Below, piece after piece: positions 1 to 64,000 of a stretch of 64,000 nucleotides of DNA (its first letter is position 1; each line of letters opens with the position of its first letter). Location of the stretch: contig JAFUOD010000018.1 in assembly GCA_017472735.1 (NCBI GenBank), positions 35,604 through 99,603 of the forward strand, given 5' to 3'. The notes beneath the pieces were generated by a model. It saw only the letters and a list, made by a program, of their open reading frames with translations, made no database searches and was not told where the DNA came from. Made by a program: the position numbers and the translations under genes. This DNA is from Oscillospiraceae bacterium. GTDB lineage: Bacteria > Bacillota > Clostridia > Oscillospirales > Ruminococcaceae.

Positions 1-612
1 CCCGGATGCACGATGGGCGAGGTCAACGAAGATCTTTGGCACAGAGTTGAAACTGTTGGCTCTGCTTTCCCCGGCGTTGAGTGCAAGATAATCGACCCGG
101 AAACAGGTGCAGAATTGCCCGACGGCGAAAACGGCGAATTTGTTGCCCGCGGCTTTAACATCATGAAAGGCTATTACAAAATGCCCAGAGCAACAGCTCA
201 GGCTATTGATAAAGACGGCTGGCTTCATTCAGGCGATATTTGCTGCCGCACGCCCGACGGTTATTTTAAGGTTACCGGCAGACTTAAGGATATGATCATT
301 CGCGGCGGCGAAAACCTCTACCCCAGAGAGATAGAAGAATTTTACCTCACTCACCCCAAGGTCGAGGATGTTCAGGTAGTCGGCGTGCCCGACAAGCGCT
401 ACGGCGAAGAAGCCTGCGCGTGGATAATTCTTAAGGACGGCGAGGAAGCCACAATTGAAGACATGGTTGAATACGGCAACGCAAACATGGCTCGTCACAA
501 GGTGCCCAGATACTTTATCTTCACAAAGACCTTCCCCATGAATGCCGCAGGCAAGATTTTAAAATATAAAATGCGTGAGGATTCGGTAACCGTTTTAGGT
601 ATTGAAAAATAA
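1..612 (+). CDS. AMP-forming acyl-CoA synthetase, C-terminal part (5' end outside window)
   Basis: The reading frame is open from the first base, so the gene starts upstream; about 203 C-terminal residues are visible. They contain the hinge and C-terminal lid of the ANL superfamily: SGDICCRTPDGYF, then GRLKDMIIRGGENLYPREIE, and near the end NAAGKILKYKMRED with the lysine (AAGK) used for adenylation. The family activates a carboxylic acid to acyl-AMP and then acyl-CoA. The lid motif resembles fatty-acyl/medium-chain CoA ligases and differs from the two fusion synthetases downstream, so it is a different subfamily. The substrate cannot be told from this end. A TIM-barrel hydrolase follows within about 15 bases, suggesting a shared transcript. 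Confidence 0.9.
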   Translation, partial: PGCTMGEVNEDLWHRVETVGSAFPGVECKIIDPETGAELPDGENGEFVARGFNIMKGYYKMPRATAQAIDKDGWLHSGDICCRTPDGYFKVTGRLKDMIIRGGENLYPREIEEFYLTHPKVEDVQVVGVPDKRYGEEACAWIILKDGEEATIEDMVEYGNANMARHKVPRYFIFTKTFPMNAAGKILKYKMREDSVTVLGIEK

Positions 613-627
613 TAAGGAATGATAAAA

Positions 628-1449
628 ATGCAGCATATAATCGATTGTCACTGTCATGTTTACCCCGATAAGATAGCCGAAAAAGCGGCAGAAGCTACGG
701 GTAAGTTTTACAGCTTGCCAATGGAATATAACGGTACGATCGGAACTGTTTTTGAAGAGGCTAAAAAGTCGGGCGTTTCGCACTGCGTAATATTCTCAGT
801 GGCAACAAAGCCCTCGCAGGTGCGCTCGATAAACGAATTTATTGCGGCAACTGTTGCAAAAAGCCCTGAGTTTTTCACAGGTCTGGGTGCGCTTCACCCC
901 GACAGCGAGGATATAGAGGGCGACATTGAGCATTTAATGTCGCTTGGCTTAAAGGGCGGAAAGCTTCACCCCGATATTCAGGCGTTTGAGATAGATAACG
1001 AGAAAAGCATGAAAATATGCTCGATCTGCGAGGAAAAAGGCTTGCCTGTTTTGTTCCACACAGGCGACCGCAGATATGACTATTCTAACCCTAACCGCTT
1101 AAAGCCCGTTTTGCAGGCTCATCCGAATTTAACGGTTATTGCCGCACATTTGGGCGGCTGGTCTGTTTGGGAGGATGCTGTTAAGGAACTTGCTCACTTT
1201 AAAAACCTTTATGTCGATTGTTCGTCAAGCTTGGCGTTTATGCCTCTTGAAAGAATTACCGAGATAATAAAAACCTTCGGCGCCGAAAAGGTGCTCTTTG
1301 GCACGGATTATCCTATGTGGAATATATCCGATGAGCTTGACAGATTCTCTCGCCTTGGTCTGAGCGACGAGGAAAGAGAGCTTATATTGTGCAAAAATGC
1401 ACAAAAGCTATTTGGTATAAAGCTTAATTGTGTCGAAAATAACGGTTGA
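628..1449 (+). CDS. Amidohydrolase-family TIM-barrel metal hydrolase (COG2159 type)
   Basis: A 273-residue protein of the amidohydrolase-2 family, whose members are hydrolases or decarboxylases. It opens with the metal-binding HxH motif (DCHCHVYPDK), continues with a conserved His in VLFHTGDRRYDY, a third in VIAAHLGGW, and ends with the catalytic Asp in VLFGTDYPMW. An ATG at 619 is also in frame, but the AAGGA ribosome site (614-618) touches it and sits 9 bases before the ATG at 628, so 628 is preferred. It probably forms an operon with the acyl-CoA synthetase upstream. The -35 box of the next promoter overlaps its stop codon. The substrate is unknown. Confidence 0.8.
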   Translation: MQHIIDCHCHVYPDKIAEKAAEATGKFYSLPMEYNGTIGTVFEEAKKSGVSHCVIFSVATKPSQVRSINEFIAATVAKSPEFFTGLGALHPDSEDIEGDIEHLMSLGLKGGKLHPDIQAFEIDNEKSMKICSICEEKGLPVLFHTGDRRYDYSNPNRLKPVLQAHPNLTVIAAHLGGWSVWEDAVKELAHFKNLYVDCSSSLAFMPLERITEIIKTFGAEKVLFGTDYPMWNISDELDRFSRLGLSDEERELILCKNAQKLFGIKLNCVENNG

Positions 1450-1478
1450 CAAACGGCTGTTTAATTTGATATTATAAT
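1446..1478 (+). promoter_or_regulatory. Promoter of the Ile T-box / acyl-CoA synthetase unit
   Basis: TTGACA at 1446-1451, followed 18 bases later by TATTAT (1470-1475), which overlaps TATAAT at 1473-1478. The -35 box overlaps the TGA stop of the preceding hydrolase gene (1447-1449). T-box leader sequence begins about 25 bases downstream. Confidence 0.75.
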
Positions 1479-1499
1479 AGCAATATATCACATTAAAGT

Positions 1500-1770
1500 A
1501 TAAAAGCTGTGACGAAGACGGAACTGTCGCACAAATATTTCTCAGCGAGTCGGGTTTGGTGCAAGCCGACAGATATTTGACACTTCCCATCACTTCCGAG
1601 CTGAAGATCCGAACAATGCGTTGTGTAGGGTTTTTCGTGACTGCTGCGTTAATGCATACGGCTTGTTTGAGCCTGAGCGGCGTGAGTGTTATTCACGCAA
1701 TTTGAGTGGTACCGCGGGTATGATTTTATCAGCTCGTCTCAAGAGAATTGAGGCGAGCTGTTTTATTTTT
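1500..1770 (+). promoter_or_regulatory. T-box riboswitch leader, predicted isoleucine (AUC) specificity
   Basis: Stem I opens with GTGACGAAG (K-turn and AG element) and closes with CACTTCCGAGCT. The specifier position just before that closing strand is ATC at 1589-1591, an Ile codon. Further on are the stem III hairpin (GTTAATGCATACGG) and the T-box antiterminator motif TGGTACCGCGG at 1707-1717; its UGGU bulge pairs with a tRNA ending ACCA. A Rho-independent terminator follows at 1731-1770 (AGCTCGTCTC pairs with GAGGCGAGCT, then a T-rich tract). Uncharged tRNA-Ile should therefore allow read-through into the synthetase gene. T-box identity is very secure; the specifier is read by alignment to the other three modules in this window. 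Confidence 0.93.
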
Positions 1771-1795
1771 ATCTTCACGAAAGGAGAAACGCAAA

Positions 1796-4069
1796 ATGAC
1801 AACCAACAACCAAACTTCTTATCAGCTTATGGAGATCGCTTCGCGAATTAAGGAAATGCGTGAGATCATGGGCTGGACTGCCTTGGAAATGGCACAGAAG
1901 ACCGAGGTTAGCGAAGAGGCTTATGTAACTTATGAAAATGCGGGTGCAGACCTGCCGTTTAGCTTTATTCACAAATGTGCGCTTGCTTTCGGCATCGACT
2001 TAACCGACCTTTTGGAGGGTAATAATCAGGCAAGGCTTTCTACATATACAGTAACCCGCAAGGGCAAGGGACAGAAGACCGCCAAGGAGGAAGGCATTGA
2101 TATTGCCAATCTTGCTCCTAAATTCCGTGATAAGATCGCCGAGCCTTATTGGGTCAAATATGAATATTCGGCGCAGCAGCAAACCCAGCCCATTCAGCTT
2201 GACACTCACTCGGGTCAGGAGTTCGACCTTATCATCAGCGGCAGCTTAAAGGTTCAGGTTGGCAACCACATTGAGGTCTTGCACGAGGGCGACTCGATCT
2301 ATTACAACTCGTCTGTTCCTCACGGCATGATAGCTGTAGATGGCGCTGACTGTGTGTTTGTGGCAGTTGTTTTGCCCGGCGAGGACACCAAGGAAGAAAC
2401 CGTTCGTTCGAGCGTTGTTAAGGCTGGCAGCTCGGAAAAGCTTATTGCCGAGAAGTTTGTTAAAACCGTCGAGGATGAAAACCATTGCTTAAAGAGCATT
2501 GAATTTAAAAACACCGACACATTTAACTTCGGCTTTGATATTGTTGATGAGATCGCAAACAAATATCCCGATAAGCTTGCAATGATCCACATTGATAAGA
2601 ATCACTTTGAAAGACGTTTTACCTTTAAGGATATGAAGCGCGCATCAAATCAGACAGCAAACTATTTAAAATCCCTTGGCATTAAGCGCGGAGACAAGGT
2701 AATGCTTGTTTTAAAGAGACATTATCAGTTCTGGTTTGCAATGGTTGCACTTCACAAGCTCGGCGCTGTTGCAATTCCTGCAACCAACCAGCTTAAAGAA
2801 CACGATTTTGAATACAGATATGAAGCAGCAGGCGTTAACGCAATCATCTGCACCGCCGACGGCGATGTTGCGGATATTGCCGCAAGAGCAGCTGAGAATT
2901 ACGGTCAGCCTATTACAAAGATAATGGTTGGCGGTGCAAGAGGGGATTGGCACGACTTCGATGCTGAATATAACCTCTTTACAGGTAAGTTCGACAGACC
3001 CGAGGATTGCTCGGCGGGATATGAGACTGCGCTTATGTTCTTTACCTCGGGCACAACAGGCAACCCCAAAATGGCAGCACACGCACACACTTATGCTTTG
3101 GGTCACTTTGTTACCGCAAAGTATTGGCACTGCTGTGAGCGTGAGGGCTTGCACCTTACCATCTCCGACACCGGCTGGGGCAAATCTCTTTGGGGCAAGC
3201 TTTACGGCCAGTGGCTCTGCGAGGGTGCAGTGTTCGTTTACGACTTCGACAGATTCGATGCAAGCGACATTTTGCCAATGTTCGCAAAATACCGCATCAC
3301 CACCTTCTGCGCTCCTCCCACAATGCTCAGAATGATGATCAAGGAAGACCTTTCAAGGTATGACCTTTCATCTATTCACCACATGACAACAGCAGGCGAA
3401 GCGCTTAACCCCGAAGTTTTCAGACAGTTTGAGGCGGCAACAGGCCTTCAGATAATGGAGGGCTTCGGTCAGACCGAAACCACCCTTGCCATTGCCAACC
3501 TTTGGGGTGACGTTCCCAAGCTTGGCTCGATGGGCAAGGCTAACCCTCAGTTCGATGTTGACATTGTTGACCCCGACGGCAACAGCCTGCCAAACGGCGA
3601 AGTTGGCGAGATCGTTATTCACACCGACAAGACTGTGCCCTGCGGATTGTTTAAAGAATACTACAGAGATCACGAAAAGACCTCGGACGCTTGGCACGAC
3701 GGACTTTACCACACCGGCGACACCGCTTGGCGCGATGAAGACGGCTACTTCTGGTATGTATCCCGTATCGACGATGTTATCAAGTCCTCGGGCTACCGCA
3801 TTGGCCCCTTCGAGATCGAATCGGTTATTATGGAATTGCCTTATGTTCTCGAGTGCGGCGTAAGTGCTGCCCCCGATGAGGTAAGAGGTCAGGTAGTTAA
3901 GGCAAGCATTGTTTTAACCAAGGGCACTCAGCCTTCTGACGAACTTAAGAAAGAGATCCAGCAGTATGTAAAGGATCACACCGCACCTTATAAATATCCC
4001 AGAATCGTCGTGTTTAAAGATGAATTGCCTAAGACCATCAGCGGAAAAATTCAGAGAAACAAGCTTTAA
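1796..4069 (+). CDS. XRE HTH + cupin + acyl-CoA synthetase fusion protein (Ile T-box controlled)
   Basis: A 757-residue, three-part protein. Residues about 11-75 are an XRE/Cro helix-turn-helix; about 120-200 are a cupin barrel (THSGQEFDLIISG, HEGDSIYYNSSVPHG); from about 240 to the end is a complete AMP-forming acyl-CoA synthetase with TSGTTGNPKM (about 416), GFGQTETT, YHTGDTAWRDEDGYF and the C-terminal SGKIQR with its catalytic lysine. An in-frame ATG at 1748 lies in the terminator hairpin; ATG 1796 has AAAGGAG 10 bases upstream and is chosen. XRE-cupin proteins are usually small free-standing regulators, so fusion to an enzyme suggests autoregulation or ligand sensing (inference). The Ile T-box and the neighbouring oxidoreductase suggest the substrate is a branched short-chain acid such as 2-methylbutyrate. 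The closest relative in view is the gene at 4452. Confidence 0.9.
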   Translation: MTTNNQTSYQLMEIASRIKEMREIMGWTALEMAQKTEVSEEAYVTYENAGADLPFSFIHKCALAFGIDLTDLLEGNNQARLSTYTVTRKGKGQKTAKEEGIDIANLAPKFRDKIAEPYWVKYEYSAQQQTQPIQLDTHSGQEFDLIISGSLKVQVGNHIEVLHEGDSIYYNSSVPHGMIAVDGADCVFVAVVLPGEDTKEETVRSSVVKAGSSEKLIAEKFVKTVEDENHCLKSIEFKNTDTFNFGFDIVDEIANKYPDKLAMIHIDKNHFERRFTFKDMKRASNQTANYLKSLGIKRGDKVMLVLKRHYQFWFAMVALHKLGAVAIPATNQLKEHDFEYRYEAAGVNAIICTADGDVADIAARAAENYGQPITKIMVGGARGDWHDFDAEYNLFTGKFDRPEDCSAGYETALMFFTSGTTGNPKMAAHAHTYALGHFVTAKYWHCCEREGLHLTISDTGWGKSLWGKLYGQWLCEGAVFVYDFDRFDASDILPMFAKYRITTFCAPPTMLRMMIKEDLSRYDLSSIHHMTTAGEALNPEVFRQFEAATGLQIMEGFGQTETTLAIANLWGDVPKLGSMGKANPQFDVDIVDPDGNSLPNGEVGEIVIHTDKTVPCGLFKEYYRDHEKTSDAWHDGLYHTGDTAWRDEDGYFWYVSRIDDVIKSSGYRIGPFEIESVIMELPYVLECGVSAAPDEVRGQVVKASIVLTKGTQPSDELKKEIQQYVKDHTAPYKYPRIVVFKDELPKTISGKIQRNKL

Positions 4070-4085
4070 AAAATTGGTTTTGGTG

Positions 4086-4114
4086 TTGACAATTATATAG
4101 GGACGTGGTATAAT
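4086..4114 (+). promoter_or_regulatory. Consensus promoter of the Val T-box operon
   Basis: TTGACA at 4086-4091 and TATAAT at 4109-4114, separated by exactly 17 bases: a perfect housekeeping promoter. It begins 16 bases after the stop of the upstream fusion gene and drives the second T-box leader. Confidence 0.88.
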
Positions 4115-4128
4115 ACTACAGTAAAGTG

Positions 4129-4408
4129 AAAAAGTGTTGACGAAGAAGGGTAGCTTCTTTTCCGGTTAAGAGAAACGGCGTTTGGTGCGAGCCGCCATCG
4201 GGGAATTGTTACTTGTAGCTTCCGAGCTGAGAGGAAGAAAGGTGTTTAACAAATACCGAGTAGACCCTTTCCGTGATTGCTGCGTTAATGCATACGGCTT
4301 GTATGAGCCTGAGGGGCGTGATTCACGCAATTTGAGTGGTACCGCGGGATATAATTTGTAATTATACTCGTCTCAAAGAAGAAATATCTTTGGGACGGGT
4401 TTTTGTTT
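4129..4408 (+). promoter_or_regulatory. T-box riboswitch leader, predicted valine (GUA) specificity
   Basis: The architecture matches the leader at 1500-1770 and the stem III-to-antiterminator part is nearly the same sequence, so the two leaders are duplicates. Stem I opens GTTGACGAAG and closes GCTTCCGAGC. The triplet in the specifier position is GTA at 4215-4217 (Val), followed by G rather than the usual A. The antiterminator motif TGGTACCGCGG is at 4337-4347 and the terminator at 4367-4408 (CGTCTCAAAGA pairs with TCTTTGGGACG, then a T tract). A register one base earlier would give a different triplet, so the Val call is good but less certain than the T-box call itself. Confidence 0.9.
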
Positions 4409-4451
4409 CTTTTTAAACTTCGCCCAAGGGTACAAAGAAAGGAAGAAAAGA

Positions 4452-6740
4452 GTGCAAAACACCGGAATTGAACTGAAGATTCTTGAAATGGCGGCAAGAA
4501 TAAGAGACCTTCGAGAGATCGTTGGGCTTACCACCGCCGAAATGGCGCTTAAAACGGGCGTATCCGAAGATGAATATATCGCCTGCGAAAACGGCAAACG
4601 CGACCTTAACTTTGCATTTTTATACAGATGTGCGCTTGCTTTGGGCGTTGACGTAACCGATATTATTGAGGGTGCTTCGCCCCGACTTGCAGGCTATACC
4701 GTAACCCGAAAGGGCGACGGACAAAGAATTGAGCAGGCACACGGCATGGTTTATTATAACCTCGCCTCTGCTTTTAAAAACAGGATCGCTGAGCCTTTGC
4801 TGGTCGTTTCGGCTTACAGCGATGAGGCGCAGAACGCCGATATTGAGCTTACCACCCACGAGGGTCAGGAATGTGACATTATTGTAAGCGGTGCGTTAAA
4901 AATTCAGATAGGCGACCACGTTGAAATTCTTAAAGAGGGCGACTCGATCTATTACGACTCTGATACCCCTCACGGAATGATTGCCGTTGGCGGAACTGAC
5001 TGTGTGTTCTATGCCATTGTTTTAAATCCTGCAGGTGAATCTATTGAAAAGATCACTCACGGCGGTGTCCGCGAGTTTACAGCACGTCCTTTAAAGACTC
5101 CCGAAAGAAAGTGGATCTATGAGGACTATATTGAAACAAAAGAAGATAAGAACGGAGTACTGGAAAAGATCTCGTTTAAAAACGAGCAAGGCTTCAACTT
5201 CGCCTTTGACCTTATTGACAGAATGGGCCGTGAACAGCCCGATAAGCTTGCACTTTTACATATTGATAAAAACCACGTTGAAAGACGCTTTACCTTTGCC
5301 GACATTAAGCGTGCTTCGAGCCAGACGGCTAACTATTTAAAATCCCTTGGAATTAAAAGAGGGGATAAGGTGCTTTTAATTTTAAAGAGGCACTATCAGT
5401 TCTGGCTTGTAATGATAGCTTTGCACAAGCTTGGCGCAGTTGCAATTCCCGCAACAAACCAGCTTAAAGAACATGATATATCGTACCGAATTAACAAAGC
5501 AGGCGTTAAAATGGTTATCTGCACTGCCGATGACGGCGTTGCCGAGCAGGTTGACATAGCCTCGAAGGAAACACCCACGTTAGAGACAAAGCTTATTGTT
5601 AACGGTCAGCGTGACGGCTGGAGAAGCTTCGATGAGGAATATCCTCTTTACACAGGCAAGTTTGACAGACCCGATGATTGCCCCTGCGGCGACGAGCCGA
5701 TGCTTATGTATTTCACCTCGGGCACAACGGGCAACCCCAAAATTGCAACCCACAACTTTATGTATCCTTTGGGCCATTTTGTTACCGCTAAGTATTGGCA
5801 CTGCGTTAACCCCAACGGCTTGCACTTAACCGTTTCCGATTCGGGCTGGGCAAAATGTGCATGGGGCAAGCTTTACGGTCAGTGGCTTTGCGAGGCTCCC
5901 TTGTTTGTTTACGACTTCGACAGATTTGATGCCGAGGATATTTTGCCGATGTTCGCAAAATATCAGATAACCACCTTCTGCGCTCCTCCCACGATTTTAA
6001 GAATGCTTGCAAAGCAGGATATTTCAAAGTATGATTTATCCTCTATTGAACACATGACAACAGCAGGCGAAGCGCTTAACCCCGAAGTTTTCAGACAGTT
6101 TGAAAAAACCACAGGTCTTCAGATAATGGAAGGCTTCGGTCAGACCGAGACCACCGTTGCACTTGCAAACCTTGCAGGCATGAAAGCTAAGCTTGGTTCG
6201 ATGGGTAAGCCTGTTGCGCTTTATGATATCGACCTTGTTGACGCTGACGGCAAACGGGTTGACGATGGTGAGGTCGGCGAAATCGTTATTCACGTTGAAA
6301 ACGGTTCGCCCTGCGGCTTGTTCCGAGGATATTACCGTGACGAAGAAAAGACCAAGGAAGTATTCCGCGACGGACTTTACCACACAGGCGATACTGCATG
6401 GCGCGACGAGGACGGCTACTATTGGTATGTCGGCCGAGTTGACGACGTTATCAAGTCCTCGGGATATCGAATCGGTCCCTTCGAGATTGAAAACGTTATC
6501 ATGGAACTTCCATATGTTTTGGAATGCGGTGTTAGTGCCGCACCCGACGAGGTAAGAGGTCAGGTAGTTAAGGCAAGCATAGTTTTAACAAAGGGCACCG
6601 AGCCTACCGACGAACTTAAGAAAGAAATTCAGCAATATGTTAAATCGCGTACCGCACCTTATAAATACCCCAGAATTGTTGTATTTAAAGACGAGTTGCC
6701 CAAAACGACCAGCGGTAAGATTCAGAGAAATAAATTATGA
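4452..6740 (+). CDS. XRE HTH + cupin + acyl-CoA synthetase fusion protein (Val T-box controlled)
   Basis: A 762-residue paralogue of the gene at 1796 with the same order: XRE domain (about 12-75), cupin (about 125-205; THEGQECDIIVSG, EGDSIYYDSDTPHG), acyl-CoA synthetase (about 250-762; TSGTTGNPKI, GFGQTETT, YHTGDTAWRDEDGYY, SGKIQR). Long stretches of the synthetase part are identical to the paralogue; the HTH and cupin parts differ more. The start is GTG with AAAGGAAG about 8 bases before it. Its stop overlaps the next start (ATGA at 6737-6740), so it is translationally coupled to the P-loop gene and heads the oxidoreductase operon. With a Val T-box, isobutyrate is the likeliest substrate (inference). 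Confidence 0.9.
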   Translation: MQNTGIELKILEMAARIRDLREIVGLTTAEMALKTGVSEDEYIACENGKRDLNFAFLYRCALALGVDVTDIIEGASPRLAGYTVTRKGDGQRIEQAHGMVYYNLASAFKNRIAEPLLVVSAYSDEAQNADIELTTHEGQECDIIVSGALKIQIGDHVEILKEGDSIYYDSDTPHGMIAVGGTDCVFYAIVLNPAGESIEKITHGGVREFTARPLKTPERKWIYEDYIETKEDKNGVLEKISFKNEQGFNFAFDLIDRMGREQPDKLALLHIDKNHVERRFTFADIKRASSQTANYLKSLGIKRGDKVLLILKRHYQFWLVMIALHKLGAVAIPATNQLKEHDISYRINKAGVKMVICTADDGVAEQVDIASKETPTLETKLIVNGQRDGWRSFDEEYPLYTGKFDRPDDCPCGDEPMLMYFTSGTTGNPKIATHNFMYPLGHFVTAKYWHCVNPNGLHLTVSDSGWAKCAWGKLYGQWLCEAPLFVYDFDRFDAEDILPMFAKYQITTFCAPPTILRMLAKQDISKYDLSSIEHMTTAGEALNPEVFRQFEKTTGLQIMEGFGQTETTVALANLAGMKAKLGSMGKPVALYDIDLVDADGKRVDDGEVGEIVIHVENGSPCGLFRGYYRDEEKTKEVFRDGLYHTGDTAWRDEDGYYWYVGRVDDVIKSSGYRIGPFEIENVIMELPYVLECGVSAAPDEVRGQVVKASIVLTKGTEPTDELKKEIQQYVKSRTAPYKYPRIVVFKDELPKTTSGKIQRNKL

Positions 6741-7411
6741 TTAGCTTAAACCCAAAAAGAGTTACGCTTTTTGCAGGACATTACGGCAGCGGCAAAACGA
6801 ACATTGCTGTTAATTATGCGCTTGCTCTTAAGGATTTGGGAAAGAATGTTGTGGTTGCCGACCTTGACATTGTTAACCCTTACTTTAGAACAAAAGACAG
6901 TGCAAAAGAGCTAAACGAAAAAGGCATTGAGATTATAAGTCCCGAATTTGCAAACACAAATGTCGATTTGCCGGCACTGCCTGCGTCGGTTTACGGCGTG
7001 GTGCAAAACCGTTTAAGGCACGCTGTGCTTGATATCGGAGGCGACGACCGAGGCGCTTACGCCTTGGGAAGATATGCGCCTTATATTATGGAAGAAAATG
7101 ATTTTGAAATGATATTTGTCGCAAATTTCTTAAGACCTCTTACAAGAACCCCCGAAGAAGCCTTTGAGGTTATGAAAGAGATCGAACAGGCAGGGCATAT
7201 TCCGTTTACTGCAATTGTGAACAATTCAAACCTTGGCAAAGATACCGAGCCCGAAGATGTCGAAAAAACCGACATTTTGGCAAAACGCTTAAGCGAATTA
7301 AGCGGACTGCCGCTTTTGTTTACAAGCGCCGAGGAAAATGTTGCAAAACAGCTTACACTTAACAATGTTTTACCAATGAAGCTTCAAAAGAAGTATTTTG
7401 ATATTATTTGA
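6737..7411 (+). CDS. MinD/ParA/CobQ-like P-loop ATPase in the 2-oxoacid oxidoreductase operon
   Basis: A 224-residue soluble protein with a Walker A motif at residues 14-21 (GHYGSGKT), then VVVADLDIVNPYFRT, the usual switch/Walker-like segment of SIMIBI ATPases, and LDIGGDDRGAYALGRY. The fold is that of MinD/ParA/CobQ nucleotide-binding domains, but no membrane-targeting helix or Fe-S scaffold cysteine pair is evident. It overlaps the synthetase stop by four bases and lies 18 bases before the ferredoxin-subunit gene, so it belongs to the oxidoreductase operon. It might help with metal or Fe-S assembly or with regulation; its function is not known to me. Confidence 0.72.
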   Translation: MISLNPKRVTLFAGHYGSGKTNIAVNYALALKDLGKNVVVADLDIVNPYFRTKDSAKELNEKGIEIISPEFANTNVDLPALPASVYGVVQNRLRHAVLDIGGDDRGAYALGRYAPYIMEENDFEMIFVANFLRPLTRTPEEAFEVMKEIEQAGHIPFTAIVNNSNLGKDTEPEDVEKTDILAKRLSELSGLPLLFTSAEENVAKQLTLNNVLPMKLQKKYFDII

Positions 7412-7429
7412 CGAAAAGGAGAGATTTTT

Positions 7430-7636
7430 ATGGCAAAAGTAACATTTGCTACCGACGTTTGCAAGGGCTGTGGGCTTTGTGTTGACGCTTGTCCTAAGCA
7501 GCTTATTGTTCTTAGCAATGATAAAATCAACAAAAAAGGTCATTCCCCCGCAGAAATTACCGACCAGTCAAAGTGCATAGGCTGTGCTTTTTGTGCAACC
7601 ATGTGCCCCGACTGCGTTATTAAGGTCGAGAGATGA
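7430..7636 (+). CDS. vorD: 2-oxoacid:ferredoxin oxidoreductase, delta (2x[4Fe-4S]) subunit
   Basis: A 68-residue ferredoxin-like protein with two cluster motifs, CKGCGLCVDACP near the N-terminus and CIGCAFCATMCP near the C-terminus. This is the electron-transfer delta subunit of four-subunit keto-acid:ferredoxin oxidoreductases. The ribosome site AAAAGGAG precedes the ATG. The alpha gene follows after 22 bases. The vor name is used because of the branched-chain context; KOR or another 2-oxoacid enzyme is possible by sequence alone. Confidence 0.85.
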   Translation: MAKVTFATDVCKGCGLCVDACPKQLIVLSNDKINKKGHSPAEITDQSKCIGCAFCATMCPDCVIKVER

Positions 7637-7658
7637 TTGGAAAGGACGGACTTGAATT

Positions 7659-8720
7659 ATGGCAGAAAAAGTTTTAATGAAAGGTAACGAAGCTATTGCC
7701 GAGGCCGCTATTCGTGCAGGCTGCCGCCACTACTTCGGTTACCCCATTACCCCTCAGACAGAGCTTGCAGCTTACATGGCAAAAAGAATGCCCAAAATAG
7801 GCGGCGTTTTCCTTCAAGCCGAAAGTGAAGTCAGCGCAATCAACATGGTTTACGGTGTTGCAGGCACGGGCTTGCGTGTTATGACCTCGTCCTCCAGCCC
7901 CGGTGTATCTTTGAAGCAGGAGGGTATCTCTTACATCGCAGGTGCAGACTTGCCCGCACTTATTGTTAACGTACAGCGCGGCGGCCCCGGCCTCGGCGGT
8001 ATTCAGCCCTCGCAGTCCGATTACTTCCAGGCAACAAAGGGCGGAGGTCACGGCGACTATCACCTTATTGTTTTGGCTCCTGCTTCCGTTCAGGAGATGG
8101 CAGACCTCACAGCAACCGCATTTGACCTTGCTGACAAATACAGAATGCCTACCATGATTTTAGCTGACGGCACAATGGGACAGATGATGGAGCCTGTTGT
8201 TTTGCCCGAGCCTTATGAAGCAAAGAGCGAAAAGCCATGGGCTGTAACCGGCACAAAGTGCGAGCGTGAGCATAACATCATCAACTCGCTTTACTTAGTG
8301 CCCGAGGAGCTTGAAAAGGTTAACTTTGCAAGATTTGAAAAATACAAGACTATTGAAGAAAACGAGGTCATGTATGAAGAATATATGATGGACGACGCTG
8401 AATACTGCATCGTTGCATTCGGCATTGCGGCACGTGTTTCCAAAAACGCAATTAACGCCGCACGCGCAAAGGGCATCAAGGTCGGACTTATCCGCCCCAT
8501 CACCCTTTGGCCCTTCCCCAAGGATGTTATTAACAAGGCCGCTGATAAGGTTAAGGCATTTATCAGCGTTGAGCTTTCGATGGGTCAGATGATCGAAGAC
8601 GTTAAGCTTGCCCAAGAATGTAAAAAGCCTGTATATCTTTGCAACCGTGCAGGCGGCATGATCCCCGAGCCCGAGGAGATCATTGCAAAGCTTGAAGAAC
8701 TTGAAGGAGGTAACGACTGA
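7659..8720 (+). CDS. vorB: 2-oxoacid:ferredoxin oxidoreductase, alpha subunit (VorB-like)
   Basis: A 353-residue protein with the pyrimidine-binding transketolase domain of this family (GCRHYFGYPITPQTELAAYM near residue 20; SSSSPGVSLKQEGISYI near 75; QRGGPGLGG near 108) and the C-terminal domain II (IRPITLWPFPKDVI). The length fits the alpha subunit of four-subunit enzymes such as 2-ketoisovalerate oxidoreductase. It catalyses CoA-dependent oxidative decarboxylation of 2-oxoacids, or the reverse reductive carboxylation with reduced ferredoxin. Its stop TGA overlaps the ATG of the beta gene by one base. Confidence 0.88.
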   Translation: MAEKVLMKGNEAIAEAAIRAGCRHYFGYPITPQTELAAYMAKRMPKIGGVFLQAESEVSAINMVYGVAGTGLRVMTSSSSPGVSLKQEGISYIAGADLPALIVNVQRGGPGLGGIQPSQSDYFQATKGGGHGDYHLIVLAPASVQEMADLTATAFDLADKYRMPTMILADGTMGQMMEPVVLPEPYEAKSEKPWAVTGTKCEREHNIINSLYLVPEELEKVNFARFEKYKTIEENEVMYEEYMMDDAEYCIVAFGIAARVSKNAINAARAKGIKVGLIRPITLWPFPKDVINKAADKVKAFISVELSMGQMIEDVKLAQECKKPVYLCNRAGGMIPEPEEIIAKLEELEGGND

Positions 8721-9475
8721 TGGCAGTTGTATTTGAAAAAACCAAGGCACTTACCGATGCACCCTTGCACTATTGTCCCGGCTGCACTCACGGTATCATT
8801 CATCGCCTTGTTGCCGAAGCTATTGACGAGCTTGGCGTTTTGGGCAAAACCATTGGTGTTGCACCTGTTGGATGCTCGGTAATGGCATATAACTACTTCG
8901 CCTGTGACATGGTTGAGGCGGCACACGGCCGTGCACCCGCTGTTGCTACCGGATTAAAAAGAGCATTGCCCGAAAACGTTATCTTTACATATCAGGGCGA
9001 CGGTGACCTTGCTTCTATCGGTATGGCTGAAACAGTTCACGCCGCTACAAGAAACGAAAACATCACTGTAATTTTTGTTAACAATGCAATTTACGGCATG
9101 ACCGGCGGCCAGATGGCTCCTACCTCTTTGCCCGGTCAAGTTACTCAAACCTCGCCTTACGGCAGAGATGTTAAGACCGTTGGCTTCCCTATCAGAGTCA
9201 GCGAGATGCTCTCGGCTTTGGACGGCCCCGAATATATTGAAAGAGTTGCAGTTAACAACGTTAAAAATGTTAAGGCAGCTAAAAAGGCTATTAAAAAGGC
9301 TTTTGAAAACCAGATCAACGGCAAGGGCTTCTCTCTTATTGAGGTTGTGTCCTCTTGCCCGACAAACTGGGGCATGACACCTAAAAAGGCTTTGGAATGG
9401 ATAGATACCAACATGATTCCTTATTATCCTTTGGGTGTTTATAAGGACAGAAGCGCTGTAAAGGAGGAAAAGTAA
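8720..9475 (+). CDS. vorA: 2-oxoacid:ferredoxin oxidoreductase, beta (TPP-binding) subunit
   Basis: A 251-residue subunit with the conserved YCPGCTHGIIHRL start and the TPP-binding motif GDGDLASIG...NNAIYGMTGGQ (about residues 94-133). Four-subunit numbering calls this beta. Its C-terminus carries SSCPTNWGMTPKKALEWI, typical of branched-chain or 2-oxoglutarate-type beta subunits. It overlaps the alpha gene and lies two bases before the gamma gene. Confidence 0.88.
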   Translation: MAVVFEKTKALTDAPLHYCPGCTHGIIHRLVAEAIDELGVLGKTIGVAPVGCSVMAYNYFACDMVEAAHGRAPAVATGLKRALPENVIFTYQGDGDLASIGMAETVHAATRNENITVIFVNNAIYGMTGGQMAPTSLPGQVTQTSPYGRDVKTVGFPIRVSEMLSALDGPEYIERVAVNNVKNVKAAKKAIKKAFENQINGKGFSLIEVVSSCPTNWGMTPKKALEWIDTNMIPYYPLGVYKDRSAVKEEK

Positions 9476-9477
9476 TT

Positions 9478-10017
9478 ATGGCAACTAACAACATCCTCAT
9501 TGCAGGTTTTGGCGGACAGGGCGTTTTGTTTGCAGGCAAGTTTTTGGCATATAAAGGTTTGCTTGAAGAAAAGGAAATCTCGTGGCTTCCTTCTTACGGC
9601 CCCGAAATGCGCGGCGGTACGGCTAACTGCTCGGTAATCATCAGTGACACTCCTGTTGGTTCGCCCATTGTTTCCACCCCCGACGTTTTGATGGTTATGA
9701 ATCTCCCCTCGCTTGATAAATACGAGGCAGCCGCAGCTAAGGGCGCAAAGGTGTTCGTCGATTCGACCCTTATTACCCGCAAGCTTGTGCGCGACGACGT
9801 TGACGCTTATTACATTCCCGCTACTCAAATGGCTAAGGATTTGGGAATCCCCACCCTTGCAAACATGATTATGGTTGGCAAGGTTATTAAAGAGGCAGGC
9901 GTTGTTTCGTTTGACAACATGGTTGACTCGCTCAAAAAGGTAGTTTCGGCAAAGCGTGCCGAGCTTTTGGAGCTTAACCTTAAGGCTATCGAAGCAGGAT
10001 ATAATTATATCGGCTAA
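9478..10017 (+). CDS. vorC: 2-oxoacid:ferredoxin oxidoreductase, gamma subunit
   Basis: A 179-residue gamma domain beginning NILIAGFGGQGVLFAGK with the signature WLPSYGPEMRGGTANCSV near residue 40. It completes the delta-alpha-beta-gamma set. It is translated from ATG with GGAGG two codons into the upstream end (AAAGGAGGAAAAGTAATT). No acceptor subunit other than the ferredoxin gene is encoded here. Confidence 0.88.
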   Translation: MATNNILIAGFGGQGVLFAGKFLAYKGLLEEKEISWLPSYGPEMRGGTANCSVIISDTPVGSPIVSTPDVLMVMNLPSLDKYEAAAAKGAKVFVDSTLITRKLVRDDVDAYYIPATQMAKDLGIPTLANMIMVGKVIKEAGVVSFDNMVDSLKKVVSAKRAELLELNLKAIEAGYNYIG

Positions 10018-10046
10018 AGCACTTGATAAAATTTTAAAAATGTGAT

Positions 10047-10088
10047 AGTGTGAAATAAGCCGGCGATTTATCCCGCTTATTTCACACT
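10047..10088 (+). repeat. 14-bp perfect inverted repeat between the oxidoreductase genes and ilvE
   Basis: AGTGTGAAATAAGC (10047-10060) and its exact complement (10075-10088) flank a 14-base loop. No T tract follows on either strand, so it is not a standard intrinsic terminator. It may be an mRNA stabilising stem, an attenuating stem or an operator. Confidence 0.7.
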
Positions 10089-10128
10089 TGGCATTTAACA
10101 AGTAATTCTCTTTTGGAGGTTGAATATT

Positions 10129-11196
10129 ATGCTTAACATTAGAATTGAAAAAACACAAAACCCCAAAGCAAAGCCCGAAAAAGGTGCACCTTTAGGATTC
10201 GGTCACATTTTTACCGACCATATGTTTGTAATGAACTATGAAGAGGGCAAGGGCTGGTTCGATCCAAGAGTCGTACCCTTTGAGAATATCTCTTTGTCTC
10301 CTGCTTCAATGGTGTTCCACTACGGTCAGGAAATGTTTGAGGGCTTAAAGGCTTATAAGGGCGAGGATGGTCAGATTTACCTCTTTAGACCCGAAATGAA
10401 CGCTAAGCGTGCAAACGCTTCTAATGAGCGTCTTTGCATTCCTGAAATTCCCGAGGAAGATTTTGTTCAGGCTGTTAAGGCGGTTGTTGACGTTGACAGA
10501 GATTGGGTACCCGAAGAAGCTGGCACCAGCCTTTATATCCGTCCATTTGTTATCGCAACCGATAACTTCTTGGGCGTTGCGCCCTCTAAAACCTATTTGT
10601 TTATGGTGATCCTTTCTCCTTCGGGAGCTTATTACGCAAGCGGTTTGGCACCTGTTGGTATCTGGATCGAGGATGAATATGTAAGAGCAGTAAAGGGCGG
10701 TATTGGCTATGCTAAGACCGGCGGCAACTACGCAGCATCCTTGGCAGCACAGGTTAAGGCTCATGACGGCGGTTACAGCCAGGTTTTGTGGCTTGACGGT
10801 GTTGAGAGAAAGTATATTGAAGAAGTAGGCGCAATGAACATTGTGTTCAAAATTTCGGGCAAGATCGTTACACCTGCGCTTAACGGTTCCATTCTTCCCG
10901 GCATTACCCGAAACTCGGTGCTTAAGCTTTGCCGTGACTGGGGCTATGAAGTTGAGGAGAGAAAGATATCGGTTGACGAGCTTGTTGAAGCCGCACACAA
11001 CGGCACTCTTGAAGAAGTTTTCGGAACGGGTACCGCTGCTGTTGTTTCGCCCGTTGGCAAGTTAAGATATAAAGACGATGTATTCGCTATCGGCGATGGC
11101 GGCATTGGCGAGCTTACACAAAAGCTTTATGATGAGATAACCGGCATTCAGTGGGGCAAGAAGGCTGACCCCTATGGCTGGAGACAGACGGTTTAA
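10129..11196 (+). CDS. ilvE: Branched-chain-amino-acid aminotransferase
   Basis: A 355-residue class IV aminotransferase. Family marks are FHYGQEMFEGLKAYK (about residue 65), RPFVIATDNFLG, the PLP lysine in YAKTGGNYAAS (about residue 200), LWLDGVERKYIEEVG and LPGITRNSVLKL. It transfers amino groups between glutamate and 2-oxo acids of Val, Leu and Ile, the last step of both the salvage route upstream and the de novo operon at 32888. A TTG at 10120 is in frame, but the GGAGGT box at 10115-10120 fits the ATG at 10129. It may be read through from the Val T-box operon; no separate promoter was seen. Confidence 0.92.
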   Translation: MLNIRIEKTQNPKAKPEKGAPLGFGHIFTDHMFVMNYEEGKGWFDPRVVPFENISLSPASMVFHYGQEMFEGLKAYKGEDGQIYLFRPEMNAKRANASNERLCIPEIPEEDFVQAVKAVVDVDRDWVPEEAGTSLYIRPFVIATDNFLGVAPSKTYLFMVILSPSGAYYASGLAPVGIWIEDEYVRAVKGGIGYAKTGGNYAASLAAQVKAHDGGYSQVLWLDGVERKYIEEVGAMNIVFKISGKIVTPALNGSILPGITRNSVLKLCRDWGYEVEERKISVDELVEAAHNGTLEEVFGTGTAAVVSPVGKLRYKDDVFAIGDGGIGELTQKLYDEITGIQWGKKADPYGWRQTV

Positions 11197-11212
11197 GGTT
11201 TAGAACTTAGTT

Positions 11213-11352
11213 TTGGGCGGTCAGCCGTCGCAGCCGCAGCGCTTTAGTGCGGCGGTCGGCGGGTGGTCGCCCCGTGTAACTGCGCGAACATCGGTGCCAC
11301 GGCTCGGCACTTTGCCTCCCTGCGGTCGGCACACGCCTAGCCACGGCACCAA
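11213..11352. repeat. GC-rich palindromic intergenic element (family member 1)
   Basis: The 3' half (about 11291-11352) is a long imperfect hairpin: GGTGCCACGGCT near the left end and AGCCACGGCACC at the right end pair with two mismatches, with CGGCAC/GTCGGC segments inside. The same core recurs at 31998-32055 and 45627-45685. The 5' half is GC-rich and partly repetitive. No gene is visible. Confidence 0.65.
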
Positions 11353-11387
11353 AGAATTTTCTAGTTTAATAAAAAGAAGGATGTTAT

Positions 11388-12671
11388 ATGAGCAAAAGAA
11401 AGATCGAGACCGTTTGCGTTCAGGGCGGTTATACCCCCGGCAACGGCGAACCCAGACAGATTCCCATAATTCAATCAACCACCTTTAAATACTCTACCAG
11501 CGAGGATATGGGAAAGCTTTTCGACCTTGAGGCAGAAGGATACTTCTACTCTCGCTTGCAAAACCCCACCTGCGACATGGTGGCAAAGAAGATTTGCGAG
11601 CTTGAAGGCGGAACTGCCGCAATGCTTACATCTTCGGGTCAGGCGGCAAACTTCTTTGCTGTTTTTAATATTGCAAACGCCGGCGACCATGTTGTGTCGA
11701 CTTCCGCAATTTACGGCGGCACATTCAACCTTTTTAATGTAACAATGCGCAAAATGGGTATCGATTTCACTTTCGTTTCGCCCGATTGTTCGGATGAAGA
11801 GCTTGAAGCAGCATTCAAGCCCAATACCAAGGCTGTTTTTGGCGAGACTATTGCAAACCCCGCACTGCGAGTTTTGGATATCGAGCGCTTTGCAAATGCC
11901 GCACACAAGCATGGAGTGCCCATGATTGTTGACAACACCTTTGCAACACCTGTTAATTGCCGCCCGTTTGAATTCGGCGCTGATATTGTTACCCATTCGA
12001 CCACTAAGTATATGGACGGTCACGGTGCCGCAGTCGGCGGATGCATTGTTGATTCGGGCAAGTTTGATTGGCAAGCTTATGCTGATAAATTCCCCGGCCT
12101 TACCACGCCCGATGATAGCTACCACGGAATTACCTATTGCGAACGTTTTGGTAAAGAGGGCGCATTTATAACCAAGGCAACAGCCCAGCTTATGCGTGAT
12201 TTTGGTTGCACACCTGCTCCTCAAAGCGCATTTATTCTTAACTTAGGTCTTGAAAGCCTGCATGTAAGAATGGCTCGTCACTGCGAAAACGGCTTGGCAG
12301 TTGCTAAATTCCTTAAAAACCACCCCAAAGTAACTTGGGTCAAATATCCCAACTTAGAGGGCGATGAGGACTACGAGCTTGCTCAGAAGTATCTTCCCAA
12401 CGGCTCGTGCGGCGTTGTTAGCTTTGGCGTTAAGGGAGGAAGAAAAGCTGCTGAAGCCTTTATGAAAGAGCTTAAGCTTTGCGCTATTGAAACCCACGTT
12501 GCCGACGCAAGGACCTGTTGCTTGCACCCTGCAAGCGCAACTCACCGTCAGATGACAGACGCCGAGCTTGAGGCTGCAGGCGTATCGCCCGATTTAGTCC
12601 GCCTTTCATGCGGAATTGAGTCGGCTGACGACCTGATTAACGACCTTGCTCAGGCGCTTGAAACCGTATAA
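11388..12671 (+). CDS. metY: O-acetylhomoserine sulfhydrylase (homocysteine synthase)
   Basis: A 427-residue Cys/Met-metabolism PLP enzyme. It carries the expected YSRLQNPTCDMVAKKICELE, SGQAANFFAVFNI, IVDNTFATPVNCRPFEFGAD and the PLP-lysine region HSTTKYMDGHG, and it ends with RLSCGIESADDLINDL. It makes homocysteine from O-acetylhomoserine and sulfide. The length above 420 and the NP/GxG motifs favour MetY over MetB/MetC. metA follows after 24 bases, giving a two-step acetyl pathway. AAGAAGG lies 7 bases before the ATG. Confidence 0.92.
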   Translation: MSKRKIETVCVQGGYTPGNGEPRQIPIIQSTTFKYSTSEDMGKLFDLEAEGYFYSRLQNPTCDMVAKKICELEGGTAAMLTSSGQAANFFAVFNIANAGDHVVSTSAIYGGTFNLFNVTMRKMGIDFTFVSPDCSDEELEAAFKPNTKAVFGETIANPALRVLDIERFANAAHKHGVPMIVDNTFATPVNCRPFEFGADIVTHSTTKYMDGHGAAVGGCIVDSGKFDWQAYADKFPGLTTPDDSYHGITYCERFGKEGAFITKATAQLMRDFGCTPAPQSAFILNLGLESLHVRMARHCENGLAVAKFLKNHPKVTWVKYPNLEGDEDYELAQKYLPNGSCGVVSFGVKGGRKAAEAFMKELKLCAIETHVADARTCCLHPASATHRQMTDAELEAAGVSPDLVRLSCGIESADDLINDLAQALETV

Positions 12672-12695
12672 AAAATAACATTACAGGAGATAATA

Positions 12696-13610
12696 ATGCC
12701 GATTAAAATTCCCAACAGCTTGCCGGCGGCAAAAACGCTGGCCGATGAGAATATATTTGTAATGACAGAAACAAGGGCTATGACTCAGGATATTCGACCC
12801 TTGAAGATTTTGCTTTTGAACTTAATGCCGACTAAAATCGACACCGAGACTCAGCTTGCACGCCTTATCGGCAACACCCCCTTGCAGGTCGAGGTCGAGT
12901 TTATTCACACAGTAAGCCACGAGTCGAAGAACACCTCGAAAGAGCATTTATTCTCGTTCTATAAGACTTTTGACCAGGTTAAGCACAAAAAGTTCGACGG
13001 TATGATCATTACAGGTGCGCCTGTTGAAATGCTTGACTTTGAAGATGTTGAGTATTGGGACGAGCTTAAGGAAATTTTAGAGTGGACAAAAACTCACGTT
13101 CATTCCACCTTCCACATTTGCTGGGGCGCACAGGCAGGGCTTTATTATCACTTTGGTATACCCAAAGTGCCGCTTGATGAAAAAATGTTCGGTGTTTTCA
13201 AGCACACTGTCGATTACAAAAACCCCATTTTGTTCCGTGGGTTCGATGATGTTTTCTTAGCACCCCACTCACGTCACTCCACTGTTTTAAGGGAGGATAT
13301 TGAGAAAGTGCCCGAGCTTAAGATCCTCGCTACAAGCGAAAAAGCGGGTGTTTATGCCTGCATGACCCAAAATGGCAAGCAGATTTTTATAACCGGTCAC
13401 TCGGAATATGACGCAGACACCTTGGCTAAAGAATACTTCAGAGATAAGAATAAGGGGCTTGATATAAAGGTTCCCGAAAACTACTTCCCTGATGATGACG
13501 ACACCAAGGCACCCATAGTTTCGTGGAGGGCGCACGCAAACCTTTTATATTCAAACTGGCTGAACTATTTTGTATATCAAACAACACCTTACGATATTGA
13601 AAATCTTTAA
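12696..13610 (+). CDS. metA: Homoserine O-acetyltransferase (MetA family)
   Basis: A 304-residue MetA-type acyltransferase. The catalytic Cys is in [17 protein letters not shown] and the His-Glu pair in [15 protein letters not shown]. Residue 111 is Glu (ITGAPVE); in this family Glu at that position marks acetyl-CoA use and Gly marks succinyl-CoA use, so the product should be O-acetylhomoserine, matching the metY next door. No methionine riboswitch or Met T-box was seen upstream of the pair. Confidence 0.92.
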
Positions 13611-13628
13611 TTTTTTTGGAGAATAGAT

Positions 13629-14084
13629 ATGGTTAAACACCCAAAAGATTCTATGACCGAATGCTCGCACATTGTTGTGCCAAAGCATTTAAACGGAGGC
13701 AACCGACTTTTCGGCGGCACACTTATTGAATGGATTGACGACGTTGGAGCAATAACCGCCCGCCGTCATTGCGGCGGCATGGTAACAGGCGCATCGGTGG
13801 ATAATGTGCAGTTTCTGGCACCCGCTTTTCAAAACGAAACGATCGTGTGCATTGGCAAGGTAACATATGTGGGCAATACCTCGCTTGAGGTGTGCGTTAA
13901 GTCATATGCCGAGACGCTTGACGGCGAAAGACGCCTTATAAACGTGGCTTATCAGGTTGCTGTTCATATTGATGAAAACGGCAAGCCGATGCCGGTGCCT
14001 GCGCTTGAACCCGAGACTGACGAGGAAAAGCAGGAATATCTGAACGCCGAAAAAAGAAAAGAATTCAGAAAGATGTATAGATAA
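13629..14084 (+). CDS. Hotdog-fold acyl-CoA thioesterase
   Basis: A 151-residue hotdog protein of the YciA/BACH type: HLNGGNRLFGGTLIEWIDDVG near residue 20 and a central strand region SVDNVQFLAPAFQNETI. It would hydrolyse acyl-CoAs in the cytoplasm. The charged tail (EEKQEYLNAEKRKEFRKMYR) is common in the family. It follows metA by 18 bases, so co-transcription is likely without an obvious functional link. Confidence 0.82.
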   Translation: MVKHPKDSMTECSHIVVPKHLNGGNRLFGGTLIEWIDDVGAITARRHCGGMVTGASVDNVQFLAPAFQNETIVCIGKVTYVGNTSLEVCVKSYAETLDGERRLINVAYQVAVHIDENGKPMPVPALEPETDEEKQEYLNAEKRKEFRKMYR

Positions 14085-14086
14085 AA

Positions 14087-14116
14087 AAGAAGCCGCTCCG
14101 AGGGAGCGGCTTTTCT
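14087..14116. terminator. Intrinsic terminator shared by convergent genes
   Basis: AGCCGCTCC pairs with GGAGCGGCT (14091-14111), flanked by A-rich sequence on the left and TTTT on the right, so it can work for the thioesterase gene (+) and the ferritin-like gene (-). Confidence 0.85.
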
Positions 14117-14117
14117 A

Positions 14118-14567
14118 TTAATACATTGAATTCTGCGACATATAAGCATAAAGCTTTTCGCCGTGCTGCTGTTCTTCAGACTGAATGTGGTTTAAAGCAC
14201 GTCTTGCCTGAGGGTCACTGAATTCAAAAACGCTGGTGTCATAAAGCGAGGAAACATGCTTTTCCATTGCAAGCATATCGCTAACAAGGAACTGGTCGGC
14301 GTTCTTGGTTGCCTCGTTGGGGTAATCTACCTTGCAGCAGAACTTGTTTGATGCATTAAGACCTGTGGGCATCTGAGGCACTGTGCCCTGCAAGATCGAG
14401 CAAACGGTGTCATAGTGGCTTTTTTCGGCGGCAGCGATCTCGCCGAAAAGGCTCTTCAATTCTTCAGCGTGGGCATCTTTGCTGTATTTGCTGTATTTTT
14501 CATAGCAAAGCTTTTCCTGGCTTTTAAGATCCTGCAAAAGGGTGTTTTCTTTCTGGGTAAGAGTCAT
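14118..14567 (-). CDS. Ferritin-like spore coat protein (CotF family)
   Basis: A 149-residue all-alpha protein. Two ferritin-like helices carry QEKLCYEKYSKYS...EEIAAAEKSHYDTV-type spacing and ALNHIQSEEQQHGEKLYAYM at the end, the pattern of the CotF/YhcQ coat-associated ferritin-like family. AGG ribosome sequence lies before the ATG on the minus strand. It fits a spore-former, in line with spoIIP at 24002. Confidence 0.75.
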   Translation of the reverse strand: MTLTQKENTLLQDLKSQEKLCYEKYSKYSKDAHAEELKSLFGEIAAAEKSHYDTVCSILQGTVPQMPTGLNASNKFCCKVDYPNEATKNADQFLVSDMLAMEKHVSSLYDTSVFEFSDPQARRALNHIQSEEQQHGEKLYAYMSQNSMY

Positions 14568-14725
14568 AATTAAACCTCCGATAATTTTATGAGGTTATTA
14601 TTAGCAGAAAGAAGCAAAGTATACATAAAAAGCAAAGCTGCCCGCTGAGGGTCACAGGCGGATCCGCTGTAGTTGTTTGTTACCTATAGCAAGGTACTAT
14701 AGCGGGGTATGGCTAATAAATCTAT

Positions 14726-15901
14726 TTATTCGTTTATCTCAATAGACGTTGAATTTATATGCACATATCCTAAAGAGGTACTTACGAATTCGATGTAGTA
14801 GTCACCGTCTTCAGGGATTTCAAACATAACATTGGCACCCTCGCTGTTCTCATGCACAGATTGTACATTTTGTTTCGGGAAAAACTCGTCGTCTGATTCT
14901 CGATATAAGTTTAACTGCCAATGGCAATCACCGTCGTAATGCTTGTCTTTAATAGCGTAGAAATCAACGATGACGTTGATTGTAGTTCCTGCTTTCATAT
15001 TTGACAGTAGCTCTTTGGAAGTTGGGAAGGTAACACAGTTGCCGACGGTTATATCTTTTACTTCTTCTAATGTAATGCCGTTACAGCCTGTATATTTATC
15101 GGCGATTTGAATGTCATCGGGGTTGCTGTCGAAATAGTATTTGTGATAAGTCGGACCTCCGAGTACGCCGCCGTCTCTTGATGTATTTAAAGTGGCATAA
15201 TCTATATAAACAGGCTCGTCGCTGTGTATGAAAATATAAAGCTCGGTATCTTCGTCAAATTCGTGTACAAGACCAAAAGCTCCTAATTTGTCGGGGTCTG
15301 TAAATCCGGACATTTTTTTGAACACTTCGCCGTCTATAATAAAGCCAAGGCTTGGGAAGTAGTTATTTTGAGCAAGCTTCAAGTTTTTCTGAGCAGTTCC
15401 GTATGCAGTATCTCTTTCTTTAACAATAATCTTAAAGGGTTCGCCTTTTTCGTCTGTTATTATAACTGTGCCATCTAAAACAAATTGCCGAGCATCTGCA
15501 ACTTCTAAATAAGCTATGCCGTCTTCATTATATTCAAGCTCTTTGTAATCTTCCGGAGTTAAGTGTTCCCAATCTGAGCGGGCAAATCCGCCCGTTCGCT
15601 GACGTTCCAAATAATCAAGGTATTCAGGAGTCGCTTGACCGTTTTCATCAAATGCCCAATCGGGAGGAGTAGAGGTGTCAATCGTTACATTTTCAGCAGT
15701 AATCAGAGGGAAAAGGTCGTTAGCGATGATTGAAACGGATGCCAAAACAGCAACTGCCAAAACAGCGGCGATGAGTGCGGAAAACTTGAATCTCGGTGTA
15801 TATTTTATATTGTTCACGCTGGCGTTGAGGGCTTCATCTATAAGCGAATCATCAATTTTTTGCATTTCAAGCAGAAAATCTGTTTGTTTTTTGTTTTTCA
15901 T
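14726..15901 (-). CDS. Single-pass membrane protein paired with an ECF sigma factor (anti-sigma candidate)
   Basis: A 391-residue protein. Residues about 1-37 are polar and cytoplasmic, about 38-62 are a membrane helix (KFSALIAAVLAVAVLASVSI), and the rest is an exported, acidic, beta-rich domain. Its start overlaps the sigma gene stop (ATGA, 15898-15901), an arrangement typical of sigma/anti-sigma pairs. No zinc anti-sigma HxxxCxxC motif is present in the short N-terminal part, so the anti-sigma role is inferred from position. The outer domain is unrecognised. Confidence 0.6.
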   Translation of the reverse strand: MKNKKQTDFLLEMQKIDDSLIDEALNASVNNIKYTPRFKFSALIAAVLAVAVLASVSIIANDLFPLITAENVTIDTSTPPDWAFDENGQATPEYLDYLERQRTGGFARSDWEHLTPEDYKELEYNEDGIAYLEVADARQFVLDGTVIITDEKGEPFKIIVKERDTAYGTAQKNLKLAQNNYFPSLGFIIDGEVFKKMSGFTDPDKLGAFGLVHEFDEDTELYIFIHSDEPVYIDYATLNTSRDGGVLGGPTYHKYYFDSNPDDIQIADKYTGCNGITLEEVKDITVGNCVTFPTSKELLSNMKAGTTINVIVDFYAIKDKHYDGDCHWQLNLYRESDDEFFPKQNVQSVHENSEGANVMFEIPEDGDYYIEFVSTSLGYVHINSTSIEINE

Positions 15902-16455
15902 ATTACATACTCCTTTTCTGTAAGATGTTTTTTGAGTTTTTGTCTTGTACGGTGAAGCGATGATGTGATCTTTGTTTGAGAGATTCTCATATCCGCGGAT
16001 ATTTCAGCCGTGCTCATAAACAGCCAGTATCTTTTTATAAATATGATTCGTGTTTCTTTGTTCTGCTGTTTTAGAAAATTGTTTATTTCCTCGCCCAAGG
16101 CTATTCCCTCAACCTTAGCTTCAATATCTTCGCCCGAGGGGATAGCTTCGCTCAGTTCATCCAGTATACCGATAAATTCTTGTGATGAGCGCTTTTCGGA
16201 ATTAAGATACTTTAGTCTGTTAATTGACAGATTTCTTATTATTTTGCAGGCATATGCTTTAAGACTTTCGGGGCGGTTCGGTGGAATGGTGTTCCACATC
16301 TGCAGATATGTGTCGCTCACACATTCCTCAACGTCAAGCTGATTTCTGAGTATGTTAAAGGATATTTGTCTGAGAAGCTTGCCATACTCGGAATCGGTAG
16401 CATTGATCGCGTCCTCGCTCCTTTGAAAATAAAGCTCAAGTATTCTTTTACTCAA
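15898..16455 (-). CDS. ECF-type RNA polymerase sigma factor
   Basis: A 185-residue sigma-70 family protein. Region 2 has DVEECVSDTYLQMWNTIPP and LKAYACKIIRNLSINRLKY; region 4 has YWLFMSTAEISADMRISQTKI. The start is TTG, supported by GAGGAGG about 7 bases upstream. It would recruit RNA polymerase to a small regulon under control of the coupled membrane protein. A perfect 20-bp palindrome lies just upstream (16475-16494). Confidence 0.85.
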   Translation of the reverse strand: MSKRILELYFQRSEDAINATDSEYGKLLRQISFNILRNQLDVEECVSDTYLQMWNTIPPNRPESLKAYACKIIRNLSINRLKYLNSEKRSSQEFIGILDELSEAIPSGEDIEAKVEGIALGEEINNFLKQQNKETRIIFIKRYWLFMSTAEISADMRISQTKITSSLHRTRQKLKKHLTEKEYVI

Positions 16456-16474
16456 TTGGGAACCTCCTCTTTGT

Positions 16475-16494
16475 AGTGAAAGATATCTTTCACT
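16475..16494. promoter_or_regulatory. Perfect 20-bp palindrome upstream of the sigma gene
   Basis: AGTGAAAGATATCTTTCACT is its own complement over 20 bases and sits about 10 bases upstream of the ribosome site of the sigma gene. It could be an operator for a dimeric regulator or an mRNA stem. Confidence 0.6.
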
Positions 16495-16575
16495 TATAAA
16501 GACAATTTTTGGGTGAGGGTCGTCACAGGGGCTTTAGTAAAATTTTAAGATTTTTTTATAGCGGTGTCAAATCGG

Positions 16576-16604
16576 TTGATTGGCAAAAGCTTTTGTGGTA
16601 GAAT
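16576..16604 (+). promoter_or_regulatory. Promoter of tcdA
   Basis: TTGATT (16576-16581), 17 bases, TAGAAT (16599-16604), about 35 bases before the ATG at 16640. Confidence 0.6.
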
Positions 16605-16639
16605 AACTGTAACAAATAGTTTTAGCGAGGGGATATAGA

Positions 16640-17344
16640 ATGTCAATTTTCTCAAGAACTGAAATTTTGCTTGGTGAAGATGCTATGGACCGCTTAAAGA
16701 ACGCACACGTTGCTGTTTTCGGCGTAGGCGGCGTGGGCGGCTATGTTTGCGAGATGCTTGCACGTTCGGGTGTAGGGCAATTAACATTAATAGACAGCGA
16801 CACTGTGAGCGAAACCAACCGAAACCGTCAGATAATTGCGCTTGAAAGCACCACAGGCAGACCTAAAGCTGAGGTTATGCGTGAGCGCATTTTAGACATT
16901 AATCCCAACGCTTTGGTAACTGCTTTGAATATCTTCTATACGCCGGAGAATGCTGACAGCTATCCTTTGGCGGAATATGATTATGTTGCAGATTGTATTG
17001 ATACAATGACCTCGAAAATAGAGCTTATCATGCGTGCCAAAGCACAGGGCGTGAAGATCATCAGCGCAATGGGTGCCGGCAACAAGCTTGACCCGACAAG
17101 GTTTGAGGTAAGCGATTTATACAAAACCTCGGTTTGCCCCTTGGCGAGAACGTTGAGATATGAGCTGAAAAAGCGAGGCATCAAGTCGCTTAAAGTGGTT
17201 TACTCTAAAGAAGAACCCAAAAGGCCGCTTGGCAAGGTTGAAGGCGAGAGCTTTGGCAGGCACATTCCTGCTTCGGTGGCATTTGCGCCCTCGGCAATGG
17301 GCATTGTTATGGCAAGCGAGATAGTTAAGGATTTGATTGGATAA
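16640..17344 (+). CDS. tcdA: tRNA threonylcarbamoyladenosine dehydratase (ThiF/E1-like)
   Basis: A 234-residue E1-like enzyme. The ATP-binding GxGGVGG motif (VAVFGVGGVGGYVCEMLARS) is at about residue 28, LIDSDTVSETNRNRQ follows, then CIDTMTSKIELI and SAMGAGNKLDPTRFEVSD. It cyclises t6A37 of ANN-decoding tRNAs to ct6A. The length and the C-terminal FAPSAMGIVMASEIVKDLI match TcdA/YgdL rather than ThiF or MoeB. It is monocistronic, with its own promoter and terminator. Confidence 0.88.
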   Translation: MSIFSRTEILLGEDAMDRLKNAHVAVFGVGGVGGYVCEMLARSGVGQLTLIDSDTVSETNRNRQIIALESTTGRPKAEVMRERILDINPNALVTALNIFYTPENADSYPLAEYDYVADCIDTMTSKIELIMRAKAQGVKIISAMGAGNKLDPTRFEVSDLYKTSVCPLARTLRYELKKRGIKSLKVVYSKEEPKRPLGKVEGESFGRHIPASVAFAPSAMGIVMASEIVKDLIG

Positions 17345-17349
17345 AAAGA

Positions 17350-17378
17350 GAAGCCGTCCGTTTTGGGCGGCTTTTTAC
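17350..17378 (+). terminator. Terminator after tcdA
   Basis: AAGCCGTCC pairs with GGGCGGCTT around a TTTT-containing loop, followed by TTTT. Confidence 0.8.
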
Positions 17379-17383
17379 GTGCG

Positions 17384-17501
17384 TGCGTGGGGCGAAGCCC
17401 CGCCCAGCCCCCCTGTGGGGGGCTGGGCGCCTCAAGCGCCGCCGCGCGGCGCTTGGGGTAAGCGGCGGCGGAGCCGCCGCAGGGCTTCGCCCGACCTTTG
17501 G
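17384..17501. repeat. GC-rich multi-hairpin intergenic element
   Basis: Several nested palindromes lie in a row: GGGGCGAAGCCCC, CAGCCCCC/GGGGGCTG, GCGCCGCCGCGCGGCGC and GCGGCGGCGGAGCCGCCGC. GC content is far above the surrounding sequence and no gene is visible. It resembles the element at 18969-19140. Confidence 0.7.
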
Positions 17502-17600
17502 CGATGAGCATTTTTGCAGCAGCGAGCATTTTTATCTCCCTGCCGCCCACGCACTCGCCTAACTGTCCTAAAAAACAGCTTAATATGCACAACTTTCCTC

Positions 17601-17654
17601 TTTACAAATGCGAACATATGTGCTACAATTGCCTTGCATAAAGAACATTTGTTC
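17601..17654 (+). promoter_or_regulatory. SOS-regulated promoter with two LexA-type boxes
   Basis: The promoter is TTTACA (17601-17606), 17 bases, TACAAT (17624-17629). GAACATTTGTTC (17643-17654) is a perfect Gram-positive LexA/DinR box (GAAC-N4-GTTC). GAACATATGTGC (17612-17623) is a one-mismatch box inside the promoter spacer. LexA bound at these sites would block the promoter of the polymerase gene until DNA damage. Confidence 0.88.
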
Positions 17655-17675
17655 TGATTATAGGAGGGGTCTGTG

Positions 17676-18911
17676 ATGCGGGATATTTTACACTGCGACT
17701 TGAATAATTTTTACGCTTCGGTTGAATGCCGTGATAACCCGTCACTTAACGGGCACCCTGTTGCTGTTTGCGGCAGTGTCGAGGACAGGGCGGGGATAGT
17801 TCTTGCGAAAAATTATATTGCAAAGGAGTTTGGAGTAAAAACTGCAGAAAAAATTTACGAGGCAAAGCAAAAGTGCCCGCATCTTGTCATCGTTCCTCCC
17901 AGAATGCATGAATATTCACGCATTTCTAAAGAGGTGCGAAAGATCTACGCTCGATATACCGACCTTATAGAACCATTTGGAATGGACGAATGTTGGCTTG
18001 ACATAACAGGCTCGCATTATCTTTTCGGCTCTAACGAGGAAATAGCTTACCGAATTAAAGAAGAGGTGAAAACCGAGCTGGGCTTGACGATCTCGGTGGG
18101 GGTAAGCTTTACAAAAGTGCTTGCCAAGCTTGGCTCGGACATGAAAAAACCTGACGCCATAACGGTTTTATCGTATGATAATTATAAAAGAAAGATTTAC
18201 CCTCTTGCTGCCAACGAGCTAATAGGTATTGGCCCTGCAACAATGCGACGGCTTGAGAAAATGAGGATTCACACACTTGGCGACTTGGCCGCCTGCGACC
18301 CGCAGATGTTGGTGCGGCACCTTGGCAAGGGCGGAATGTGGCTTTGGCGCGCAGTTAACGGCTTTGATGACGCAATTGTTCACGAAATGGGATATGAACC
18401 AGAGGCAAAGTCGATGGGTAATTCGACAACATTAAGACGAGATCTTTACACGAATGAGCAGGTTTGGCAGGTAATGCTCTCGTTAGCCGAGGAGGTTTGC
18501 CGACGTTTGCGTTTAGCCAACCAGTGCGCAGGCGGCGTGTGCATAAGCATTAAAACGAACGACTTAGACTACCACGAGTTTCAAGTCCAGCTTGATTACC
18601 CCACAAACTCGGCACTTCTTTTGGCGCAGAACGGCTTTAAGCTGTTTTTAAAAAACTTCGATTGGCATCTGCCGATTCGTGCTGTTGGCATAAGAGGAAT
18701 AAGCCTTATTTCCTCGAGGATTGAAAGGCAATGCTCGATGTTTGCTGATTCGGACAGAGCTGAAAAGCTTGAAACCTTGGATAAAGTATCTGACCGCCTG
18801 CGTGAACGCTTTGGTAAGGATGTTATATTCCCTGCACGCCTAAAGAACGAGCTGTTTTTAACCCACGAAAAGGTGAACATCTTTCAAAGCACGCATTCGT
18901 TTGCAGGGTGA
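17676..18911 (+). CDS. dinB: Y-family DNA polymerase (DNA polymerase IV / DinB type)
   Basis: A 411-residue translesion polymerase. The catalytic palm carries LHCDLNNFYASVE at the N-terminus and PFGMDECWLDITG near residue 100; ISVGVSFTKVLAKLGSDMKKP is the fingers/palm signature and ELIGIGPATMRRL the helix-hairpin-helix. The little-finger domain follows. GTG 17673 and ATG 17676 are adjacent; AGGAGGGG spacing favours the ATG. The two SOS boxes upstream explain its regulation. The SVE(C)RDNPSL region and length are compatible with both DinB and UmuC-like Gram-positive enzymes. Confidence 0.92.
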   Translation: MRDILHCDLNNFYASVECRDNPSLNGHPVAVCGSVEDRAGIVLAKNYIAKEFGVKTAEKIYEAKQKCPHLVIVPPRMHEYSRISKEVRKIYARYTDLIEPFGMDECWLDITGSHYLFGSNEEIAYRIKEEVKTELGLTISVGVSFTKVLAKLGSDMKKPDAITVLSYDNYKRKIYPLAANELIGIGPATMRRLEKMRIHTLGDLAACDPQMLVRHLGKGGMWLWRAVNGFDDAIVHEMGYEPEAKSMGNSTTLRRDLYTNEQVWQVMLSLAEEVCRRLRLANQCAGGVCISIKTNDLDYHEFQVQLDYPTNSALLLAQNGFKLFLKNFDWHLPIRAVGIRGISLISSRIERQCSMFADSDRAEKLETLDKVSDRLRERFGKDVIFPARLKNELFLTHEKVNIFQSTHSFAG

Positions 18912-18968
18912 GCGCTTCGAACGGTGTCGGCGTAAAAAGCTTCGTTAACCAAAAAAGCGTTCATCGCC

Positions 18969-19140
18969 CAAGGGAAGGCGCAGCCCTGCGGCGGGCTTCG
19001 CCCGCCGCTTCCCCCAGCCACCGCGCAAGCGGTGGCTGGGGGCGTTGCGTGCCCCGGGGGCACGCAACGGGGCTGCGCCCCTAAGCGCCGTGGACGCCCT
19101 TTGGGCGGCGAGTGGCGCATAATATCCGCCGTAAGGCGGA
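18969..19140. repeat. GC-rich multi-hairpin intergenic element
   Basis: Consecutive perfect or near-perfect hairpins: GGCGGGCTTCGCCCGCC, CCCCCAGCCACCGC/GCGGTGGCTGGGGG, CGTTGCGTGCCCC/GGGGCACGCAACG, and GGCGCAGCCC/GGGCTGCGCC as outer arms. No gene is visible here. It belongs with the element at 17384. Confidence 0.7.
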
Positions 19141-19158
19141 TACCTTTAAACAAACTGC

Positions 19159-19187
19159 CCCGAAAGCATGTGTTTTCGGGATTTTTC
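19159..19187 (+). terminator. Terminator downstream of the polymerase gene
   Basis: CCCGAAA pairs with TTTCGGG around a short loop and is followed by ATTTTT. It lies about 250 bases after the polymerase stop, beyond the GC-rich element. Confidence 0.7.
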
Positions 19188-19234
19188 ATACATAAGCGGC
19201 ATGCATGATTATGCAGTCTTGTTACATTTGGCTA

Positions 19235-19264
19235 TTGATTTTTTATAGGCTTGCGTTATATAAT
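19235..19264 (+). promoter_or_regulatory. Promoter of typA
   Basis: TTGATT (19235-19240), 18 bases, TATAAT (19259-19264). Confidence 0.65.
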
Positions 19265-19343
19265 AACATTGACGTAGTTTTGTATGAATTAGCCAATATA
19301 TTGATAGTTTTTTATGAATTATCACAGAAATGAGGAATTAACC

Positions 19344-21164
19344 TTGGTAAGAAATGATTTAAGAAACATCGCAATAATTGCGCACGTTGACCACGGAAAG
19401 ACAACTCTTGTTGATGCCATGCTTAAGCAAAGCGGTACCTTCCGCGACAATCAGGTTGTAAACGAGCGTGTAATGGACTCGAACGACATTGAGCGTGAAA
19501 GAGGAATTACCATTCTTGCAAAAAACACCTCGATTATGTATGGCGATGTTAAAATAAATATTATTGACACACCCGGTCATGCTGACTTTGGCGGTGAAGT
19601 TGAAAGAATTCTTAAAATGGTTGACGGCGTTATTCTGCTTGTCGATGCTGCCGAGGGACCTATGCCTCAGACAAGATTTGTTTTGCAGCACGCTCTTGAG
19701 CTTGGTCACAGAGTTATTATCGCAATTAATAAAATAGACAAGCCCGATGCCAGAGTTAACGAGGTTATTGACGAGTGTTTTGAGCTTTTGATGGACTTAA
19801 ATGCAACCGATGAACAGCTCGATTCTCCTATTCTGTTCTGCTCCGGTCGTGATGGCACCGCCTCGCTTGATGAAAAAACTTTGGGTACAGACTTGACTCC
19901 GCTGTTTGAAAAAATTGTAGAGTATGTTCCTGCTCCCGAGGGATTCGAGGACGAGCCTTTGCAGATTTTGGTTTCTTCCATCGACTATAACGAATATGTC
20001 GGCAGAATTGCGATCGGCAAGGTCGAGCGCGGCTCGGTTAAGGTCAACCAAGAGGTTATGATAGGCGACTTCCATCATACCAAAAAGGAATATCGCGGCA
20101 AAATCGTTACTCTTTATCAGATAAACGGGCTTGAAAGAGTCCCTGCACAAACGGCAACCGTTGGCGACATTGTGTGCATAAGCGGTATCGAAAACATAAC
20201 GATAGGAGACACCATTTGCGACTTTGCAAATTATGAGCCTTTGCCGTTCGTAAAAATCAGCGAGCCTACAGTGGAAATGACCTTCAGCGTTAACGATTCA
20301 CCCTTTGCAGGCAGAGAAGGCAAGTTTGTAACCTCACGCCACATTCGTGAAAGACTTTTTAAAGAGCTTTTGAAGGACGTTTCGTTAAGAGTTACCGAAA
20401 CCGATTCGACCGACTCGTTTAAGGTTGCAGGCAGAGGTGAGATGCACCTTTCGATCCTTATTGAGAATATGAGACGTGAAGGCTATGAACTGGGAGTTTC
20501 TACCCCCAGAGTTTTATATAAAGAAATTGACGGCAAGCTTTGCGAACCTATTGAAGAGCTTGTGGTTGACGTCCCCGAAAATGCGCTCGGCTCGGTTATG
20601 GAAAAAATGGGCTATCGCAAGGGCGAAATGGTTTCGATGACGCCCATGGGCAGCCGAATGAAGGTCGTTTTCCATGTTCCTGCCAGAGGCTTGTTTGGTT
20701 ACAGAAACGAGTTTTTGACCGATACCAAGGGCGAGGGCATAATGAGCTCTGTCTTCCACGAATATCAGCCTTATAAGGGAGACATTCCCAGACGTTCTCA
20801 GGGCTCGTTGGTTGCATTCGAAACAGGTGAGGCTGTAACCTATGGTCTTTACAATGCTCAAGAAAGAGGAGCGCTTATTATTACAGCAGGCACCCCTGTT
20901 TATGAAGGCATGATCGTTGGAATGAGCCCGAAATCGGAAGATTTGGTTGTTAACGTTTGCAAAAAGAAGCATTTAACAAACACTCGTGCCAGCGGTTCGG
21001 ACGATGCGTTGCGCCTTGTACCTCCCAGAATTTTAAGCTTAGAGGACAGCTTGGAATTTATTGCAGACGACGAGTTGGTTGAAGTAACGCCCAAAACTAT
21101 CCGCTTAAGAAAGAAAACACTTTCTAACAGCCAAAGAATGAAGGATAACGCAAAGCTTAAGTAA
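19344..21164 (+). CDS. typA: Ribosome-associated GTPase TypA/BipA
   Basis: A translational GTPase of about 606 residues. G1 is AHVDHGKTTLVDAML, switch I RERGITILAKNT, G3 DTPGHADFGGEVER, G4 NKIDKPDAR. The length, the EF-G-like domains (GRGEMHLSILIENMRREGYEL) and the unique C-terminal domain (LRLVPPRILSLEDSLEFI) identify TypA rather than LepA or EF-G. An ATG at 19314 is in frame, but TGAGGA lies 7 bases before the TTG at 19344, which gives the family-typical start VRNDLRNIAIIAHVDHGKT. It helps ribosome assembly and translation under stress or cold. Confidence 0.93.
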   Translation: MVRNDLRNIAIIAHVDHGKTTLVDAMLKQSGTFRDNQVVNERVMDSNDIERERGITILAKNTSIMYGDVKINIIDTPGHADFGGEVERILKMVDGVILLVDAAEGPMPQTRFVLQHALELGHRVIIAINKIDKPDARVNEVIDECFELLMDLNATDEQLDSPILFCSGRDGTASLDEKTLGTDLTPLFEKIVEYVPAPEGFEDEPLQILVSSIDYNEYVGRIAIGKVERGSVKVNQEVMIGDFHHTKKEYRGKIVTLYQINGLERVPAQTATVGDIVCISGIENITIGDTICDFANYEPLPFVKISEPTVEMTFSVNDSPFAGREGKFVTSRHIRERLFKELLKDVSLRVTETDSTDSFKVAGRGEMHLSILIENMRREGYELGVSTPRVLYKEIDGKLCEPIEELVVDVPENALGSVMEKMGYRKGEMVSMTPMGSRMKVVFHVPARGLFGYRNEFLTDTKGEGIMSSVFHEYQPYKGDIPRRSQGSLVAFETGEAVTYGLYNAQERGALIITAGTPVYEGMIVGMSPKSEDLVVNVCKKKHLTNTRASGSDDALRLVPPRILSLEDSLEFIADDELVEVTPKTIRLRKKTLSNSQRMKDNAKLK

Positions 21165-21169
21165 TGCGC

Positions 21170-21296
21170 TTTGCCAAGCGCCTCCACCGTTCGCTCCCAC
21201 CGCTCATCGCGGGCGAGCTTACGACGTCGGCGCCGAGTGCCGAAGCCGGGCGGCTAATGCCGCTGTGGCGAAGGCGTGGGCGCCGTGGCTTAGCTG
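21170..21296. repeat. GC-rich intergenic element, opposite orientation of the family core
   Basis: On the minus strand it reads AGCCACGGCGCC...GCGCCGACGTCG...GCGGTGGGAG...GGTGGAGGCGC, the same modules found in direct orientation at 25690-25866 and 31960-32055. It fills the gap between typA and the thioesterase gene. Confidence 0.6.
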
Positions 21297-21337
21297 TTAA
21301 AACTTATTCAAAAACAACATCTTTAGGAGAAACATAA

Positions 21338-21739
21338 ATGAACGAAGTAATCAAAGGCACCGAGTTTGTATCGACAACCATTGTAACCGAAAACAACACC
21401 GCATTCACCGTTGGCAGCGGCGAGGCAGAGGTTTTCTCGACCCCCATGATGGTAGCGCTTATGGAAAATTCAGCTTACCTTTGCTTAAAGCCTTATTTGG
21501 ATGAAGATGAGACCTCGGTGGGAATTAAAATGGACACCACTCACGAGTCGGCATCGCCGATTGGGCTTGCAATTACCGCAAGAGCCACAATTACCGAGGT
21601 TAACGGCAAGATCATTACTTTCGAAGTTATCGCTTCCGATGCTTTCGGCATTATCGGCAGAGGTATGCATCAGCGTGCCGTTGTTAACACCGAGAAGTTT
21701 GTAAGCCGTGCAAACGCAAAGCTCGCATCTGTTGAATAG
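21338..21739 (+). CDS. FlK-like hotdog thioesterase
   Basis: A 133-residue single-domain hotdog protein. EVFSTPMMVALMENSAYLCL carries the Glu of the Thr/Glu/His set and MDTTHESASPIG the His; RGMHQRAVVNTEKF closes the domain. It resembles the fluoroacetyl-CoA thioesterase FlK family, whose housekeeping members probably hydrolyse small acyl-CoAs. It stands alone, with GGAGA before the ATG and a terminator after it. Confidence 0.8.
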   Translation: MNEVIKGTEFVSTTIVTENNTAFTVGSGEAEVFSTPMMVALMENSAYLCLKPYLDEDETSVGIKMDTTHESASPIGLAITARATITEVNGKIITFEVIASDAFGIIGRGMHQRAVVNTEKFVSRANAKLASVE

Positions 21740-21744
21740 TTATA

Positions 21745-21777
21745 AAAAGCCGCTTAAGGATTATACTTAAGCGGTTT
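21745..21777 (+). terminator. Terminator after the FlK-like gene
   Basis: AAGCCGCTTAAG pairs with CTTAAGCGGTTTT over 10 bp. Confidence 0.85.
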
Positions 21778-21796
21778 TGATTTTTAATTAAAGCAA

Positions 21797-21836
21797 AGAA
21801 AAAACCCGCCTCGGTAAGAGACGGGTTAATTTTTTA
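21797..21836 (-). terminator. Terminator of the minus-strand lipoprotein gene
   Basis: On the minus strand AACCCGTCTC pairs with GAGGCGGGTT and is followed by TTTTTT. Confidence 0.8.
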
Positions 21837-21844
21837 GGTTTTAA

Positions 21845-22228
21845 TTACTGTTCAACGTAGTTAGGGCCGAAGTAAGCAATGCCGTCAACAGTGTTCTGGA
21901 TAACATCCATGGTCTTGTCGAATACGTATTCAACACCGGGATCTTCCTCTGCTGCACCGTCAACCTTGAGGGTGAGGATGTAGGAAGGAATTTCGGGATC
22001 GTTTTCCATAACAGTGTATGTACCCTTGACTTCCATATCGGAAAGGCTGCTGGTGATGGTGTAAGTACCAACGTTTTCATCAGCGTTGTATTCGCCGAAA
22101 GTGATGGTGTTGGTGCCGGTGCCGTCAGAGTAAGCGGTGCCTGCAACAGGAGCTTCAAGCTTGGTGCATGCAGTGCATACAGCGAGAACCATAACTAAAA
22201 CGAGTGCTACTGAAATTAATCTTTTCAT
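21845..22228 (-). CDS. Small secreted lipoprotein of unknown function
   Basis: A 127-residue protein with a lipoprotein signal peptide (KRLISVALVLVMVLAVCTAC, lipidated Cys probably the second one). The mature part is acidic and rich in Thr, Gly and Tyr, with beta-strand alternation (TNTITFGEYNADENVGTYTI). It has a perfect-consensus promoter, so it should be well expressed. No domain was recognised. Confidence 0.75.
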   Translation of the reverse strand: MKRLISVALVLVMVLAVCTACTKLEAPVAGTAYSDGTGTNTITFGEYNADENVGTYTITSSLSDMEVKGTYTVMENDPEIPSYILTLKVDGAAEEDPGVEYVFDKTMDVIQNTVDGIAYFGPNYVEQ

Positions 22229-22282
22229 GTTAATTAATCCCCCGATAGAATCTAGTATAGTCGATTTGCTAATCGCAACTAT

Positions 22283-22311
22283 ATTATAACCCCAACAAAA
22301 GCAGTTGTCAA
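22283..22311 (-). promoter_or_regulatory. Consensus promoter of the small lipoprotein gene
   Basis: On the minus strand TTGACA (22306-22311), exactly 17 bases, TATAAT (22283-22288). Confidence 0.88.
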
Positions 22312-22416
22312 TAAATTATTGATATTAAACAGCCAACATTGTGATAATTATACAGTTTGACTCAGCACGATTTGTTGAAAATTCCGATTATATTAAACGA
22401 TTTAAACCGACAGGCT

Positions 22417-22875
22417 TCACTTATCTTTAGTTGTAGACTTATTATATCCCTTGGGGCTTATGCCTTTCGAGCCCGAAACAAAGTATTTAATTATATTCCG
22501 CCTTGTTACAATGCCGATAAATTTGCCCTCGTCATCAGTCACGGGCACAAAATTTTGGCGCATGGCAAGCTCTAAAAGCTCATCCATCGTGGCGGTTATT
22601 CTCACAGCGGCGCGGTCTTTATGCACGAGGTCTTTAAGTAAAAGCTCCTCGGCATCATAAATCGAAACTCCGTCGGTGTCGGTAATGCTCTCGTCAAGCA
22701 TATACCACAAAAAGTCGCCCTCGGTAACGGTGCCGATGTATTTACCGCTTCTGTCAATTACAGGGGTCGAGGAATACCCGTGGTGGCGCATTTTTTCAAG
22801 CGCCTGACGTATCGAATAGTCGTCATAAAGGTATGCAACATCTTTTTTTAGTGTTAAGAAAAAAGCTATGTTCAT
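22417..22875 (-). CDS. CBS-domain pair protein
   Basis: A 152-residue protein made of two CBS motifs: residues about 7-60 (YSIRQALEKMRHHGYSSTPV...GKYIGTVTEGDFLWYM) and about 80-135 (TMDELLELAMRQNFVPVTDD...IGIVTRRNIIKYF). Such pairs bind adenine nucleotides and act as energy or ligand sensors. Its start overlaps the carboxypeptidase stop (ATGA), so the two are co-translated. Confidence 0.88.
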   Translation of the reverse strand: MNIAFFLTLKKDVAYLYDDYSIRQALEKMRHHGYSSTPVIDRSGKYIGTVTEGDFLWYMLDESITDTDGVSIYDAEELLLKDLVHKDRAAVRITATMDELLELAMRQNFVPVTDDEGKFIGIVTRRNIIKYFVSGSKGISPKGYNKSTTKDK

Positions 22876-23864
22876 TCTAAATCTTCTTCCGTTTCTTCGT
22901 TGATAGGCACATCATCTGCCCAAACATACTGTTCAAAAAATTCTTCTAAGCACAAGCCCGAATCTCTTATCAGAGCGGCATATTCAACACCTACATATCT
23001 GTAATGCCAAGGCTCGTAAATATAGCCTGTAATGTCGGTTTTGTCCTTTAAATATCGCAATATGAAACCGTAATCCGCCGCGTTTTCCTGAAGCCATGCA
23101 AACTCTTTCGTTTGGTCAAACGCCTCATAGGTATCCCAGTCGTCCTCTGTCACAATATCAACCGCAAGGCCTGCATTGTGCTCGCTTGTTCCGGGCAGGG
23201 CGATGTTAATTAAAACATCGTTATAGGCTTCGTCATATGTCCAACCGTATTTTTCCATTCGCGACTTGATGTTGCGCTCAAACAGCTTTTTTTGATAGCT
23301 CACGGTGCGGTAAGCCGACAAGACCTTAAGCTCGATTCCGTCTTTTTCGGCCGCTTCAATCATATCACGGCAATACTTTGCGGCGGTAACTTCAAGCTCA
23401 TAAGACCCTTGCACATAATCGGTCTCGATTTCATAATCGTCGGGCAGAGGGTACCGGTGGTTTACCAAAAAGAAATGTTCGTTTTCTTTAATTTCAATAA
23501 CCTCGCTTTCAGTTTCTTCAAGGGTTGTGGTTTCTTCTTCCTTGGGGTCAACTTCCGGCTCGGTGGCGGTAACCTCGGTTTCTTCGGTCGAGGTAACTTC
23601 TTCGGTCATAGCTTCTGTGGCGGGTACCTCGTCAGAGGTTTCTTCAGTCGAAGCTGCGATTTCAGCAGTCGTTGGGGTCTTGGTAGTTGCAGCGGCTTCG
23701 GTCGTTACATCCTCGTCAGAGGTTGCGGCAGGGGCAGTAACGCTTGCCTGCAAATTATCCTCGGTTACAAGGGGGGTGCTGTCACCCTCTTTAACAGGAG
23801 CGCTTACACAGCCGCAAAGCGACAGCAAAACAGCCGCCAAAACAATATATAATGTATATCTCAT
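22872..23864 (-). CDS. M15 (VanY-type) D-alanyl-D-alanine carboxypeptidase lipoprotein
   Basis: A 330-residue lipoprotein. The signal peptide ends LLSLCGC. Residues about 25-120 are a low-complexity Thr/Glu/Ala/Val linker that would span the wall. The C-terminal M15B domain has SEHNAGLAVD (Zn-binding SxHxxGxAxD, about residue 224) and EPWHYRYV (about 280). It trims D-Ala from peptidoglycan stems outside the membrane. The C-terminus is acidic. It is first in a two-gene unit with the CBS protein. Confidence 0.9.
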   Translation of the reverse strand: MRYTLYIVLAAVLLSLCGCVSAPVKEGDSTPLVTEDNLQASVTAPAATSDEDVTTEAAATTKTPTTAEIAASTEETSDEVPATEAMTEEVTSTEETEVTATEPEVDPKEEETTTLEETESEVIEIKENEHFFLVNHRYPLPDDYEIETDYVQGSYELEVTAAKYCRDMIEAAEKDGIELKVLSAYRTVSYQKKLFERNIKSRMEKYGWTYDEAYNDVLINIALPGTSEHNAGLAVDIVTEDDWDTYEAFDQTKEFAWLQENAADYGFILRYLKDKTDITGYIYEPWHYRYVGVEYAALIRDSGLCLEEFFEQYVWADDVPINEETEEDLE

Positions 23865-23900
23865 AAGGGGTCACATCCTTTATATATTCGTGCCATAAGC

Positions 23901-23929
23901 ATTTTATCACAATCGGCGGTGTTTGTCTA
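23901..23929 (-). promoter_or_regulatory. Promoter of the carboxypeptidase-CBS unit
   Basis: On the minus strand TAGACA (23924-23929), 17 bases, TAAAAT (23901-23906). Confidence 0.65.
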
Positions 23930-24001
23930 TAAAACAATATTGCTGCTTAATAACAAGATTAGTGGATAATTATTTTAATATTGTGAAAGAAAGGAGTAAA
24001 A

Positions 24002-25141
24002 ATGCTGAAAAGTCCGAATAACTTTAAAACACTTATGACGGTTTTTGGCGGACTGACCGCACTTGCATTGTTCTCGGCGTTGGTGTTGTTGTTTAAAACC
24101 TTGCCTTACTCTGAGGTTTTTGTTAACATAACCGAGTTTGCCGCCGAGCTTACAACAGGTAATTTTAACCGTGATGAAGCGGATGTAACCGTCAACGAGA
24201 CCGCAAACGAGGATACAGAGGTCATAAACACCTCGCCAAAAGGTGACGGCGTTGCAGACAGCCTGATCACACTTTCGGGGCATTTGTTTGAATTCGAGGC
24301 AGAAAAAGAAGATGCCGAGCTTCCCGAGGAGGAGCTTACGCCCTCGCAGATAAGCGGACCGATAATAAGAAAGACATATGCTTATAACACCTCGGCAAGC
24401 TGTGTTGAGCTGCCTTTTGGCGGGCTTATGCGAAACGATACCGACATCGACACTGATTATCTTTATGACCAGTGTACCCGCGAGCCTGCTGTTGAGATCG
24501 ACCTTGATGACGGGCCTCTTGTTTTGATAATGCATACCCACACGACCGAAAGCTATGAGGACTATGCCAAAGAGTTTTATGATGAGAATGATAAGTCACG
24601 CTCGACCGATTTAAGCCGAACAGTGGTTGCAGTGGGCGAGAAAATTGTTGAAAAGCTTGAAGAAGCAGACATTGGTGTAATTCACGACACAACGATGTTC
24701 GATTACCCCAATTATTCGGGTGCTTATGACAGAAGCTCGGAGAGAATTGTTGAAATTTTAGAAGAGTATCCAAGTATTCAAATCGTTATTGATGTTCACC
24801 GCGATGCAATTGAAGCAGACGGAGTGCGCTATGCCCCTGTTGCGGAAATTAACGGAAAAACAGCGGCACAGGTTATGATCATATGCGGATATGTCAACGT
24901 TCCTCAATATAGATATAATCTGCGCTTGGCGTCTCGTTTGCAGTCGGTTATGGAGGAGAATTACCCAGGGCTTACAAGACCTCTTTTGTTTTATGAGCGC
25001 AATTATAACCAAGAGCTTACCAAGGGCAGCTTTCTTTTAGAGATGGGGTCAAGCTCGAACAGCCTTGACGAAGCACTTTATAGCGGCGAGCTTGTGGGAG
25101 AATGTTTAAAACAGCTTATTTTAGAGCTTGCAAACCAGTGA
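24002..25141 (+). CDS. spoIIP: Stage II sporulation protein P (SpoIIP) amidase/endopeptidase
   Basis: A 379-residue protein with an N-terminal membrane helix (about residues 12-33), an acidic extracellular linker to about 130, and the SpoIIP catalytic domain: LVLIMHTHTTESY (about 178), RTVVAVGEKIVEKLEEADIG, IVIDVHRDAIEADG (about 265) and SFLLEMGSSSNSLDEA near the end. In the forespore engulfment machine SpoIIP cuts peptidoglycan stem peptides and cross-links together with SpoIID and SpoIIM. It is good evidence that the host makes endospores. No gpr gene, a frequent neighbour, lies beside it. Confidence 0.92.
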   Translation: MLKSPNNFKTLMTVFGGLTALALFSALVLLFKTLPYSEVFVNITEFAAELTTGNFNRDEADVTVNETANEDTEVINTSPKGDGVADSLITLSGHLFEFEAEKEDAELPEEELTPSQISGPIIRKTYAYNTSASCVELPFGGLMRNDTDIDTDYLYDQCTREPAVEIDLDDGPLVLIMHTHTTESYEDYAKEFYDENDKSRSTDLSRTVVAVGEKIVEKLEEADIGVIHDTTMFDYPNYSGAYDRSSERIVEILEEYPSIQIVIDVHRDAIEADGVRYAPVAEINGKTAAQVMIICGYVNVPQYRYNLRLASRLQSVMEENYPGLTRPLLFYERNYNQELTKGSFLLEMGSSSNSLDEALYSGELVGECLKQLILELANQ

Positions 25142-25167
25142 TTTTTAATAAAATTTATCTTTAACTA

Positions 25168-25196
25168 TTGGCAAAACCGCCTAAATGTGATACAAT
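25168..25196 (+). promoter_or_regulatory. Promoter of the ACT-domain gene
   Basis: TTGGCA (25168-25173), 17 bases, TACAAT (25191-25196). Confidence 0.7.
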
Positions 25197-25241
25197 AGCT
25201 TTAACTTGTTAAAACCTTAACGAAAAAGGAGAATATTTAAG

Positions 25242-25511
25242 ATGAAAGCAGTTATTTCGGTAATCGGCAAGGACGCAGTAGGCATTTTGGCAAAGGTTTC
25301 GACCATTTGCGCTGAAAACAACGCAAACGTAACCGAGGTTACACAGTCGGTTTTGCAGGATGTTTTTGCAATGGTTATGCTTGTTGATATTACAAACCTT
25401 TCGACACCTTTAGCACAGCTGAGCGATAAGATGACGGCACTCGGCAAAGAACTCGGGCTTTCAATCTATGTAATGCATGAAGATATATTCAACACGATGC
25501 ACCATATATAA
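25242..25511 (+). CDS. ACT-domain protein (UPF0237 family)
   Basis: An 89-residue stand-alone ACT domain: KAVISVIGKDAVGILAKVST at the N-terminus, ENNANVTEVTQSVLQDVFAM, then a C-terminal helix. It is the usual upstream partner of the UPF0210 gene found at 25903; the pair is conserved in Firmicutes and archaea, with no settled function. Here the two genes are separated by an unusual 390-base insert containing a copy of this gene's last 34 bases. Confidence 0.88.
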   Translation: MKAVISVIGKDAVGILAKVSTICAENNANVTEVTQSVLQDVFAMVMLVDITNLSTPLAQLSDKMTALGKELGLSIYVMHEDIFNTMHHI

Positions 25512-25679
25512 AAGTTAAATGGGCATTTTGAAATTTGGCTCGGTTTCGCGAAGCGAAATTAAAGAGCGGTGCTCTTGAAAGAGACAAATTTATAACCGAC
25601 GTGCAGGCAGTGACCTTAACAGCAAACTTTACCGTCGGTTTATGTATGAAGATATATTCAACACGATGCACCATATATA
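25477..25679. repeat. 34-bp direct repeat: 3' end of the ACT gene copied downstream
   Basis: Bases 25477-25510, the end of the ACT gene, recur exactly at 25646-25679, 169 bases later. Between them is a segment with AACCGAC/GTCGGTT inverted ends (about 25592-25640). This looks like a small insertion accompanied by duplication of the gene end. Confidence 0.8.
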
Positions 25680-25689
25680 GCCGATAATC

Positions 25690-25868
25690 ACGGGTTAGGT
25701 TTGGCGACGACGTCGCACAGCGCGCTTTGAAGCGATAGCGAGAAGCTGTGCGTGCGGTGGAGGAGCGGGTTTTCGCTGCATTTTTACGATATATAAATGC
25801 CGACTGTTTTGCGGTGGCGCCACGCCTCGCACAAGGCTTCGCCTTACGCTCGGCACTTGCGCCGCACC
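25690..25868. repeat. GC-rich intergenic element (family member)
   Basis: It contains CGACGTCGCACAGCGCGC, AGCTGTGCGTGCGGTGGAGG and GGCGCCACGCC...GGCACTTGCGCCGCACC, modules shared with 31960-32055 and, inverted, with 21170-21296. No gene is visible between 25512 and 25902. Confidence 0.6.
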
Positions 25869-25902
25869 CTAATCACCTCATCAAGAAAGGTAACGATATA
25901 AA

Positions 25903-27258
25903 ATGATAAACTTAAGCGACATTTTAGAAACGATACGCATGATTCAGGACGAATGTTTAGATATTCGCACCATTACCATGGGCATTTCTCTTTTAGACTG
26001 CATTGATGCCGACATTGATGTAGCCTGCGAGAAGGTATATAAAAAGATCACCACCTGCGCTAAAGATTTAGTGCGTGTTGGCGAGGAGATCGAAAAAGAG
26101 TACGGTATTCCGATAATTAACAAGAGGATTTCGGTAACGCCTATTTCAATCATCTCGGCGGCATGCAAAGAAAGCCCTGTTAAGTTTGCTATAACCATGG
26201 ATAAAGCGGCAGAAGCTGTGGGCGTTAACCTCATCGGCGGATATTCTGCGCTTGTTCAAAAGGGCTTTGCCGCAGGCGACAAAGAGCTTATCGAATCAAT
26301 TCCCGAGGCTTTAAAGGTAACAAGCCGTGTTTGCTCGTCGGTCAACGTTGGCTCGACCAAAACAGGCATTAACTTAGACGCTTGCAAAATCATGGGCAGA
26401 ATCGTTAAAGAATGTGCCGAGGCTACTGTTGATACAAATTGCTTTGGTGCAGCAAAGCTTGTTGTTTTTTGCAACGCTGTTGAGGATAACCCCTTTATGG
26501 CAGGTGCTTTCCATGGTGTTGGCGAGCCTGACTGCATTATTAACGTAGGCGTTTCGGGCCCCGGTGTTGTAAGGGCGGCACTTGCAAAGCACCCCAACGC
26601 CGACATAAACGAAATTGCGGGCATTATTAAAACCACCGCTTATAAAATCACCCGTGTAGGTCAGCTTGTCGGCGTTACAGCGTCCGAGCGTTTGGGTGTG
26701 CCTTTTGGAATCGTTGATCTTTCGCTTGCACCTACACCCGCAGTAGGCGACTCGGTTGCCCATATTTTAGAGGAAATAGGTCTTGAACAGTGCGGTTGCC
26801 CCGGCACCACCGCAACCTTAGCCCTTTTGAACGACGCTGTTAAAAAAGGCGGCGTAATGGCCTGCTCGTCTGTCGGCGGTCTTTCGGGCGCTTTTATTCC
26901 TGTTTCCGAGGATGCAGGCATGATCGACGCTGCAAAAAGCGGCTGCCTTACCCTTGAAAAGTTAGAGGCTATGACCGCTGTTTGCTCGGTAGGCCTTGAT
27001 ATGATAGTTGTACCCGGCGACACCACTGCCGACACCATTGCGGCACTTATTGCCGATGAAGCCGCTATAGGCATGGTAAACTCGAAAACAACAGCCGTGC
27101 GTGTTATTCCTGCAATTGGCATGGATGTTGGCGAAGAACTTGACTGGGGCGGACTTTTCGGCTGCGGCCCTGTAATGAAGATAAACACCTATTCACCCTC
27201 GAAATTTATTAACCGAGGCGGACAGATACCCGCACCGCTTCACAGCCTTAAAAACTAA
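25903..27258 (+). CDS. UPF0210 (PFL/DUF711) family protein
   Basis: A 451-residue cytoplasmic protein of the DUF711 family, related in fold to pyruvate formate-lyase-like/anaerobic ribonucleotide reductase barrels but without a glycyl-radical motif. Characteristic stretches are [16 protein letters not shown] near the start, [30 protein letters not shown] and [20 protein letters not shown]. It is the normal partner of the ACT protein at 25242. The function is unknown; the pairing suggests an amino-acid-responsive enzyme (inference). Confidence 0.88.
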
Positions 27259-27304
27259 CAGCACTTTAATAAATCAGCAGAAGTTTAGTCCCTCCTGCTG
27301 ATTT

Positions 27305-27436
27305 TTTAGATTAACCCCCTCGCCTTTAGGGGAGGGGGTGTTTCAGCTTTGCTGAAACGGGGGTGGGGTGAGGTGGCGTGGTTGACCCATGGGCAACAAG
27401 TGCCGCATCCGTCGGCGAAGCCGACAACCTTTTAAC
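27305..27436. repeat. Palindromic intergenic sequence after UPF0210
   Basis: CCCCCTCGCC/GGGGAGGGGG, TTTCAGC/GCTGAAA and GTCGGC/GCCGAC hairpins follow each other. No gene was recognised in 27259-27544. The first hairpin is not followed by a T tract. Confidence 0.5.
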
Positions 27437-27544
27437 AAATTATTTTGCAAAACGCCCGAATTACGGTTGATTTTCCCCAACTCAACCGCCGGTGTGTAGA
27501 GTTTTAAACAAAAACAAGCTAAAATGAATGTGAAAGGAGGCAAA

Positions 27545-28162
27545 ATGATGGATCAATTAAAGATTGGCAAGTTTATTGCCGAGCGCAGAAAAGCAAATAA
27601 TCTGACTCAGATGCAGCTGGCAGAAAAATTAAACATTACCGACAGAGCAGTTTCAAAATGGGAAACGGGAAAGGCGATGCCTGATTCTTCCATCATGCTT
27701 GAACTTTGTGATGTTCTTGAAATCACTGTAAATGACTTATTGAATGGGGAGATTGTAACAATGGAAAACTATAACAAGGAATTAGAAAACAACTTGCTTG
27801 AAATGATAAAGCAAAAAGAGGAAAGCGACAAAAGATTACTTCGGGCGGAAATTGTAATGGGCATATGTTGCATTTTACCGCTTATTGCTTCGACCGTAAT
27901 CGTTTCTTTCGTGCCCATGGAAGAGTGGTTAGCCGCTGTGATCGTCTTAACGAGTATAATTCCTCTGTTAATTGCAACTCCGTTTGCATTAAGAATCGAG
28001 CAAAAAGCAGGATATTACGAATGTGCCAAATGCGGCCACCGATATGTTCCCACATACAAAAGCGTTTTTATGGCAATGCACACTAACAGAACGAGATATA
28101 TGAAATGTCCCGAATGTCACAAGAAATCGTGGCAGAAAAAAGTTCTGACCAAAGAACAATAA
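27545..28162 (+). CDS. XRE-family regulator with two membrane helices and a C-terminal zinc ribbon
   Basis: A 205-residue protein. Residues about 4-62 are an XRE helix-turn-helix (FIAERRKANNLTQMQLAEKL, ITDRAVSKWETGKAMPD). A helical linker is followed by two membrane segments (VMGICCILPLIASTVIVSF and WLAAVIVLTSIIPLLIATPF), then a tail with CAKCGHRY and CPECHKK, a likely zinc ribbon. Starts at 27545 and 27548 are adjacent; AAAGGAGG fits either, and the ATG at 27524 lies upstream of it. Membrane-tethered XRE proteins are common in Clostridia; the target is unknown. Confidence 0.85.
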   Translation: MMDQLKIGKFIAERRKANNLTQMQLAEKLNITDRAVSKWETGKAMPDSSIMLELCDVLEITVNDLLNGEIVTMENYNKELENNLLEMIKQKEESDKRLLRAEIVMGICCILPLIASTVIVSFVPMEEWLAAVIVLTSIIPLLIATPFALRIEQKAGYYECAKCGHRYVPTYKSVFMAMHTNRTRYMKCPECHKKSWQKKVLTKEQ

Positions 28163-28169
28163 ACTGCAA

Positions 28170-28205
28170 AAAACAGTACCGATATTCGGTGCTGTTTTGT
28201 TTTAA
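28170..28205 (+). terminator. Terminator after the XRE membrane regulator
   Basis: AAACAGTACCGA pairs with TCGGTGCTGTTT around TAT, followed by TGTTTT. Confidence 0.85.
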
Positions 28206-28362
28206 CAGGCTTTTGAATTAACATTACCTTAACGTTTTCTAAAAACAATTTAAACAACATAGTTATATAATTGGGACAAGTAAAATAATTGCCCTTAAAA
28301 GCACTATCATTTTGTCGAAAAATGTGCTATAATATTTTTATTATTTATTTGTAGGTGAAGTA

Positions 28363-28983
28363 ATGAAACTGATTTTCAGCATGATAATAGGATATTTGCT
28401 TGGCACATTAAGCCCCTCGGCTTTTTTGGCTAAGCTTAAAAAGAAAAATCTTCGCGAGGAAGGCACACAAAACCTTGGGGCAACAAATACCATGCTTACT
28501 CTTGGCACGGGCTATGGCGCATTGGTTTTGTTTTTTGACCTTGCAAAGGCGGCAATTGCCGTAAAGCTCGGTCAGCTTATCGCACCTGCTTTTGCGCTGT
28601 CCGGTTTGCTTTCCGGAAGCGCCGCAGTTTTGGGGCACATCTATCCCTTTTATATGAAGTTTAAAGGCGGCAAGGGTTTGGCGGCTTACGGCGGATTGAT
28701 TTTAGGCCTCGACCCGATACTTTTTTTAATTTTATTAATAATCTCAACAGCTTGCATGTTTGTTGTAAATTACAGCGCAGGTATGCCGATGTCGGCAGGT
28801 GTTTTGTTCCCCGTTCTTTACGGCTTGCGTACCCACAGCATAGTGTCGTTTTTATTTGCCGCCGCAATAAGCGCAGTTATTATTTGGAAGCATTTCAGCA
28901 ACCTTTTAAAAGGTCGAAACGGCGAGGATGTTAAGGTAAGAGATTACGCTGTGCACCACCTTTTTAAGAAAAAAGCCAACTGA
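28363..28983 (+). CDS. plsY: Acyl-phosphate glycerol-3-phosphate acyltransferase PlsY
   Basis: A 206-residue polytopic membrane protein with the PlsY motifs: the N-terminal GYLLGTLSPSAFLAK helix, EGTQNLGATNT (motif 1), GHIYPFYMKFKGGKGLAAYGG (motif 2) and the C-terminal region. It makes lysophosphatidate from acyl phosphate and glycerol-3-phosphate. TATAAT at 28328-28333 is a likely -10 box. The C-terminal tail (KVRDYAVHHLFKKKAN) is longer than usual. Motif 1 has GTQ where most PlsY have GSG/GSA. Confidence 0.88.
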   Translation: MKLIFSMIIGYLLGTLSPSAFLAKLKKKNLREEGTQNLGATNTMLTLGTGYGALVLFFDLAKAAIAVKLGQLIAPAFALSGLLSGSAAVLGHIYPFYMKFKGGKGLAAYGGLILGLDPILFLILLIISTACMFVVNYSAGMPMSAGVLFPVLYGLRTHSIVSFLFAAAISAVIIWKHFSNLLKGRNGEDVKVRDYAVHHLFKKKAN

Positions 28984-28992
28984 TATTGCAAA

Positions 28993-29034
28993 TTAAAACC
29001 ACCGCTTCGGTTAAGAAACGGTGGTCGTTTTTAT
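28993..29034. terminator. Terminator between convergent plsY and esterase genes
   Basis: AAAACCACCG pairs with CGGTGGT(C)GTTTT around CTTCGGTTAAGAAA; U-rich on the plus side, A-rich on the other. Confidence 0.75.
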
Positions 29035-29042
29035 GTATAAAA

Positions 29043-30266
29043 TCAGTCAAGCTTATCTATCAGGCCTGCCGCAACACGGGTGTTATATAAAGTGTTTGCC
29101 TCTTCACTTACAGAAATAATGTGCTTTGCCATCTCCTTCGAGGCTCTTAAATGAGAGGCAGCAGTGGGGTGCCAGTCGGCAGCATACCCTTCGTCGCCCC
29201 TTATCTGGCCAAGCTTAACACAGCTTATGTTAGTGTCATTTGTTTCGGCGCTGTATTCGCTTACAGCAGTTTCAATAGCAGGGTAGAGCTCGGCGCCCAT
29301 AAGCCCCAATGTGCAAACAATGTGTGCATTTGGGTTGTTCTTTCTTACAAGCTTTAAAAACTCAACATATTCGTCAGAATAAGCCTTAGCCTTGTCGGCG
29401 TCTCCTCTTACATATGAATTGTCGTTTGTGCCGAGGTTAATAACAACAATGTCAGGCACAAATTCATCAAAGCTCCAATCAATCTCATTTATGTTGGGTG
29501 TGTTCGAGGTATCCCACATTTTGCCGAGCTGAGTGTAAATTTCAGGTACTAAGCCGGATTCGTTAATACTGCCGTCACCGGTATATGCCGAGATGATTCC
29601 GTGTCCGCTGTAAGAAACAAGGCTGTAATCAGCGCCCAAAAGCTCGGCTGTTTTGTAAGCATAAGCTCGGGTCGCGTCCTCGGTAGAGGTAGAGAAGCTG
29701 TGATTGCGGTCCTCGTCGTCAACACCGTAGCCGCAGGTGATAGAGTCGCCGATAAATTCAATTTTTAACGAGCTTTCGGGTGCAGGGGCAATAGGCTTTG
29801 TATCGGTAACGGAAATTGATTTAACACCGATTATCGAGTTTGCAGATTCGGACAGCTTAAGCACCTTAACGGTGTTTTCACCCTCTGCCAAGGAAACAGA
29901 CAGGGATTTTTCAGCTTCCGACATCATGCCGTCAATAACTCGTTCACCGTTGACGTAAACCGCATATCTTGCCATGCCGCCAAAGTTTGCGCTTAAAGAT
30001 GAATTGTCGCCGGCAAGAGTTATTACAAGGTCGGTGCCTGTTGTTACAAACTCAATTCCGCTTGCCGACTGAACAAGCCAACGAACATTGTCTTTGTCTA
30101 AATAAGTTCTGCCAATGGTTTTAACAGTTTTATTGTCGGCAATCACAGTTCTTTCAACAGGTGTCACGGTTTCTTCCCCCTCCGAGCTTTTTGAATTATC
30201 ACAGCTGGCAAACGTCAGCATAAGAGCGAGTGACAAAATAACGGACAAAAGTCTTTTTGCAAGCAT
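29043..30266 (-). CDS. Secreted SGNH/GDSL esterase, CE2-like (two-domain carbohydrate acetylesterase)
   Basis: A 407-residue lipoprotein (signal ends LTFASC). Residues about 45-165 form a beta-sandwich lead domain; the SGNH hydrolase domain follows with block I GDSITCGYG (about residue 174), block III NLGTNDN and block V DWHPTAASH. This jelly-roll + SGNH layout is that of carbohydrate esterase family 2, which deacetylates xylan, glucomannan or xylo-oligosaccharides. It lies divergent from the GH39 gene, fitting xylan use. Confidence 0.82.
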   Translation of the reverse strand: MLAKRLLSVILSLALMLTFASCDNSKSSEGEETVTPVERTVIADNKTVKTIGRTYLDKDNVRWLVQSASGIEFVTTGTDLVITLAGDNSSLSANFGGMARYAVYVNGERVIDGMMSEAEKSLSVSLAEGENTVKVLKLSESANSIIGVKSISVTDTKPIAPAPESSLKIEFIGDSITCGYGVDDEDRNHSFSTSTEDATRAYAYKTAELLGADYSLVSYSGHGIISAYTGDGSINESGLVPEIYTQLGKMWDTSNTPNINEIDWSFDEFVPDIVVINLGTNDNSYVRGDADKAKAYSDEYVEFLKLVRKNNPNAHIVCTLGLMGAELYPAIETAVSEYSAETNDTNISCVKLGQIRGDEGYAADWHPTAASHLRASKEMAKHIISVSEEANTLYNTRVAAGLIDKLD

Positions 30267-30360
30267 AAGCTCTCCTCCAAAATAAGTTTAATTAAATTAT
30301 ACTACCTGCCTGCAAAAATGACAAGACATATTTTAATAGTACAAAAATATTTAATTTGGG

Positions 30361-30389
30361 TTGCGCTTTTGGCTGTTACAGGTTATAAT
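30361..30389 (+). promoter_or_regulatory. Promoter of the GH39 gene
   Basis: TTGCGC (30361-30366), 17 bases, TATAAT (30384-30389). Confidence 0.6.
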
Positions 30390-30422
30390 TAACTTGACAT
30401 TATTTACATGGAGGGAACACTG

Positions 30423-31952
30423 ATGAGCAAAATTTTATTAAACACCGAAAACTCGGTATTCTTTAAAAACAACGTTGATTATTGCGTTGGCACAGGCAGA
30501 ATGGGTCTGGCACTTCACAAAGAATATTACGATCAATTGGCATATGTGCAAAAGGGCGTAGGCTTTAAGTATATAAGAGGCCACGGTCTTTTCTGCGATG
30601 ATATGGCAATTTATCAGGAACGCACCGACAGAGAAGGCAACACAACCATTGAGTATAACTTTACATATTTAGACCGTGTGTTTGACGACTATCTTTCGCT
30701 TAATATCCGCCCGTTTTTAGAGCTTGGCTTTATGCCTTATAAAATGGCTTCGGGTGAGAATTATGTCTTCCACTGGAAGGGTAACACCACCCCTCCCAAG
30801 GATTATAACCTTTGGTGCGACATGGTTAAGGCAACGCTTCGCCACCTTATTGACCGTTATGGCGAGGATGAAGTGCTTAACTGGCCTATTGAGGTTTGGA
30901 ACGAGCCTAACCTTTGGGGCTTCTGGTATAAGGCAGATATGGAAGAATACTTTAAGCTTTACACATATACCGCAAAAGCTGTTAAAGAGGTTGACCATAG
31001 ACTTAAGGTGGGCGGCCCTGCAATTTGCGGCGGCGCCGATGAAAAGTGGATGAGAGGCTTTTTAAACTATTGCCGCGAGAATAATCCTCCGCTTGACTTT
31101 ATTACACGCCACCATTACACCACTCACTTCCCCAAGCCGCAGGGTCATTACGGTTATGCTTCGCTTATGGGCACCCGTGAGTCGCTTGACACCCTTAAAA
31201 ACGTTAAGGCAATGATTAATGAATATGACGAGTTTAAGGATCTGCCTTTTTACATCACCGAGTTCAACACCTCTTATATACCTAACTGCCCCATGCACGA
31301 CACCAACGAAAACGCAGTTGAGCTTGCACGCACATTAAGCGAAATAGGCGATTATGTTGACGGATATTCTTACTGGACCTTTGGTGACGTTTTTGAGGAG
31401 CAGGGTGTTCCGTTCTCACTATTCCACGGCGGCTTTGGCATGCTTGCCGACAAGTGCATACCCAAGCCTACTTACTGGACCTTTAAGTTCTTTAAAAATG
31501 TAAAGGGCGAGTGCATTTACAGAGGGGAAAACGCAGTTGTTACCAAGCAGGCTGACGGCTCGCTTAAAGGTGTTCTGTGGAATGTAACACGTGATTCTGA
31601 AACTGAAGCCTTAGAGCTTAACTTTGAAACAAACCTTGCAAGCGGCGAATATGTTTTGCTTACCAAAACAGTTGACGAAGACTGCTGCAACCCCTTGAAG
31701 GTTTGGCACGATATGGGAGAGGTTAAGACTCCCAAGGATGATGAGATCGAAATTATACGTGCAAGCGCAAACCCCATGATTAAAACCGCAAGAGTTGACG
31801 GCGCAAGTCTTGACTTTAAGCTTGGCAAAAACGCACTTGTTTACTTCGAGCTTAAGGCAGCACCCATGCAGGGCGACAGAGGTTATGACTATGACCGTGT
31901 TGCCATGGGCGAAAACGCTTATGAAATTGCAAACGGATTGGAAGGCAAATAA
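30423..31952 (+). CDS. Glycoside hydrolase family 39 enzyme (beta-xylosidase-like)
   Basis: A 509-residue cytoplasmic protein (no signal peptide) with a GH39 (beta/alpha)8 barrel: acid/base Glu in IEVWNEPNLWGFWYKADM (about residue 163) and nucleophile Glu in FYITEFNTSYIPN (about 282), RHHYTTHFP between them, and a C-terminal beta-sandwich from about 370. It hydrolyses beta-1,4-xylo-oligosaccharides inside the cell. An ATG at 30408 lies upstream of the GGAGGG box; 30423 is preferred. The adjacent divergent esterase would deacetylate the same polymer. Confidence 0.9.
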   Translation: MSKILLNTENSVFFKNNVDYCVGTGRMGLALHKEYYDQLAYVQKGVGFKYIRGHGLFCDDMAIYQERTDREGNTTIEYNFTYLDRVFDDYLSLNIRPFLELGFMPYKMASGENYVFHWKGNTTPPKDYNLWCDMVKATLRHLIDRYGEDEVLNWPIEVWNEPNLWGFWYKADMEEYFKLYTYTAKAVKEVDHRLKVGGPAICGGADEKWMRGFLNYCRENNPPLDFITRHHYTTHFPKPQGHYGYASLMGTRESLDTLKNVKAMINEYDEFKDLPFYITEFNTSYIPNCPMHDTNENAVELARTLSEIGDYVDGYSYWTFGDVFEEQGVPFSLFHGGFGMLADKCIPKPTYWTFKFFKNVKGECIYRGENAVVTKQADGSLKGVLWNVTRDSETEALELNFETNLASGEYVLLTKTVDEDCCNPLKVWHDMGEVKTPKDDEIEIIRASANPMIKTARVDGASLDFKLGKNALVYFELKAAPMQGDRGYDYDRVAMGENAYEIANGLEGK

Positions 31953-31959
31953 ATCAGCG

Positions 31960-32055
31960 CCGACGTCGCCGGAGCGCAGCTGTGCGCAGGCGGTGGAGGC
32001 GCCACGGCTCGGCACTTTGCCTCGTTTCACTCGGCACACGCCTCGCCACGGCGCC
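31960..32055. repeat. GC-rich palindromic element (family member); start of the left 91-bp repeat
   Basis: The modules GCGCCGACGTCGCC, AGCTGTGCGCAGGCGGTGGAGG and then the hairpin GGCGCCACGGCTCGGCAC...CTCGCCACGGCGCC. The last part (from 31998) is also the start of the direct repeat shared with 45627-45717. Confidence 0.7.
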
Positions 32056-32088
32056 CAAACTAAATAAACTTAAAAGAGCTACCCCACA
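31998..32088. repeat. Left 91-bp direct repeat flanking the branched-chain operon
   Basis: This copy matches 45627-45717 at 87 of 91 bases, in the same orientation and without gaps. It contains the GGCGCC...GGCGCC palindrome and the left arm of a terminator hairpin. Confidence 0.92.
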
Positions 32089-32108
32089 GTTAAGGGCAGC
32101 TCTTTTTG
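32072..32108 (+). terminator. Terminator after the GH39 gene
   Basis: AAAGAGCTACCC pairs with GGGCAGCTCTTT (one bulged pair), followed by TT. The equivalent hairpin at 45701-45733 keeps pairing despite sequence changes. Confidence 0.8.
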
Positions 32109-32184
32109 CTATAATATAGGTATTGCTAACAAATAAAAATCCGTTCGAATTTGATTCTTCAGCAAACCTCTAACCGTCGGGGGC

Positions 32185-32230
32185 TAAAGTGAACGTCACC
32201 GGTTGCGTTGCCCGAAAGGTCAACACACTG
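32185..32230 (-). pseudogene. purL fragment (46 bp)
   Basis: This stretch matches 46161-46206 inside the real purL at 40 of 46 bases. On the minus strand it still reads QCVDLSGNATGDVHF, against QYVDLSGNATSDVHF in the intact gene. No other purL sequence is evident around it, except possibly CCGTCGGG just to its left. Confidence 0.7.
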
Positions 32231-32325
32231 TTAGAAGCAATAAAGGTATATATTACAAATTTAAAAGTGAGGAATCAGATAATAATTGTAAAAAATCACG
32301 AGCTTTTAAATTTTTTTAAAAAGCT

Positions 32326-32354
32326 CTTGACATCAACGCTTTAAAAGAGTAAAA
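32326..32354 (+). promoter_or_regulatory. Promoter of the ilv-leu operon, with an overlapping palindrome
   Basis: TTGACA (32326-32331), 17 bases, TAAAAT (32349-32354). Directly before it, 32299-32325 is an AT-rich inverted repeat (GAGCTTTTAAA/TTTAAAAAGCTC) that touches the -35 box and might be an operator or the terminator of something upstream. Confidence 0.8.
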
Positions 32355-32376
32355 TATAACACAAGTTTAATAAAGA

Positions 32377-32559
32377 TAAAGGCTATGACGAAGAATGGTC
32401 ATGGAGAAAAGCAGTGCAGAGAGCTGATGGTTAGTGCAAATCAGCATGCTGTATATCCTTGTCCTCTCACTTCCGAGCCGGAAGCCTGAACAAAAGTTAA
32501 GTAGGGCGACCCATGTATGCTATGTTAGTGCATAGAGGTTGATAGACTTCGATCAAACG
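32377..32559 (+). promoter_or_regulatory. T-box decoding module A, predicted leucine (CUC), lacking its own antiterminator
   Basis: Stem I opens AAAGGCTATGACGAAG and closes CACTTCCGAGCC; the specifier triplet is CTC at 32466-32468 (Leu). The downstream stem (TATGC/GCATA, GTATGCTATGTTAGTGCATA) is also present. The sequence then runs into module B without a TGGTACCGCG motif or a terminator; only the small TTGAT/ATCAA stem lies between. Confidence 0.88.
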
Positions 32560-32841
32560 AAAGGCTATGACGAAGACGGAATCTATAAGTGATTTCTCAG
32601 AGAGTCGGGGGCGGTGCGATCCCGATAAATAACTGTAGAATTTCCCATCCCTTCCGAGCCGGAGGTCCAAAAGGCTTAACACCCAGTAGGCGCCTCCCGA
32701 GTATGCTGCGTCAGTGCATAGAAGTTAACAGACTTCGAAGAGGTGGCGGATTATATATCCGCAATTTGAGTGGTACCGCGAGTGCAATGAATTTACACCC
32801 GTCTCAAAGCAATTAAAAAGCTTTGAGGCGGTTTTTGTTTT
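32560..32841 (+). promoter_or_regulatory. T-box decoding module B, predicted isoleucine (AUC), with the operon's single antiterminator/terminator
   Basis: It starts with the same AAAGGCTATGACGAAG as module A and closes CCTTCCGAGCC; the specifier is ATC at 32647-32649 (Ile). The TATGC/GCATA stem follows, then the antiterminator motif TGGTACCGCG (32771-32780) and terminator (CGTCTCAAAGC pairs with GCTTTGAGGCG, then GTTTTTG, 32799-32841). The UGGU bulge fits tRNAs with discriminator A, which suits both tRNA-Ile and tRNA-Leu. Confidence 0.93.
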
Positions 32842-32887
32842 GCCTTAGAGCGAAATGAGTACAATTATTCGGAAAGGCGGAATGAAA

Positions 32888-34078
32888 ATGTTATCTCTCG
32901 ACAAAGTATTTAATGCACAGACGGTGCTGAAAAACATTATTCGTGAAACGAACTTGGTCAGAGCTTACGGGATCGCTCCCGATTGTGAGCTTTATCTAAA
33001 GCCGGAAAATCTGCAAATCACCGGTTCGTTTAAGGTCAGAGGCTCGGCGTATAAGATCGCTATGCTTTCTGATGAAGAAAAGGCAAAAGGTGTAATTGCC
33101 TGTTCGGCAGGAAATCACGCACAGGGTGTTGCGTTGGCGGCAACAAAGAACGGCATAAGATCGCTTATTTGCCTGCCTGATTCTGCCCCCATTTCCAAGG
33201 TGGAGGCAACCAAAGGCTTCGGTGCTGACGTGTGTTTGGTAGAAGGCTGTTATGATGACGCTTACAAAAAAGCGTTGGAGCTTCGTGATGCCGAGGAGTA
33301 TACCTTTGTTCATCCCTTTGATGACGAGAATGTAATTGCAGGTCAAGGCACCATTGCTCTTGAGGTGCTGAATGATCTTGATAATATTGATGCAATCGTT
33401 GTTCCTGTCGGCGGGGGCGGTCTTATCTCGGGTATCGCCTATACCGTAAAGCAAATAAGACCTTCCGTTAAGGTTTATGGTGTGCAGGTCAAGGGTGCGG
33501 CAAGTATGTATAACTCGGTGAATGACGGGAAAATCGAATGTTTGCCTTCGGTGCAAACAATTGCAGACGGTATTGCCGTTAAACAGCCGGGTGAAAACAC
33601 CTTTAAGCTTGTAAGCGAATATGTGGACGAAATTGCTCTTGTCAGCGATGATGAAGTAGCAAGCGCTATTCTCGCTTTAATTGAAAAGCAAAAGATGATT
33701 GCCGAGGGTGCAGGCGCCGCAGCCGTGGCGGCTGTAATGTTTGATAAATTCGGCTTAAAGGGTAAACGGGTAGTAAGCATTGTTTCGGGCGGCAATATCG
33801 ACGTTACAAGCCTATCCCGCGTGATCGACCGAGGACTTCTCAATTCAGGCCGTTCTTCAAGCCTTCTGATCGAGCTTATCGACAAGCCCGGACAGCTTAA
33901 GGATATTTCACGGATTATTGCCGATTGCGGCGGAAATGTAACAGGCGTTCATTATGAAAAGGGCAACACCGAAAGCGTTAACGGCTGTTATCTTAGAATT
34001 GAAATGGAAACCAGAGATTTTGAGCATGTTAACCTCATTATGCAGTCTTTGCGGAATGAAGGATTTAAGATAGTGTAA
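32888..34078 (+). CDS. ilvA: Threonine ammonia-lyase (threonine deaminase)
   Basis: A 396-residue PLP enzyme that makes 2-oxobutanoate from threonine, the first committed step to isoleucine. PLP lysine in ITGSFKVRGSAYK (about residue 49), SAGNHAQGVAL, the glycine loop VPVGGGGLISG, and a single C-terminal ACT domain (LLIELIDKPGQLKDISRII). One ACT domain and about 400 residues match the clostridial/TdcB-like form rather than the 500-residue E. coli IlvA. In-frame ATGs at 32855 and 32882 are too close to the AAAGGCGG box or upstream of it; 32888 fits. First gene of the operon. Confidence 0.93.
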   Translation: MLSLDKVFNAQTVLKNIIRETNLVRAYGIAPDCELYLKPENLQITGSFKVRGSAYKIAMLSDEEKAKGVIACSAGNHAQGVALAATKNGIRSLICLPDSAPISKVEATKGFGADVCLVEGCYDDAYKKALELRDAEEYTFVHPFDDENVIAGQGTIALEVLNDLDNIDAIVVPVGGGGLISGIAYTVKQIRPSVKVYGVQVKGAASMYNSVNDGKIECLPSVQTIADGIAVKQPGENTFKLVSEYVDEIALVSDDEVASAILALIEKQKMIAEGAGAAAVAAVMFDKFGLKGKRVVSIVSGGNIDVTSLSRVIDRGLLNSGRSSSLLIELIDKPGQLKDISRIIADCGGNVTGVHYEKGNTESVNGCYLRIEMETRDFEHVNLIMQSLRNEGFKIV

Positions 34079-34099
34079 ATTTTGAAAGGAGTTAAAGTT

Positions 34100-34486
34100 A
34101 TGAGCAAAAAAGTTCAGACAAACAAGGCTCCGGCGGCAATCGGACCTTACTCGCAGGCTGTGGTTGCGGGTAATCTCATTTTTACCTCCGGACAGATACC
34201 CCTTGACCCCGAAACGGGAATGATGGTGGGCGAAAACATTACCGAGCAGACACACAGAGTTTGCAAGAATTTAGAGGCGGTGCTATCTGCGGCAGGCAGC
34301 TCTCTTAAAAATGCCGTAAAAACAGTTTGTTTCTTAAACGATATGGCGGATTTCGCCGCATTCAACGAAGTATATGCACAGTATTTCACCGAAAAGCCCG
34401 CACGCTCGTGTGTTGCGGTTAAGGCTTTGCCCAAAGGCGCATTGGTCGAGGTAGAAGTTGTAGCGGAAAAGGAGCAGACAGCATGA
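34100..34486 (+). CDS. ridA: Enamine/imine deaminase RidA
   Basis: A 128-residue YjgF/RidA protein: QTNKAPAAIGPYSQAVVAGN, FTSGQIPLDPETG, and the catalytic Arg in KPARSCVAVKALPKGALVEVE. It hydrolyses the reactive 2-aminocrotonate/imine released by IlvA, which explains its position right after ilvA. A TTG at 34082 is upstream of the AAAGGAG box; ATG 34100 is chosen. Its stop overlaps leuA. Confidence 0.92.
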   Translation: MSKKVQTNKAPAAIGPYSQAVVAGNLIFTSGQIPLDPETGMMVGENITEQTHRVCKNLEAVLSAAGSSLKNAVKTVCFLNDMADFAAFNEVYAQYFTEKPARSCVAVKALPKGALVEVEVVAEKEQTA

Positions 34487-36153
34487 TGGACGCAAGTAAA
34501 TATCGAGTGGGGTATTTCCCCGTAGATAAAAAATATAACAAATGGGTAGAAAAGGATCACGTTGAAAAGCCGCCCATATGGTGCTCGGTTGACATGCGCG
34601 ACGGCAACCAAAGCCTTGTGATCCCCATGAGCCTTGAGGAAAAGTTAGAATACTATAAGGTTTTATTAGACGTTGGATTCAAAGAGATCGAGGTCGGATT
34701 TCCTGCCGCAAGCGAGACGGAATATGAATTCCTCAGAACCCTCATTGATAACAATATGATACCCGATGATGTAACGGTACAGGTGCTTACCCAGTGCCGA
34801 GAGCATATTATTCGCAAAACCTTTGATGCCTGCAAGGGCGCACCAAGCGCTATTATTCATTTTTACAATTCTGTAAGCGTTGCACAGCGTGAGCAGGTGT
34901 TTAAGAAATCTAAAGAGGAAATAAAGCAGATTGCCGTTGACGGAGCAAAGCTTGTAAAGAAATTGGCGAGTGAATACGAGGGCAACTTCCGCTTTGAATA
35001 TTCTCCCGAATCCTTTACGGGAACCGAACCCGAATATGCCTTAGAGGTTTGCAATGCGGTGCTTGACGTGTTAGAGCCGAGCGAATATAACAATGTAATT
35101 ATTAATTTGCCCGTAACGGTAGAGATGAGTTTACCTCACGTTTACGCTTCGCAGGTGGAATTTATGAGCGAAAATCTTAAATACCGCGAATTTGTAACAC
35201 TTTCTCTTCACCCTCATAACGACAGAGGCACAGGCGTTGCCGATACCGAGCTGGCGCTTTTGGCAGGTGCCGACCGTGTCGAGGGCACACTTTTCGGCAA
35301 CGGTGAGAGAACGGGAAACGTAGACATTATCACTCTTGCCATGAATATGTATTCCCACGGTGTTGACCCCAAGCTTGATTTTTCCAACATGAACCATCTT
35401 GTTGAGGAATACGAAAAATGCACCCGTATGCACGTTTATGAGCGCGCACCTTATGCCGGCGCACTTGTTTTTGCAGCCTTCTCCGGAAGCCATCAGGATG
35501 CGATTGCAAAGGGAATGAAATACAGAGCTAAGAATAAGCTCCACGAGTGGACTGTTCCGTATATTCCGATCGACCCGAAAGATATAGGCAGAACTTACGA
35601 TGCCGATGTTATCCGAGTTAATTCGCAGTCGGGCAAGGGAGGGATCGGTTATCTTCTTGAGCAGACATATGGATATAATCTGCCTGCAAAAATGAGAGAG
35701 CATTTCAGCTATCTGTGCAAAAACGTTTCCGACCATGAGCACAAGGAGCTTAAGCCCGACGAGGTGCTGACTATTTTTGCCGAGCATTATTTGAATATAC
35801 CCGGCGAGATTGCCGTGACCGATTTTGACTTTGCCCGAGAAAACGAAAAGGTAAAGGTAAATGTCACTTTTATGAGAAAAGGTGAGGAAACCGAAATCGA
35901 GGCAGAGGGCAACGGATTCCTGAGTGCTGTTAATAATGCGCTTCACGAATTTACAGGCGAGGAATACAATTTGCAGGTTTACACCCAGCACAGTATGCAG
36001 GGCGACGGTTCCCGAAGCGTTGCCGCCTCTTATATAGGCCTTGAACGAATAGACGGCAAAATGTATTGGGGCGCCGGCACCGATACCGATGTTATGAAAG
36101 CAAATATCATTGCGCTGCTCAGCGCTTTCAATAATTTGATGAAGGGAGAATGA
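34483..36153 (+). CDS. leuA: 2-isopropylmalate synthase
   Basis: A 556-residue synthase condensing acetyl-CoA with 2-oxoisovalerate. [17 protein letters not shown] carries the divalent metal Asp; [37 protein letters not shown] and [15 protein letters not shown] are the barrel signatures. The C-terminal LeuA dimerisation/regulatory domain (about 430-556, [20 protein letters not shown]) is intact, so feedback by leucine is possible. It starts inside the ridA stop (ATGATG). Confidence 0.93.
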
Positions 36154-36157
36154 GAAA

Positions 36158-37417
36158 ATGGGAATGACCATGACGCAAAAAATTCTTGCCGCACACGCAG
36201 GACTTGACAGTGTGGCGGCAGGACAACTTATCTCGGCTAAACTTGATATTGTTCTGGGCAACGATATTACCACACCCGTTGCAGTAAACGAATTTAAAAA
36301 AGCGGGCTTTGATAAGGTTTTTGATAAAGACAGAGTGGCGATCGTGCTTGACCATTTTGTACCGAATAAAGATATTAAAGCGGCGGAGCAATCTAAAACC
36401 TGCCGCGAGTTTGCTTGCTCACACTGTGTCAGCCATTTTTACGATGTAGGCAAAATGGGCATTGAGCACGCGCTTTTACCCGAACAGGGGGTCGTAACCG
36501 CAGGCGACTGCATCATCGGTGCAGACAGTCACACCTGTACCTATGGCGCACTTGGTGCTTTCTCAACCGGTGTCGGTTCAACCGACATGGCGGCAGGAAT
36601 GGCAACGGGAATGGCTTGGTTTAAGGTACCCAGCGCAATAAAATTTAATTTAACAGGCAAATTGCCCTCTAACTGCAGCGGTAAAGACGTAATTCTTACG
36701 ATCATCGGCATGATCGGCGTTGACGGTGCGCTTTACAAAAGCATGGAGTTTGTAGGCGACGGTGTATCCGATCTTTCGATGGATGACCGCCTTTGTATCT
36801 GCAACATGGCAATCGAAGCCGGAGCTAAAAATGGCATTTTCCCTGTTGATGAAAAGACAAAAGAATATATGTTGGGCAGATGCGAGCGTGAGCCTGTTGT
36901 TTATGAGGCTGATGCCGACGCCGAATATGAAAAAGTTATTGATATTGACCTGTCGAAAATCGTACCGACTGTTGCGTGCCCCCATCTTCCCGAAAACACT
37001 CGCCCTGCAAGCGAGCTTCACAATATCAAGGTAGACCAGGTAGTGATAGGAAGCTGCACAAACGGCAGAATGGAGGACATGGAAGCGGCGTATCAAATTC
37101 TGAACGGCAAAAAGGTTGCCGACGGTGTTCGCTGTATCATCATTCCCGGCACAATGCAGATTTTGCGTGAATGTGTTGAGCGAGGCTGGTATACCGCATT
37201 TATCGATGCAGGCGCTGTTGTTTCAACTCCAACCTGCGGGCCTTGCCTCGGCGGATATATGGGAATTCTGGCGGCCGGAGAAAGGTGTCTTGCCACCACA
37301 AACCGCAACTTTGTCGGACGTATGGGACACGTTGACAGCGAGGTTTATCTTGCTTCGCCTCACACAGCGGCAGCAACAGCACTCGCAGGCTACATCACCG
37401 AGTATAAGGAGGCGTAA
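36158..37417 (+). CDS. leuC: 3-isopropylmalate dehydratase large subunit
   Basis: A 419-residue aconitase-family protein. The Fe-S cysteines lie in [15 protein letters not shown] (about residue 299) and [36 protein letters not shown] is the family signature. The length of about 420 marks the short, archaeal/clostridial LeuC form. Works with the small subunit immediately downstream. AAGGGAG precedes the ATG. Confidence 0.93.
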
Positions 37418-37420
37418 GCG

Positions 37421-37918
37421 ATGAATACACAAGGTAAGGTTTTTAAATATCCCGATAATGTGGATACCGACGTTATTATTCCTGCACGTTATCTTAACAC
37501 TCCCGATGCAAAAGAATTAGCGCTTCACTGCATGGAGGATATTGACACCGAGTTTGTAAAAAAAGTACAAAAAGGCGATGTTATGGTTGCAGGCTGGAAT
37601 TTCGGCTGCGGTTCATCCCGCGAGCACGCGCCTCTTGTAATTAAAACCTGCGGCACAGGCTGTGTTATTGCAAAAAGCTTTGCAAGAATCTTCTATCGCA
37701 ACGCTATTAATATCGGTCTACCGATTTTGGAGTGTGAAGAAGCGGCTGATGAAATAAACTCGGATGATGAAGTGAGTGTTGACTTTGATACAGGTGTTAT
37801 CACCGATATTACCACCGGTAAGACCTATAAAGCACAGCCTTTTCCGCCATTTATTCAAAATATCATTAAAAGCGGCGGACTGCTGAAATCTTTGAAAGAA
37901 GGCGAAAACAATGGTTAA
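37421..37918 (+). CDS. leuD: 3-isopropylmalate dehydratase small subunit
   Basis: A 165-residue swivel domain: [19 protein letters not shown] and [20 protein letters not shown] are the LeuD marks, followed by [16 protein letters not shown]. The short length matches the short LeuC. Its end overlaps leuB by 8 bases. Confidence 0.93.
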
Positions 37919-38978
37919 AAACATAGCGGTTATACGAGGTGACGGCATCGGCCCCGAAATCGTGAACGAAGCGATAAAAGTGCTTGATAAGGTAGCCGAG
38001 CTTTACGGACACACCTTTAACTATACCGATGTGGATATGGGCGGCTGCGCCATTGATAAATGGGGCGACCCCTTGCCCGAAGCGGAGCTTAAAAAATGCA
38101 CCGAGTCTGACAGCGTGCTATTGGGCGCTGTGGGCGGAGACAAATGGAACGATGTTCCGGGCAATATGCGCCCCGAAAAGGGACTTTTACGACTTCGTGC
38201 AGGCATGGGTGTTTATTCTAACAACCGTCCCGCAAAAATTTGGCCTCAGCTTGCCGAGGCTTCACCCTTGAAAAGATCTATTGTTGATAAGGGCATCGAC
38301 TTTATAATTGTTCGAGAGCTTATCGGGGGCATTTATTTCGGCGAACACAAAACCGAGGGCGACACAGCAACCGATGTTTTGACTTACAACGAAGCAGAGA
38401 TCGAACGTATCGGCAGAATTGGTTTTGAGACCGCACAGAAAAGAGGCAAAAGGCTTTGCTCGGTTGAAAAGAGCAATGTTTTAGATTCAAGCCGCCTTTG
38501 GAAAAAGGTGATGCACAAGCTTGCCGAAGAATATCCCGATGTGGAGCTTTCGGATATGCTTGTTGACAACTGTGCTATGCAGATCGTTAAAAATCCCGCG
38601 CAGTTTGATGTTGTTGTAACCGAGAATATGTTCGGCGATATTCTTTCAGACGAAGCTTCAATGATCACCGGCTCAATCGGCATGATACCGTCCTCGAGCC
38701 TTGGTGCTACCGCCTGCGGGCTTTATGAACCTATTCACGGCTCGGCACCCGATATTGCAGGTAAAGATATCGCAAACCCTATCGGCACTATTCTTTCCGC
38801 TGCCATGATGCTTCGCTTCAGCTTTGATATGCCGCAAGAGGCAGATGCAATTGAAAATGCCGTTTGGGCATATCTTGACGCAGGCTACCGCACCGCAGAT
38901 ATTATGAGCGATGGCAAAACATTGGTCGGCTGCAGCGAGTGCGGCAGGCTTATTGCACAGAAACTTAAAAAGGAGTGA
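37911..38978 (+). CDS. leuB: 3-isopropylmalate dehydrogenase
   Basis: A 355-residue NAD-dependent decarboxylating dehydrogenase: [55 protein letters not shown] and [16 protein letters not shown]. Gives 4-methyl-2-oxopentanoate for transamination. It begins within the leuD end, so translation is coupled. Confidence 0.94.
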
Positions 38979-38982
38979 TAAA

Positions 38983-40652
38983 ATGCTTCTTACAGGCGCA
39001 GATATATTAGTTAAAACCCTTATAGAACAAGGCTGTGATACCGTATTCGGCTATCCGGGAGGACAAATTTTAAACGTTTATGACAGCCTTTATATGCATC
39101 AGAACGAAATAAATCACATTTTAACGGCGCACGAGCAGGGTGCCGCGCACGCCGCCGACGGTTATGCAAGAACCACCGGCAAGGTCGGTGTTGTAATCTC
39201 CACCTCGGGCCCCGGTGCTACTAACCTTGTAACAGGCATTGCAACCGCTTATCTCGATTCGATACCCTTGGTTGCAATTTGCGGAAACGTACCCACCACG
39301 CAAATCGGCTCGGACAGTTTTCAAGAGATAGACATCACCGGTGTTACCTTACCCATTACCAAGCACAATTACTTTGTCGGCTCGGTTGAGAATTTGGCAG
39401 ATACCATTCGCGAGGCGTTCCGCCTTGCAAAATCGGGCAGGCCCGGACCTGTGCTTATCGACGTACCAAAGGATGTGCAGATAGCAAAATGCGAGTATTT
39501 GGAAAGCGAACCCGTAAAAGCAGATGAACCGAAAGCTTCTAAGGATGTGCGTGTTAAAGAGGCAGCCGAACTGATAAACAAAGCGGAGCGTCCATTTATT
39601 TACTTTGGCGGAGGTCTGATCACTGCTCAAGCACAAAATGAAATGCTTTCTCTTGCCGAGAAGATCGACGCACCTATCGGCTGTTCGTTAATGGGACTTT
39701 CGGGAATTCCCACAGATCATCCCCGTTTCCTTGGAATGCAGGGAATGCATGGGCATTACGCTTCGTCTATGGCAATGCACAATGCCGATTTGATAGTATC
39801 TTTGGGTGTTCGCTTTAATGACCGTGTTACGGGCAACCGTGCAAAATTTGCAACAGGTGCTAAAATCATTCATGTTGATGTTGACGGCTCGGAGCTTTCA
39901 AAGACTGTAAACGCGGCGGTAGGGTTAAGAGGAGATATTAAGCAAACCTTACTTGCGCTCTTGCCTCTTGTGAACGAAAGATGCAATTCGGATTGGCAGC
40001 AGAAAATTGCCGAGCTTCGCAGGGAAGAGGAAGGATATCTTGATAACCGTGAGGGCTTGACCCCGAGAAGCGCTATTCTTACCCTTAATAAGTACCTTGG
40101 CGAAAACACTGCTGTTGCTACCGATGTAGGTCAGCACCAAATGTGGTCGGCGCAAAACCTTTGCTTTAAAACACCGCGCAGATTTGTTTCAAGCGGAGGA
40201 CTTGGCACGATGGGCTTTGGCTTGGGTGCCGCCATCGGTGCGGCTTTTGGTACAAAAGAGAGAAGCGTTCTTGTAACGGGCGACGGCAGCTTTGGAATGT
40301 GTCTGAACGAGCTTGCAACAGCCGTTTCATACAATGTACCCGTTGTAATTTTGGTTATGAACAACGGCGTTTTGGGAATGGTTCGTCAATGGCAGACTTT
40401 GTTTTATAACAAGCACTATTCAAACACCGTGCTTAACCGCAAGACGGATTTTGTAGCTCTTGCAAAAGCCTTTGGCGCAGATGGTAAGAAGGCAAATACC
40501 TTATCAGAACTAAACGAGGCATTAGCCGAAGGTTTTCAGGCAAACGGACCTTTTGTTATTGATTGCGGCATTGAAAAGGACGAATTTGTCTTGCCTATGC
40601 TGCCCCCCGGAGGAAGCATGGACGATATTATTGTAAGATTGGAGGCGGAAGA

Positions 40653-40656
<4 letters not shown>
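38983..40656 (+). CDS. ilvB: Acetolactate synthase large subunit
   Basis: A 557-residue TPP enzyme: GYPGGQILNVYDSLY, AHEQGAAHAADGYARTTG (catalytic Glu region), VSSGGLGTMGFGLGAAIG, and the TPP motif VTGDGSFGMCLNELATA...NNGVLGMVRQWQ. The AAGGAG box at 38970-38975 fixes the ATG at 38983; the longer in-frame extension overlaps leuB. Its stop overlaps ilvN (ATGA). Confidence 0.94.
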
Positions 40657-42198
<1,542 letters not shown>

Positions 42199-42212
42199 AC
42201 GGAGGCGATATC

Positions 42213-43871
42213 ATGATTAAAGATACCATCGTTGACGGCATACAAAATGCGCCTCACCGCAGTCTGTATCATGCGCTTGGTTTAACCAAAGAAGAACAGT
42301 CCCGACCGCTTATCGGTATTGTTTCCTCTCATAATGAAATCGTGCCGGGACACATGAACCTTGACAAGATCGTAGAAGCTGTCAAGATCGGTGTAGCTAT
42401 GGCAGGCGGAACGCCCATAGTATTTCCTGCCATAGCCGTTTGTGACGGTATAGCTATGGGACACGAGGGAATGAAATATTCCCTCGTCACCCGTGATCTG
42501 ATCTCCGATTCCACAGAGGCGATGGTTAAAGCCCACGGCTTTGACGGACTTGTTATGGTGCCAAACTGCGATAAAAATGTACCGGGTCTTTTGATGGCGG
42601 CAGCAAGGCTGAACATTCCCACCATTTTTGTTTCGGGCGGTCCTATGCTGGCAGGCCGCGTAAACGGTAAAAAGACATCCCTTTCCAGTATGTTTGAAGC
42701 CGTTGGTGCCTATAACGCGGGCAAGATCGACGAAAAGCAGCTTTGCGTATGTGAGGAAAACACCTGTCCCACCTGCGGCTCCTGCTCGGGTATGTATACT
42801 GCGAACTCTATGAACTGTCTGACCGAGGTCCTTGGTATGGGACTGAAAGGAAACGGCACGATTCCTGCCGTTTATTCTGCCCGCATTGAGCTTGCCAAGC
42901 ACGCAGGCATGCAGGTGATGGAGCTTGTGAGAAAGAATATCCGCCCGCTTGATATAATGACAGCTTCGGCTATCCGTAACGCTCTGACAGCCGACATGGC
43001 TCTTGGCTGTTCCACCAACAGTATGCTTCATTTGCCGGCTATTGCCCACGAATGCGGCGTAGAGTTCTCTTTGGATATGGCTAATGATATCAGCGCAAAA
43101 ACGCCTAACCTCTGCCATTTGGCACCTGCAGGCCCTACCTATATGGAGGATCTGAACGAGGCAGGCGGAGTGTATGCCGTGCTTTCTGAAATTAACAAAT
43201 TAGGCTTGCTCGATACAACCGTAATGACTTGTACGGGTAAAACATTAGGAGAAAATCTTGAGGGCGCTGTCAACCGTGACCCGTCCGTTATCCGTGTCGT
43301 AGATAATCCTTACAGTACGACCGGCGGCATTGCAGTGCTCAAAGGCAATCTTGCCACAGAAGGCTGTGTAGTCAAGCGCAGCGCCGTATCTGATGAAATG
43401 CTTGTCCACGAAGGCCCTGCCAGAGTTTTCGATTGCGAAGAGGATGCACAAGCTGCTATCAATTCAGGTAAGATCGTGGCAGGCGATGTTGTTGTCATTC
43501 GTTATGAAGGACCTAAGGGCGGCCCCGGTATGCGCGAAATGCTCAATCCAACCTCTGCAATTATGGGCATGGGACTTGGCAACAGCGTTGCGCTTATCAC
43601 CGACGGAAGATTCAGCGGTGCGACGAGAGGTGCTTGCGTAGGTCATATTACACCCGAAGCTGCATCGGGAGGGCTTATAGGCGTCGTAGAGGAAGGCGAT
43701 ATTATCAGCATCAATATCCCCGAAAACAAGATCGAATTAAAGGTTGATGAGGCGGTTCTTGCCGAGCGCATGAAAAACTTTGTGCCAAAGCAAAAGGAGC
43801 TGTCGGGGTATTTGAAACGCTATGCGGCGCTTGTTTCCGGCGGCGCATCGGGGGCGATTTTGAATATATGA
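42213..43871 (+). CDS. ilvD: Dihydroxy-acid dehydratase
   Basis: A 552-residue Fe-S dehydratase: [55 protein letters not shown] and [20 protein letters not shown]. It makes 2-oxoisovalerate and 3-methyl-2-oxopentanoate. The last biosynthetic gene of the operon; it overlaps the DUF815 gene by 4 bases (ATGA). Confidence 0.94.
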
Positions 43872-45031
43872 AGGAATTAAAATCAAGACTCGATACGCTT
43901 TGCATCTTTCGAGAATTGCTGACCGATCCCGTTATAGTTAAACTTTCTGCTTTTTTGGAAACCCCCACAGGCTCGGCGTATGCCGAGTTTGCGGCAGCTC
44001 TTTATAATGCAAACGGCGGAAACCTAAGCCTATATATAAAAGAGCTTTGCGAAAACAGCGAGAACGTTTATGTGCGTACTGTTGGCGAAGGTAAAAATAC
44101 GCCTGATTATATGTATTTCGCTTTATGCGAGGAGCTAAAGGTTATGCAAGCTATCTCTGACCTTACACCGCAGAAGCTGAAAACAGAAATTGATTATAAC
44201 GGTTTTCTGCCCGGCTTTGCTAACAGCCAAACAAACCTCTTGCAGAATTATCTTTACAGAGCAGAAAATATCGGTAAATACGGCTACGGTATCTATGCGA
44301 AAAACCCCATGTTTTATGTGGATGAAAGCGGTGCTATTGTTCCTGTTGCACATCCCGATCAAACACAGCTTTGCGATCTGGTGGATTATGAACGCGAGAG
44401 AAATATCATTGTAGAAAACACTAAGGCGTTGCTTGACGGAAAGCCTGCCGCAAACATCCTGCTTACGGGTGATGCAGGCACGGGCAAATCGTCAACAGTA
44501 AAAGCGGTTGCCAATGCTCTGTTCAAAGAGGGGCTTCGCATTATAGAAGTGCGCAAGGATCAGCTTCGAGCCATTCCTATGCTTTTGAATGAGCTGAGCC
44601 GAAACCCTCTGAAATTCGTGCTGTTTATTGACGACCTTTCTTTCCTTAAGGACGATGACAATTTCAATGCCCTCAAGGCAGTTCTTGAAGGCTCGGTTTC
44701 CGCCAAGTCAAAGAATATTGTTATATATGCTACGAGCAATCGCAGACACATTATTAAAGAGAAGTTTTCAGACCGTGAGGGCGATGATATCCACCGCAAC
44801 GATACGGTGCAGGAGCTTGTTTCCTTGTCCGAACGGTTTGGTATTCATATCTCTTTCTCTAAGCCAAACAAAGAAACCTTTTTGCGCATTGTGCGTCATT
44901 TGGCAGAAACGGAAAATGTAGATGTGCCGACAGCCGAACTTGAAGCGGGAGCCGAGCGCCTTGCTTTGGAACGCGGAGGTCGATCTGCTCGACTTGCCCG
45001 TCAGTATATCGACAGCCTTCTTGCAAAGTAG
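43868..45031 (+). CDS. DUF815-type AAA ATPase
   Basis: A 387-residue ATPase. Walker A is [18 protein letters not shown] (about residue 200), Walker [14 protein letters not shown], then [12 protein letters not shown] and a sensor-2-like end ([16 protein letters not shown]). The N-terminal 190 residues are a helical DUF815 region. Its role is unknown. It is translationally coupled to ilvD, which ties its expression to the T-box; a link to branched-chain synthesis is not established. Confidence 0.85.
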
Positions 45032-45039
45032 GGGGATGT

Positions 45040-45468
45040 ATGTATTTTGACGATATTAAACTGAATACGGAAATAGAAATAGCACCCGCTGTTATTGAAA
45101 AACAAAGAATGCTTGATTTCGCACGGCTTTATGACAATATTCCGCTTCATACCGACGAGGAATATGCCAAGACAACACCGTTTGGTAAACTTATTGCTCC
45201 CGGCGTTATGTCCTTTATGTCGGTATGGGCGAAATATCTTGAGGTTGATATTTTCGGCGAAGAACTGCTTGCAGGCAAGTCTACAAAAATAGAATGGCAC
45301 AAGCCCGTCTTTGCTGATGACGTTTTAACAGGCAAGGCGGTCGTAACGAAGCTCGTCGAGCGTAATGCCAAAAACGGCTTGGTGGAAATTACGATCTACG
45401 CCTATAATCAAGAGGGCGATTTGGTTCTTACCGACGTGACTGAGGCTATTGTTAAAAGACGGCGGTGA
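45040..45468 (+). CDS. MaoC-like hotdog hydratase/dehydratase domain protein
   Basis: A 142-residue MaoC-fold protein with the hydratase-2-like motif ARLYDNIPLHTDEEYAKTTPFG and IAPGVMSFMSVWAKY. Family members hydrate enoyl-thioesters or bind acyl-CoA. It follows the ATPase by 8 bases and ends the operon. The substrate is unknown. Confidence 0.82.
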   Translation: MYFDDIKLNTEIEIAPAVIEKQRMLDFARLYDNIPLHTDEEYAKTTPFGKLIAPGVMSFMSVWAKYLEVDIFGEELLAGKSTKIEWHKPVFADDVLTGKAVVTKLVERNAKNGLVEITIYAYNQEGDLVLTDVTEAIVKRRR

Positions 45469-45483
45469 ATTATTGCATAATAC

Positions 45484-45524
45484 GAAAAGGGTTTTGCATT
45501 TTTTGAGCGCAAAACCCTTTTTGA
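45484..45524 (+). terminator. Terminator of the ilv-leu operon
   Basis: AAAAGGGTTTTGC pairs with GCAAAACCCTTTT, then TT; a strong 13-bp stem. Confidence 0.9.
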
Positions 45525-45626
45525 ATAGGTGGATTCAAATTTTTGTAATAAAAATCGAAAAACGAAGGAAATGAAAAGTCACCGTTATATCATCATTTTT
45601 ACCTACGAACGAAACAGCGATGAACG

Positions 45627-45717
45627 GGCGCCACGGCTCGGCACTTTGCCTCGTTTCACTCGGCACACGTCTCGCCACGGCGCCCAAACCAAATAAATTC
45701 AAAAGAGCTACCCCACA
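45627..45717. repeat. Right 91-bp direct repeat flanking the branched-chain operon
   Basis: Same orientation as 31998-32088 with four base differences. It is followed by a terminator-like hairpin (AAAAGAGCTA/TAGCTCTTTT, 45701-45733) that has no gene immediately before it, as expected for a copied piece. Confidence 0.92.
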
Positions 45718-45745
45718 TCGGGATAGCTCTTTTAAATATGGAAAT

Positions 45746-45843
45746 GGGTAACATAGGGGGAACCCGTTCGGGGTGCCCCATATGGTTTACTTAAAATACT
45801 TCACCGCCGCCTCAAACATCTTAATGTCGTAGTTGCCGGGAAC
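45746..45843 (-). pseudogene. Duplicated purL 3' end
   Basis: 98 bases matching 45956-46053 with three differences: the last about 21 purL codons, the stop, and 3' flanking sequence. The copy breaks off after CCGGGAAC. Between the two copies are IR stems (ATAAAATCCG/CGGATTTTAT, 45858-45888; GGACGAAAAT/ATTTTCGTCC, 45904-45926), of unclear origin. Confidence 0.88.
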
Positions 45844-45996
45844 GGTTTCATGAATTCATAAAATCCGGGGCTTTGCCTCGGATTTTATACCTTAATCGGC
45901 GCAGGACGAAAATAACATTTTCGTCCGTGAATGCGAATGAAGCCGATGCAGGAGGGGGTAACATAGGGGGAACCCGCTCGGGGTGCCCCATATGAT

Positions 45997-48900
45997 TTAC
46001 TTAAAATACTTCACTGCCGCCTCAAACATCTTAATGTCGTAGTTGCCGGGAACATTCTTGTAAAGTCCGGCACCGATACGCTCGGAGTGACCCATCTTGC
46101 CGAATACTCTGCCGTCGGGCGAAGTGATACCCTCGATAGCAAACATAGAATCATTCGGGTTAAAGTGAACGTCCGAAGTTGCGTTACCCGAAAGGTCAAC
46201 ATACTGTGTAGCGATCTGACCGTTAGCGGCAAGCTGTTTGATCAGCTCCTCGCTTGCGATGAATCTACCCTCACCGTGAGAGATCGGCACGCTGTAAATG
46301 TCGCCGACGTTTGTTAAGCTCAGCCAAGGAGACTTATTCGAAGCAATTCTTGTTCTTACAATTCTTGACTGGTGGCGAGCAATGGTGTTAAAGGTCAAGG
46401 TCGGGCAGTTTTCATCGGTGTCAATAATCTTGCCGTAAGGCACAAGACCAAGCTTGATAAGTGCCTGGAAGCCGTTGCAGATACCGCACATTAAGCCGTC
46501 GCGCTTTTCTAAAAGGTCGGTTACGCCCTCTTTAATAGCGGCGTTTCTAAAGAATGCCGTGATGAACTTACCCGAACCGTCGGGTTCGTCACCGCCCGAG
46601 AAGCCGCCGGGAATGAATATCATCTGTGCGTCTTTAAGCGAGGTTGCAAACTTATCAACACTTCTTGTAATACCCTCGGCATTAAGGTTGTTAATAACAA
46701 TGATCTCGGGCTCGGCGCCTGCATCTCTAACAGCCTTTGCCGAATCAAATTCGCAGTTTGTGCCGGGGAATGCAGGGATAAGCACCTTGGGTTTAGCTAC
46801 CTTAATTGCAGGTGCGGGATAGCTTTCAGACTTATATTCAAAGTTGCACATAGGAGTCTTTCTGTCGGGAATGTTGCAGCTGTAAACGCTTTCAAGCTTA
46901 TCCTCATAAACGCCCAAAAGTTCGTTAAGGCAAACGCTTTCGTTGCCCAAGCTAAGCTTGCCGTCACCGGTAACTTCACCAATTACCCAAGCGTCGGGGA
47001 TATCTTCGGTAACTTCCAAAAGGAATGTGCCGTAGTTATAATAGAATACATCCTTAACGGTTATATCCTGAGCATACTTAAAGCCTAAGCCGTTACCAAA
47101 GCACATTTTCATAACAGCCTCGCCAATGCCGCCCATACCGGGGGTGTAGCAGGATACTGCCTTGCCGCTTCTCATAAGGCTTGTTACCTTGTTAAAGAGG
47201 TTAATAAGCGATTCGGTCACAGGCAAGTCGTTTTCGTCATATTCGGGTCTTAACAAAACTACCTTGTTGCCGGGCTTCTTAAATTCGTTAGTTACAATGT
47301 CCTGTGTCTTTTCGGTGGTTACCGCAAACGAAACAAGGGTAGGAGGAACGTCTAAATCTTCAAATGTTCCGCTCATCGAGTCCTTGCCGCCGATAGAACC
47401 GATGCCAAGCTCTTTTTGTGCCTTAAATGCACCCAAAAGTGCTGCCAAAGGCTTGCCCCAACGCTTGCCGTCCTTGCCGGGGTGCTCAAAATATTCCTGG
47501 AATGTAAGATAAACATCCTCGAACTTAGCGCCTGTTGCAATAAGCTTGCAAACTGATTCTACAACAGCATAGTAAGCACCGTGATAAGGCGACTGTTCTG
47601 CGATAAAGGGATTGTAACCCCAAGACATCAACGAGCAGCAGTCGGTGTGCTTCTTTTCAACCGATATCTTTTGCACCATTGCCTGAATGGGAGTAAGCTG
47701 GTTTTTGCCGCCGAAAGGCATTAAAACCGTGCCCGCACCGATAGTTGAGTCAAATCTTTCAGACAAGCCGCGCTTAGAGCAAATGTTAAGGTCGCCGGCC
47801 ATCTTCTTATAGTTTTCAACAAAGCCGCCTTCAATAACTTCATCCTTAACAGCAGGCTTTGCGGGAGTGATCGTAATGTGCTTGTCGGCACCGTTCGAGT
47901 TTAAGAACTCGCGCGAAAGGTCAACTATCTTCTTGCCGTTCCACATCATAACAAGTCTGGGTTCAGCCTGAACCTTTGCAACAGGGCAAGCCTGCAGGTT
48001 TTCTTCCTTAGCAAGAGCTAAGAATTTATCAACATTTTCGGGCTCGATAACAACAGCCATTCTTTCCTGAGATTCGGAAATTGCAAGCTCTGTGCCGTCA
48101 AGACCCTCGTACTTTTTGGGTACAGCGTTAAGGTCTATCTCCAAACCGTCGGCAAGCTCACCTATAGCTACCGAAACGCCGCCTGCGCCGAAGTCGTTGC
48201 AGCGCTTGATCATCTTTGTAGCTTCGGGATTTCTGAACAGGCGCTGAAGCTTTCTTTCTTCGGGTGCGTTACCCTTCTGAACTTCAGCTCCGCAGGTTTC
48301 AAGCGAGGTAAGGGTGTGAGACTTGGACGAGCCTGTTGCACCGCCGCAGCCGTCACGGCCGGTAGAGCCGCCCAAAAGGATAACGATATCACCGGGGTCG
48401 GGACATTCGCGTCTTACGTTTTCAGCAGGGGCAGCAGCAATTACGGCACCTATCTCCATTCTCTTTGCAGCATAGCCGTCGTGGTAAATCTCATCAACAA
48501 TGCCTGTTGCAAGACCGATCTGGTTGCCGTAAGAGGAATAACCGGCAGCAGCAGTGGTAACAATGGTTCTTTGAGGGAGCTTGCCCTTGATGGTTTCGCT
48601 AACGGGCTTTAAGGGGTCAGCCGCACCTGTTACACGCATAGCGCCGTAAACATATGCTCTGCCCGAAAGAGGGTCGCGGATAGCGCCGCCGATGCAGGTT
48701 GCCGCACCGCCGAAGGGCTCGATTTCTGTGGGGTGGTTGTGAGTCTCGTTTTTGAATAAAAGGAGCCAAGGCTCGGTAACACCGTCAACCTCAACGTCTA
48801 TTTTAACTGTGCAAGCGTTTATCTCTTCAGATTCGTCAAGCTTGGGCAATTTACCCTCTTTTTTAAGATACTTAACAGCAACGGTTGCAAGGTCCATTAA

Positions 48901-49689
48901 GCATATAGGCTTTTTGTCGCCTACTTCTTTTCTTGTTTCCAAATATTCTTCATAAGTCTTTTGCAAAAGCTCGTCTTCAAACTTAGCGTCGTCAATAACG
49001 GTCAAGAAGGTCGTGTGGCGGCAGTGATCCGACCAATATGTATCTATCATTCTGATTTCGGTGATAGTCGGGTCGCGGTCCTCGGACTTAAAGTAATTCT
49101 GGCAAAAAGCAATGTCGTCAGCATCCATGGCAAGGCCATAGTTCTTAACAAATGCTTCAAGACCTGCACGGTCGAGGCTTGTAAAACCGTTTAAAGTCTC
49201 AACCTCGGTAGGAATGTCATACTTCATCTTCAAGGTCTCGGGGAGGTCTAAGGAAGCCTCTCTTGCCTCGACAGGATTGATTACATATTTTTTGATCTCA
49301 GCAAGCTCGTTATCGGTCAAAGCGCCCGACAAAACATAAACTCTTGCGGTTCTTATTGTGGGTCTGTCGCCCTGAGAGATTATCTGAATACACTGAGCTG
49401 CCGAGTCTGCACGCTGGTCGAACTGACCGGGCAGATATTCGGTTGCGAAAACAATGTCGCCCTCGTTAGCCTTAACGCAGTCGGTTACAATATCGAGCTG
49501 AGGTTCGGAGAAAACAGTTTTCTTTGCATATTCAAAAAGCTCGTCTGAAATGTTCTCAGCATCATATCTGTTTAAAATGCGAACATTTTCAAGACTCTTA
49601 ATTCCCAAAAGTGTGCGAGCGTCAGATAAAAGAGCGCGTGCTTCGTTTGCAAGCTCGGGTTTCTTTTCAACAAATACTCTAAATACCAT
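45997..49689 (-). CDS. purL: Phosphoribosylformylglycinamidine synthase, single-chain (PurS-PurL-PurQ fused)
   Basis: A 1230-residue FGAM synthase. The N-terminal 150 residues correspond to PurS; the synthetase halves carry NETHNHPTEIEPFGGAATCIG, GRDGCGGATGSSK and GSIGGKDSMSGTFED; the C-terminal class I amidotransferase domain has nucleophile Cys in LMCGICNGFQALIKLG (about residue 1070) and SHGEGRFIA for the His. The clostridial single-chain form is common. It is the last gene of the purine operon; a piece of its 3' end is duplicated downstream. Confidence 0.94.
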   Translation of the reverse strand: MVFRVFVEKKPELANEARALLSDARTLLGIKSLENVRILNRYDAENISDELFEYAKKTVFSEPQLDIVTDCVKANEGDIVFATEYLPGQFDQRADSAAQCIQIISQGDRPTIRTARVYVLSGALTDNELAEIKKYVINPVEAREASLDLPETLKMKYDIPTEVETLNGFTSLDRAGLEAFVKNYGLAMDADDIAFCQNYFKSEDRDPTITEIRMIDTYWSDHCRHTTFLTVIDDAKFEDELLQKTYEEYLETRKEVGDKKPICLMDLATVAVKYLKKEGKLPKLDESEEINACTVKIDVEVDGVTEPWLLLFKNETHNHPTEIEPFGGAATCIGGAIRDPLSGRAYVYGAMRVTGAADPLKPVSETIKGKLPQRTIVTTAAAGYSSYGNQIGLATGIVDEIYHDGYAAKRMEIGAVIAAAPAENVRRECPDPGDIVILLGGSTGRDGCGGATGSSKSHTLTSLETCGAEVQKGNAPEERKLQRLFRNPEATKMIKRCNDFGAGGVSVAIGELADGLEIDLNAVPKKYEGLDGTELAISESQERMAVVIEPENVDKFLALAKEENLQACPVAKVQAEPRLVMMWNGKKIVDLSREFLNSNGADKHITITPAKPAVKDEVIEGGFVENYKKMAGDLNICSKRGLSERFDSTIGAGTVLMPFGGKNQLTPIQAMVQKISVEKKHTDCCSLMSWGYNPFIAEQSPYHGAYYAVVESVCKLIATGAKFEDVYLTFQEYFEHPGKDGKRWGKPLAALLGAFKAQKELGIGSIGGKDSMSGTFEDLDVPPTLVSFAVTTEKTQDIVTNEFKKPGNKVVLLRPEYDENDLPVTESLINLFNKVTSLMRSGKAVSCYTPGMGGIGEAVMKMCFGNGLGFKYAQDITVKDVFYYNYGTFLLEVTEDIPDAWVIGEVTGDGKLSLGNESVCLNELLGVYEDKLESVYSCNIPDRKTPMCNFEYKSESYPAPAIKVAKPKVLIPAFPGTNCEFDSAKAVRDAGAEPEIIVINNLNAEGITRSVDKFATSLKDAQMIFIPGGFSGGDEPDGSGKFITAFFRNAAIKEGVTDLLEKRDGLMCGICNGFQALIKLGLVPYGKIIDTDENCPTLTFNTIARHQSRIVRTRIASNKSPWLSLTNVGDIYSVPISHGEGRFIASEELIKQLAANGQIATQYVDLSGNATSDVHFNPNDSMFAIEGITSPDGRVFGKMGHSERIGAGLYKNVPGNYDIKMFEAAVKYFK

Positions 49690-49709
49690 GGCGTATACTT
49701 TTCCTTTCG

Positions 49710-50978
49710 TTATTCTTTATAGGCTGCAAGTGCTTTTGCGCCGATGTCGCGGCGGTAGAATGCCGAGCCGAAGTGAATTTTTTCAACCAAGCCGTAAGCC
49801 GAAGCGATAGCTTCATCAAGACTTTCGCCCAAAGCCGTTGCACCCAGAACTCTGCCGCCCGAGGTTACAAGCTTCGAGTCTTTAATTGCGGCACCCGCAA
49901 CATAAACACTATTACTGATTTCGTCGGGAATGGTTATTTCGTAACCCTTTTCATATTTAACGGGATATCCTTTTGAAGCCATGATTACACAGCAAGCGTG
50001 CTTATCGGCAAACTTAACCTCGCAATCAGCCAAAGTGCCGTTTGTTACAGCCTGCATAACAGTTAAAAGGTCAGACTCTAAAAGCGGCAAGACCACCTGC
50101 GTTTCGGGGTCGCCGAAGCGGCAGTTATATTCAATAACCTTGGGCCCGTCCTTGGTTATCATAAGCCCGAAGTAAAGACAGCCCTTAAAGGTTCTTCCCT
50201 CGGCGTTCATTGCGTTAATTGTGGGAAGGAATATTTTCTCCATGCACACATTTGCAACATCCTCGGTGTAATAGGGGTTGGGTGCCACGGTACCCATACC
50301 GCCCGTGTTAAGACCCTTGTCGTTGTCAAGCGCACGCTTGTGGTCCATCGAGGAGATCATGGGCTTAACAACATTGCCGTCGGTAAATGCCAGAACCGAA
50401 ACCTCGGGTCCTTCTAAAAATTCCTCAATAACAATGTTGTCGCCCGATTTGCCGAAAGCCTTATCCTGCATGATAGATTTAACAGCGTCATATGCCTCTT
50501 CACGGGTGAGGGCGATGATAACGCCCTTGCCAAGCGCCAAGCCGTCAGCTTTAATAACTGTGGGAATAGGTGCTGTTTTAAGGTATTCCATAGCGGCTTC
50601 AGCGTCGTTAAACACCTCGAATGCAGCTGTAGGAATGTTGTACTTTTTCATAAGCTCTTTCGAGAACACCTTGCTGCCCTCAATAATAGCGGCATTTGCT
50701 CTGGGGCCAAAGCAGGGAACTCCGCTAGCCTCTAAAGCATCAACTGCGCCCAAAACAAGAGGGTCATCGGGGGCAACAACAGCATAGTCGATGTTGTTTG
50801 CGTGTGCAAACTCGACAATTTTTTTAATGTCGGTCGCACTTATGTCAACGCACTCGGCATCACGTGCAATGCCGCCGTTGCCGGGAAGAGCGTATATTTT
50901 TGAAACGTTTTTATTTTCTTTTATTTTTTTAATGATGGCGTGTTCTCGTCCTCCGCCACCTACGACTAAGATGTTCAT
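49710..50978 (-). CDS. purD: Phosphoribosylamine-glycine ligase
   Basis: A 422-residue ATP-grasp enzyme: ILVVGGGGREHAII at the start, PGNGGIARDAE, the ATP-grasp stretch IKADGLALGKGVIIA and EYNCRFGDPETQVVLPLL. Makes GAR. It sits 20 bases upstream of purL. Confidence 0.94.
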   Translation of the reverse strand: MNILVVGGGGREHAIIKKIKENKNVSKIYALPGNGGIARDAECVDISATDIKKIVEFAHANNIDYAVVAPDDPLVLGAVDALEASGVPCFGPRANAAIIEGSKVFSKELMKKYNIPTAAFEVFNDAEAAMEYLKTAPIPTVIKADGLALGKGVIIALTREEAYDAVKSIMQDKAFGKSGDNIVIEEFLEGPEVSVLAFTDGNVVKPMISSMDHKRALDNDKGLNTGGMGTVAPNPYYTEDVANVCMEKIFLPTINAMNAEGRTFKGCLYFGLMITKDGPKVIEYNCRFGDPETQVVLPLLESDLLTVMQAVTNGTLADCEVKFADKHACCVIMASKGYPVKYEKGYEITIPDEISNSVYVAGAAIKDSKLVTSGGRVLGATALGESLDEAIASAYGLVEKIHFGSAFYRRDIGAKALAAYKE

Positions 50979-50997
50979 ACGAATTCCTTTCGCATTA

Positions 50998-52182
50998 TTA
51001 GTGGTGGAAGAGTCTCATGCCTGTGAATGCCATTGCCATGCCATATCTGTCAGCGGTTTCAATAACAAGGTCGTCTCTTATCGATCCGCCCGGCTCGGCA
51101 ATATATTTAACGCCCGACTTCTTAGCTCTTTCAATATTGTCGCTGAAGGGGAAGAATGCATCAGAGCCAAGTGCAACACCGTCGATAGTTGCAAGGTATG
51201 CTTTAGCTTCTTCATCGGTCAAAGGCTCGGGTCTTACGGTAAAGTATTTCTGCCAGTTGCCCTCGGCGCAAACGTCTTCTTCGTTTTTGTTGATGTAACC
51301 GTCAATAACGTTGTCGCGGTCGGGTCTGCCCAAGGTATCCTTGAAGGGGAGGTTCAAAACCTTATCATACTGACGCAAGAACCAAGTATCTGCCTTGCTG
51401 CCTGCCAAACGAGTGCAGTGAACACGGGACTGCTGACCTGCGCCGACGCCGATAGCCTGTCCGTCGTAAGCAAAGCAAACTGAGTTCGACTGAGTGTATT
51501 TAAGGGTAATAAGTGAGATGATAAGGTCTCTTACAGCACTTTCGGGAAGCTCCTTGTTTGCGGTAACAACGTTTGAAAGAAGCTCGCGGTTGATCTCAAA
51601 GTTGTTTCTGCCCTGTTCAAAGGTAATGCCGTAAACCTGCTTGGTTTCAACAGGTGCGGGAACATAGTCGGGGTCGATCTTAACAATGTTATAGTTGCCC
51701 TTTCTCTTTGTTTTTAAAATTTCCAAAGCCTCGGGCTCGTAACCGGGGGCGATAACGCCGTCGGAAACTTCACGCTTGATAAGCAAAGCGGTGGTAACGT
51801 CGCAAACGTCGCTAAGTGCTACCCAGTCACCGAAGGAGCACATTCTGTCGGTGCCTCTTGCACGTGCATAAGCGCAAGCCAAAGGAGATTCATCGAGTCC
51901 TTCGATGTCGTCAACAAAGCAAGCTTTCTTAAGCTTGTCCGAGAGGGGAATGCCAACTGCAGCAGAAGTGGGGGAAACGTGCTTAAAGGAGGTTACAGCG
52001 GGAAGTCCCAAAGCTTCCTTAAGCTCTTTAACAAGCTGCCAAGAGTTAAAAGCGTCTAAAAAGTTGATGTAGCCGGGTCTGCCGCACAAAATTTCAATAG
52101 GCAATTCTTCACCGTTTGCCATATAAATCTTCGAGGGCTTCTGGTTGGGGTTGCAGCCATACTTAAGCTCAAATTCTTTCAT
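50998..52182 (-). CDS. AICAR transformylase (stand-alone, without IMP cyclohydrolase domain)
   Basis: A 394-residue protein corresponding to the AICARFT part of PurH: KYGCNPNQKPSKIY, TSFKHVSPTSAAVG (catalytic Lys-His), RARGTDRMCSFGDWVALSD, AYDGQAIGVGAGQQSRVHC and SDAFFPFSDNIERAKKSGV. The usual N-terminal MGS-like cyclohydrolase domain is missing. That activity is supplied by the gene just upstream (52201-52923). Confidence 0.92.
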   Translation of the reverse strand: MKEFELKYGCNPNQKPSKIYMANGEELPIEILCGRPGYINFLDAFNSWQLVKELKEALGLPAVTSFKHVSPTSAAVGIPLSDKLKKACFVDDIEGLDESPLACAYARARGTDRMCSFGDWVALSDVCDVTTALLIKREVSDGVIAPGYEPEALEILKTKRKGNYNIVKIDPDYVPAPVETKQVYGITFEQGRNNFEINRELLSNVVTANKELPESAVRDLIISLITLKYTQSNSVCFAYDGQAIGVGAGQQSRVHCTRLAGSKADTWFLRQYDKVLNLPFKDTLGRPDRDNVIDGYINKNEEDVCAEGNWQKYFTVRPEPLTDEEAKAYLATIDGVALGSDAFFPFSDNIERAKKSGVKYIAEPGGSIRDDLVIETADRYGMAMAFTGMRLFHH

Positions 52183-52200
52183 TTTTGTTTCCTCCTAAAA

Positions 52201-52923
52201 TTACTGGTTTTTGTTTACGATTCTTGTCTGAGTTTCGCCTGTTGCAATGTCAATATATCTTACAAACAGCGAAACCTTGTTGTCGCTGTTAAGATTCTTC
52301 CAGATAAGGTCGGTAAGCTCGTCGATTGAAACATCGGGAAGCTCTAAGGTCTTAGGCTCGCCTTCGTAAGAGGGAAGGGGATTGCCGTCGCCGTTATAGG
52401 TGTGAATAAACTTTGCCTTGCCTGCAATGGGGTTAGAATAAGCATATGTAAATCTCTCGCAGGATGAGTCGTCACCCTCAGCGCTCTTTAAAATCGACAT
52501 TGCATAGTTCATATCGCCGTTTTCGAGGTGAATGATTCCGGAGATTCTGGGGGTGAAGTTGGGCTTGTCATCCTCAAATTCACGGGTTCTTAAAGCCTGT
52601 TCAAAGGTCATCTGCTTATCCATTAGCTCATAAATAGTGTCGGTCTGGTCGCCGTTGGTAACAATTGTTTTGTTGCCTAAAACTCTTACTGGATAGTAGA
52701 TGATAAGGTGGGGATCGGTCATCTTCGATTCATCAAATGCCTTGGTACGCATTGCTTCTCCCACGGGGACGAATACACGGTTGCGGCTGTTTTCGCTTCT
52801 GCCCATAATGAAGTAAGCGGTTACTGCCTTTGTGCTGTCGGCGCTTTTGCCGATGATAATTCCTCTGCCGTGGTAAGCCAAAGAATTAAGTTCGTTTGCA
52901 ATTGTAGAAACCTTCATTTTCAA
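52201..52923 (-). CDS. IMP cyclohydrolase, PurO-type family
   Basis: A 240-residue protein of the archaeal PurO-like IMP cyclohydrolase family: ELNSLAYHGRGIIIGKSADS, MGRSENSRNRVF, DPHLIIYYPVR, TPRISGI and AYSNPIAGKAKFIHTYNGDG. It would close the ring from FAICAR to IMP, complementing the truncated PurH downstream. It is unrelated in fold to the bacterial PurH cyclohydrolase domain. Start is either the ATG at 52923 or the one two codons on. Confidence 0.85.
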   Translation of the reverse strand: MKMKVSTIANELNSLAYHGRGIIIGKSADSTKAVTAYFIMGRSENSRNRVFVPVGEAMRTKAFDESKMTDPHLIIYYPVRVLGNKTIVTNGDQTDTIYELMDKQMTFEQALRTREFEDDKPNFTPRISGIIHLENGDMNYAMSILKSAEGDDSSCERFTYAYSNPIAGKAKFIHTYNGDGNPLPSYEGEPKTLELPDVSIDELTDLIWKNLNSDNKVSLFVRYIDIATGETQTRIVNKNQ

Positions 52924-52929
52924 ATCTCC

Positions 52930-53565
52930 TTAATCTATATATACTTTATTGTCTTTAACCGTAAGTCTTCCGTCGCAGAACAGTCTTACTGCCTCGGGCA
53001 GTATCTTCCATTCGGCTTCTTCCATAATTCTTTTCTGCAAAGTTTCGGGGGTATCGTCTTGCTTAACCTCAACAGCCTTTTGAAGAATTATCGGGCCTTC
53101 GTCACATTCGGGGGTAACAATGTGAACGGTAGCGCCCGAGACCTTAACGCCTTTTGCAAGTGCCGCTTCGTGAACGTGAAGCCCATAATAGCCCTTGCCG
53201 CAGAACGAGGGGATAAGTGCCGGGTGAACATTTATTATTCTGTTGGGGAAAGCTTCATAAACCTGCTCGTCGATAATGGTAAGAAAACCTGCCAAAACAA
53301 CAAGGTCGGTCTTGTCTTCAACAAGCGCATCAACAAGCGCTTTTGAATAGCTTTTAATGCTGTCAAAATTCTTTCTTGCAAGCACCTTTGCGGCAATGCC
53401 GTTTTGTTTTGCACGTTCAAGTGCATAAACGCCCTCTTTCGAGGCTAAAACCAGCGAAATCCCGCCGTTTCCGAGCTTACCCTCTTTTTCGGCATCAATA
53501 AGTGCCTGCAGGTTTGTTCCTCCGCCCGAGACGAGCACGGCGATTCTTTTCTTTTTCATATTCAT
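52930..53565 (-). CDS. purN: Phosphoribosylglycinamide formyltransferase
   Basis: A protein of about 211 residues: IAVLVSGGGTNLQALIDAE, NRIINVHPALIPSFCGKGYYG (catalytic His region) and SGATVHIVTPECDEGPIILQ. It transfers formyl from 10-formyl-THF to GAR. The ATG at 53565 overlaps the purM stop (TGATG); a TTG at 53571 is also in frame. Confidence 0.93.
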   Translation of the reverse strand: MNMKKKRIAVLVSGGGTNLQALIDAEKEGKLGNGGISLVLASKEGVYALERAKQNGIAAKVLARKNFDSIKSYSKALVDALVEDKTDLVVLAGFLTIIDEQVYEAFPNRIINVHPALIPSFCGKGYYGLHVHEAALAKGVKVSGATVHIVTPECDEGPIILQKAVEVKQDDTPETLQKRIMEEAEWKILPEAVRLFCDGRLTVKDNKVYID

Positions 53566-54614
53566 CAGCAAAGTACCACGCCTTCGTCGCCCTTAATTAT
53601 CTCGCCGATAACATAAGCGTTCTCGCCGTTTGCCTTAAGAATTTCAAGTGCTTTTTCAACCTCGTTTGCAGAAACAACGATGCTCATGCCGACACCCATG
53701 TTATATGTGTTAAACATATCTCTTTCGGGAATGTTACCTTCTTTTGCGATGAGGTCGAAGATGGGCAATACCTTAACTGCCGATCTATCTATCTTTGCGG
53801 TAAGCCCCTCGGGGATGGATCTTGGAATGTTTTCATAGAATCCGCCGCCTGTAATGTGGCTTATGCCCTTAACGTCAACGCTTTCCAAAAGTGCAAGTAC
53901 GCTCTTTACATATATCTTTGTGGGGGTCAAAAGGGTCTCGGCAACGGTCTTTCCGCCAAGCTCTTCGCGGGGGATATAAAGCTTGGGATTGTTATTATCA
54001 ATATCAAATACCTTGCGGCACAACGAGAATCCGTTTGAATGAACACCGCTTGAAGCAAGCGCAATAACAACGTCGCCCTCTGCCATTTTGGTGTTGTCTA
54101 AAATCTTTTTCTTGTCAACCACGCCCACTGCAAAGCCTGCAAGGTCGTATTCCTCAACGGGCATCATACCCGGGTGTTCTGCGGTTTCGCCGCCGATAAG
54201 TGCAGCGCCCGACTGAACGCAGCCCTCTGCCACGCCGCTGACGATTGAAGCGATCTTTTCGGGAATGTTCTTGCCGCAAGCGATATAGTCAAGGAAGAAC
54301 AGAGGCTTTGCACCGCAGCAAATAATGTCGTTAACGCACATTGCAACAGCGTCAATGCCAATGGTGTCGTGCTTGTCCATCAAAATTGCCATTTTAACCT
54401 TGGTTCCGCAGCCGTCGGTACCCGAAACCAAAACCGGCTCTTCAATTCCCTTAAGGTTTAGGCCAAAGCAACCGCCAAAGCCTCCTACATCATCAAGGCA
54501 GCCTTCGTTTTTGGTTCTTGCAATGTGAGACTTCATAAGCTCGACTGCCTTGTAGCCTGCGGTAATATCAACGCCGGCAGCAGCATAGCTATCCGATTTA
54601 GACTTGATACTCAT
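53565..54614 (-). CDS. purM: Phosphoribosylformylglycinamidine cyclo-ligase
   Basis: A 349-residue AIR synthetase: DVGGFGGCFGLNL, VSGTDGCGTKVKMAI, GAALIGGETAEHPGMM and ISHITGGGFYENIPR. Overlaps purN by the TGATG junction. Confidence 0.94.
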   Translation of the reverse strand: MSIKSKSDSYAAAGVDITAGYKAVELMKSHIARTKNEGCLDDVGGFGGCFGLNLKGIEEPVLVSGTDGCGTKVKMAILMDKHDTIGIDAVAMCVNDIICCGAKPLFFLDYIACGKNIPEKIASIVSGVAEGCVQSGAALIGGETAEHPGMMPVEEYDLAGFAVGVVDKKKILDNTKMAEGDVVIALASSGVHSNGFSLCRKVFDIDNNNPKLYIPREELGGKTVAETLLTPTKIYVKSVLALLESVDVKGISHITGGGFYENIPRSIPEGLTAKIDRSAVKVLPIFDLIAKEGNIPERDMFNTYNMGVGMSIVVSANEVEKALEILKANGENAYVIGEIIKGDEGVVLC

Positions 54615-54664
54615 AATATATTTTTCCTTTCAAATTATTTATTTGAGGTTATTTGCAGATAGGT

Positions 54665-56089
54665 TTATTCCTTGCCGTCCCAGCAATAGGTGCAAAGCTT
54701 GCATCTGTCAAGCCCGATGGATTCGATAAGCCCTTCGAGTGACTGGAATTCCAAAGAGTCAAAGCCCAGCTTGTGAGATATTGTGTAACGCATTGCCTTG
54801 CCTCGTTCTGTTTCAGAGCTTGCGTATTCGTCTAAATATTTAAAGCCCTCTTCACCCTCAAGCTCCATAATGGTGCTTCTTGTAATAAGCTCCATTTCGC
54901 TTGTTGCACGGCTGAAGTTTAAGAACTTGCAGCCATACATAATAGGTGGGCAGGCGCTTCTCATGTGAACCGACTTAGCACCGTTTTCATAAAGGAACTC
55001 AACGGTTTCGCGAAGCTGTGTGCCTCTTACGATAGAGTCATCGACAAACAAGAGGTTTTTATCTTTAATAAGCTCGATAACGGGCATTTGCTTCATTTTT
55101 GCAACCTTGTTTCTTTCCGATTGCTTTGCAGGGGTAAAGCTTCTTGCCCATGTGGGGGTGTATTTAATAAAGGGCCGTGCAAACGGAATGTGACTGCGGT
55201 TTGCATAACCTATTGCATGAGGCGTGCCCGAATCGGGAACACCGCCGACGTAGTCAATATCATATTTGTCTCCCGACTCGATATCATATTTTGCCATTAT
55301 CTCGCCGTTGCGGTTTCTCATCGCTTCAACGTTAACGCCTTCATATGTCGAGGTAGGGTAGCCATAGTAGCTCCAAAGAAAAGCACATATCCTCATTTCC
55401 TTGTTGGGCGCTTTAAGCTGAACGCATTTATCTGCAGTAAGCTCAACTATTTCGCCGGGGCCAAGCTCTTTATAGGTTTCAAAACCGAGCTTTTGGAAAG
55501 CAAACGATTCAAACGAAGCGCAAAAGCCGTCTTCGCTTTTGCCGATGATAATGGGAAGTCTGCCCATCTTGTCTCGTGCGGCAATAATGTCGCCGCCTTT
55601 TTTTAGCAGAAGAATTGAAGCTGTGCCGTCAATAACCTCCTGTGCAAAGGCAATGCCTTCAACAAGTGTTTCTTTAAGTCCGATAAGCGATGCCACCAGC
55701 TCGGTCGAGTTGATTTTTCCGCCTGTCATTGCGTTGAAATGGCCGAAGCTGTTGGAAAGATATCTGTCAACAAGCTCGTCGGCGTTATTGATGATGCCGA
55801 TGGTGCTGATAGCATAAGACCCTGCCTTGGTGCGTATCAAAAGCGGCTGTGGGTCGCTGTCGCTTATGCAGCCAATTGCCGAAAAGCCCTGCATCTCATC
55901 GAAAATGTGTTCAAATTTTGTTCTGAAAGGGGAGTTTTGAATGTTGTGAATATCCCTTTGCAATCCGATTGTCTTATCATATGCTGCCATGCCGCCTCGG
56001 CGAGTGCCGAGGTGCGAGTGATAGTCGGTACCAAAGAATACGTCTTCGATAACGTCACGCTTGCACACAGCTCCGAAAAAGCCTCCCAT
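54665..56089 (-). CDS. purF: Amidophosphoribosyltransferase-like protein lacking the N-terminal nucleophile cysteine
   Basis: A 474-residue PurF homologue in the purF position of the operon. The PRTase part is normal, with the PRPP loop LLFVDDSIVRGTQLRETVEF, and cysteines that could hold a Fe-S cluster (MRICAF, YGCKF, LCTYCWDG). The N-terminus, however, is MGGFFGAVCKRD: the residue that should be Cys1 of the Ntn glutaminase (MCGIFG in typical PurF) is Gly, and the glutamine-binding region reads GIINNADELVD and INSTELVAS instead of HNGN and SDTE. Glutamine hydrolysis is therefore doubtful; it may use ammonia or another amidotransferase. The nearest Cys is residue 9. Confidence 0.85.
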   Translation of the reverse strand: MGGFFGAVCKRDVIEDVFFGTDYHSHLGTRRGGMAAYDKTIGLQRDIHNIQNSPFRTKFEHIFDEMQGFSAIGCISDSDPQPLLIRTKAGSYAISTIGIINNADELVDRYLSNSFGHFNAMTGGKINSTELVASLIGLKETLVEGIAFAQEVIDGTASILLLKKGGDIIAARDKMGRLPIIIGKSEDGFCASFESFAFQKLGFETYKELGPGEIVELTADKCVQLKAPNKEMRICAFLWSYYGYPTSTYEGVNVEAMRNRNGEIMAKYDIESGDKYDIDYVGGVPDSGTPHAIGYANRSHIPFARPFIKYTPTWARSFTPAKQSERNKVAKMKQMPVIELIKDKNLLFVDDSIVRGTQLRETVEFLYENGAKSVHMRSACPPIMYGCKFLNFSRATSEMELITRSTIMELEGEEGFKYLDEYASSETERGKAMRYTISHKLGFDSLEFQSLEGLIESIGLDRCKLCTYCWDGKE

Positions 56090-56124
56090 AAGTTAACTCC
56101 TTTTCAAATTGGTTTTGCGGTTAA

Positions 56125-56622
56125 TCATTGTGCGTTAAGCTCAGCCTGAAGACGTGCGTCTTTTTCCAAAACTGCAGCTGCATCCTTAGCTCTCTTGTCG
56201 TCGAGCTTTTTGGCAAGCTCTGCGTCCTCAACTGCTAATATCTGAGCGCAAATTAAAGCGGCATTAACAGCACCGTTTATGGCAACAGTGGCTACAGGGA
56301 TACCGGAAGGCATCTGCACAGTTGACAAAAGGGCGTCAATACCGTCTAAGGTGGTTGATTTACAAGGTATACCGATAACGGGAAGAGTGGTGTTTGCAGC
56401 AATTGCACCCGCAAGATGAGCCGCCATGCCTGCAGCTGCAATAATGGCGCCAAAGCCGTTTGCACGTGCGTTTACAGCAAAGTCTCTTGCTTCCACGGGG
56501 GTGCGGTGTGCAGAATAAATGTGCACTTCATAAGGGATCCCGAATGACGCAAGAGTGTCGATAGCTTTTTTTACGATAGGAAGGTCGCTGTCGCTTCCCA
56601 TAATGATTCCGACTTTTCTCAT
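56125..56622 (-). CDS. purE: N5-carboxyaminoimidazole ribonucleotide mutase
   Basis: A 165-residue class I Pur[50 protein letters not shown] and [20 protein letters not shown]. First gene of the operon, directly behind the riboswitch, with AAGGAGGAA before the ATG. No purK is in the window. Confidence 0.94.
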
Positions 56623-56649
56623 AACTTCCTCCTTAATGATGAAAAAATA

Positions 56650-56697
56650 TAAAAAATTAAGGGCGCACTTATCCCTTTAAAAAAGATAAGTACACCC
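56650..56697 (-). terminator. Riboswitch-controlled terminator before purE
   Basis: On the minus strand GGGTGTACTTATC (56685-56697) pairs with GATAAGTGCGCCC (56661-56673), followed by TTAATTTTTT. The left arm is also the 3' end of the aptamer (CTGGGTG), so ligand binding and termination exclude each other. Confidence 0.88.
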
Positions 56698-56766
56698 AGA
56701 CGGTCGGCTGAAAGATCCTTTGCTTCATTGTGTCGATTCACATTTACCCGTCAGTCGCAAAGGCTA
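56692..56766 (-). promoter_or_regulatory. ZTP (pfl) riboswitch aptamer
   Basis: On the minus strand the conserved 5' part GCGACTGACGGG (56747-56758) is followed by a short hairpin (TGTGAATCGACACA) and the 3' signature CCGACCGTCTGGGTG (56693-56707); ACGG pairs with CCGT. This matches the pfl motif that binds ZTP/ZMP (AICAR phosphates), signals of 10-formyl-THF shortage. Binding should prevent the terminator and switch on purE-purL. Confidence 0.85.
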
Positions 56767-56815
56767 TAAAAATATAAATTCTAAGCCGTCATTAAAGACC
56801 ACTTATCATATACCA

Positions 56816-56845
56816 ATTCTACCATATATAATATATATGTGTCAA
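56816..56845 (-). promoter_or_regulatory. Promoter of the purine operon
   Basis: On the minus strand TTGACA (56840-56845), 18 bases, TAGAAT (56816-56821). Confidence 0.75.
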
Positions 56846-56914
56846 TCATTTAACTTTGACGAATTTGTGCATAAATTGCCGTGTCTTTTGGTCATTTTTG
56901 CGAGAGGCGGTTGC

Positions 56915-56942
56915 TTGACAAAAATTGTGGTTTATATATAAT
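56915..56942 (+). promoter_or_regulatory. Promoter of the aldo/keto reductase gene
   Basis: TTGACA (56915-56920), 16 bases, TATAAT (56937-56942). It is divergent from the purine promoter, about 70 bases away. Confidence 0.75.
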
Positions 56943-57004
56943 GATAGTAAGCGAAAATATTTATATTTATTGAACGCAATATTATGAAACGAGAGGAAAA
57001 AAGC

Positions 57005-58111
57005 ATGAAAAAACTTGGATTCGGACTTATGAGATTGCCCCTTGCAGACCCCAAGGACCACTCGAACATTGACATTGAAAAGGTAAAGGAAATGGTCGAT
57101 GTTTTTATGGCAAAGGGCTTTACACATTTCGATACAGCCTATGTTTACCATGGCGGAAAGAGCGAAGTGGCATTTAGAGAAGCAGTAGTAAAAAGATACC
57201 CCAGAGACAGCTTTACCGTTACCGATAAGCTCCCTCTTTTCTCCCGCCCCGACAGAGCAGGAATGGAGAAAATGTTCGCCGAAATGCTTGAGCGCTGCGG
57301 AGTTGAATATTTTGATTATGTGTGGCTTCATGCTTTGGGCAAGGACCTTTATAACTTTGCTCAAGAGGTTGACGCTTTCGGTTATTTAAGTGAACTTAAG
57401 GCACAGGGCAAAATCGTAAACATCGGCTTCAGCTTCCACGACAGTCCCGAAACACTCGATAAGATTTTAACCGAACACCCCGAGGTTGACGCTATCCAGC
57501 TTCAGATAAACTATATCGACTGGGAAGGCGGCTGGGTTCAGTCAAGAAGATGCTATGAAGTTGCTTGCAAGCACAATGTTCCCGTTATTGTAATGGAACC
57601 TGTTAAGGGCGGCAGTTTGGCTGTTTTGCCCAAAAAGGCAGAAAAGATATTTAAAGATTACAACCCCGACGCTTCGGCTGCTTCGTGGGCAATAAGATAT
57701 GCCGCAAGCTTAGATAACGTTGTCAATGTTTTAAGCGGTATGTCCAACATGGACCATATCAACGACAACACCTCTTATATGGAGGATTTCAAGCCTCTTA
57801 ACGAGGAGGAATATAAGCTAATTGACGAGGTAAGCAAGATCGTCAAGTTTGCAATTCCCTGCACAGCCTGCCGCTACTGTACCGACGGCTGCCCGATGAA
57901 GATCGACATTCCCGAGATCTTTAAGGTTTATAACGACTTTAAGAAGGGCGGAAAGGAACGTCACCAGGGACTTAAGAGATATAAAGAGGAGATAATTGTT
58001 AACGGAGGCAGGGCTTCTGAGTGTATCGGCTGCGGTCAGTGTACCGAGCATTGCCCGCAGAATCTTGACATACCCAAGCTTTTAAGCGAATGTGCCTTGG
58101 ATCTTGAATAG
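57005..58111 (+). CDS. Aldo/keto reductase with C-terminal 2x[4Fe-4S] ferredoxin domain
   Basis: A 368-residue protein. Residues 1-270 are an aldo/keto reductase barrel (GLMRLPLADP, FDTAYVYHGGKSE with the catalytic Asp/Tyr, WLHALGK, PVIVMEPVKGG). Residues about 285-368 carry two cysteine sets, CTACRYCTDGCP and CIGCGQCTEHCP. This class is common in gut anaerobes, probably reducing carbonyl compounds with electrons passed through clusters. The ATG at 57005 follows GAGAGG; an upstream ATG (56984) lies before that box. Confidence 0.9.
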   Translation: MKKLGFGLMRLPLADPKDHSNIDIEKVKEMVDVFMAKGFTHFDTAYVYHGGKSEVAFREAVVKRYPRDSFTVTDKLPLFSRPDRAGMEKMFAEMLERCGVEYFDYVWLHALGKDLYNFAQEVDAFGYLSELKAQGKIVNIGFSFHDSPETLDKILTEHPEVDAIQLQINYIDWEGGWVQSRRCYEVACKHNVPVIVMEPVKGGSLAVLPKKAEKIFKDYNPDASAASWAIRYAASLDNVVNVLSGMSNMDHINDNTSYMEDFKPLNEEEYKLIDEVSKIVKFAIPCTACRYCTDGCPMKIDIPEIFKVYNDFKKGGKERHQGLKRYKEEIIVNGGRASECIGCGQCTEHCPQNLDIPKLLSECALDLE

Positions 58112-58120
58112 AACTGCTTT

Positions 58121-58154
58121 TTACAGGCGGCTTTTTAAGCTGCCTGTATTTTTG
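58121..58154 (+). terminator. Terminator after the aldo/keto reductase gene
   Basis: TACAGGCGGC pairs with GCTGCCTGTA, then TTTTTG. Confidence 0.88.
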
Positions 58155-58190
58155 TTACATCTGCACAAATGGCATTGTAGGATTTGCCAA

Positions 58191-58219
58191 TTTAAAGTTA
58201 ATGAAAAATATGTTATAAT
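58191..58219 (+). promoter_or_regulatory. Promoter of the solute-binding protein gene
   Basis: TTTAAA (58191-58196), 17 bases, TATAAT (58214-58219). Confidence 0.6.
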
Positions 58220-58255
58220 CTTTTTATCTAATTTATACAGGAGGAATATTATAAC

Positions 58256-59701
58256 ATGAATTTTAAAAGAATTTTAGCACTTGTGCTTGCTCTTTTGACT
58301 GTTTTTGTGCTTGTAGGCTGTAAAGACAACAAGAGAAAAGTAGTGCAGGTAACACTCTCGACAGAAGACTCCGAAGCTATTTTGGCTGCAGCAGGTATCA
58401 CCCTGCCCGACGCTGAAGTTGCTTTGGGAACAGGCACAACCGTTGAATGGTTCGCTTGGTATGATCCTTTCCAGAACTATTCCGAATCCGAAATCGTCAA
58501 CACCGGTTACTTCACCTTTACCGAAAAGTACAGCGGTAAGATCGAATGGATCGAAACCGGTTACCATGAAAGAAACGATGACCTTGCAAACCTTGTTTTG
58601 GCAGGCACCGCTCCCGACTTTGCACCTGCAGGAACCGACAACACCGCAACCTTCCCCATGAACTGCATCAAGGGTATGTATCAGCCTATTGATGAATACA
58701 TCGACTATACCGATCCTCTTTGGTCCGGCATGGCAGAAGCTTCGGAATACTTTGCTTTGGGCGATGCTCACTATGCAATCGTAACCGACGTAAGCTTCAA
58801 GGATGTTGTTCCTTACAACAGAAGAGTCATGGACGAATGGGGCTTTGACGATCCCGCAGAGCTTTATTACAACGACGAATGGACATGGGACGTTTGGTAC
58901 AACATGTGCATCGATTTCTCTGACCCTGATGAAGACAGATATGCTTTGGACGGTTGGTACTATGTAAACGGTATCTGCGAGCAGTCCACCGGTATCACCA
59001 TTATTGCTAAGGATGAAACAGGCAACTTCTATTCAAACATTGACGACCCTACCATTGAAGTAGCTGAAAACATGATCTATGACCTCGTTAAGAACGAGTG
59101 TACATACCGCCAGGGCACCAACTATTGGGCAGGCAGAAACGACATGCAGTACGGCGCAGGCGTTAAGGAAGGTCTTTGCTTATTCTGGTTCTGCGACATT
59201 TCCGGCTTCAGACTTCCTGTTGAAGAAGTTGAACAGATCTGGGGCGACATCGAAGCAGGCGAGATCATGTTTGCTCCCTTGCCCAGATATCAGGACGGCG
59301 ACGGTACTTATTACCTCAACGCAACTCCTTCGGGCTACATGCTTGTTAACGGCGCTGAAAACCCTGAAGGCGTAGCACTTTTGGCAGCTTGTGAAAGATT
59401 TAAGATAATCGACCCCACTGTTATCTCTATCGACAAGAAGCAGCTTAAGGAAAAGTACCTTTGGACCAATGAAATGCTTGATATGTATGACATCTGCAAG
59501 CAGCTCGTTTTGGACAACACTGTTATGTTCTATACCGGTGACTTGGGCGACAACCTCAACAACGCTTACAACTCTGTAAGCTGGGGCATCAACCGTGCAG
59601 GTGCAAGCTCCTCTTGGGCACAGCTTAAGGAACAGTACAGAGATACTCTTGACTACTACCTTGAAGAGCTTAACTCTATAATCGGCGAATACAACAACTA
59701 A
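58256..59701 (+). CDS. Extracellular solute-binding lipoprotein (family 1, sugar type), orphan
   Basis: A 481-residue ABC-transporter binding protein: lipoprotein signal peptide ending LTVFVLVGC, then a two-lobed mature domain rich in Trp, Tyr and Asp (TVEWFAWYDPFQNYSESEI, DPAELYYNDEWTWDVWYNM, PLPRYQDGDGTYYLNATPSG), typical of oligosaccharide binders. The gene has its own promoter and terminator and no permease or ATPase beside it, so it must serve a transporter encoded elsewhere. The high use of TTC, AAC and CTT codons suggests strong expression. Confidence 0.85.
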   Translation: MNFKRILALVLALLTVFVLVGCKDNKRKVVQVTLSTEDSEAILAAAGITLPDAEVALGTGTTVEWFAWYDPFQNYSESEIVNTGYFTFTEKYSGKIEWIETGYHERNDDLANLVLAGTAPDFAPAGTDNTATFPMNCIKGMYQPIDEYIDYTDPLWSGMAEASEYFALGDAHYAIVTDVSFKDVVPYNRRVMDEWGFDDPAELYYNDEWTWDVWYNMCIDFSDPDEDRYALDGWYYVNGICEQSTGITIIAKDETGNFYSNIDDPTIEVAENMIYDLVKNECTYRQGTNYWAGRNDMQYGAGVKEGLCLFWFCDISGFRLPVEEVEQIWGDIEAGEIMFAPLPRYQDGDGTYYLNATPSGYMLVNGAENPEGVALLAACERFKIIDPTVISIDKKQLKEKYLWTNEMLDMYDICKQLVLDNTVMFYTGDLGDNLNNAYNSVSWGINRAGASSSWAQLKEQYRDTLDYYLEELNSIIGEYNN

Positions 59702-59708
59702 TTGATTT

Positions 59709-59746
59709 TTAAAAGAGACTCCTCATAACGAGGGGTCTCTTTTTTA
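59709..59746 (+). terminator. Terminator after the solute-binding protein gene
   Basis: AAAAGAGACTCCTC pairs with GAGGGGTCTCTTTT around ATAAC. Confidence 0.9.
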
Positions 59747-59775
59747 TAAATGTAATAAAAACTTCCTCATTTTCC

Positions 59776-59804
59776 TTGAACAGATATAAATTATGTTATA
59801 TAAT
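59776..59804 (+). promoter_or_regulatory. Promoter of the GH95 gene
   Basis: TTGAAC (59776-59781), 17 bases, TATAAT (59799-59804). Confidence 0.65.
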
Positions 59805-59845
59805 AAGCTTGATCGATATCTTTTAAAATTCAGGAGGAACACATT

Positions 59846-62134
59846 ATGAACGATAAAAAAATTTGGTTTAAAACCCCTGCCCCCACAGGTGAGGAAAAGC
59901 GGCATGAGTGGTACGGCGGAGGCTGGAACGAAGCTTTGCCTATCGGCAACGGCAGTATTGGTGCAATGGTTTACGGCGACCCCAAGCATGATACCTTGCA
60001 GCTTAACGAGGATACGATTTGGTATGGCAACGGGGGCAGAAACCGTGTTAACCCCAAAGCAAAGGATTCGTTTAAGAAGGTAAGAGAGCTTTTGCTTGAG
60101 GGCAGAATTAAAGAGGCACAGGATATTACTGCTGCAGACCTTTTTGCACGCCCCGACCAGGAACGCTTTTATGACACCGCAGGCAACGTGTGGTTTGAAT
60201 ATAAGCACGGTGAAGTAAGCGATTATACACGCTCGCTTGACCTTTCTAACGCAGTTTGCGAGGTTTTATATACCGCTGACGGCTGCTTGTATAAGCGTGA
60301 GTATTTTGTAAGTCAGCCCGACCGGGTCGTTGCTGTGCATCACACAGCGCTTAACGGCGGCAAGCTTAACTTAAGCGTTGATTTCTCTCGCCGTGACCGC
60401 GAATGTGAGATAGTTTTAAACGAAACAGGAATTGCAATTTATCAGAATCAGCCCGAGGGCGGCTGCCGTTATTGCGTTATGGCTGCTGCCGAAAATGTTG
60501 GCGGCGTGGTTATTTTTAACGAAAAGGGCTGCGATGTATATGAGGCTGACGAATTCACTCTTTACATAACCGTAAGAACCGATTATCACAAGGAAGAAAT
60601 CTCCTCGTGGTGCGAAGAAAAGCTTGTAAATGCACTTGAATCGGGTTACGATGCTGTTAAGGCAAGACACATTGCCGATTATAAAAAATATTTCGACAGA
60701 GTTTCGCTTAATATCGACTGCGAAGACTTGTCGCATATACCCACCGATGAGCGCATTAAAAATGCCGAGCTTGACGACCGCGGGCTTGCACAGCTTTATT
60801 TTGATTATGGCAGATATTTGCTTATTTCCTGCTCGCGGCCCGGCACAGTGCCTGCAAACCTGCAGGGAATTTGGAATAAGGACCACAATCCGGCGTGGGG
60901 CAGTAAGTTTACAATAAACATCAACACCGAAATGAATTATTGGCCTGCCGAGGTCTGCAATCTTTCGGAAATGCATGAGCCTTTGTTTGACCACTTGAGA
61001 AAAATGCTTCCTTACGGCAAAAAGGTGGCGCACGATATGTATGGCATGCGTGGCTTTGTTGCACACCACAACACCGACCTGTTTGGCGACTGTGCGCCGC
61101 AGGATTGCTGGATGCCGGCAACAGTTTGGCCTATGGGCGCCGCTTGGCTCTCTACCCATATTATTACTCATTACGAATACACCAAGGATATAGAATTTCT
61201 GCGTGAAAACATTGATATTTTAAAAGAGGTTTGTCTGTTCTTTACAGATTATCTTTTCGAGGTTGACGGCAAGCTGTTAACAGGTCCTTCAACCTCGCCC
61301 GAGAACACATATATCCACCCCTCGGGAGAATCAGGTCACATTTGCGTGGGCCCCACCATGGACAGCCAGATCATTAAGGATGTCTTTACTGCCTGCGTCG
61401 ATTTTTCAAAGCATTTAGGTCTCGAGGATGACCTGACTGCGACCATCGAAGAAATGCTTCCAAAGCTTCCTGCCGCAAAAATCGGCAAGCACGGGCAGAT
61501 TATGGAATGGTATGAGGATTATGACGAAGCAGAGCCGGGACACAGGCATATTTCGCACCTTTACGGCCTGCACCCCTCTTGCCAGTTTACTTATGAAAAA
61601 ACGCCCGAGCTTATGGCAGCTTCGAGGGTAACCCTTGAGCGTCGTTTGGCATCGGGAGGAGGACACACAGGCTGGTCGCGCGCATGGATAATCAATATGT
61701 GGGCAAGACTTCGCGACGGCGAAAAGGCGGGCGAAAATGTTGAGGCGCTTTTGCACCGTTCCACTTATCCCAATATGTTTGATATGCATCCGCCTTTCCA
61801 GATCGACGGCAACTTCGGCGGCACGGCAGGCATTGCCGAAATGCTTATGCAAAGCCAGAACGGAATTATCGTGTTGCTTCCTGCGTTGCCCAAAAAGTGG
61901 GCATCGGGCAGTGTTAACGGCTTAAAAGCAAGAGGAAATGTAAGCGTTGACATTGCATGGCAGAACGGCGAGGTGGTAAGCGCAAGGCTTACAGCTTTAA
62001 GCGGCGGCGAGTTAAGCTTTATCTGCCCCGAGGGCTGTGCTTACAGCGTTGATGACGAAGTGAGCGCAACACAGGGCGATGTTGTAAAGTGCATAGGCAA
62101 TGGTGTTTACTCAGTTAATATTTATAAAATTTAA
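59846..62134 (+). CDS. Glycoside hydrolase family 95 enzyme (alpha-L-fucosidase/galactosidase type)
   Basis: A 762-residue intracellular protein (no signal peptide). The N-terminal beta-sandwich has WNEALPIGNGSIGAMVYGD and LQLNEDTIWYGN; the (alpha/alpha)6 barrel has ANLQGIWNKDHNPAWGSKF, ININTEMNYWPAEVCNLSEM, HHNTDLFGDCAPQDCWMPAT, ISHLYGLHPSCQF and DGNFGGTAGIAEML. These are hallmarks of GH95, which cleaves alpha-1,2-fucose or alpha-L-galactose from host or plant glycans. Cytoplasmic location means it acts on imported oligosaccharides, perhaps those bound by the upstream lipoprotein. AGGAGGAA precedes the ATG. Confidence 0.9.
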   Translation: MNDKKIWFKTPAPTGEEKRHEWYGGGWNEALPIGNGSIGAMVYGDPKHDTLQLNEDTIWYGNGGRNRVNPKAKDSFKKVRELLLEGRIKEAQDITAADLFARPDQERFYDTAGNVWFEYKHGEVSDYTRSLDLSNAVCEVLYTADGCLYKREYFVSQPDRVVAVHHTALNGGKLNLSVDFSRRDRECEIVLNETGIAIYQNQPEGGCRYCVMAAAENVGGVVIFNEKGCDVYEADEFTLYITVRTDYHKEEISSWCEEKLVNALESGYDAVKARHIADYKKYFDRVSLNIDCEDLSHIPTDERIKNAELDDRGLAQLYFDYGRYLLISCSRPGTVPANLQGIWNKDHNPAWGSKFTININTEMNYWPAEVCNLSEMHEPLFDHLRKMLPYGKKVAHDMYGMRGFVAHHNTDLFGDCAPQDCWMPATVWPMGAAWLSTHIITHYEYTKDIEFLRENIDILKEVCLFFTDYLFEVDGKLLTGPSTSPENTYIHPSGESGHICVGPTMDSQIIKDVFTACVDFSKHLGLEDDLTATIEEMLPKLPAAKIGKHGQIMEWYEDYDEAEPGHRHISHLYGLHPSCQFTYEKTPELMAASRVTLERRLASGGGHTGWSRAWIINMWARLRDGEKAGENVEALLHRSTYPNMFDMHPPFQIDGNFGGTAGIAEMLMQSQNGIIVLLPALPKKWASGSVNGLKARGNVSVDIAWQNGEVVSARLTALSGGELSFICPEGCAYSVDDEVSATQGDVVKCIGNGVYSVNIYKI

Positions 62135-62154
62135 TGTTTGAGAGGATTTATTAT

Positions 62155-63657
62155 ATGGATTACTCGAAGCTTAGAAACGAAAGTGATATAAGAGGCATTG
62201 CACTCGAGGGGATTGAGGGTCAGCATGTTAACCTAACAGAAGAAGCTTGCCGCGACATTGGCCGCGGCTTTGCCCTTTGGCTTATGAAAAAAACAGGCAA
62301 AACCGATTTGAGAATTGCTGTAGGTCGTGATTCACGCCTTTCGGGCCCCGACCTTGTTAAATGGATCTGTGAAGCGATGGCTGACGAGGGCATTAAGGTT
62401 ACAAACCTTGGCATGACAAGCACTCCTGCAATGTTTATGACGACCAAGACCGAAGGATATATGTTCGACGGCTCGGTAATGGCAACCGCCAGCCACCTGC
62501 CTTTTAACCGCAACGGTTATAAGTTCTTTACACCCGAGGGCGGCGTTGAAGCATCGGACATTAAAGAAATAATTGCACTTGCCGAAAGTGATGAGCGTTC
62601 GGGTCTTGAAAAAGGCGAAATTGTAAACGGTGGATTTATGGACGTTTATTCAAAACGTCTTGCAGATATGATAAGAGCTGCTACAGGTGAGGAAAAACCT
62701 TTGGCAGGGTTAAAAATTGTTGTAGACGCAGGCAACGGTGCAGGCGGATTTTATGCCGAAAAGGTTTTGGTGCCTTTGGGTGCCGATGTTACAGGCTCAC
62801 GCTATTTAGAGCCCGACGGAAGCTTCCCGAATCATATTCCCAACCCCGAGGATAAAGACGCTATGGCAAGCATTACCGAGGCGGTTAAAGAAACCGGGGC
62901 TGACTTAGGCGTTATCTTTGATACCGACGTGGACAGAGCAGGCGCAGTTTTAAGCGATGGAAGCGAGCTTAACCGCAACCGCCTTATCGCGATTCTTTCA
63001 GCCATTCTGCTAAGAGAGCATCCCGGAACGACCATCGTTACCGACTCGGTAACATCGTCGGGCTTGGCAAAATTTATAGCAGAAAAAGGCGGTGTTCACC
63101 GCAGATTTAAGCGTGGTTACAAAAATGTTATAAACGAATCTGTAAGGCTTAATAACGAGGGTGTTGATTCTCAGCTTGCAATCGAAACCTCGGGCCACGG
63201 CGCGTTTAAAGAAAACTACTTTTTAGACGATGGCGCTTATATTGTAACAAGACTGATTATCGAGCTTTCTCGTGCAAGAAAGCTTGGCTATACCTTGGGC
63301 TCGCTTATTGCTTCGCTTTCCGAGCCTGCCGAAAGTAAAGAATTTAGAATGGGCATTGCGCTTGATGATTTTAAGCCCTATGGCAAAGAGATTATTGCAA
63401 GCCTTGAAGAGTTTGCAAAGACCAAGGATGGTTGGAGTCTTGCGCCTGACAACTTTGAGGGCGTGAGAGTTAACCTTGATGAAAGCCACGGCAACGGCTG
63501 GTTCTTGTTAAGGCTTTCTCTTCACGAGCCGCTTTTGCCTCTTAATATCGAGAGCAACGACGTTGGCGGAGTTAAAATAATTGCAAGCGAGCTTTGCGAG
63601 TTTATCGAAAAGTTTGAAAAGCTTGATTCAAAAAAGCTTATGGAGTTTGCAAAGTAA
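62155..63657 (+). CDS. Phosphohexomutase (phosphomannomutase/phosphoglucomutase family)
   Basis: A 500-residue alpha-D-phosphohexomutase. The phosphoserine loop is VMATASHLPFNRNG (about residue 110), the Mg loop FDTDVDRAG, the sugar-binding loop AIETSGHGAFKENY, and the C-terminal phosphate-binding part LNIESNDVGGVK. It interconverts hexose 1- and 6-phosphates. It overlaps or abuts the GH95 stop, so it should be co-transcribed with it. An in-frame ATG at 62134 lies before the AGAGG box; 62155 is preferred. Substrate (mannose or glucose phosphate) is not resolved. Confidence 0.9.
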   Translation: MDYSKLRNESDIRGIALEGIEGQHVNLTEEACRDIGRGFALWLMKKTGKTDLRIAVGRDSRLSGPDLVKWICEAMADEGIKVTNLGMTSTPAMFMTTKTEGYMFDGSVMATASHLPFNRNGYKFFTPEGGVEASDIKEIIALAESDERSGLEKGEIVNGGFMDVYSKRLADMIRAATGEEKPLAGLKIVVDAGNGAGGFYAEKVLVPLGADVTGSRYLEPDGSFPNHIPNPEDKDAMASITEAVKETGADLGVIFDTDVDRAGAVLSDGSELNRNRLIAILSAILLREHPGTTIVTDSVTSSGLAKFIAEKGGVHRRFKRGYKNVINESVRLNNEGVDSQLAIETSGHGAFKENYFLDDGAYIVTRLIIELSRARKLGYTLGSLIASLSEPAESKEFRMGIALDDFKPYGKEIIASLEEFAKTKDGWSLAPDNFEGVRVNLDESHGNGWFLLRLSLHEPLLPLNIESNDVGGVKIIASELCEFIEKFEKLDSKKLMEFAK

Positions 63658-63661
63658 AAAG

Positions 63662-63692
63662 CAAAAGAGCATCTTTATGATGCTCTTTTTTA
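63662..63692 (+). terminator. Terminator after the phosphohexomutase gene
   Basis: AAAAGAGCATC pairs with GATGCTCTTTT around TTTAT, followed by TT. Confidence 0.9.
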
Positions 63693-63999
63693 TATGGTGA
63701 AGATAATAGGACTTTGGAACCTAATTTTTCGCCCGCATTTTGCCCAAAAGCACAACATGGCGCAGCGAAAAATAAGAGTTTGCTTCACAAACTCGAGGTT
63801 CGGCGTTCATAAATACCCAAAATACAAAAACCGCCCGATGTAAACATCGAGCAGTTTTTCGTATGGTGAAGATAATAGGACTTTGGAACCTAATTTTTCG
63901 CCCGCATTTTGCCCAAAAGCACAACATGGCGCAGCGAAAAATAAGAGTTTGCTTCGCAAACTCGAGGTTCGGCGTTCATAAATACCCAAAATACAAAAA
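63693..63999. repeat. Two direct copies of a 138-bp repeat
   Basis: 63693-63830 and 63862-63999 are identical over about 138 bases except one (CACAAAC/CGCAAAC). They are separated by a 31-base piece holding a hairpin (CGATG TAAA CATCG inside CCGC/GCAG flanks) followed by TTTTT, terminator-like. Each copy can be read as a 48-49 codon frame starting MVKIIGLWNLIF on the plus strand, but there is no ribosome site, so coding is doubtful. The second copy reaches the window edge, so an array may continue. Confidence 0.85.
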
Positions 64000-64000
64000 A

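Follow-up and report, generated by a model that had tools for sequence, protein, structure and literature searches.

The window analysed here, a stretch of 64,000 nucleotides from an Oscillospiraceae genome, carries two acyl-CoA synthetase genes behind T-box leaders, followed by the genes of a 2-oxoacid:ferredoxin oxidoreductase (VOR) and a branched-chain transaminase (Table 1). This arrangement raises the question of why acyl-CoA synthetases should be controlled by the tRNAs of isoleucine and valine, and in which direction the encoded reactions run. The reading we favour, with a probability of about 0.84 on sequence grounds, is that tRNA-sensing salvage modules would make branched-chain amino acids from branched short-chain acids of the environment. 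Gut bacteria of plant-eaters appear to rebuild isoleucine and valine, and probably leucine too, from branched fermentation acids, and each salvage route seems to be switched on by an RNA sensor of the shortage of its own amino acid.

Gene order and T-box leaders of the locus

A sequence-only reading had proposed two T-box-led acyl-CoA synthetases (Ile AUC, Val GUA), a P-loop gene, VorDABC and IlvE in line, and covariance and profile searches bore out this order. It had not mentioned the HTH-cupin fusions of both synthetases, the Leu module upstream of the window or the classical branched-chain genes that the window also holds.

Table 1. Features of the locus; positions are those of the window, except where a contig position (C16) is given
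Feature	Position	Strand	Evidence and remarks
Leu T-box, specifier CUC	C16:32032-32276		just upstream of window; RF00230 111 bits
LeuA-like gene	C16:32349-33737		between Leu T-box and TIM-ligase
TIM-barrel (AP_endonuc_2) + AMP-ligase fusion (TIM-ligase), 3' end, Leu module	1..612	+	gene starts upstream of window at G000:C16:33747; 822 aa
Amidohydro_2 family protein	619..1449	+	family match; adjoins the locus in some, not all, relatives
Sigma-70-like promoter TTGACA-18-TATTAT, Ile leader	1446..1475	+	11/12 matches
T-box leader 1, specifier AUC (Ile)	1500..1744	+	RF00230 91.9 bits, E 4.6e-19; stem-I model R1 77.3 bits
Intrinsic terminator, T-box 1	1730..1760	+	site search and folding; overlaps antiterminator 3' strand
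Ligase 1, Ile-type HTH-cupin-AMP-ligase, 757 aa, predicted 2-methylbutyryl-CoA synthetase	1796..4069	+	Gly at GW-x site
Sigma-70-like promoter TTGACA-17-TATAAT, Val leader	4086..4114	+	12/12 matches
T-box leader 2, specifier GUA (Val)	4128..4378	+	RF00230 73.6 bits, E 2.4e-14; R1 73.6 bits
Intrinsic terminator, T-box 2	4366..4400	+	site search and folding
Ligase 2, Val-type HTH-cupin-AMP-ligase, 762 aa, predicted isobutyryl-CoA synthetase	4452..6740	+	Ala467 at GW-x site; best PDB match 3ETC, E 1.1e-185
P-loop (CbiA/ParA-like) protein	6737..7411	+	4-nt overlap with ligase 2; conserved beside VorDABC
VorD, ferredoxin-like delta subunit	7430..7636	+	two CxxCxxC clusters, motif read by eye
VorA, VorB-type alpha subunit of 2-oxoacid:ferredoxin oxidoreductase	7659..8720	+	NF005507 567.9 bits (cut-off 399)
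VorB, beta (TPP) subunit	8720..9475	+	Pfam TPP_enzyme_C over cut-off; below NCBIfam cut-offs
VorC, gamma subunit	9478..10017	+	Pfam POR over cut-off; below NCBIfam cut-offs
IlvE, branched-chain amino-acid transaminase	10129..11196 (first ATG; TTG ORF from 10120)	+	NF009897 501.6 bits (cut-off 307); TIGR01123 413.6 (cut-off 250.05)

Both leaders aligned to all 219 positions of Rfam RF00230, and because neither reaches the 93 bits at which that family gathers its members they are not listed in the window scan at Rfam thresholds. They were also recovered by the stem-I model R1, whose training set included them. Read in the register NNN-N-CUUCCGAGC, the specifiers were AUC in leader 1 and GUA in leader 2; reading by regular expression was dropped, since it assigned no T-box to 17 of 160 ligase ORFs and gave ambiguous readings for several, and R1 was used instead. 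Each leader contains the T-box sequence and an antiterminator with a UGGN bulge that is mutually exclusive with the terminator. The terminators folded with −22.2 (T-box 1) and −19.1 kcal/mol (T-box 2), values matched by 0 and 1 of 200 shuffles, and the alternative antiterminators, with a 7-nt bulge, had unremarkable energies, which were matched by 27 and 5 of 200 shuffles. Both promoters and both terminators stood at the top of their site lists, the total number of sites in the region being close to that in shuffles. Across the leaders, 97.2% of the cells at stem-I pairs were paired, with 44 double-side changes versus 9.1 in shuffles; RNAalifold alone gave only the apical helix, and the two basal helices were therefore taken from the Rfam layout. 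Scanning the genome for tRNAs detected tRNA-Val(UAC) and tRNA-Leu(GAG); tRNA-Ile(GAU) was not recovered in the draft assembly.

Specifiers and gene types across relatives

Leaders of 142 loci, two of them from the genome of the window itself, were read with R1. The 143 leaders of fused ligases carried AUC (74), GUA (60), GUC (7) or GUG (1), and one was misaligned, so that AUC or GUN preceded the ligase in 142 cases. LeuA-like genes (n = 24) were preceded by CUC in 20 cases and CUG in three, with one leader misaligned, and TIM-ligase leaders carried CUC in 4/4, giving CUC or CUG in 27/28 leaders of the two kinds. A search for neighbourhoods of T-box, synthetase and VOR in other genomes had been suggested by the sequence-only reading. 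VOR lay downstream in 68 of 107 loci, and in 46 of the 53 with two ligases. It was not found within 9.5 kb in the other 39, where the downstream sequence was up to 6 kb in 22 loci and longer in 17.

Ligase domains and predicted substrates

A Pfam scan detected an N-terminal HTH and cupin domain in both synthetases of the window. In eight alignment columns the residues of Ile-type proteins do not overlap with those of Val-type proteins, and the sole such column in the ligase domain is the GW-x site, occupied by Gly in 73/73 Ile-type and by Ala in 68/68 Val-type ligases; we take this column to align to the acyl pocket. Two unfused ligases about 50% identical agreed with the division (L080, AUC and Gly; L091, GUA and Ala; n = 2), and unfused ligases without a T-box had A, G, M or L at the site. 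The nearest solved structure, MacsMa of Methanosarcina acetivorans (3ETC), carries Gly, and the passages of PMC10455477 on this enzyme report a preference for 2-methylbutyrate. Ala is not special to isobutyrate enzymes, since the 4-hydroxybutyrate--CoA ligase 8biq also has it. W449 and G563 were invariant in alignment A1, the Gly replacing the pocket Trp of Acs and the Trp corresponding to the alternate pocket residue Trp259 of MacsMa; these roles come from the passages of PMC10455477 on the pocket, and the numbering was carried over by alignment.

In the tree of the HTH-cupin part the Ile/Val label switched once among 141 labelled rows, and in the ligase-domain tree it switched five times. 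As to gene conversion between the two ligases, a segment comparison fitted only residues 225-440 of L154, and not L166. Against the MbcS model NF047394 the window ligases scored 436.6 and 445.1 bits; as the cut-off of 850 was not reached, assignment of substrates by family name was rejected. The comparisons across relatives support 2-methylbutyrate as the predicted substrate of the Ile-controlled ligase and isobutyrate as that of the Val-controlled one. The same pair of substrates, as part of an anabolic salvage, had been predicted from the window sequence alone, and the link of specifier to gene, the Gly/Ala split and the lack of IlvC described below all favour that prediction.

VOR, IlvE and the proposed route

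The alpha subunit of VorDABC exceeded the NF005507 cut-off and was accompanied by TPP, gamma and ferredoxin subunits, of which beta and gamma were assigned by Pfam and gene order; IlvE exceeded both of its curated cut-offs. From this context we infer that VOR acts on branched 2-oxoacids in the reductive direction. When charged tRNA-Ile is short, leader 1 would antiterminate and 2-methylbutyryl-CoA synthetase would be made; when charged tRNA-Val is short, leader 2 would do the same for isobutyryl-CoA synthetase and the distal VorDABC and IlvE. VOR, with reduced ferredoxin and CO2, would then convert the two acyl-CoAs to 3-methyl-2-oxopentanoate and 2-oxoisovalerate, which IlvE would aminate to isoleucine and valine. 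Since VOR sits behind the Val terminator, isoleucine shortage alone would need read-through. The same VOR is probably supplied with activated isovalerate by the Leu T-box module, which pairs a catalytically degenerate LeuA homologue with an AMP-ligase.

The Leu module and genes of the classical pathway

The HMGL-like and LeuA_dimer domains were detected in 15/15 LeuA-like proteins scanned, and the one upstream of the window reached a best equivalog score of 259.8 versus a cut-off of 532. The RDG.Q and HxH motifs of LeuA bind the catalytic metal. When homologues were aligned to the true LeuA of the window, RDG was kept in 0/31 assessable LeuA-like proteins (one of 32 was gapped there) and the HxH pair in 0/32; the LeuA-like protein is thus probably a pseudoenzyme, as judged from its motifs. 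Single letters of the motifs remain in L161, L141 and L062. Fatty-acyl and feruloyl-CoA synthetases are the best solved relatives of the TIM-ligase, which lies far from MacsMa. All 24 two-ligase genomes contained LeuA-like, and LeuB exceeded its cut-off in two of them. Among 34 genomes of our choosing, LeuA-like was present in 23/23 without LeuB over the cut-off versus 2/11 with it, this cut-off having been reached in just 9 of 14 control genomes and sub-cut-off matches being present in 20 of the 34, one of them at 263.9 bits (G215).

In 247 genomes of the order, IlvC was detected in 2/24 with two ligases versus 139/223 others (p 2.4e-7), so that it was missing also from 84 of those 223. It was missing from 46 of the 50 genomes behind named loci and from eight relatives with only an Ile-type fused ligase, and was kept in 16/16 single-ligase relatives of the genus of the window. 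With respect to LeuA-like, IlvC was present in 6/46 genomes of the order sample that had this gene versus 135/201 without it. The window itself also holds ilvA, leuA, leuC, leuD, leuB, ilvB, ilvC and ilvD over their cut-offs, behind a double-sensor T-box, and three-frame translation showed leuB to be intact. Because the genome keeps these classical genes, it need not depend on salvage alone.

Tentatively, and at somewhat below even odds, we propose that the Ile, Val and Leu modules replaced the classical pathway across a wide range of gut Clostridia, whose cells would depend on the isoacids of their neighbours. Each module would then have its own protein sensor, the HTH-cupin part on the Ile and Val ligases and the dead LeuA, which would bind leucine and regulate the isovalerate ligase.

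Alternative explanations

T-boxes induce upon amino-acid shortage, and AMP-forming ligases consume rather than yield ATP. Both facts speak against an oxidative, Stickland-type cluster in which IlvE and VOR break branched-chain amino acids down to acyl-CoAs and the ligases run in reverse or scavenge acids, and although the VOR and IlvE reactions are reversible in principle, we give this explanation a next to negligible chance, as IlvC is missing from most two-ligase genomes. Some anaerobes make isoleucine from propionate by reductive carboxylation, and the Ile-controlled ligase could accordingly activate propionate, the oxidoreductase giving 2-oxobutyrate for the classical isoleucine route instead of 3-methyl-2-oxopentanoate. 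MacsMa does take propionate in the adenylation step (passages of PMC10455477 on its substrates), and the IlvC that such a route needs is kept by the single-ligase relatives mentioned above; yet it is missing in 22 of the 24 two-ligase genomes and from most of those behind named loci, and the Gly site matches a 2-methylbutyrate enzyme, so we consider propionate very improbable. A supply of isobutyryl- and 2-methylbutyryl-CoA primers for branched membrane lipids, with VOR and IlvE incidental or linking pools, would resemble MbcS of Staphylococcus aureus, the nearest NCBIfam model, which activates both acids and feeds fatty acid synthesis (passages of PMC10026030 on MbcS). The cut-off of that model was missed (445.1 versus 850). 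The Ile and Val T-boxes, the place of IlvE within this run of genes and the fact that two-ligase genomes mostly lack IlvC indicate amino acids as the products, so that a lipid role is improbable. We considered these three possibilities and rejected them, and the sequence comparisons give the anabolic reading good support.

Doubt is greater for the Leu module. LeuA-like and TIM-ligase might serve some other leucine-responsive function, the carriers importing leucine, and the distance of TIM-ligase from MacsMa, the missing catalytic motifs of LeuA-like and the dependence of the LeuB association on its cut-off are all consistent with this. The CUC and CUG specifiers, the distribution of LeuA-like with respect to LeuB and the rarity of IlvC in its carriers argue for isovalerate salvage, and we regard another function as unlikely.

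Comparison with known systems

The leaders share with T-box leaders of amino-acid genes (RF00230) stem I, the specifier, the antiterminator bulge and the terminator. They differ from usual T-boxes in their targets, which are acyl-CoA ligases and VOR, and in that Ile, Val and Leu leaders correspond one-to-one to three kinds of ligase. VorDABC has the delta-alpha-beta-gamma layout of 2-oxoisovalerate:ferredoxin oxidoreductases (NF005507) and an alpha subunit over the curated cut-off, but is coupled to T-box ligases and, as we read it, would run in the carboxylating direction. LeuA-like proteins have the domains of 2-isopropylmalate synthase (LeuA) but not its RDG and HxH motifs. MacsMa, the best solved relative (E 1.1e-185) and an AMP-forming enzyme, shares Trp259, a Gly at the Acs Trp416 site (a mapping inferred from alignment) and the Gly at GW-x of Ile-type ligases, whereas Val-type ligases have Ala; as the 3ETC match begins at residue 244, MacsMa is without the HTH-cupin part. 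MbcS acts on the same two substrates as predicted here but feeds branched fatty acids, and the window ligases score about half its cut-off; the main text of PMC10026030 has no mention of T-box or ferredoxin.

Among the literature matches listed, none described acyl-CoA ligases or VOR as being under T-box control. The sequence-only reading knew of no account of this combined regulation. The main texts of PMC2494555 and PMC3766115 contained no match to acyl-CoA or ferredoxin, and that of PMC12452182 none to acyl-CoA, AMP-binding or ferredoxin. The chemistry itself is old: rumen anaerobes studied by Allison and co-workers reductively carboxylate isobutyrate, 2-methylbutyrate and isovalerate to valine, isoleucine and leucine (passages of PMC7356843 on isoacids). 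These are the same three substrates and products, in a similar habitat, as proposed here, but genes and tRNA control are absent from those passages, and the gene set, its tRNA control and the replacement of biosynthesis are without description among the matches listed. For a rumen chemistry known for half a century, our analysis proposes genes, a mode of control and a rationale drawn from genomes, together with a testable account of the isoacid need of many gut anaerobes. The product of each ligase can be predicted by reading its T-box specifier, with one residue that can be swapped as a test, and the association with IlvC loss would permit dependence on cross-fed isoacids to be predicted from genomes.

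Paired T-box leaders at the Ile/Val locus

The window (G000:C16:35604-99603) comes from a draft genome of 1.94 Mb, where the Rfam T-box model detected 13 leaders at E <= 0.001. A sequence-only reading had placed two synthetases behind T-boxes for Ile (AUC) and Val (GUA), in line with a P-loop gene, oxidoreductase subunits and ilvE, and this arrangement was borne out. Both leaders matched the model over its full length, with stem I specifiers AUC-A-CUUCCGAGC (leader 1) and GUA-G-CUUCCGAGC (leader 2), and were followed by ligase 1, ligase 2, the P-loop gene, VorD, VorA, VorB and VorC (2-oxoacid:ferredoxin oxidoreductase, VOR) and IlvE. The two ligases had the same domains (HTH, cupin, AMP-binding and AMP-binding_C). 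Because the leaders score below the Rfam gathering value, neither was listed when the window was scanned at Rfam's own thresholds, where a ZTP riboswitch was the sole entry; the ORF downstream of that riboswitch was PurE-like by eye. A strong promoter-like site was found in front of each leader, terminator energies were -22.2 (leader 1) and -19.1 kcal/mol (leader 2), and antiterminators with the usual bulge and unremarkable energies competed with both terminators. The VOR genes of the window are placed behind the Val terminator; in single-ligase relatives the Ile leader was located immediately 5' of the gene run.

Features of the window and of the region just upstream
Feature	Position	Strand	Remark
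LeuA-like gene	G000:C16:32349-33737 (L014:6350-7738), upstream of window		LeuA homologue, apparently catalytically degenerate
Amidohydro_2 protein	619-1449	+	recurs close to modules of this kind
T-box leader 1	1500-1744	+	219/219 model positions, E 4.6e-19
T-box leader 2	4128-4378	+	219/219 model positions, E 2.4e-14
HTH-cupin domains	1796-2440 and 4452-5096	+	two types, tracking Ile and Val leaders
P-loop protein	6737-7411	+	motifs GHYGSGKT, DLDIVNPYFRT
Double-sensor T-box	32376-32850		5' of ilvA-leuACDB-ilvBCD run
ilvA, leuA, leuC, leuD, leuB, ilvB, ilvC, ilvD	32.9-43.9 kb		all over cut-offs
ZTP riboswitch	56687-56768	-	Rfam scan at own thresholds

Specifiers and locus arrangement among relatives

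We fetched 60 regions from relatives and the best 80 contigs of a longer match list; the record titles of 41 of these 80 contigs named a ruminant or horse host, and the remaining titles gave no usable host. A stem I covariance model, R1, was built from 46 leaders with a structure that we supplied. In this alignment 97.2% of cells were paired. Two-sided changes were seen in 44 cells, where shuffles gave 9.1, and in 6 of the 10 pairs, where shuffles gave 3.2; additional pair types numbered 14 versus 12.5, which is not unusual. Searching 62 + 80 loci with R1 gave 181 matches, including all 46 training leaders. The 143 leaders 5' of fused ligases read AUC (74), GUA (60), GUC (7) and GUG (1), with one misaligned (locus L068), so an Ile or Val specifier was read in 142 of 143 cases. 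The 24 leaders 5' of LeuA-like genes read CUC (20) and CUG (3), with one misaligned (locus L166), and all four leaders of TIM-barrel/AMP-ligase fusions read CUC. Three leaders stood before HTH-cupin ORFs (AUC once, GUA twice) and one, GUA, before an unfused ligase; six of the 181 had no annotated target, and the double sensor upstream of ilvA accounts for two of them.

Two ligases were found in 53 of 107 fused-ligase loci, in the order Ile then Val in 41, Val then Ile in 1 and partly or wholly unread in 11. VorA was located within 9.5 kb downstream in 68 of the 107 loci, and in 46 of the 53 with two ligases; for the 39 loci where VorA was not found, the downstream stretch was at most 6 kb in 22 and longer in 17. 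IlvE lay within 12 kb downstream in 37 of the 53. The P-loop gene was within 2.5 kb of VorA in 71/71 mapped cases and was kept near it also at three unfused-ligase loci (L085, L087 and L092), and the protein may perhaps have a role in VOR maturation. At these three loci the HTH-cupin and the MacsMa-like ligase are encoded by distinct genes downstream of P-loop-VorDABC, and no T-box was found within the stretches fetched; their layout is perhaps an unfused ancestor or a parallel system.

Just upstream of the window, a Leu T-box (111 bits, specifier CUC) is followed by the LeuA-like gene, a TIM-barrel/AMP-ligase fusion (822 aa, ending at window position 612) and an amidohydrolase. When LeuA-like homologues were aligned to the true LeuA of the window, the RDG motif was kept in 0/31 assessable proteins and the HxH pair in 0/32, a single motif letter being left in three (L161, L141 and L062); we take both motifs to bind the catalytic metal. 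The LeuA_dimer domain, the allosteric domain of LeuA, was retained in 15/15 proteins scanned. To judge from these alignments, the LeuA-like protein is a catalytically degenerate LeuA homologue.

Ligase types and predicted substrates

Among 160 near full-length fused ligases, the leader was of the Ile kind for 73, of the Val kind for 68 and unread for 1, and R1 found none for 18. The Ile/Val label changed once in the HTH-cupin tree (141 labelled rows) and five times in the ligase-domain tree, counts that rise when unlabelled rows form their own group (6 and 9, 10 and 13) and that include some long-branched rows. Median identity between the two ligases of a genome was 48% for the HTH-cupin parts versus 90% for the ligase C-terminal segment (42 pairs); in distant relatives the HTH-cupin is encoded by a separate gene. 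Eight alignment columns had no residue common to both types, seven of them in the HTH-cupin part. The only one in the ligase domain, column 467 (ligase 2 numbering), was Gly in 73/73 Ile-type and Ala in 68/68 Val-type proteins. In PDB alignments it falls directly after the GW of DSGW; 3ETC has Gly at this position, both ACSM2A and the acetyl-CoA synthetase 7kds have Ile, and the 4-hydroxybutyrate--CoA ligase 8biq has Ala. We take the site to correspond to Val310 in the acetate pocket of Salmonella Acs. A smaller acyl pocket in Val-type ligases would fit isobutyrate. Among solved structures, ligase 2 matches 3ETC best; this is MacsMa, an enzyme with a preference for 2-methylbutyrate (PMC10455477). 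Two unfused T-box ligases, both about 50% identical, obeyed the same rule, namely L080 (AUC-Gly) and L091 (GUA-Ala, with a leader of just 34.9 bits for which a regular expression gave a second reading). We did not extend the rule to unfused ligases without a T-box, since these carry A, G, M or L.

Complementarity with classical biosynthesis

IlvC (PF01450; control genomes positive 14/14) was present in 17 of 27 ligase-carrying relatives, among them every single-ligase relative from the window's genus (16). The only two members of this set with all three modules, G057 and the 100% complete G024 of the window's genus, lacked it, as did eight relatives with an Ile-type fused ligase alone. It was found in 4 of 50 genomes behind the database-contig loci, which were picked mostly for two ligases and whose completeness was not reported. 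Of 247 genomes sampled evenly across the order, requested at >=90% completeness, 141 had IlvC. Two adjacent fused ligases were counted in 24 by reading of matches, two with one partial copy and leaving out copies on separate contigs (e.g. G184, G223). IlvC was present in 2/24 two-ligase genomes versus 139/223 others (p 2.4e-7, relatedness ignored); the 22 two-ligase genomes without it were spread over eight families, and 84 genomes without two ligases also had no IlvC. A LeuA-like gene occurred in 46 of the 247, with IlvC in 6/46 of these versus 135/201 others (p 1.9e-11, relatedness ignored).

LeuB was compared in 34 genomes of our choosing and exceeded the cut-off in 2/24 two-ligase and 9/10 single-ligase genomes, a softer count because only 9/14 controls met the cut-off and 20/34 genomes had weaker matches. 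All 24 two-ligase genomes had a LeuA-like gene, as had G049, the single LeuB-less single-ligase genome, which carries IlvC and the Ile ligase only. The window's genome is one of the two two-ligase exceptions with IlvC. Its classical genes follow a double-sensor T-box, in which two stem I domains, the first CUC (Leu) and the second AUC (Ile), share one T-box/antiterminator and one terminator.

Direction of the pathway and relation to known systems

T-boxes increase expression upon amino-acid shortage, and AMP-forming ligases consume energy. As most two-ligase genomes, moreover, are without IlvC, the gene set by far most likely runs in the anabolic direction, and the earlier preference for this over Stickland-type breakdown is supported. 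Uncharged tRNA-Ile or tRNA-Val would release the terminator at the matching leader, the ligases would form 2-methylbutyryl-CoA or isobutyryl-CoA, VOR would carboxylate these with reduced ferredoxin and CO2, and IlvE would aminate the products.

The sequence-only reading knew of no description of the combined regulation. None of the literature matches listed described such ligases or VOR as being under T-box control, nor did term searches give a match in the T-box and riboswitch papers searched. The chemistry and the riboswitch class are known; the combination, modularity and replacement pattern were not found in the literature searched. That rumen bacteria convert isobutyrate to Val, 2-methylbutyrate to Ile and isovalerate to Leu is an old result (PMC7356843). 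MbcS of S. aureus activates isobutyrate and 2-methylbutyrate, the same two acids as predicted here, but for use in lipids (PMC10026030).
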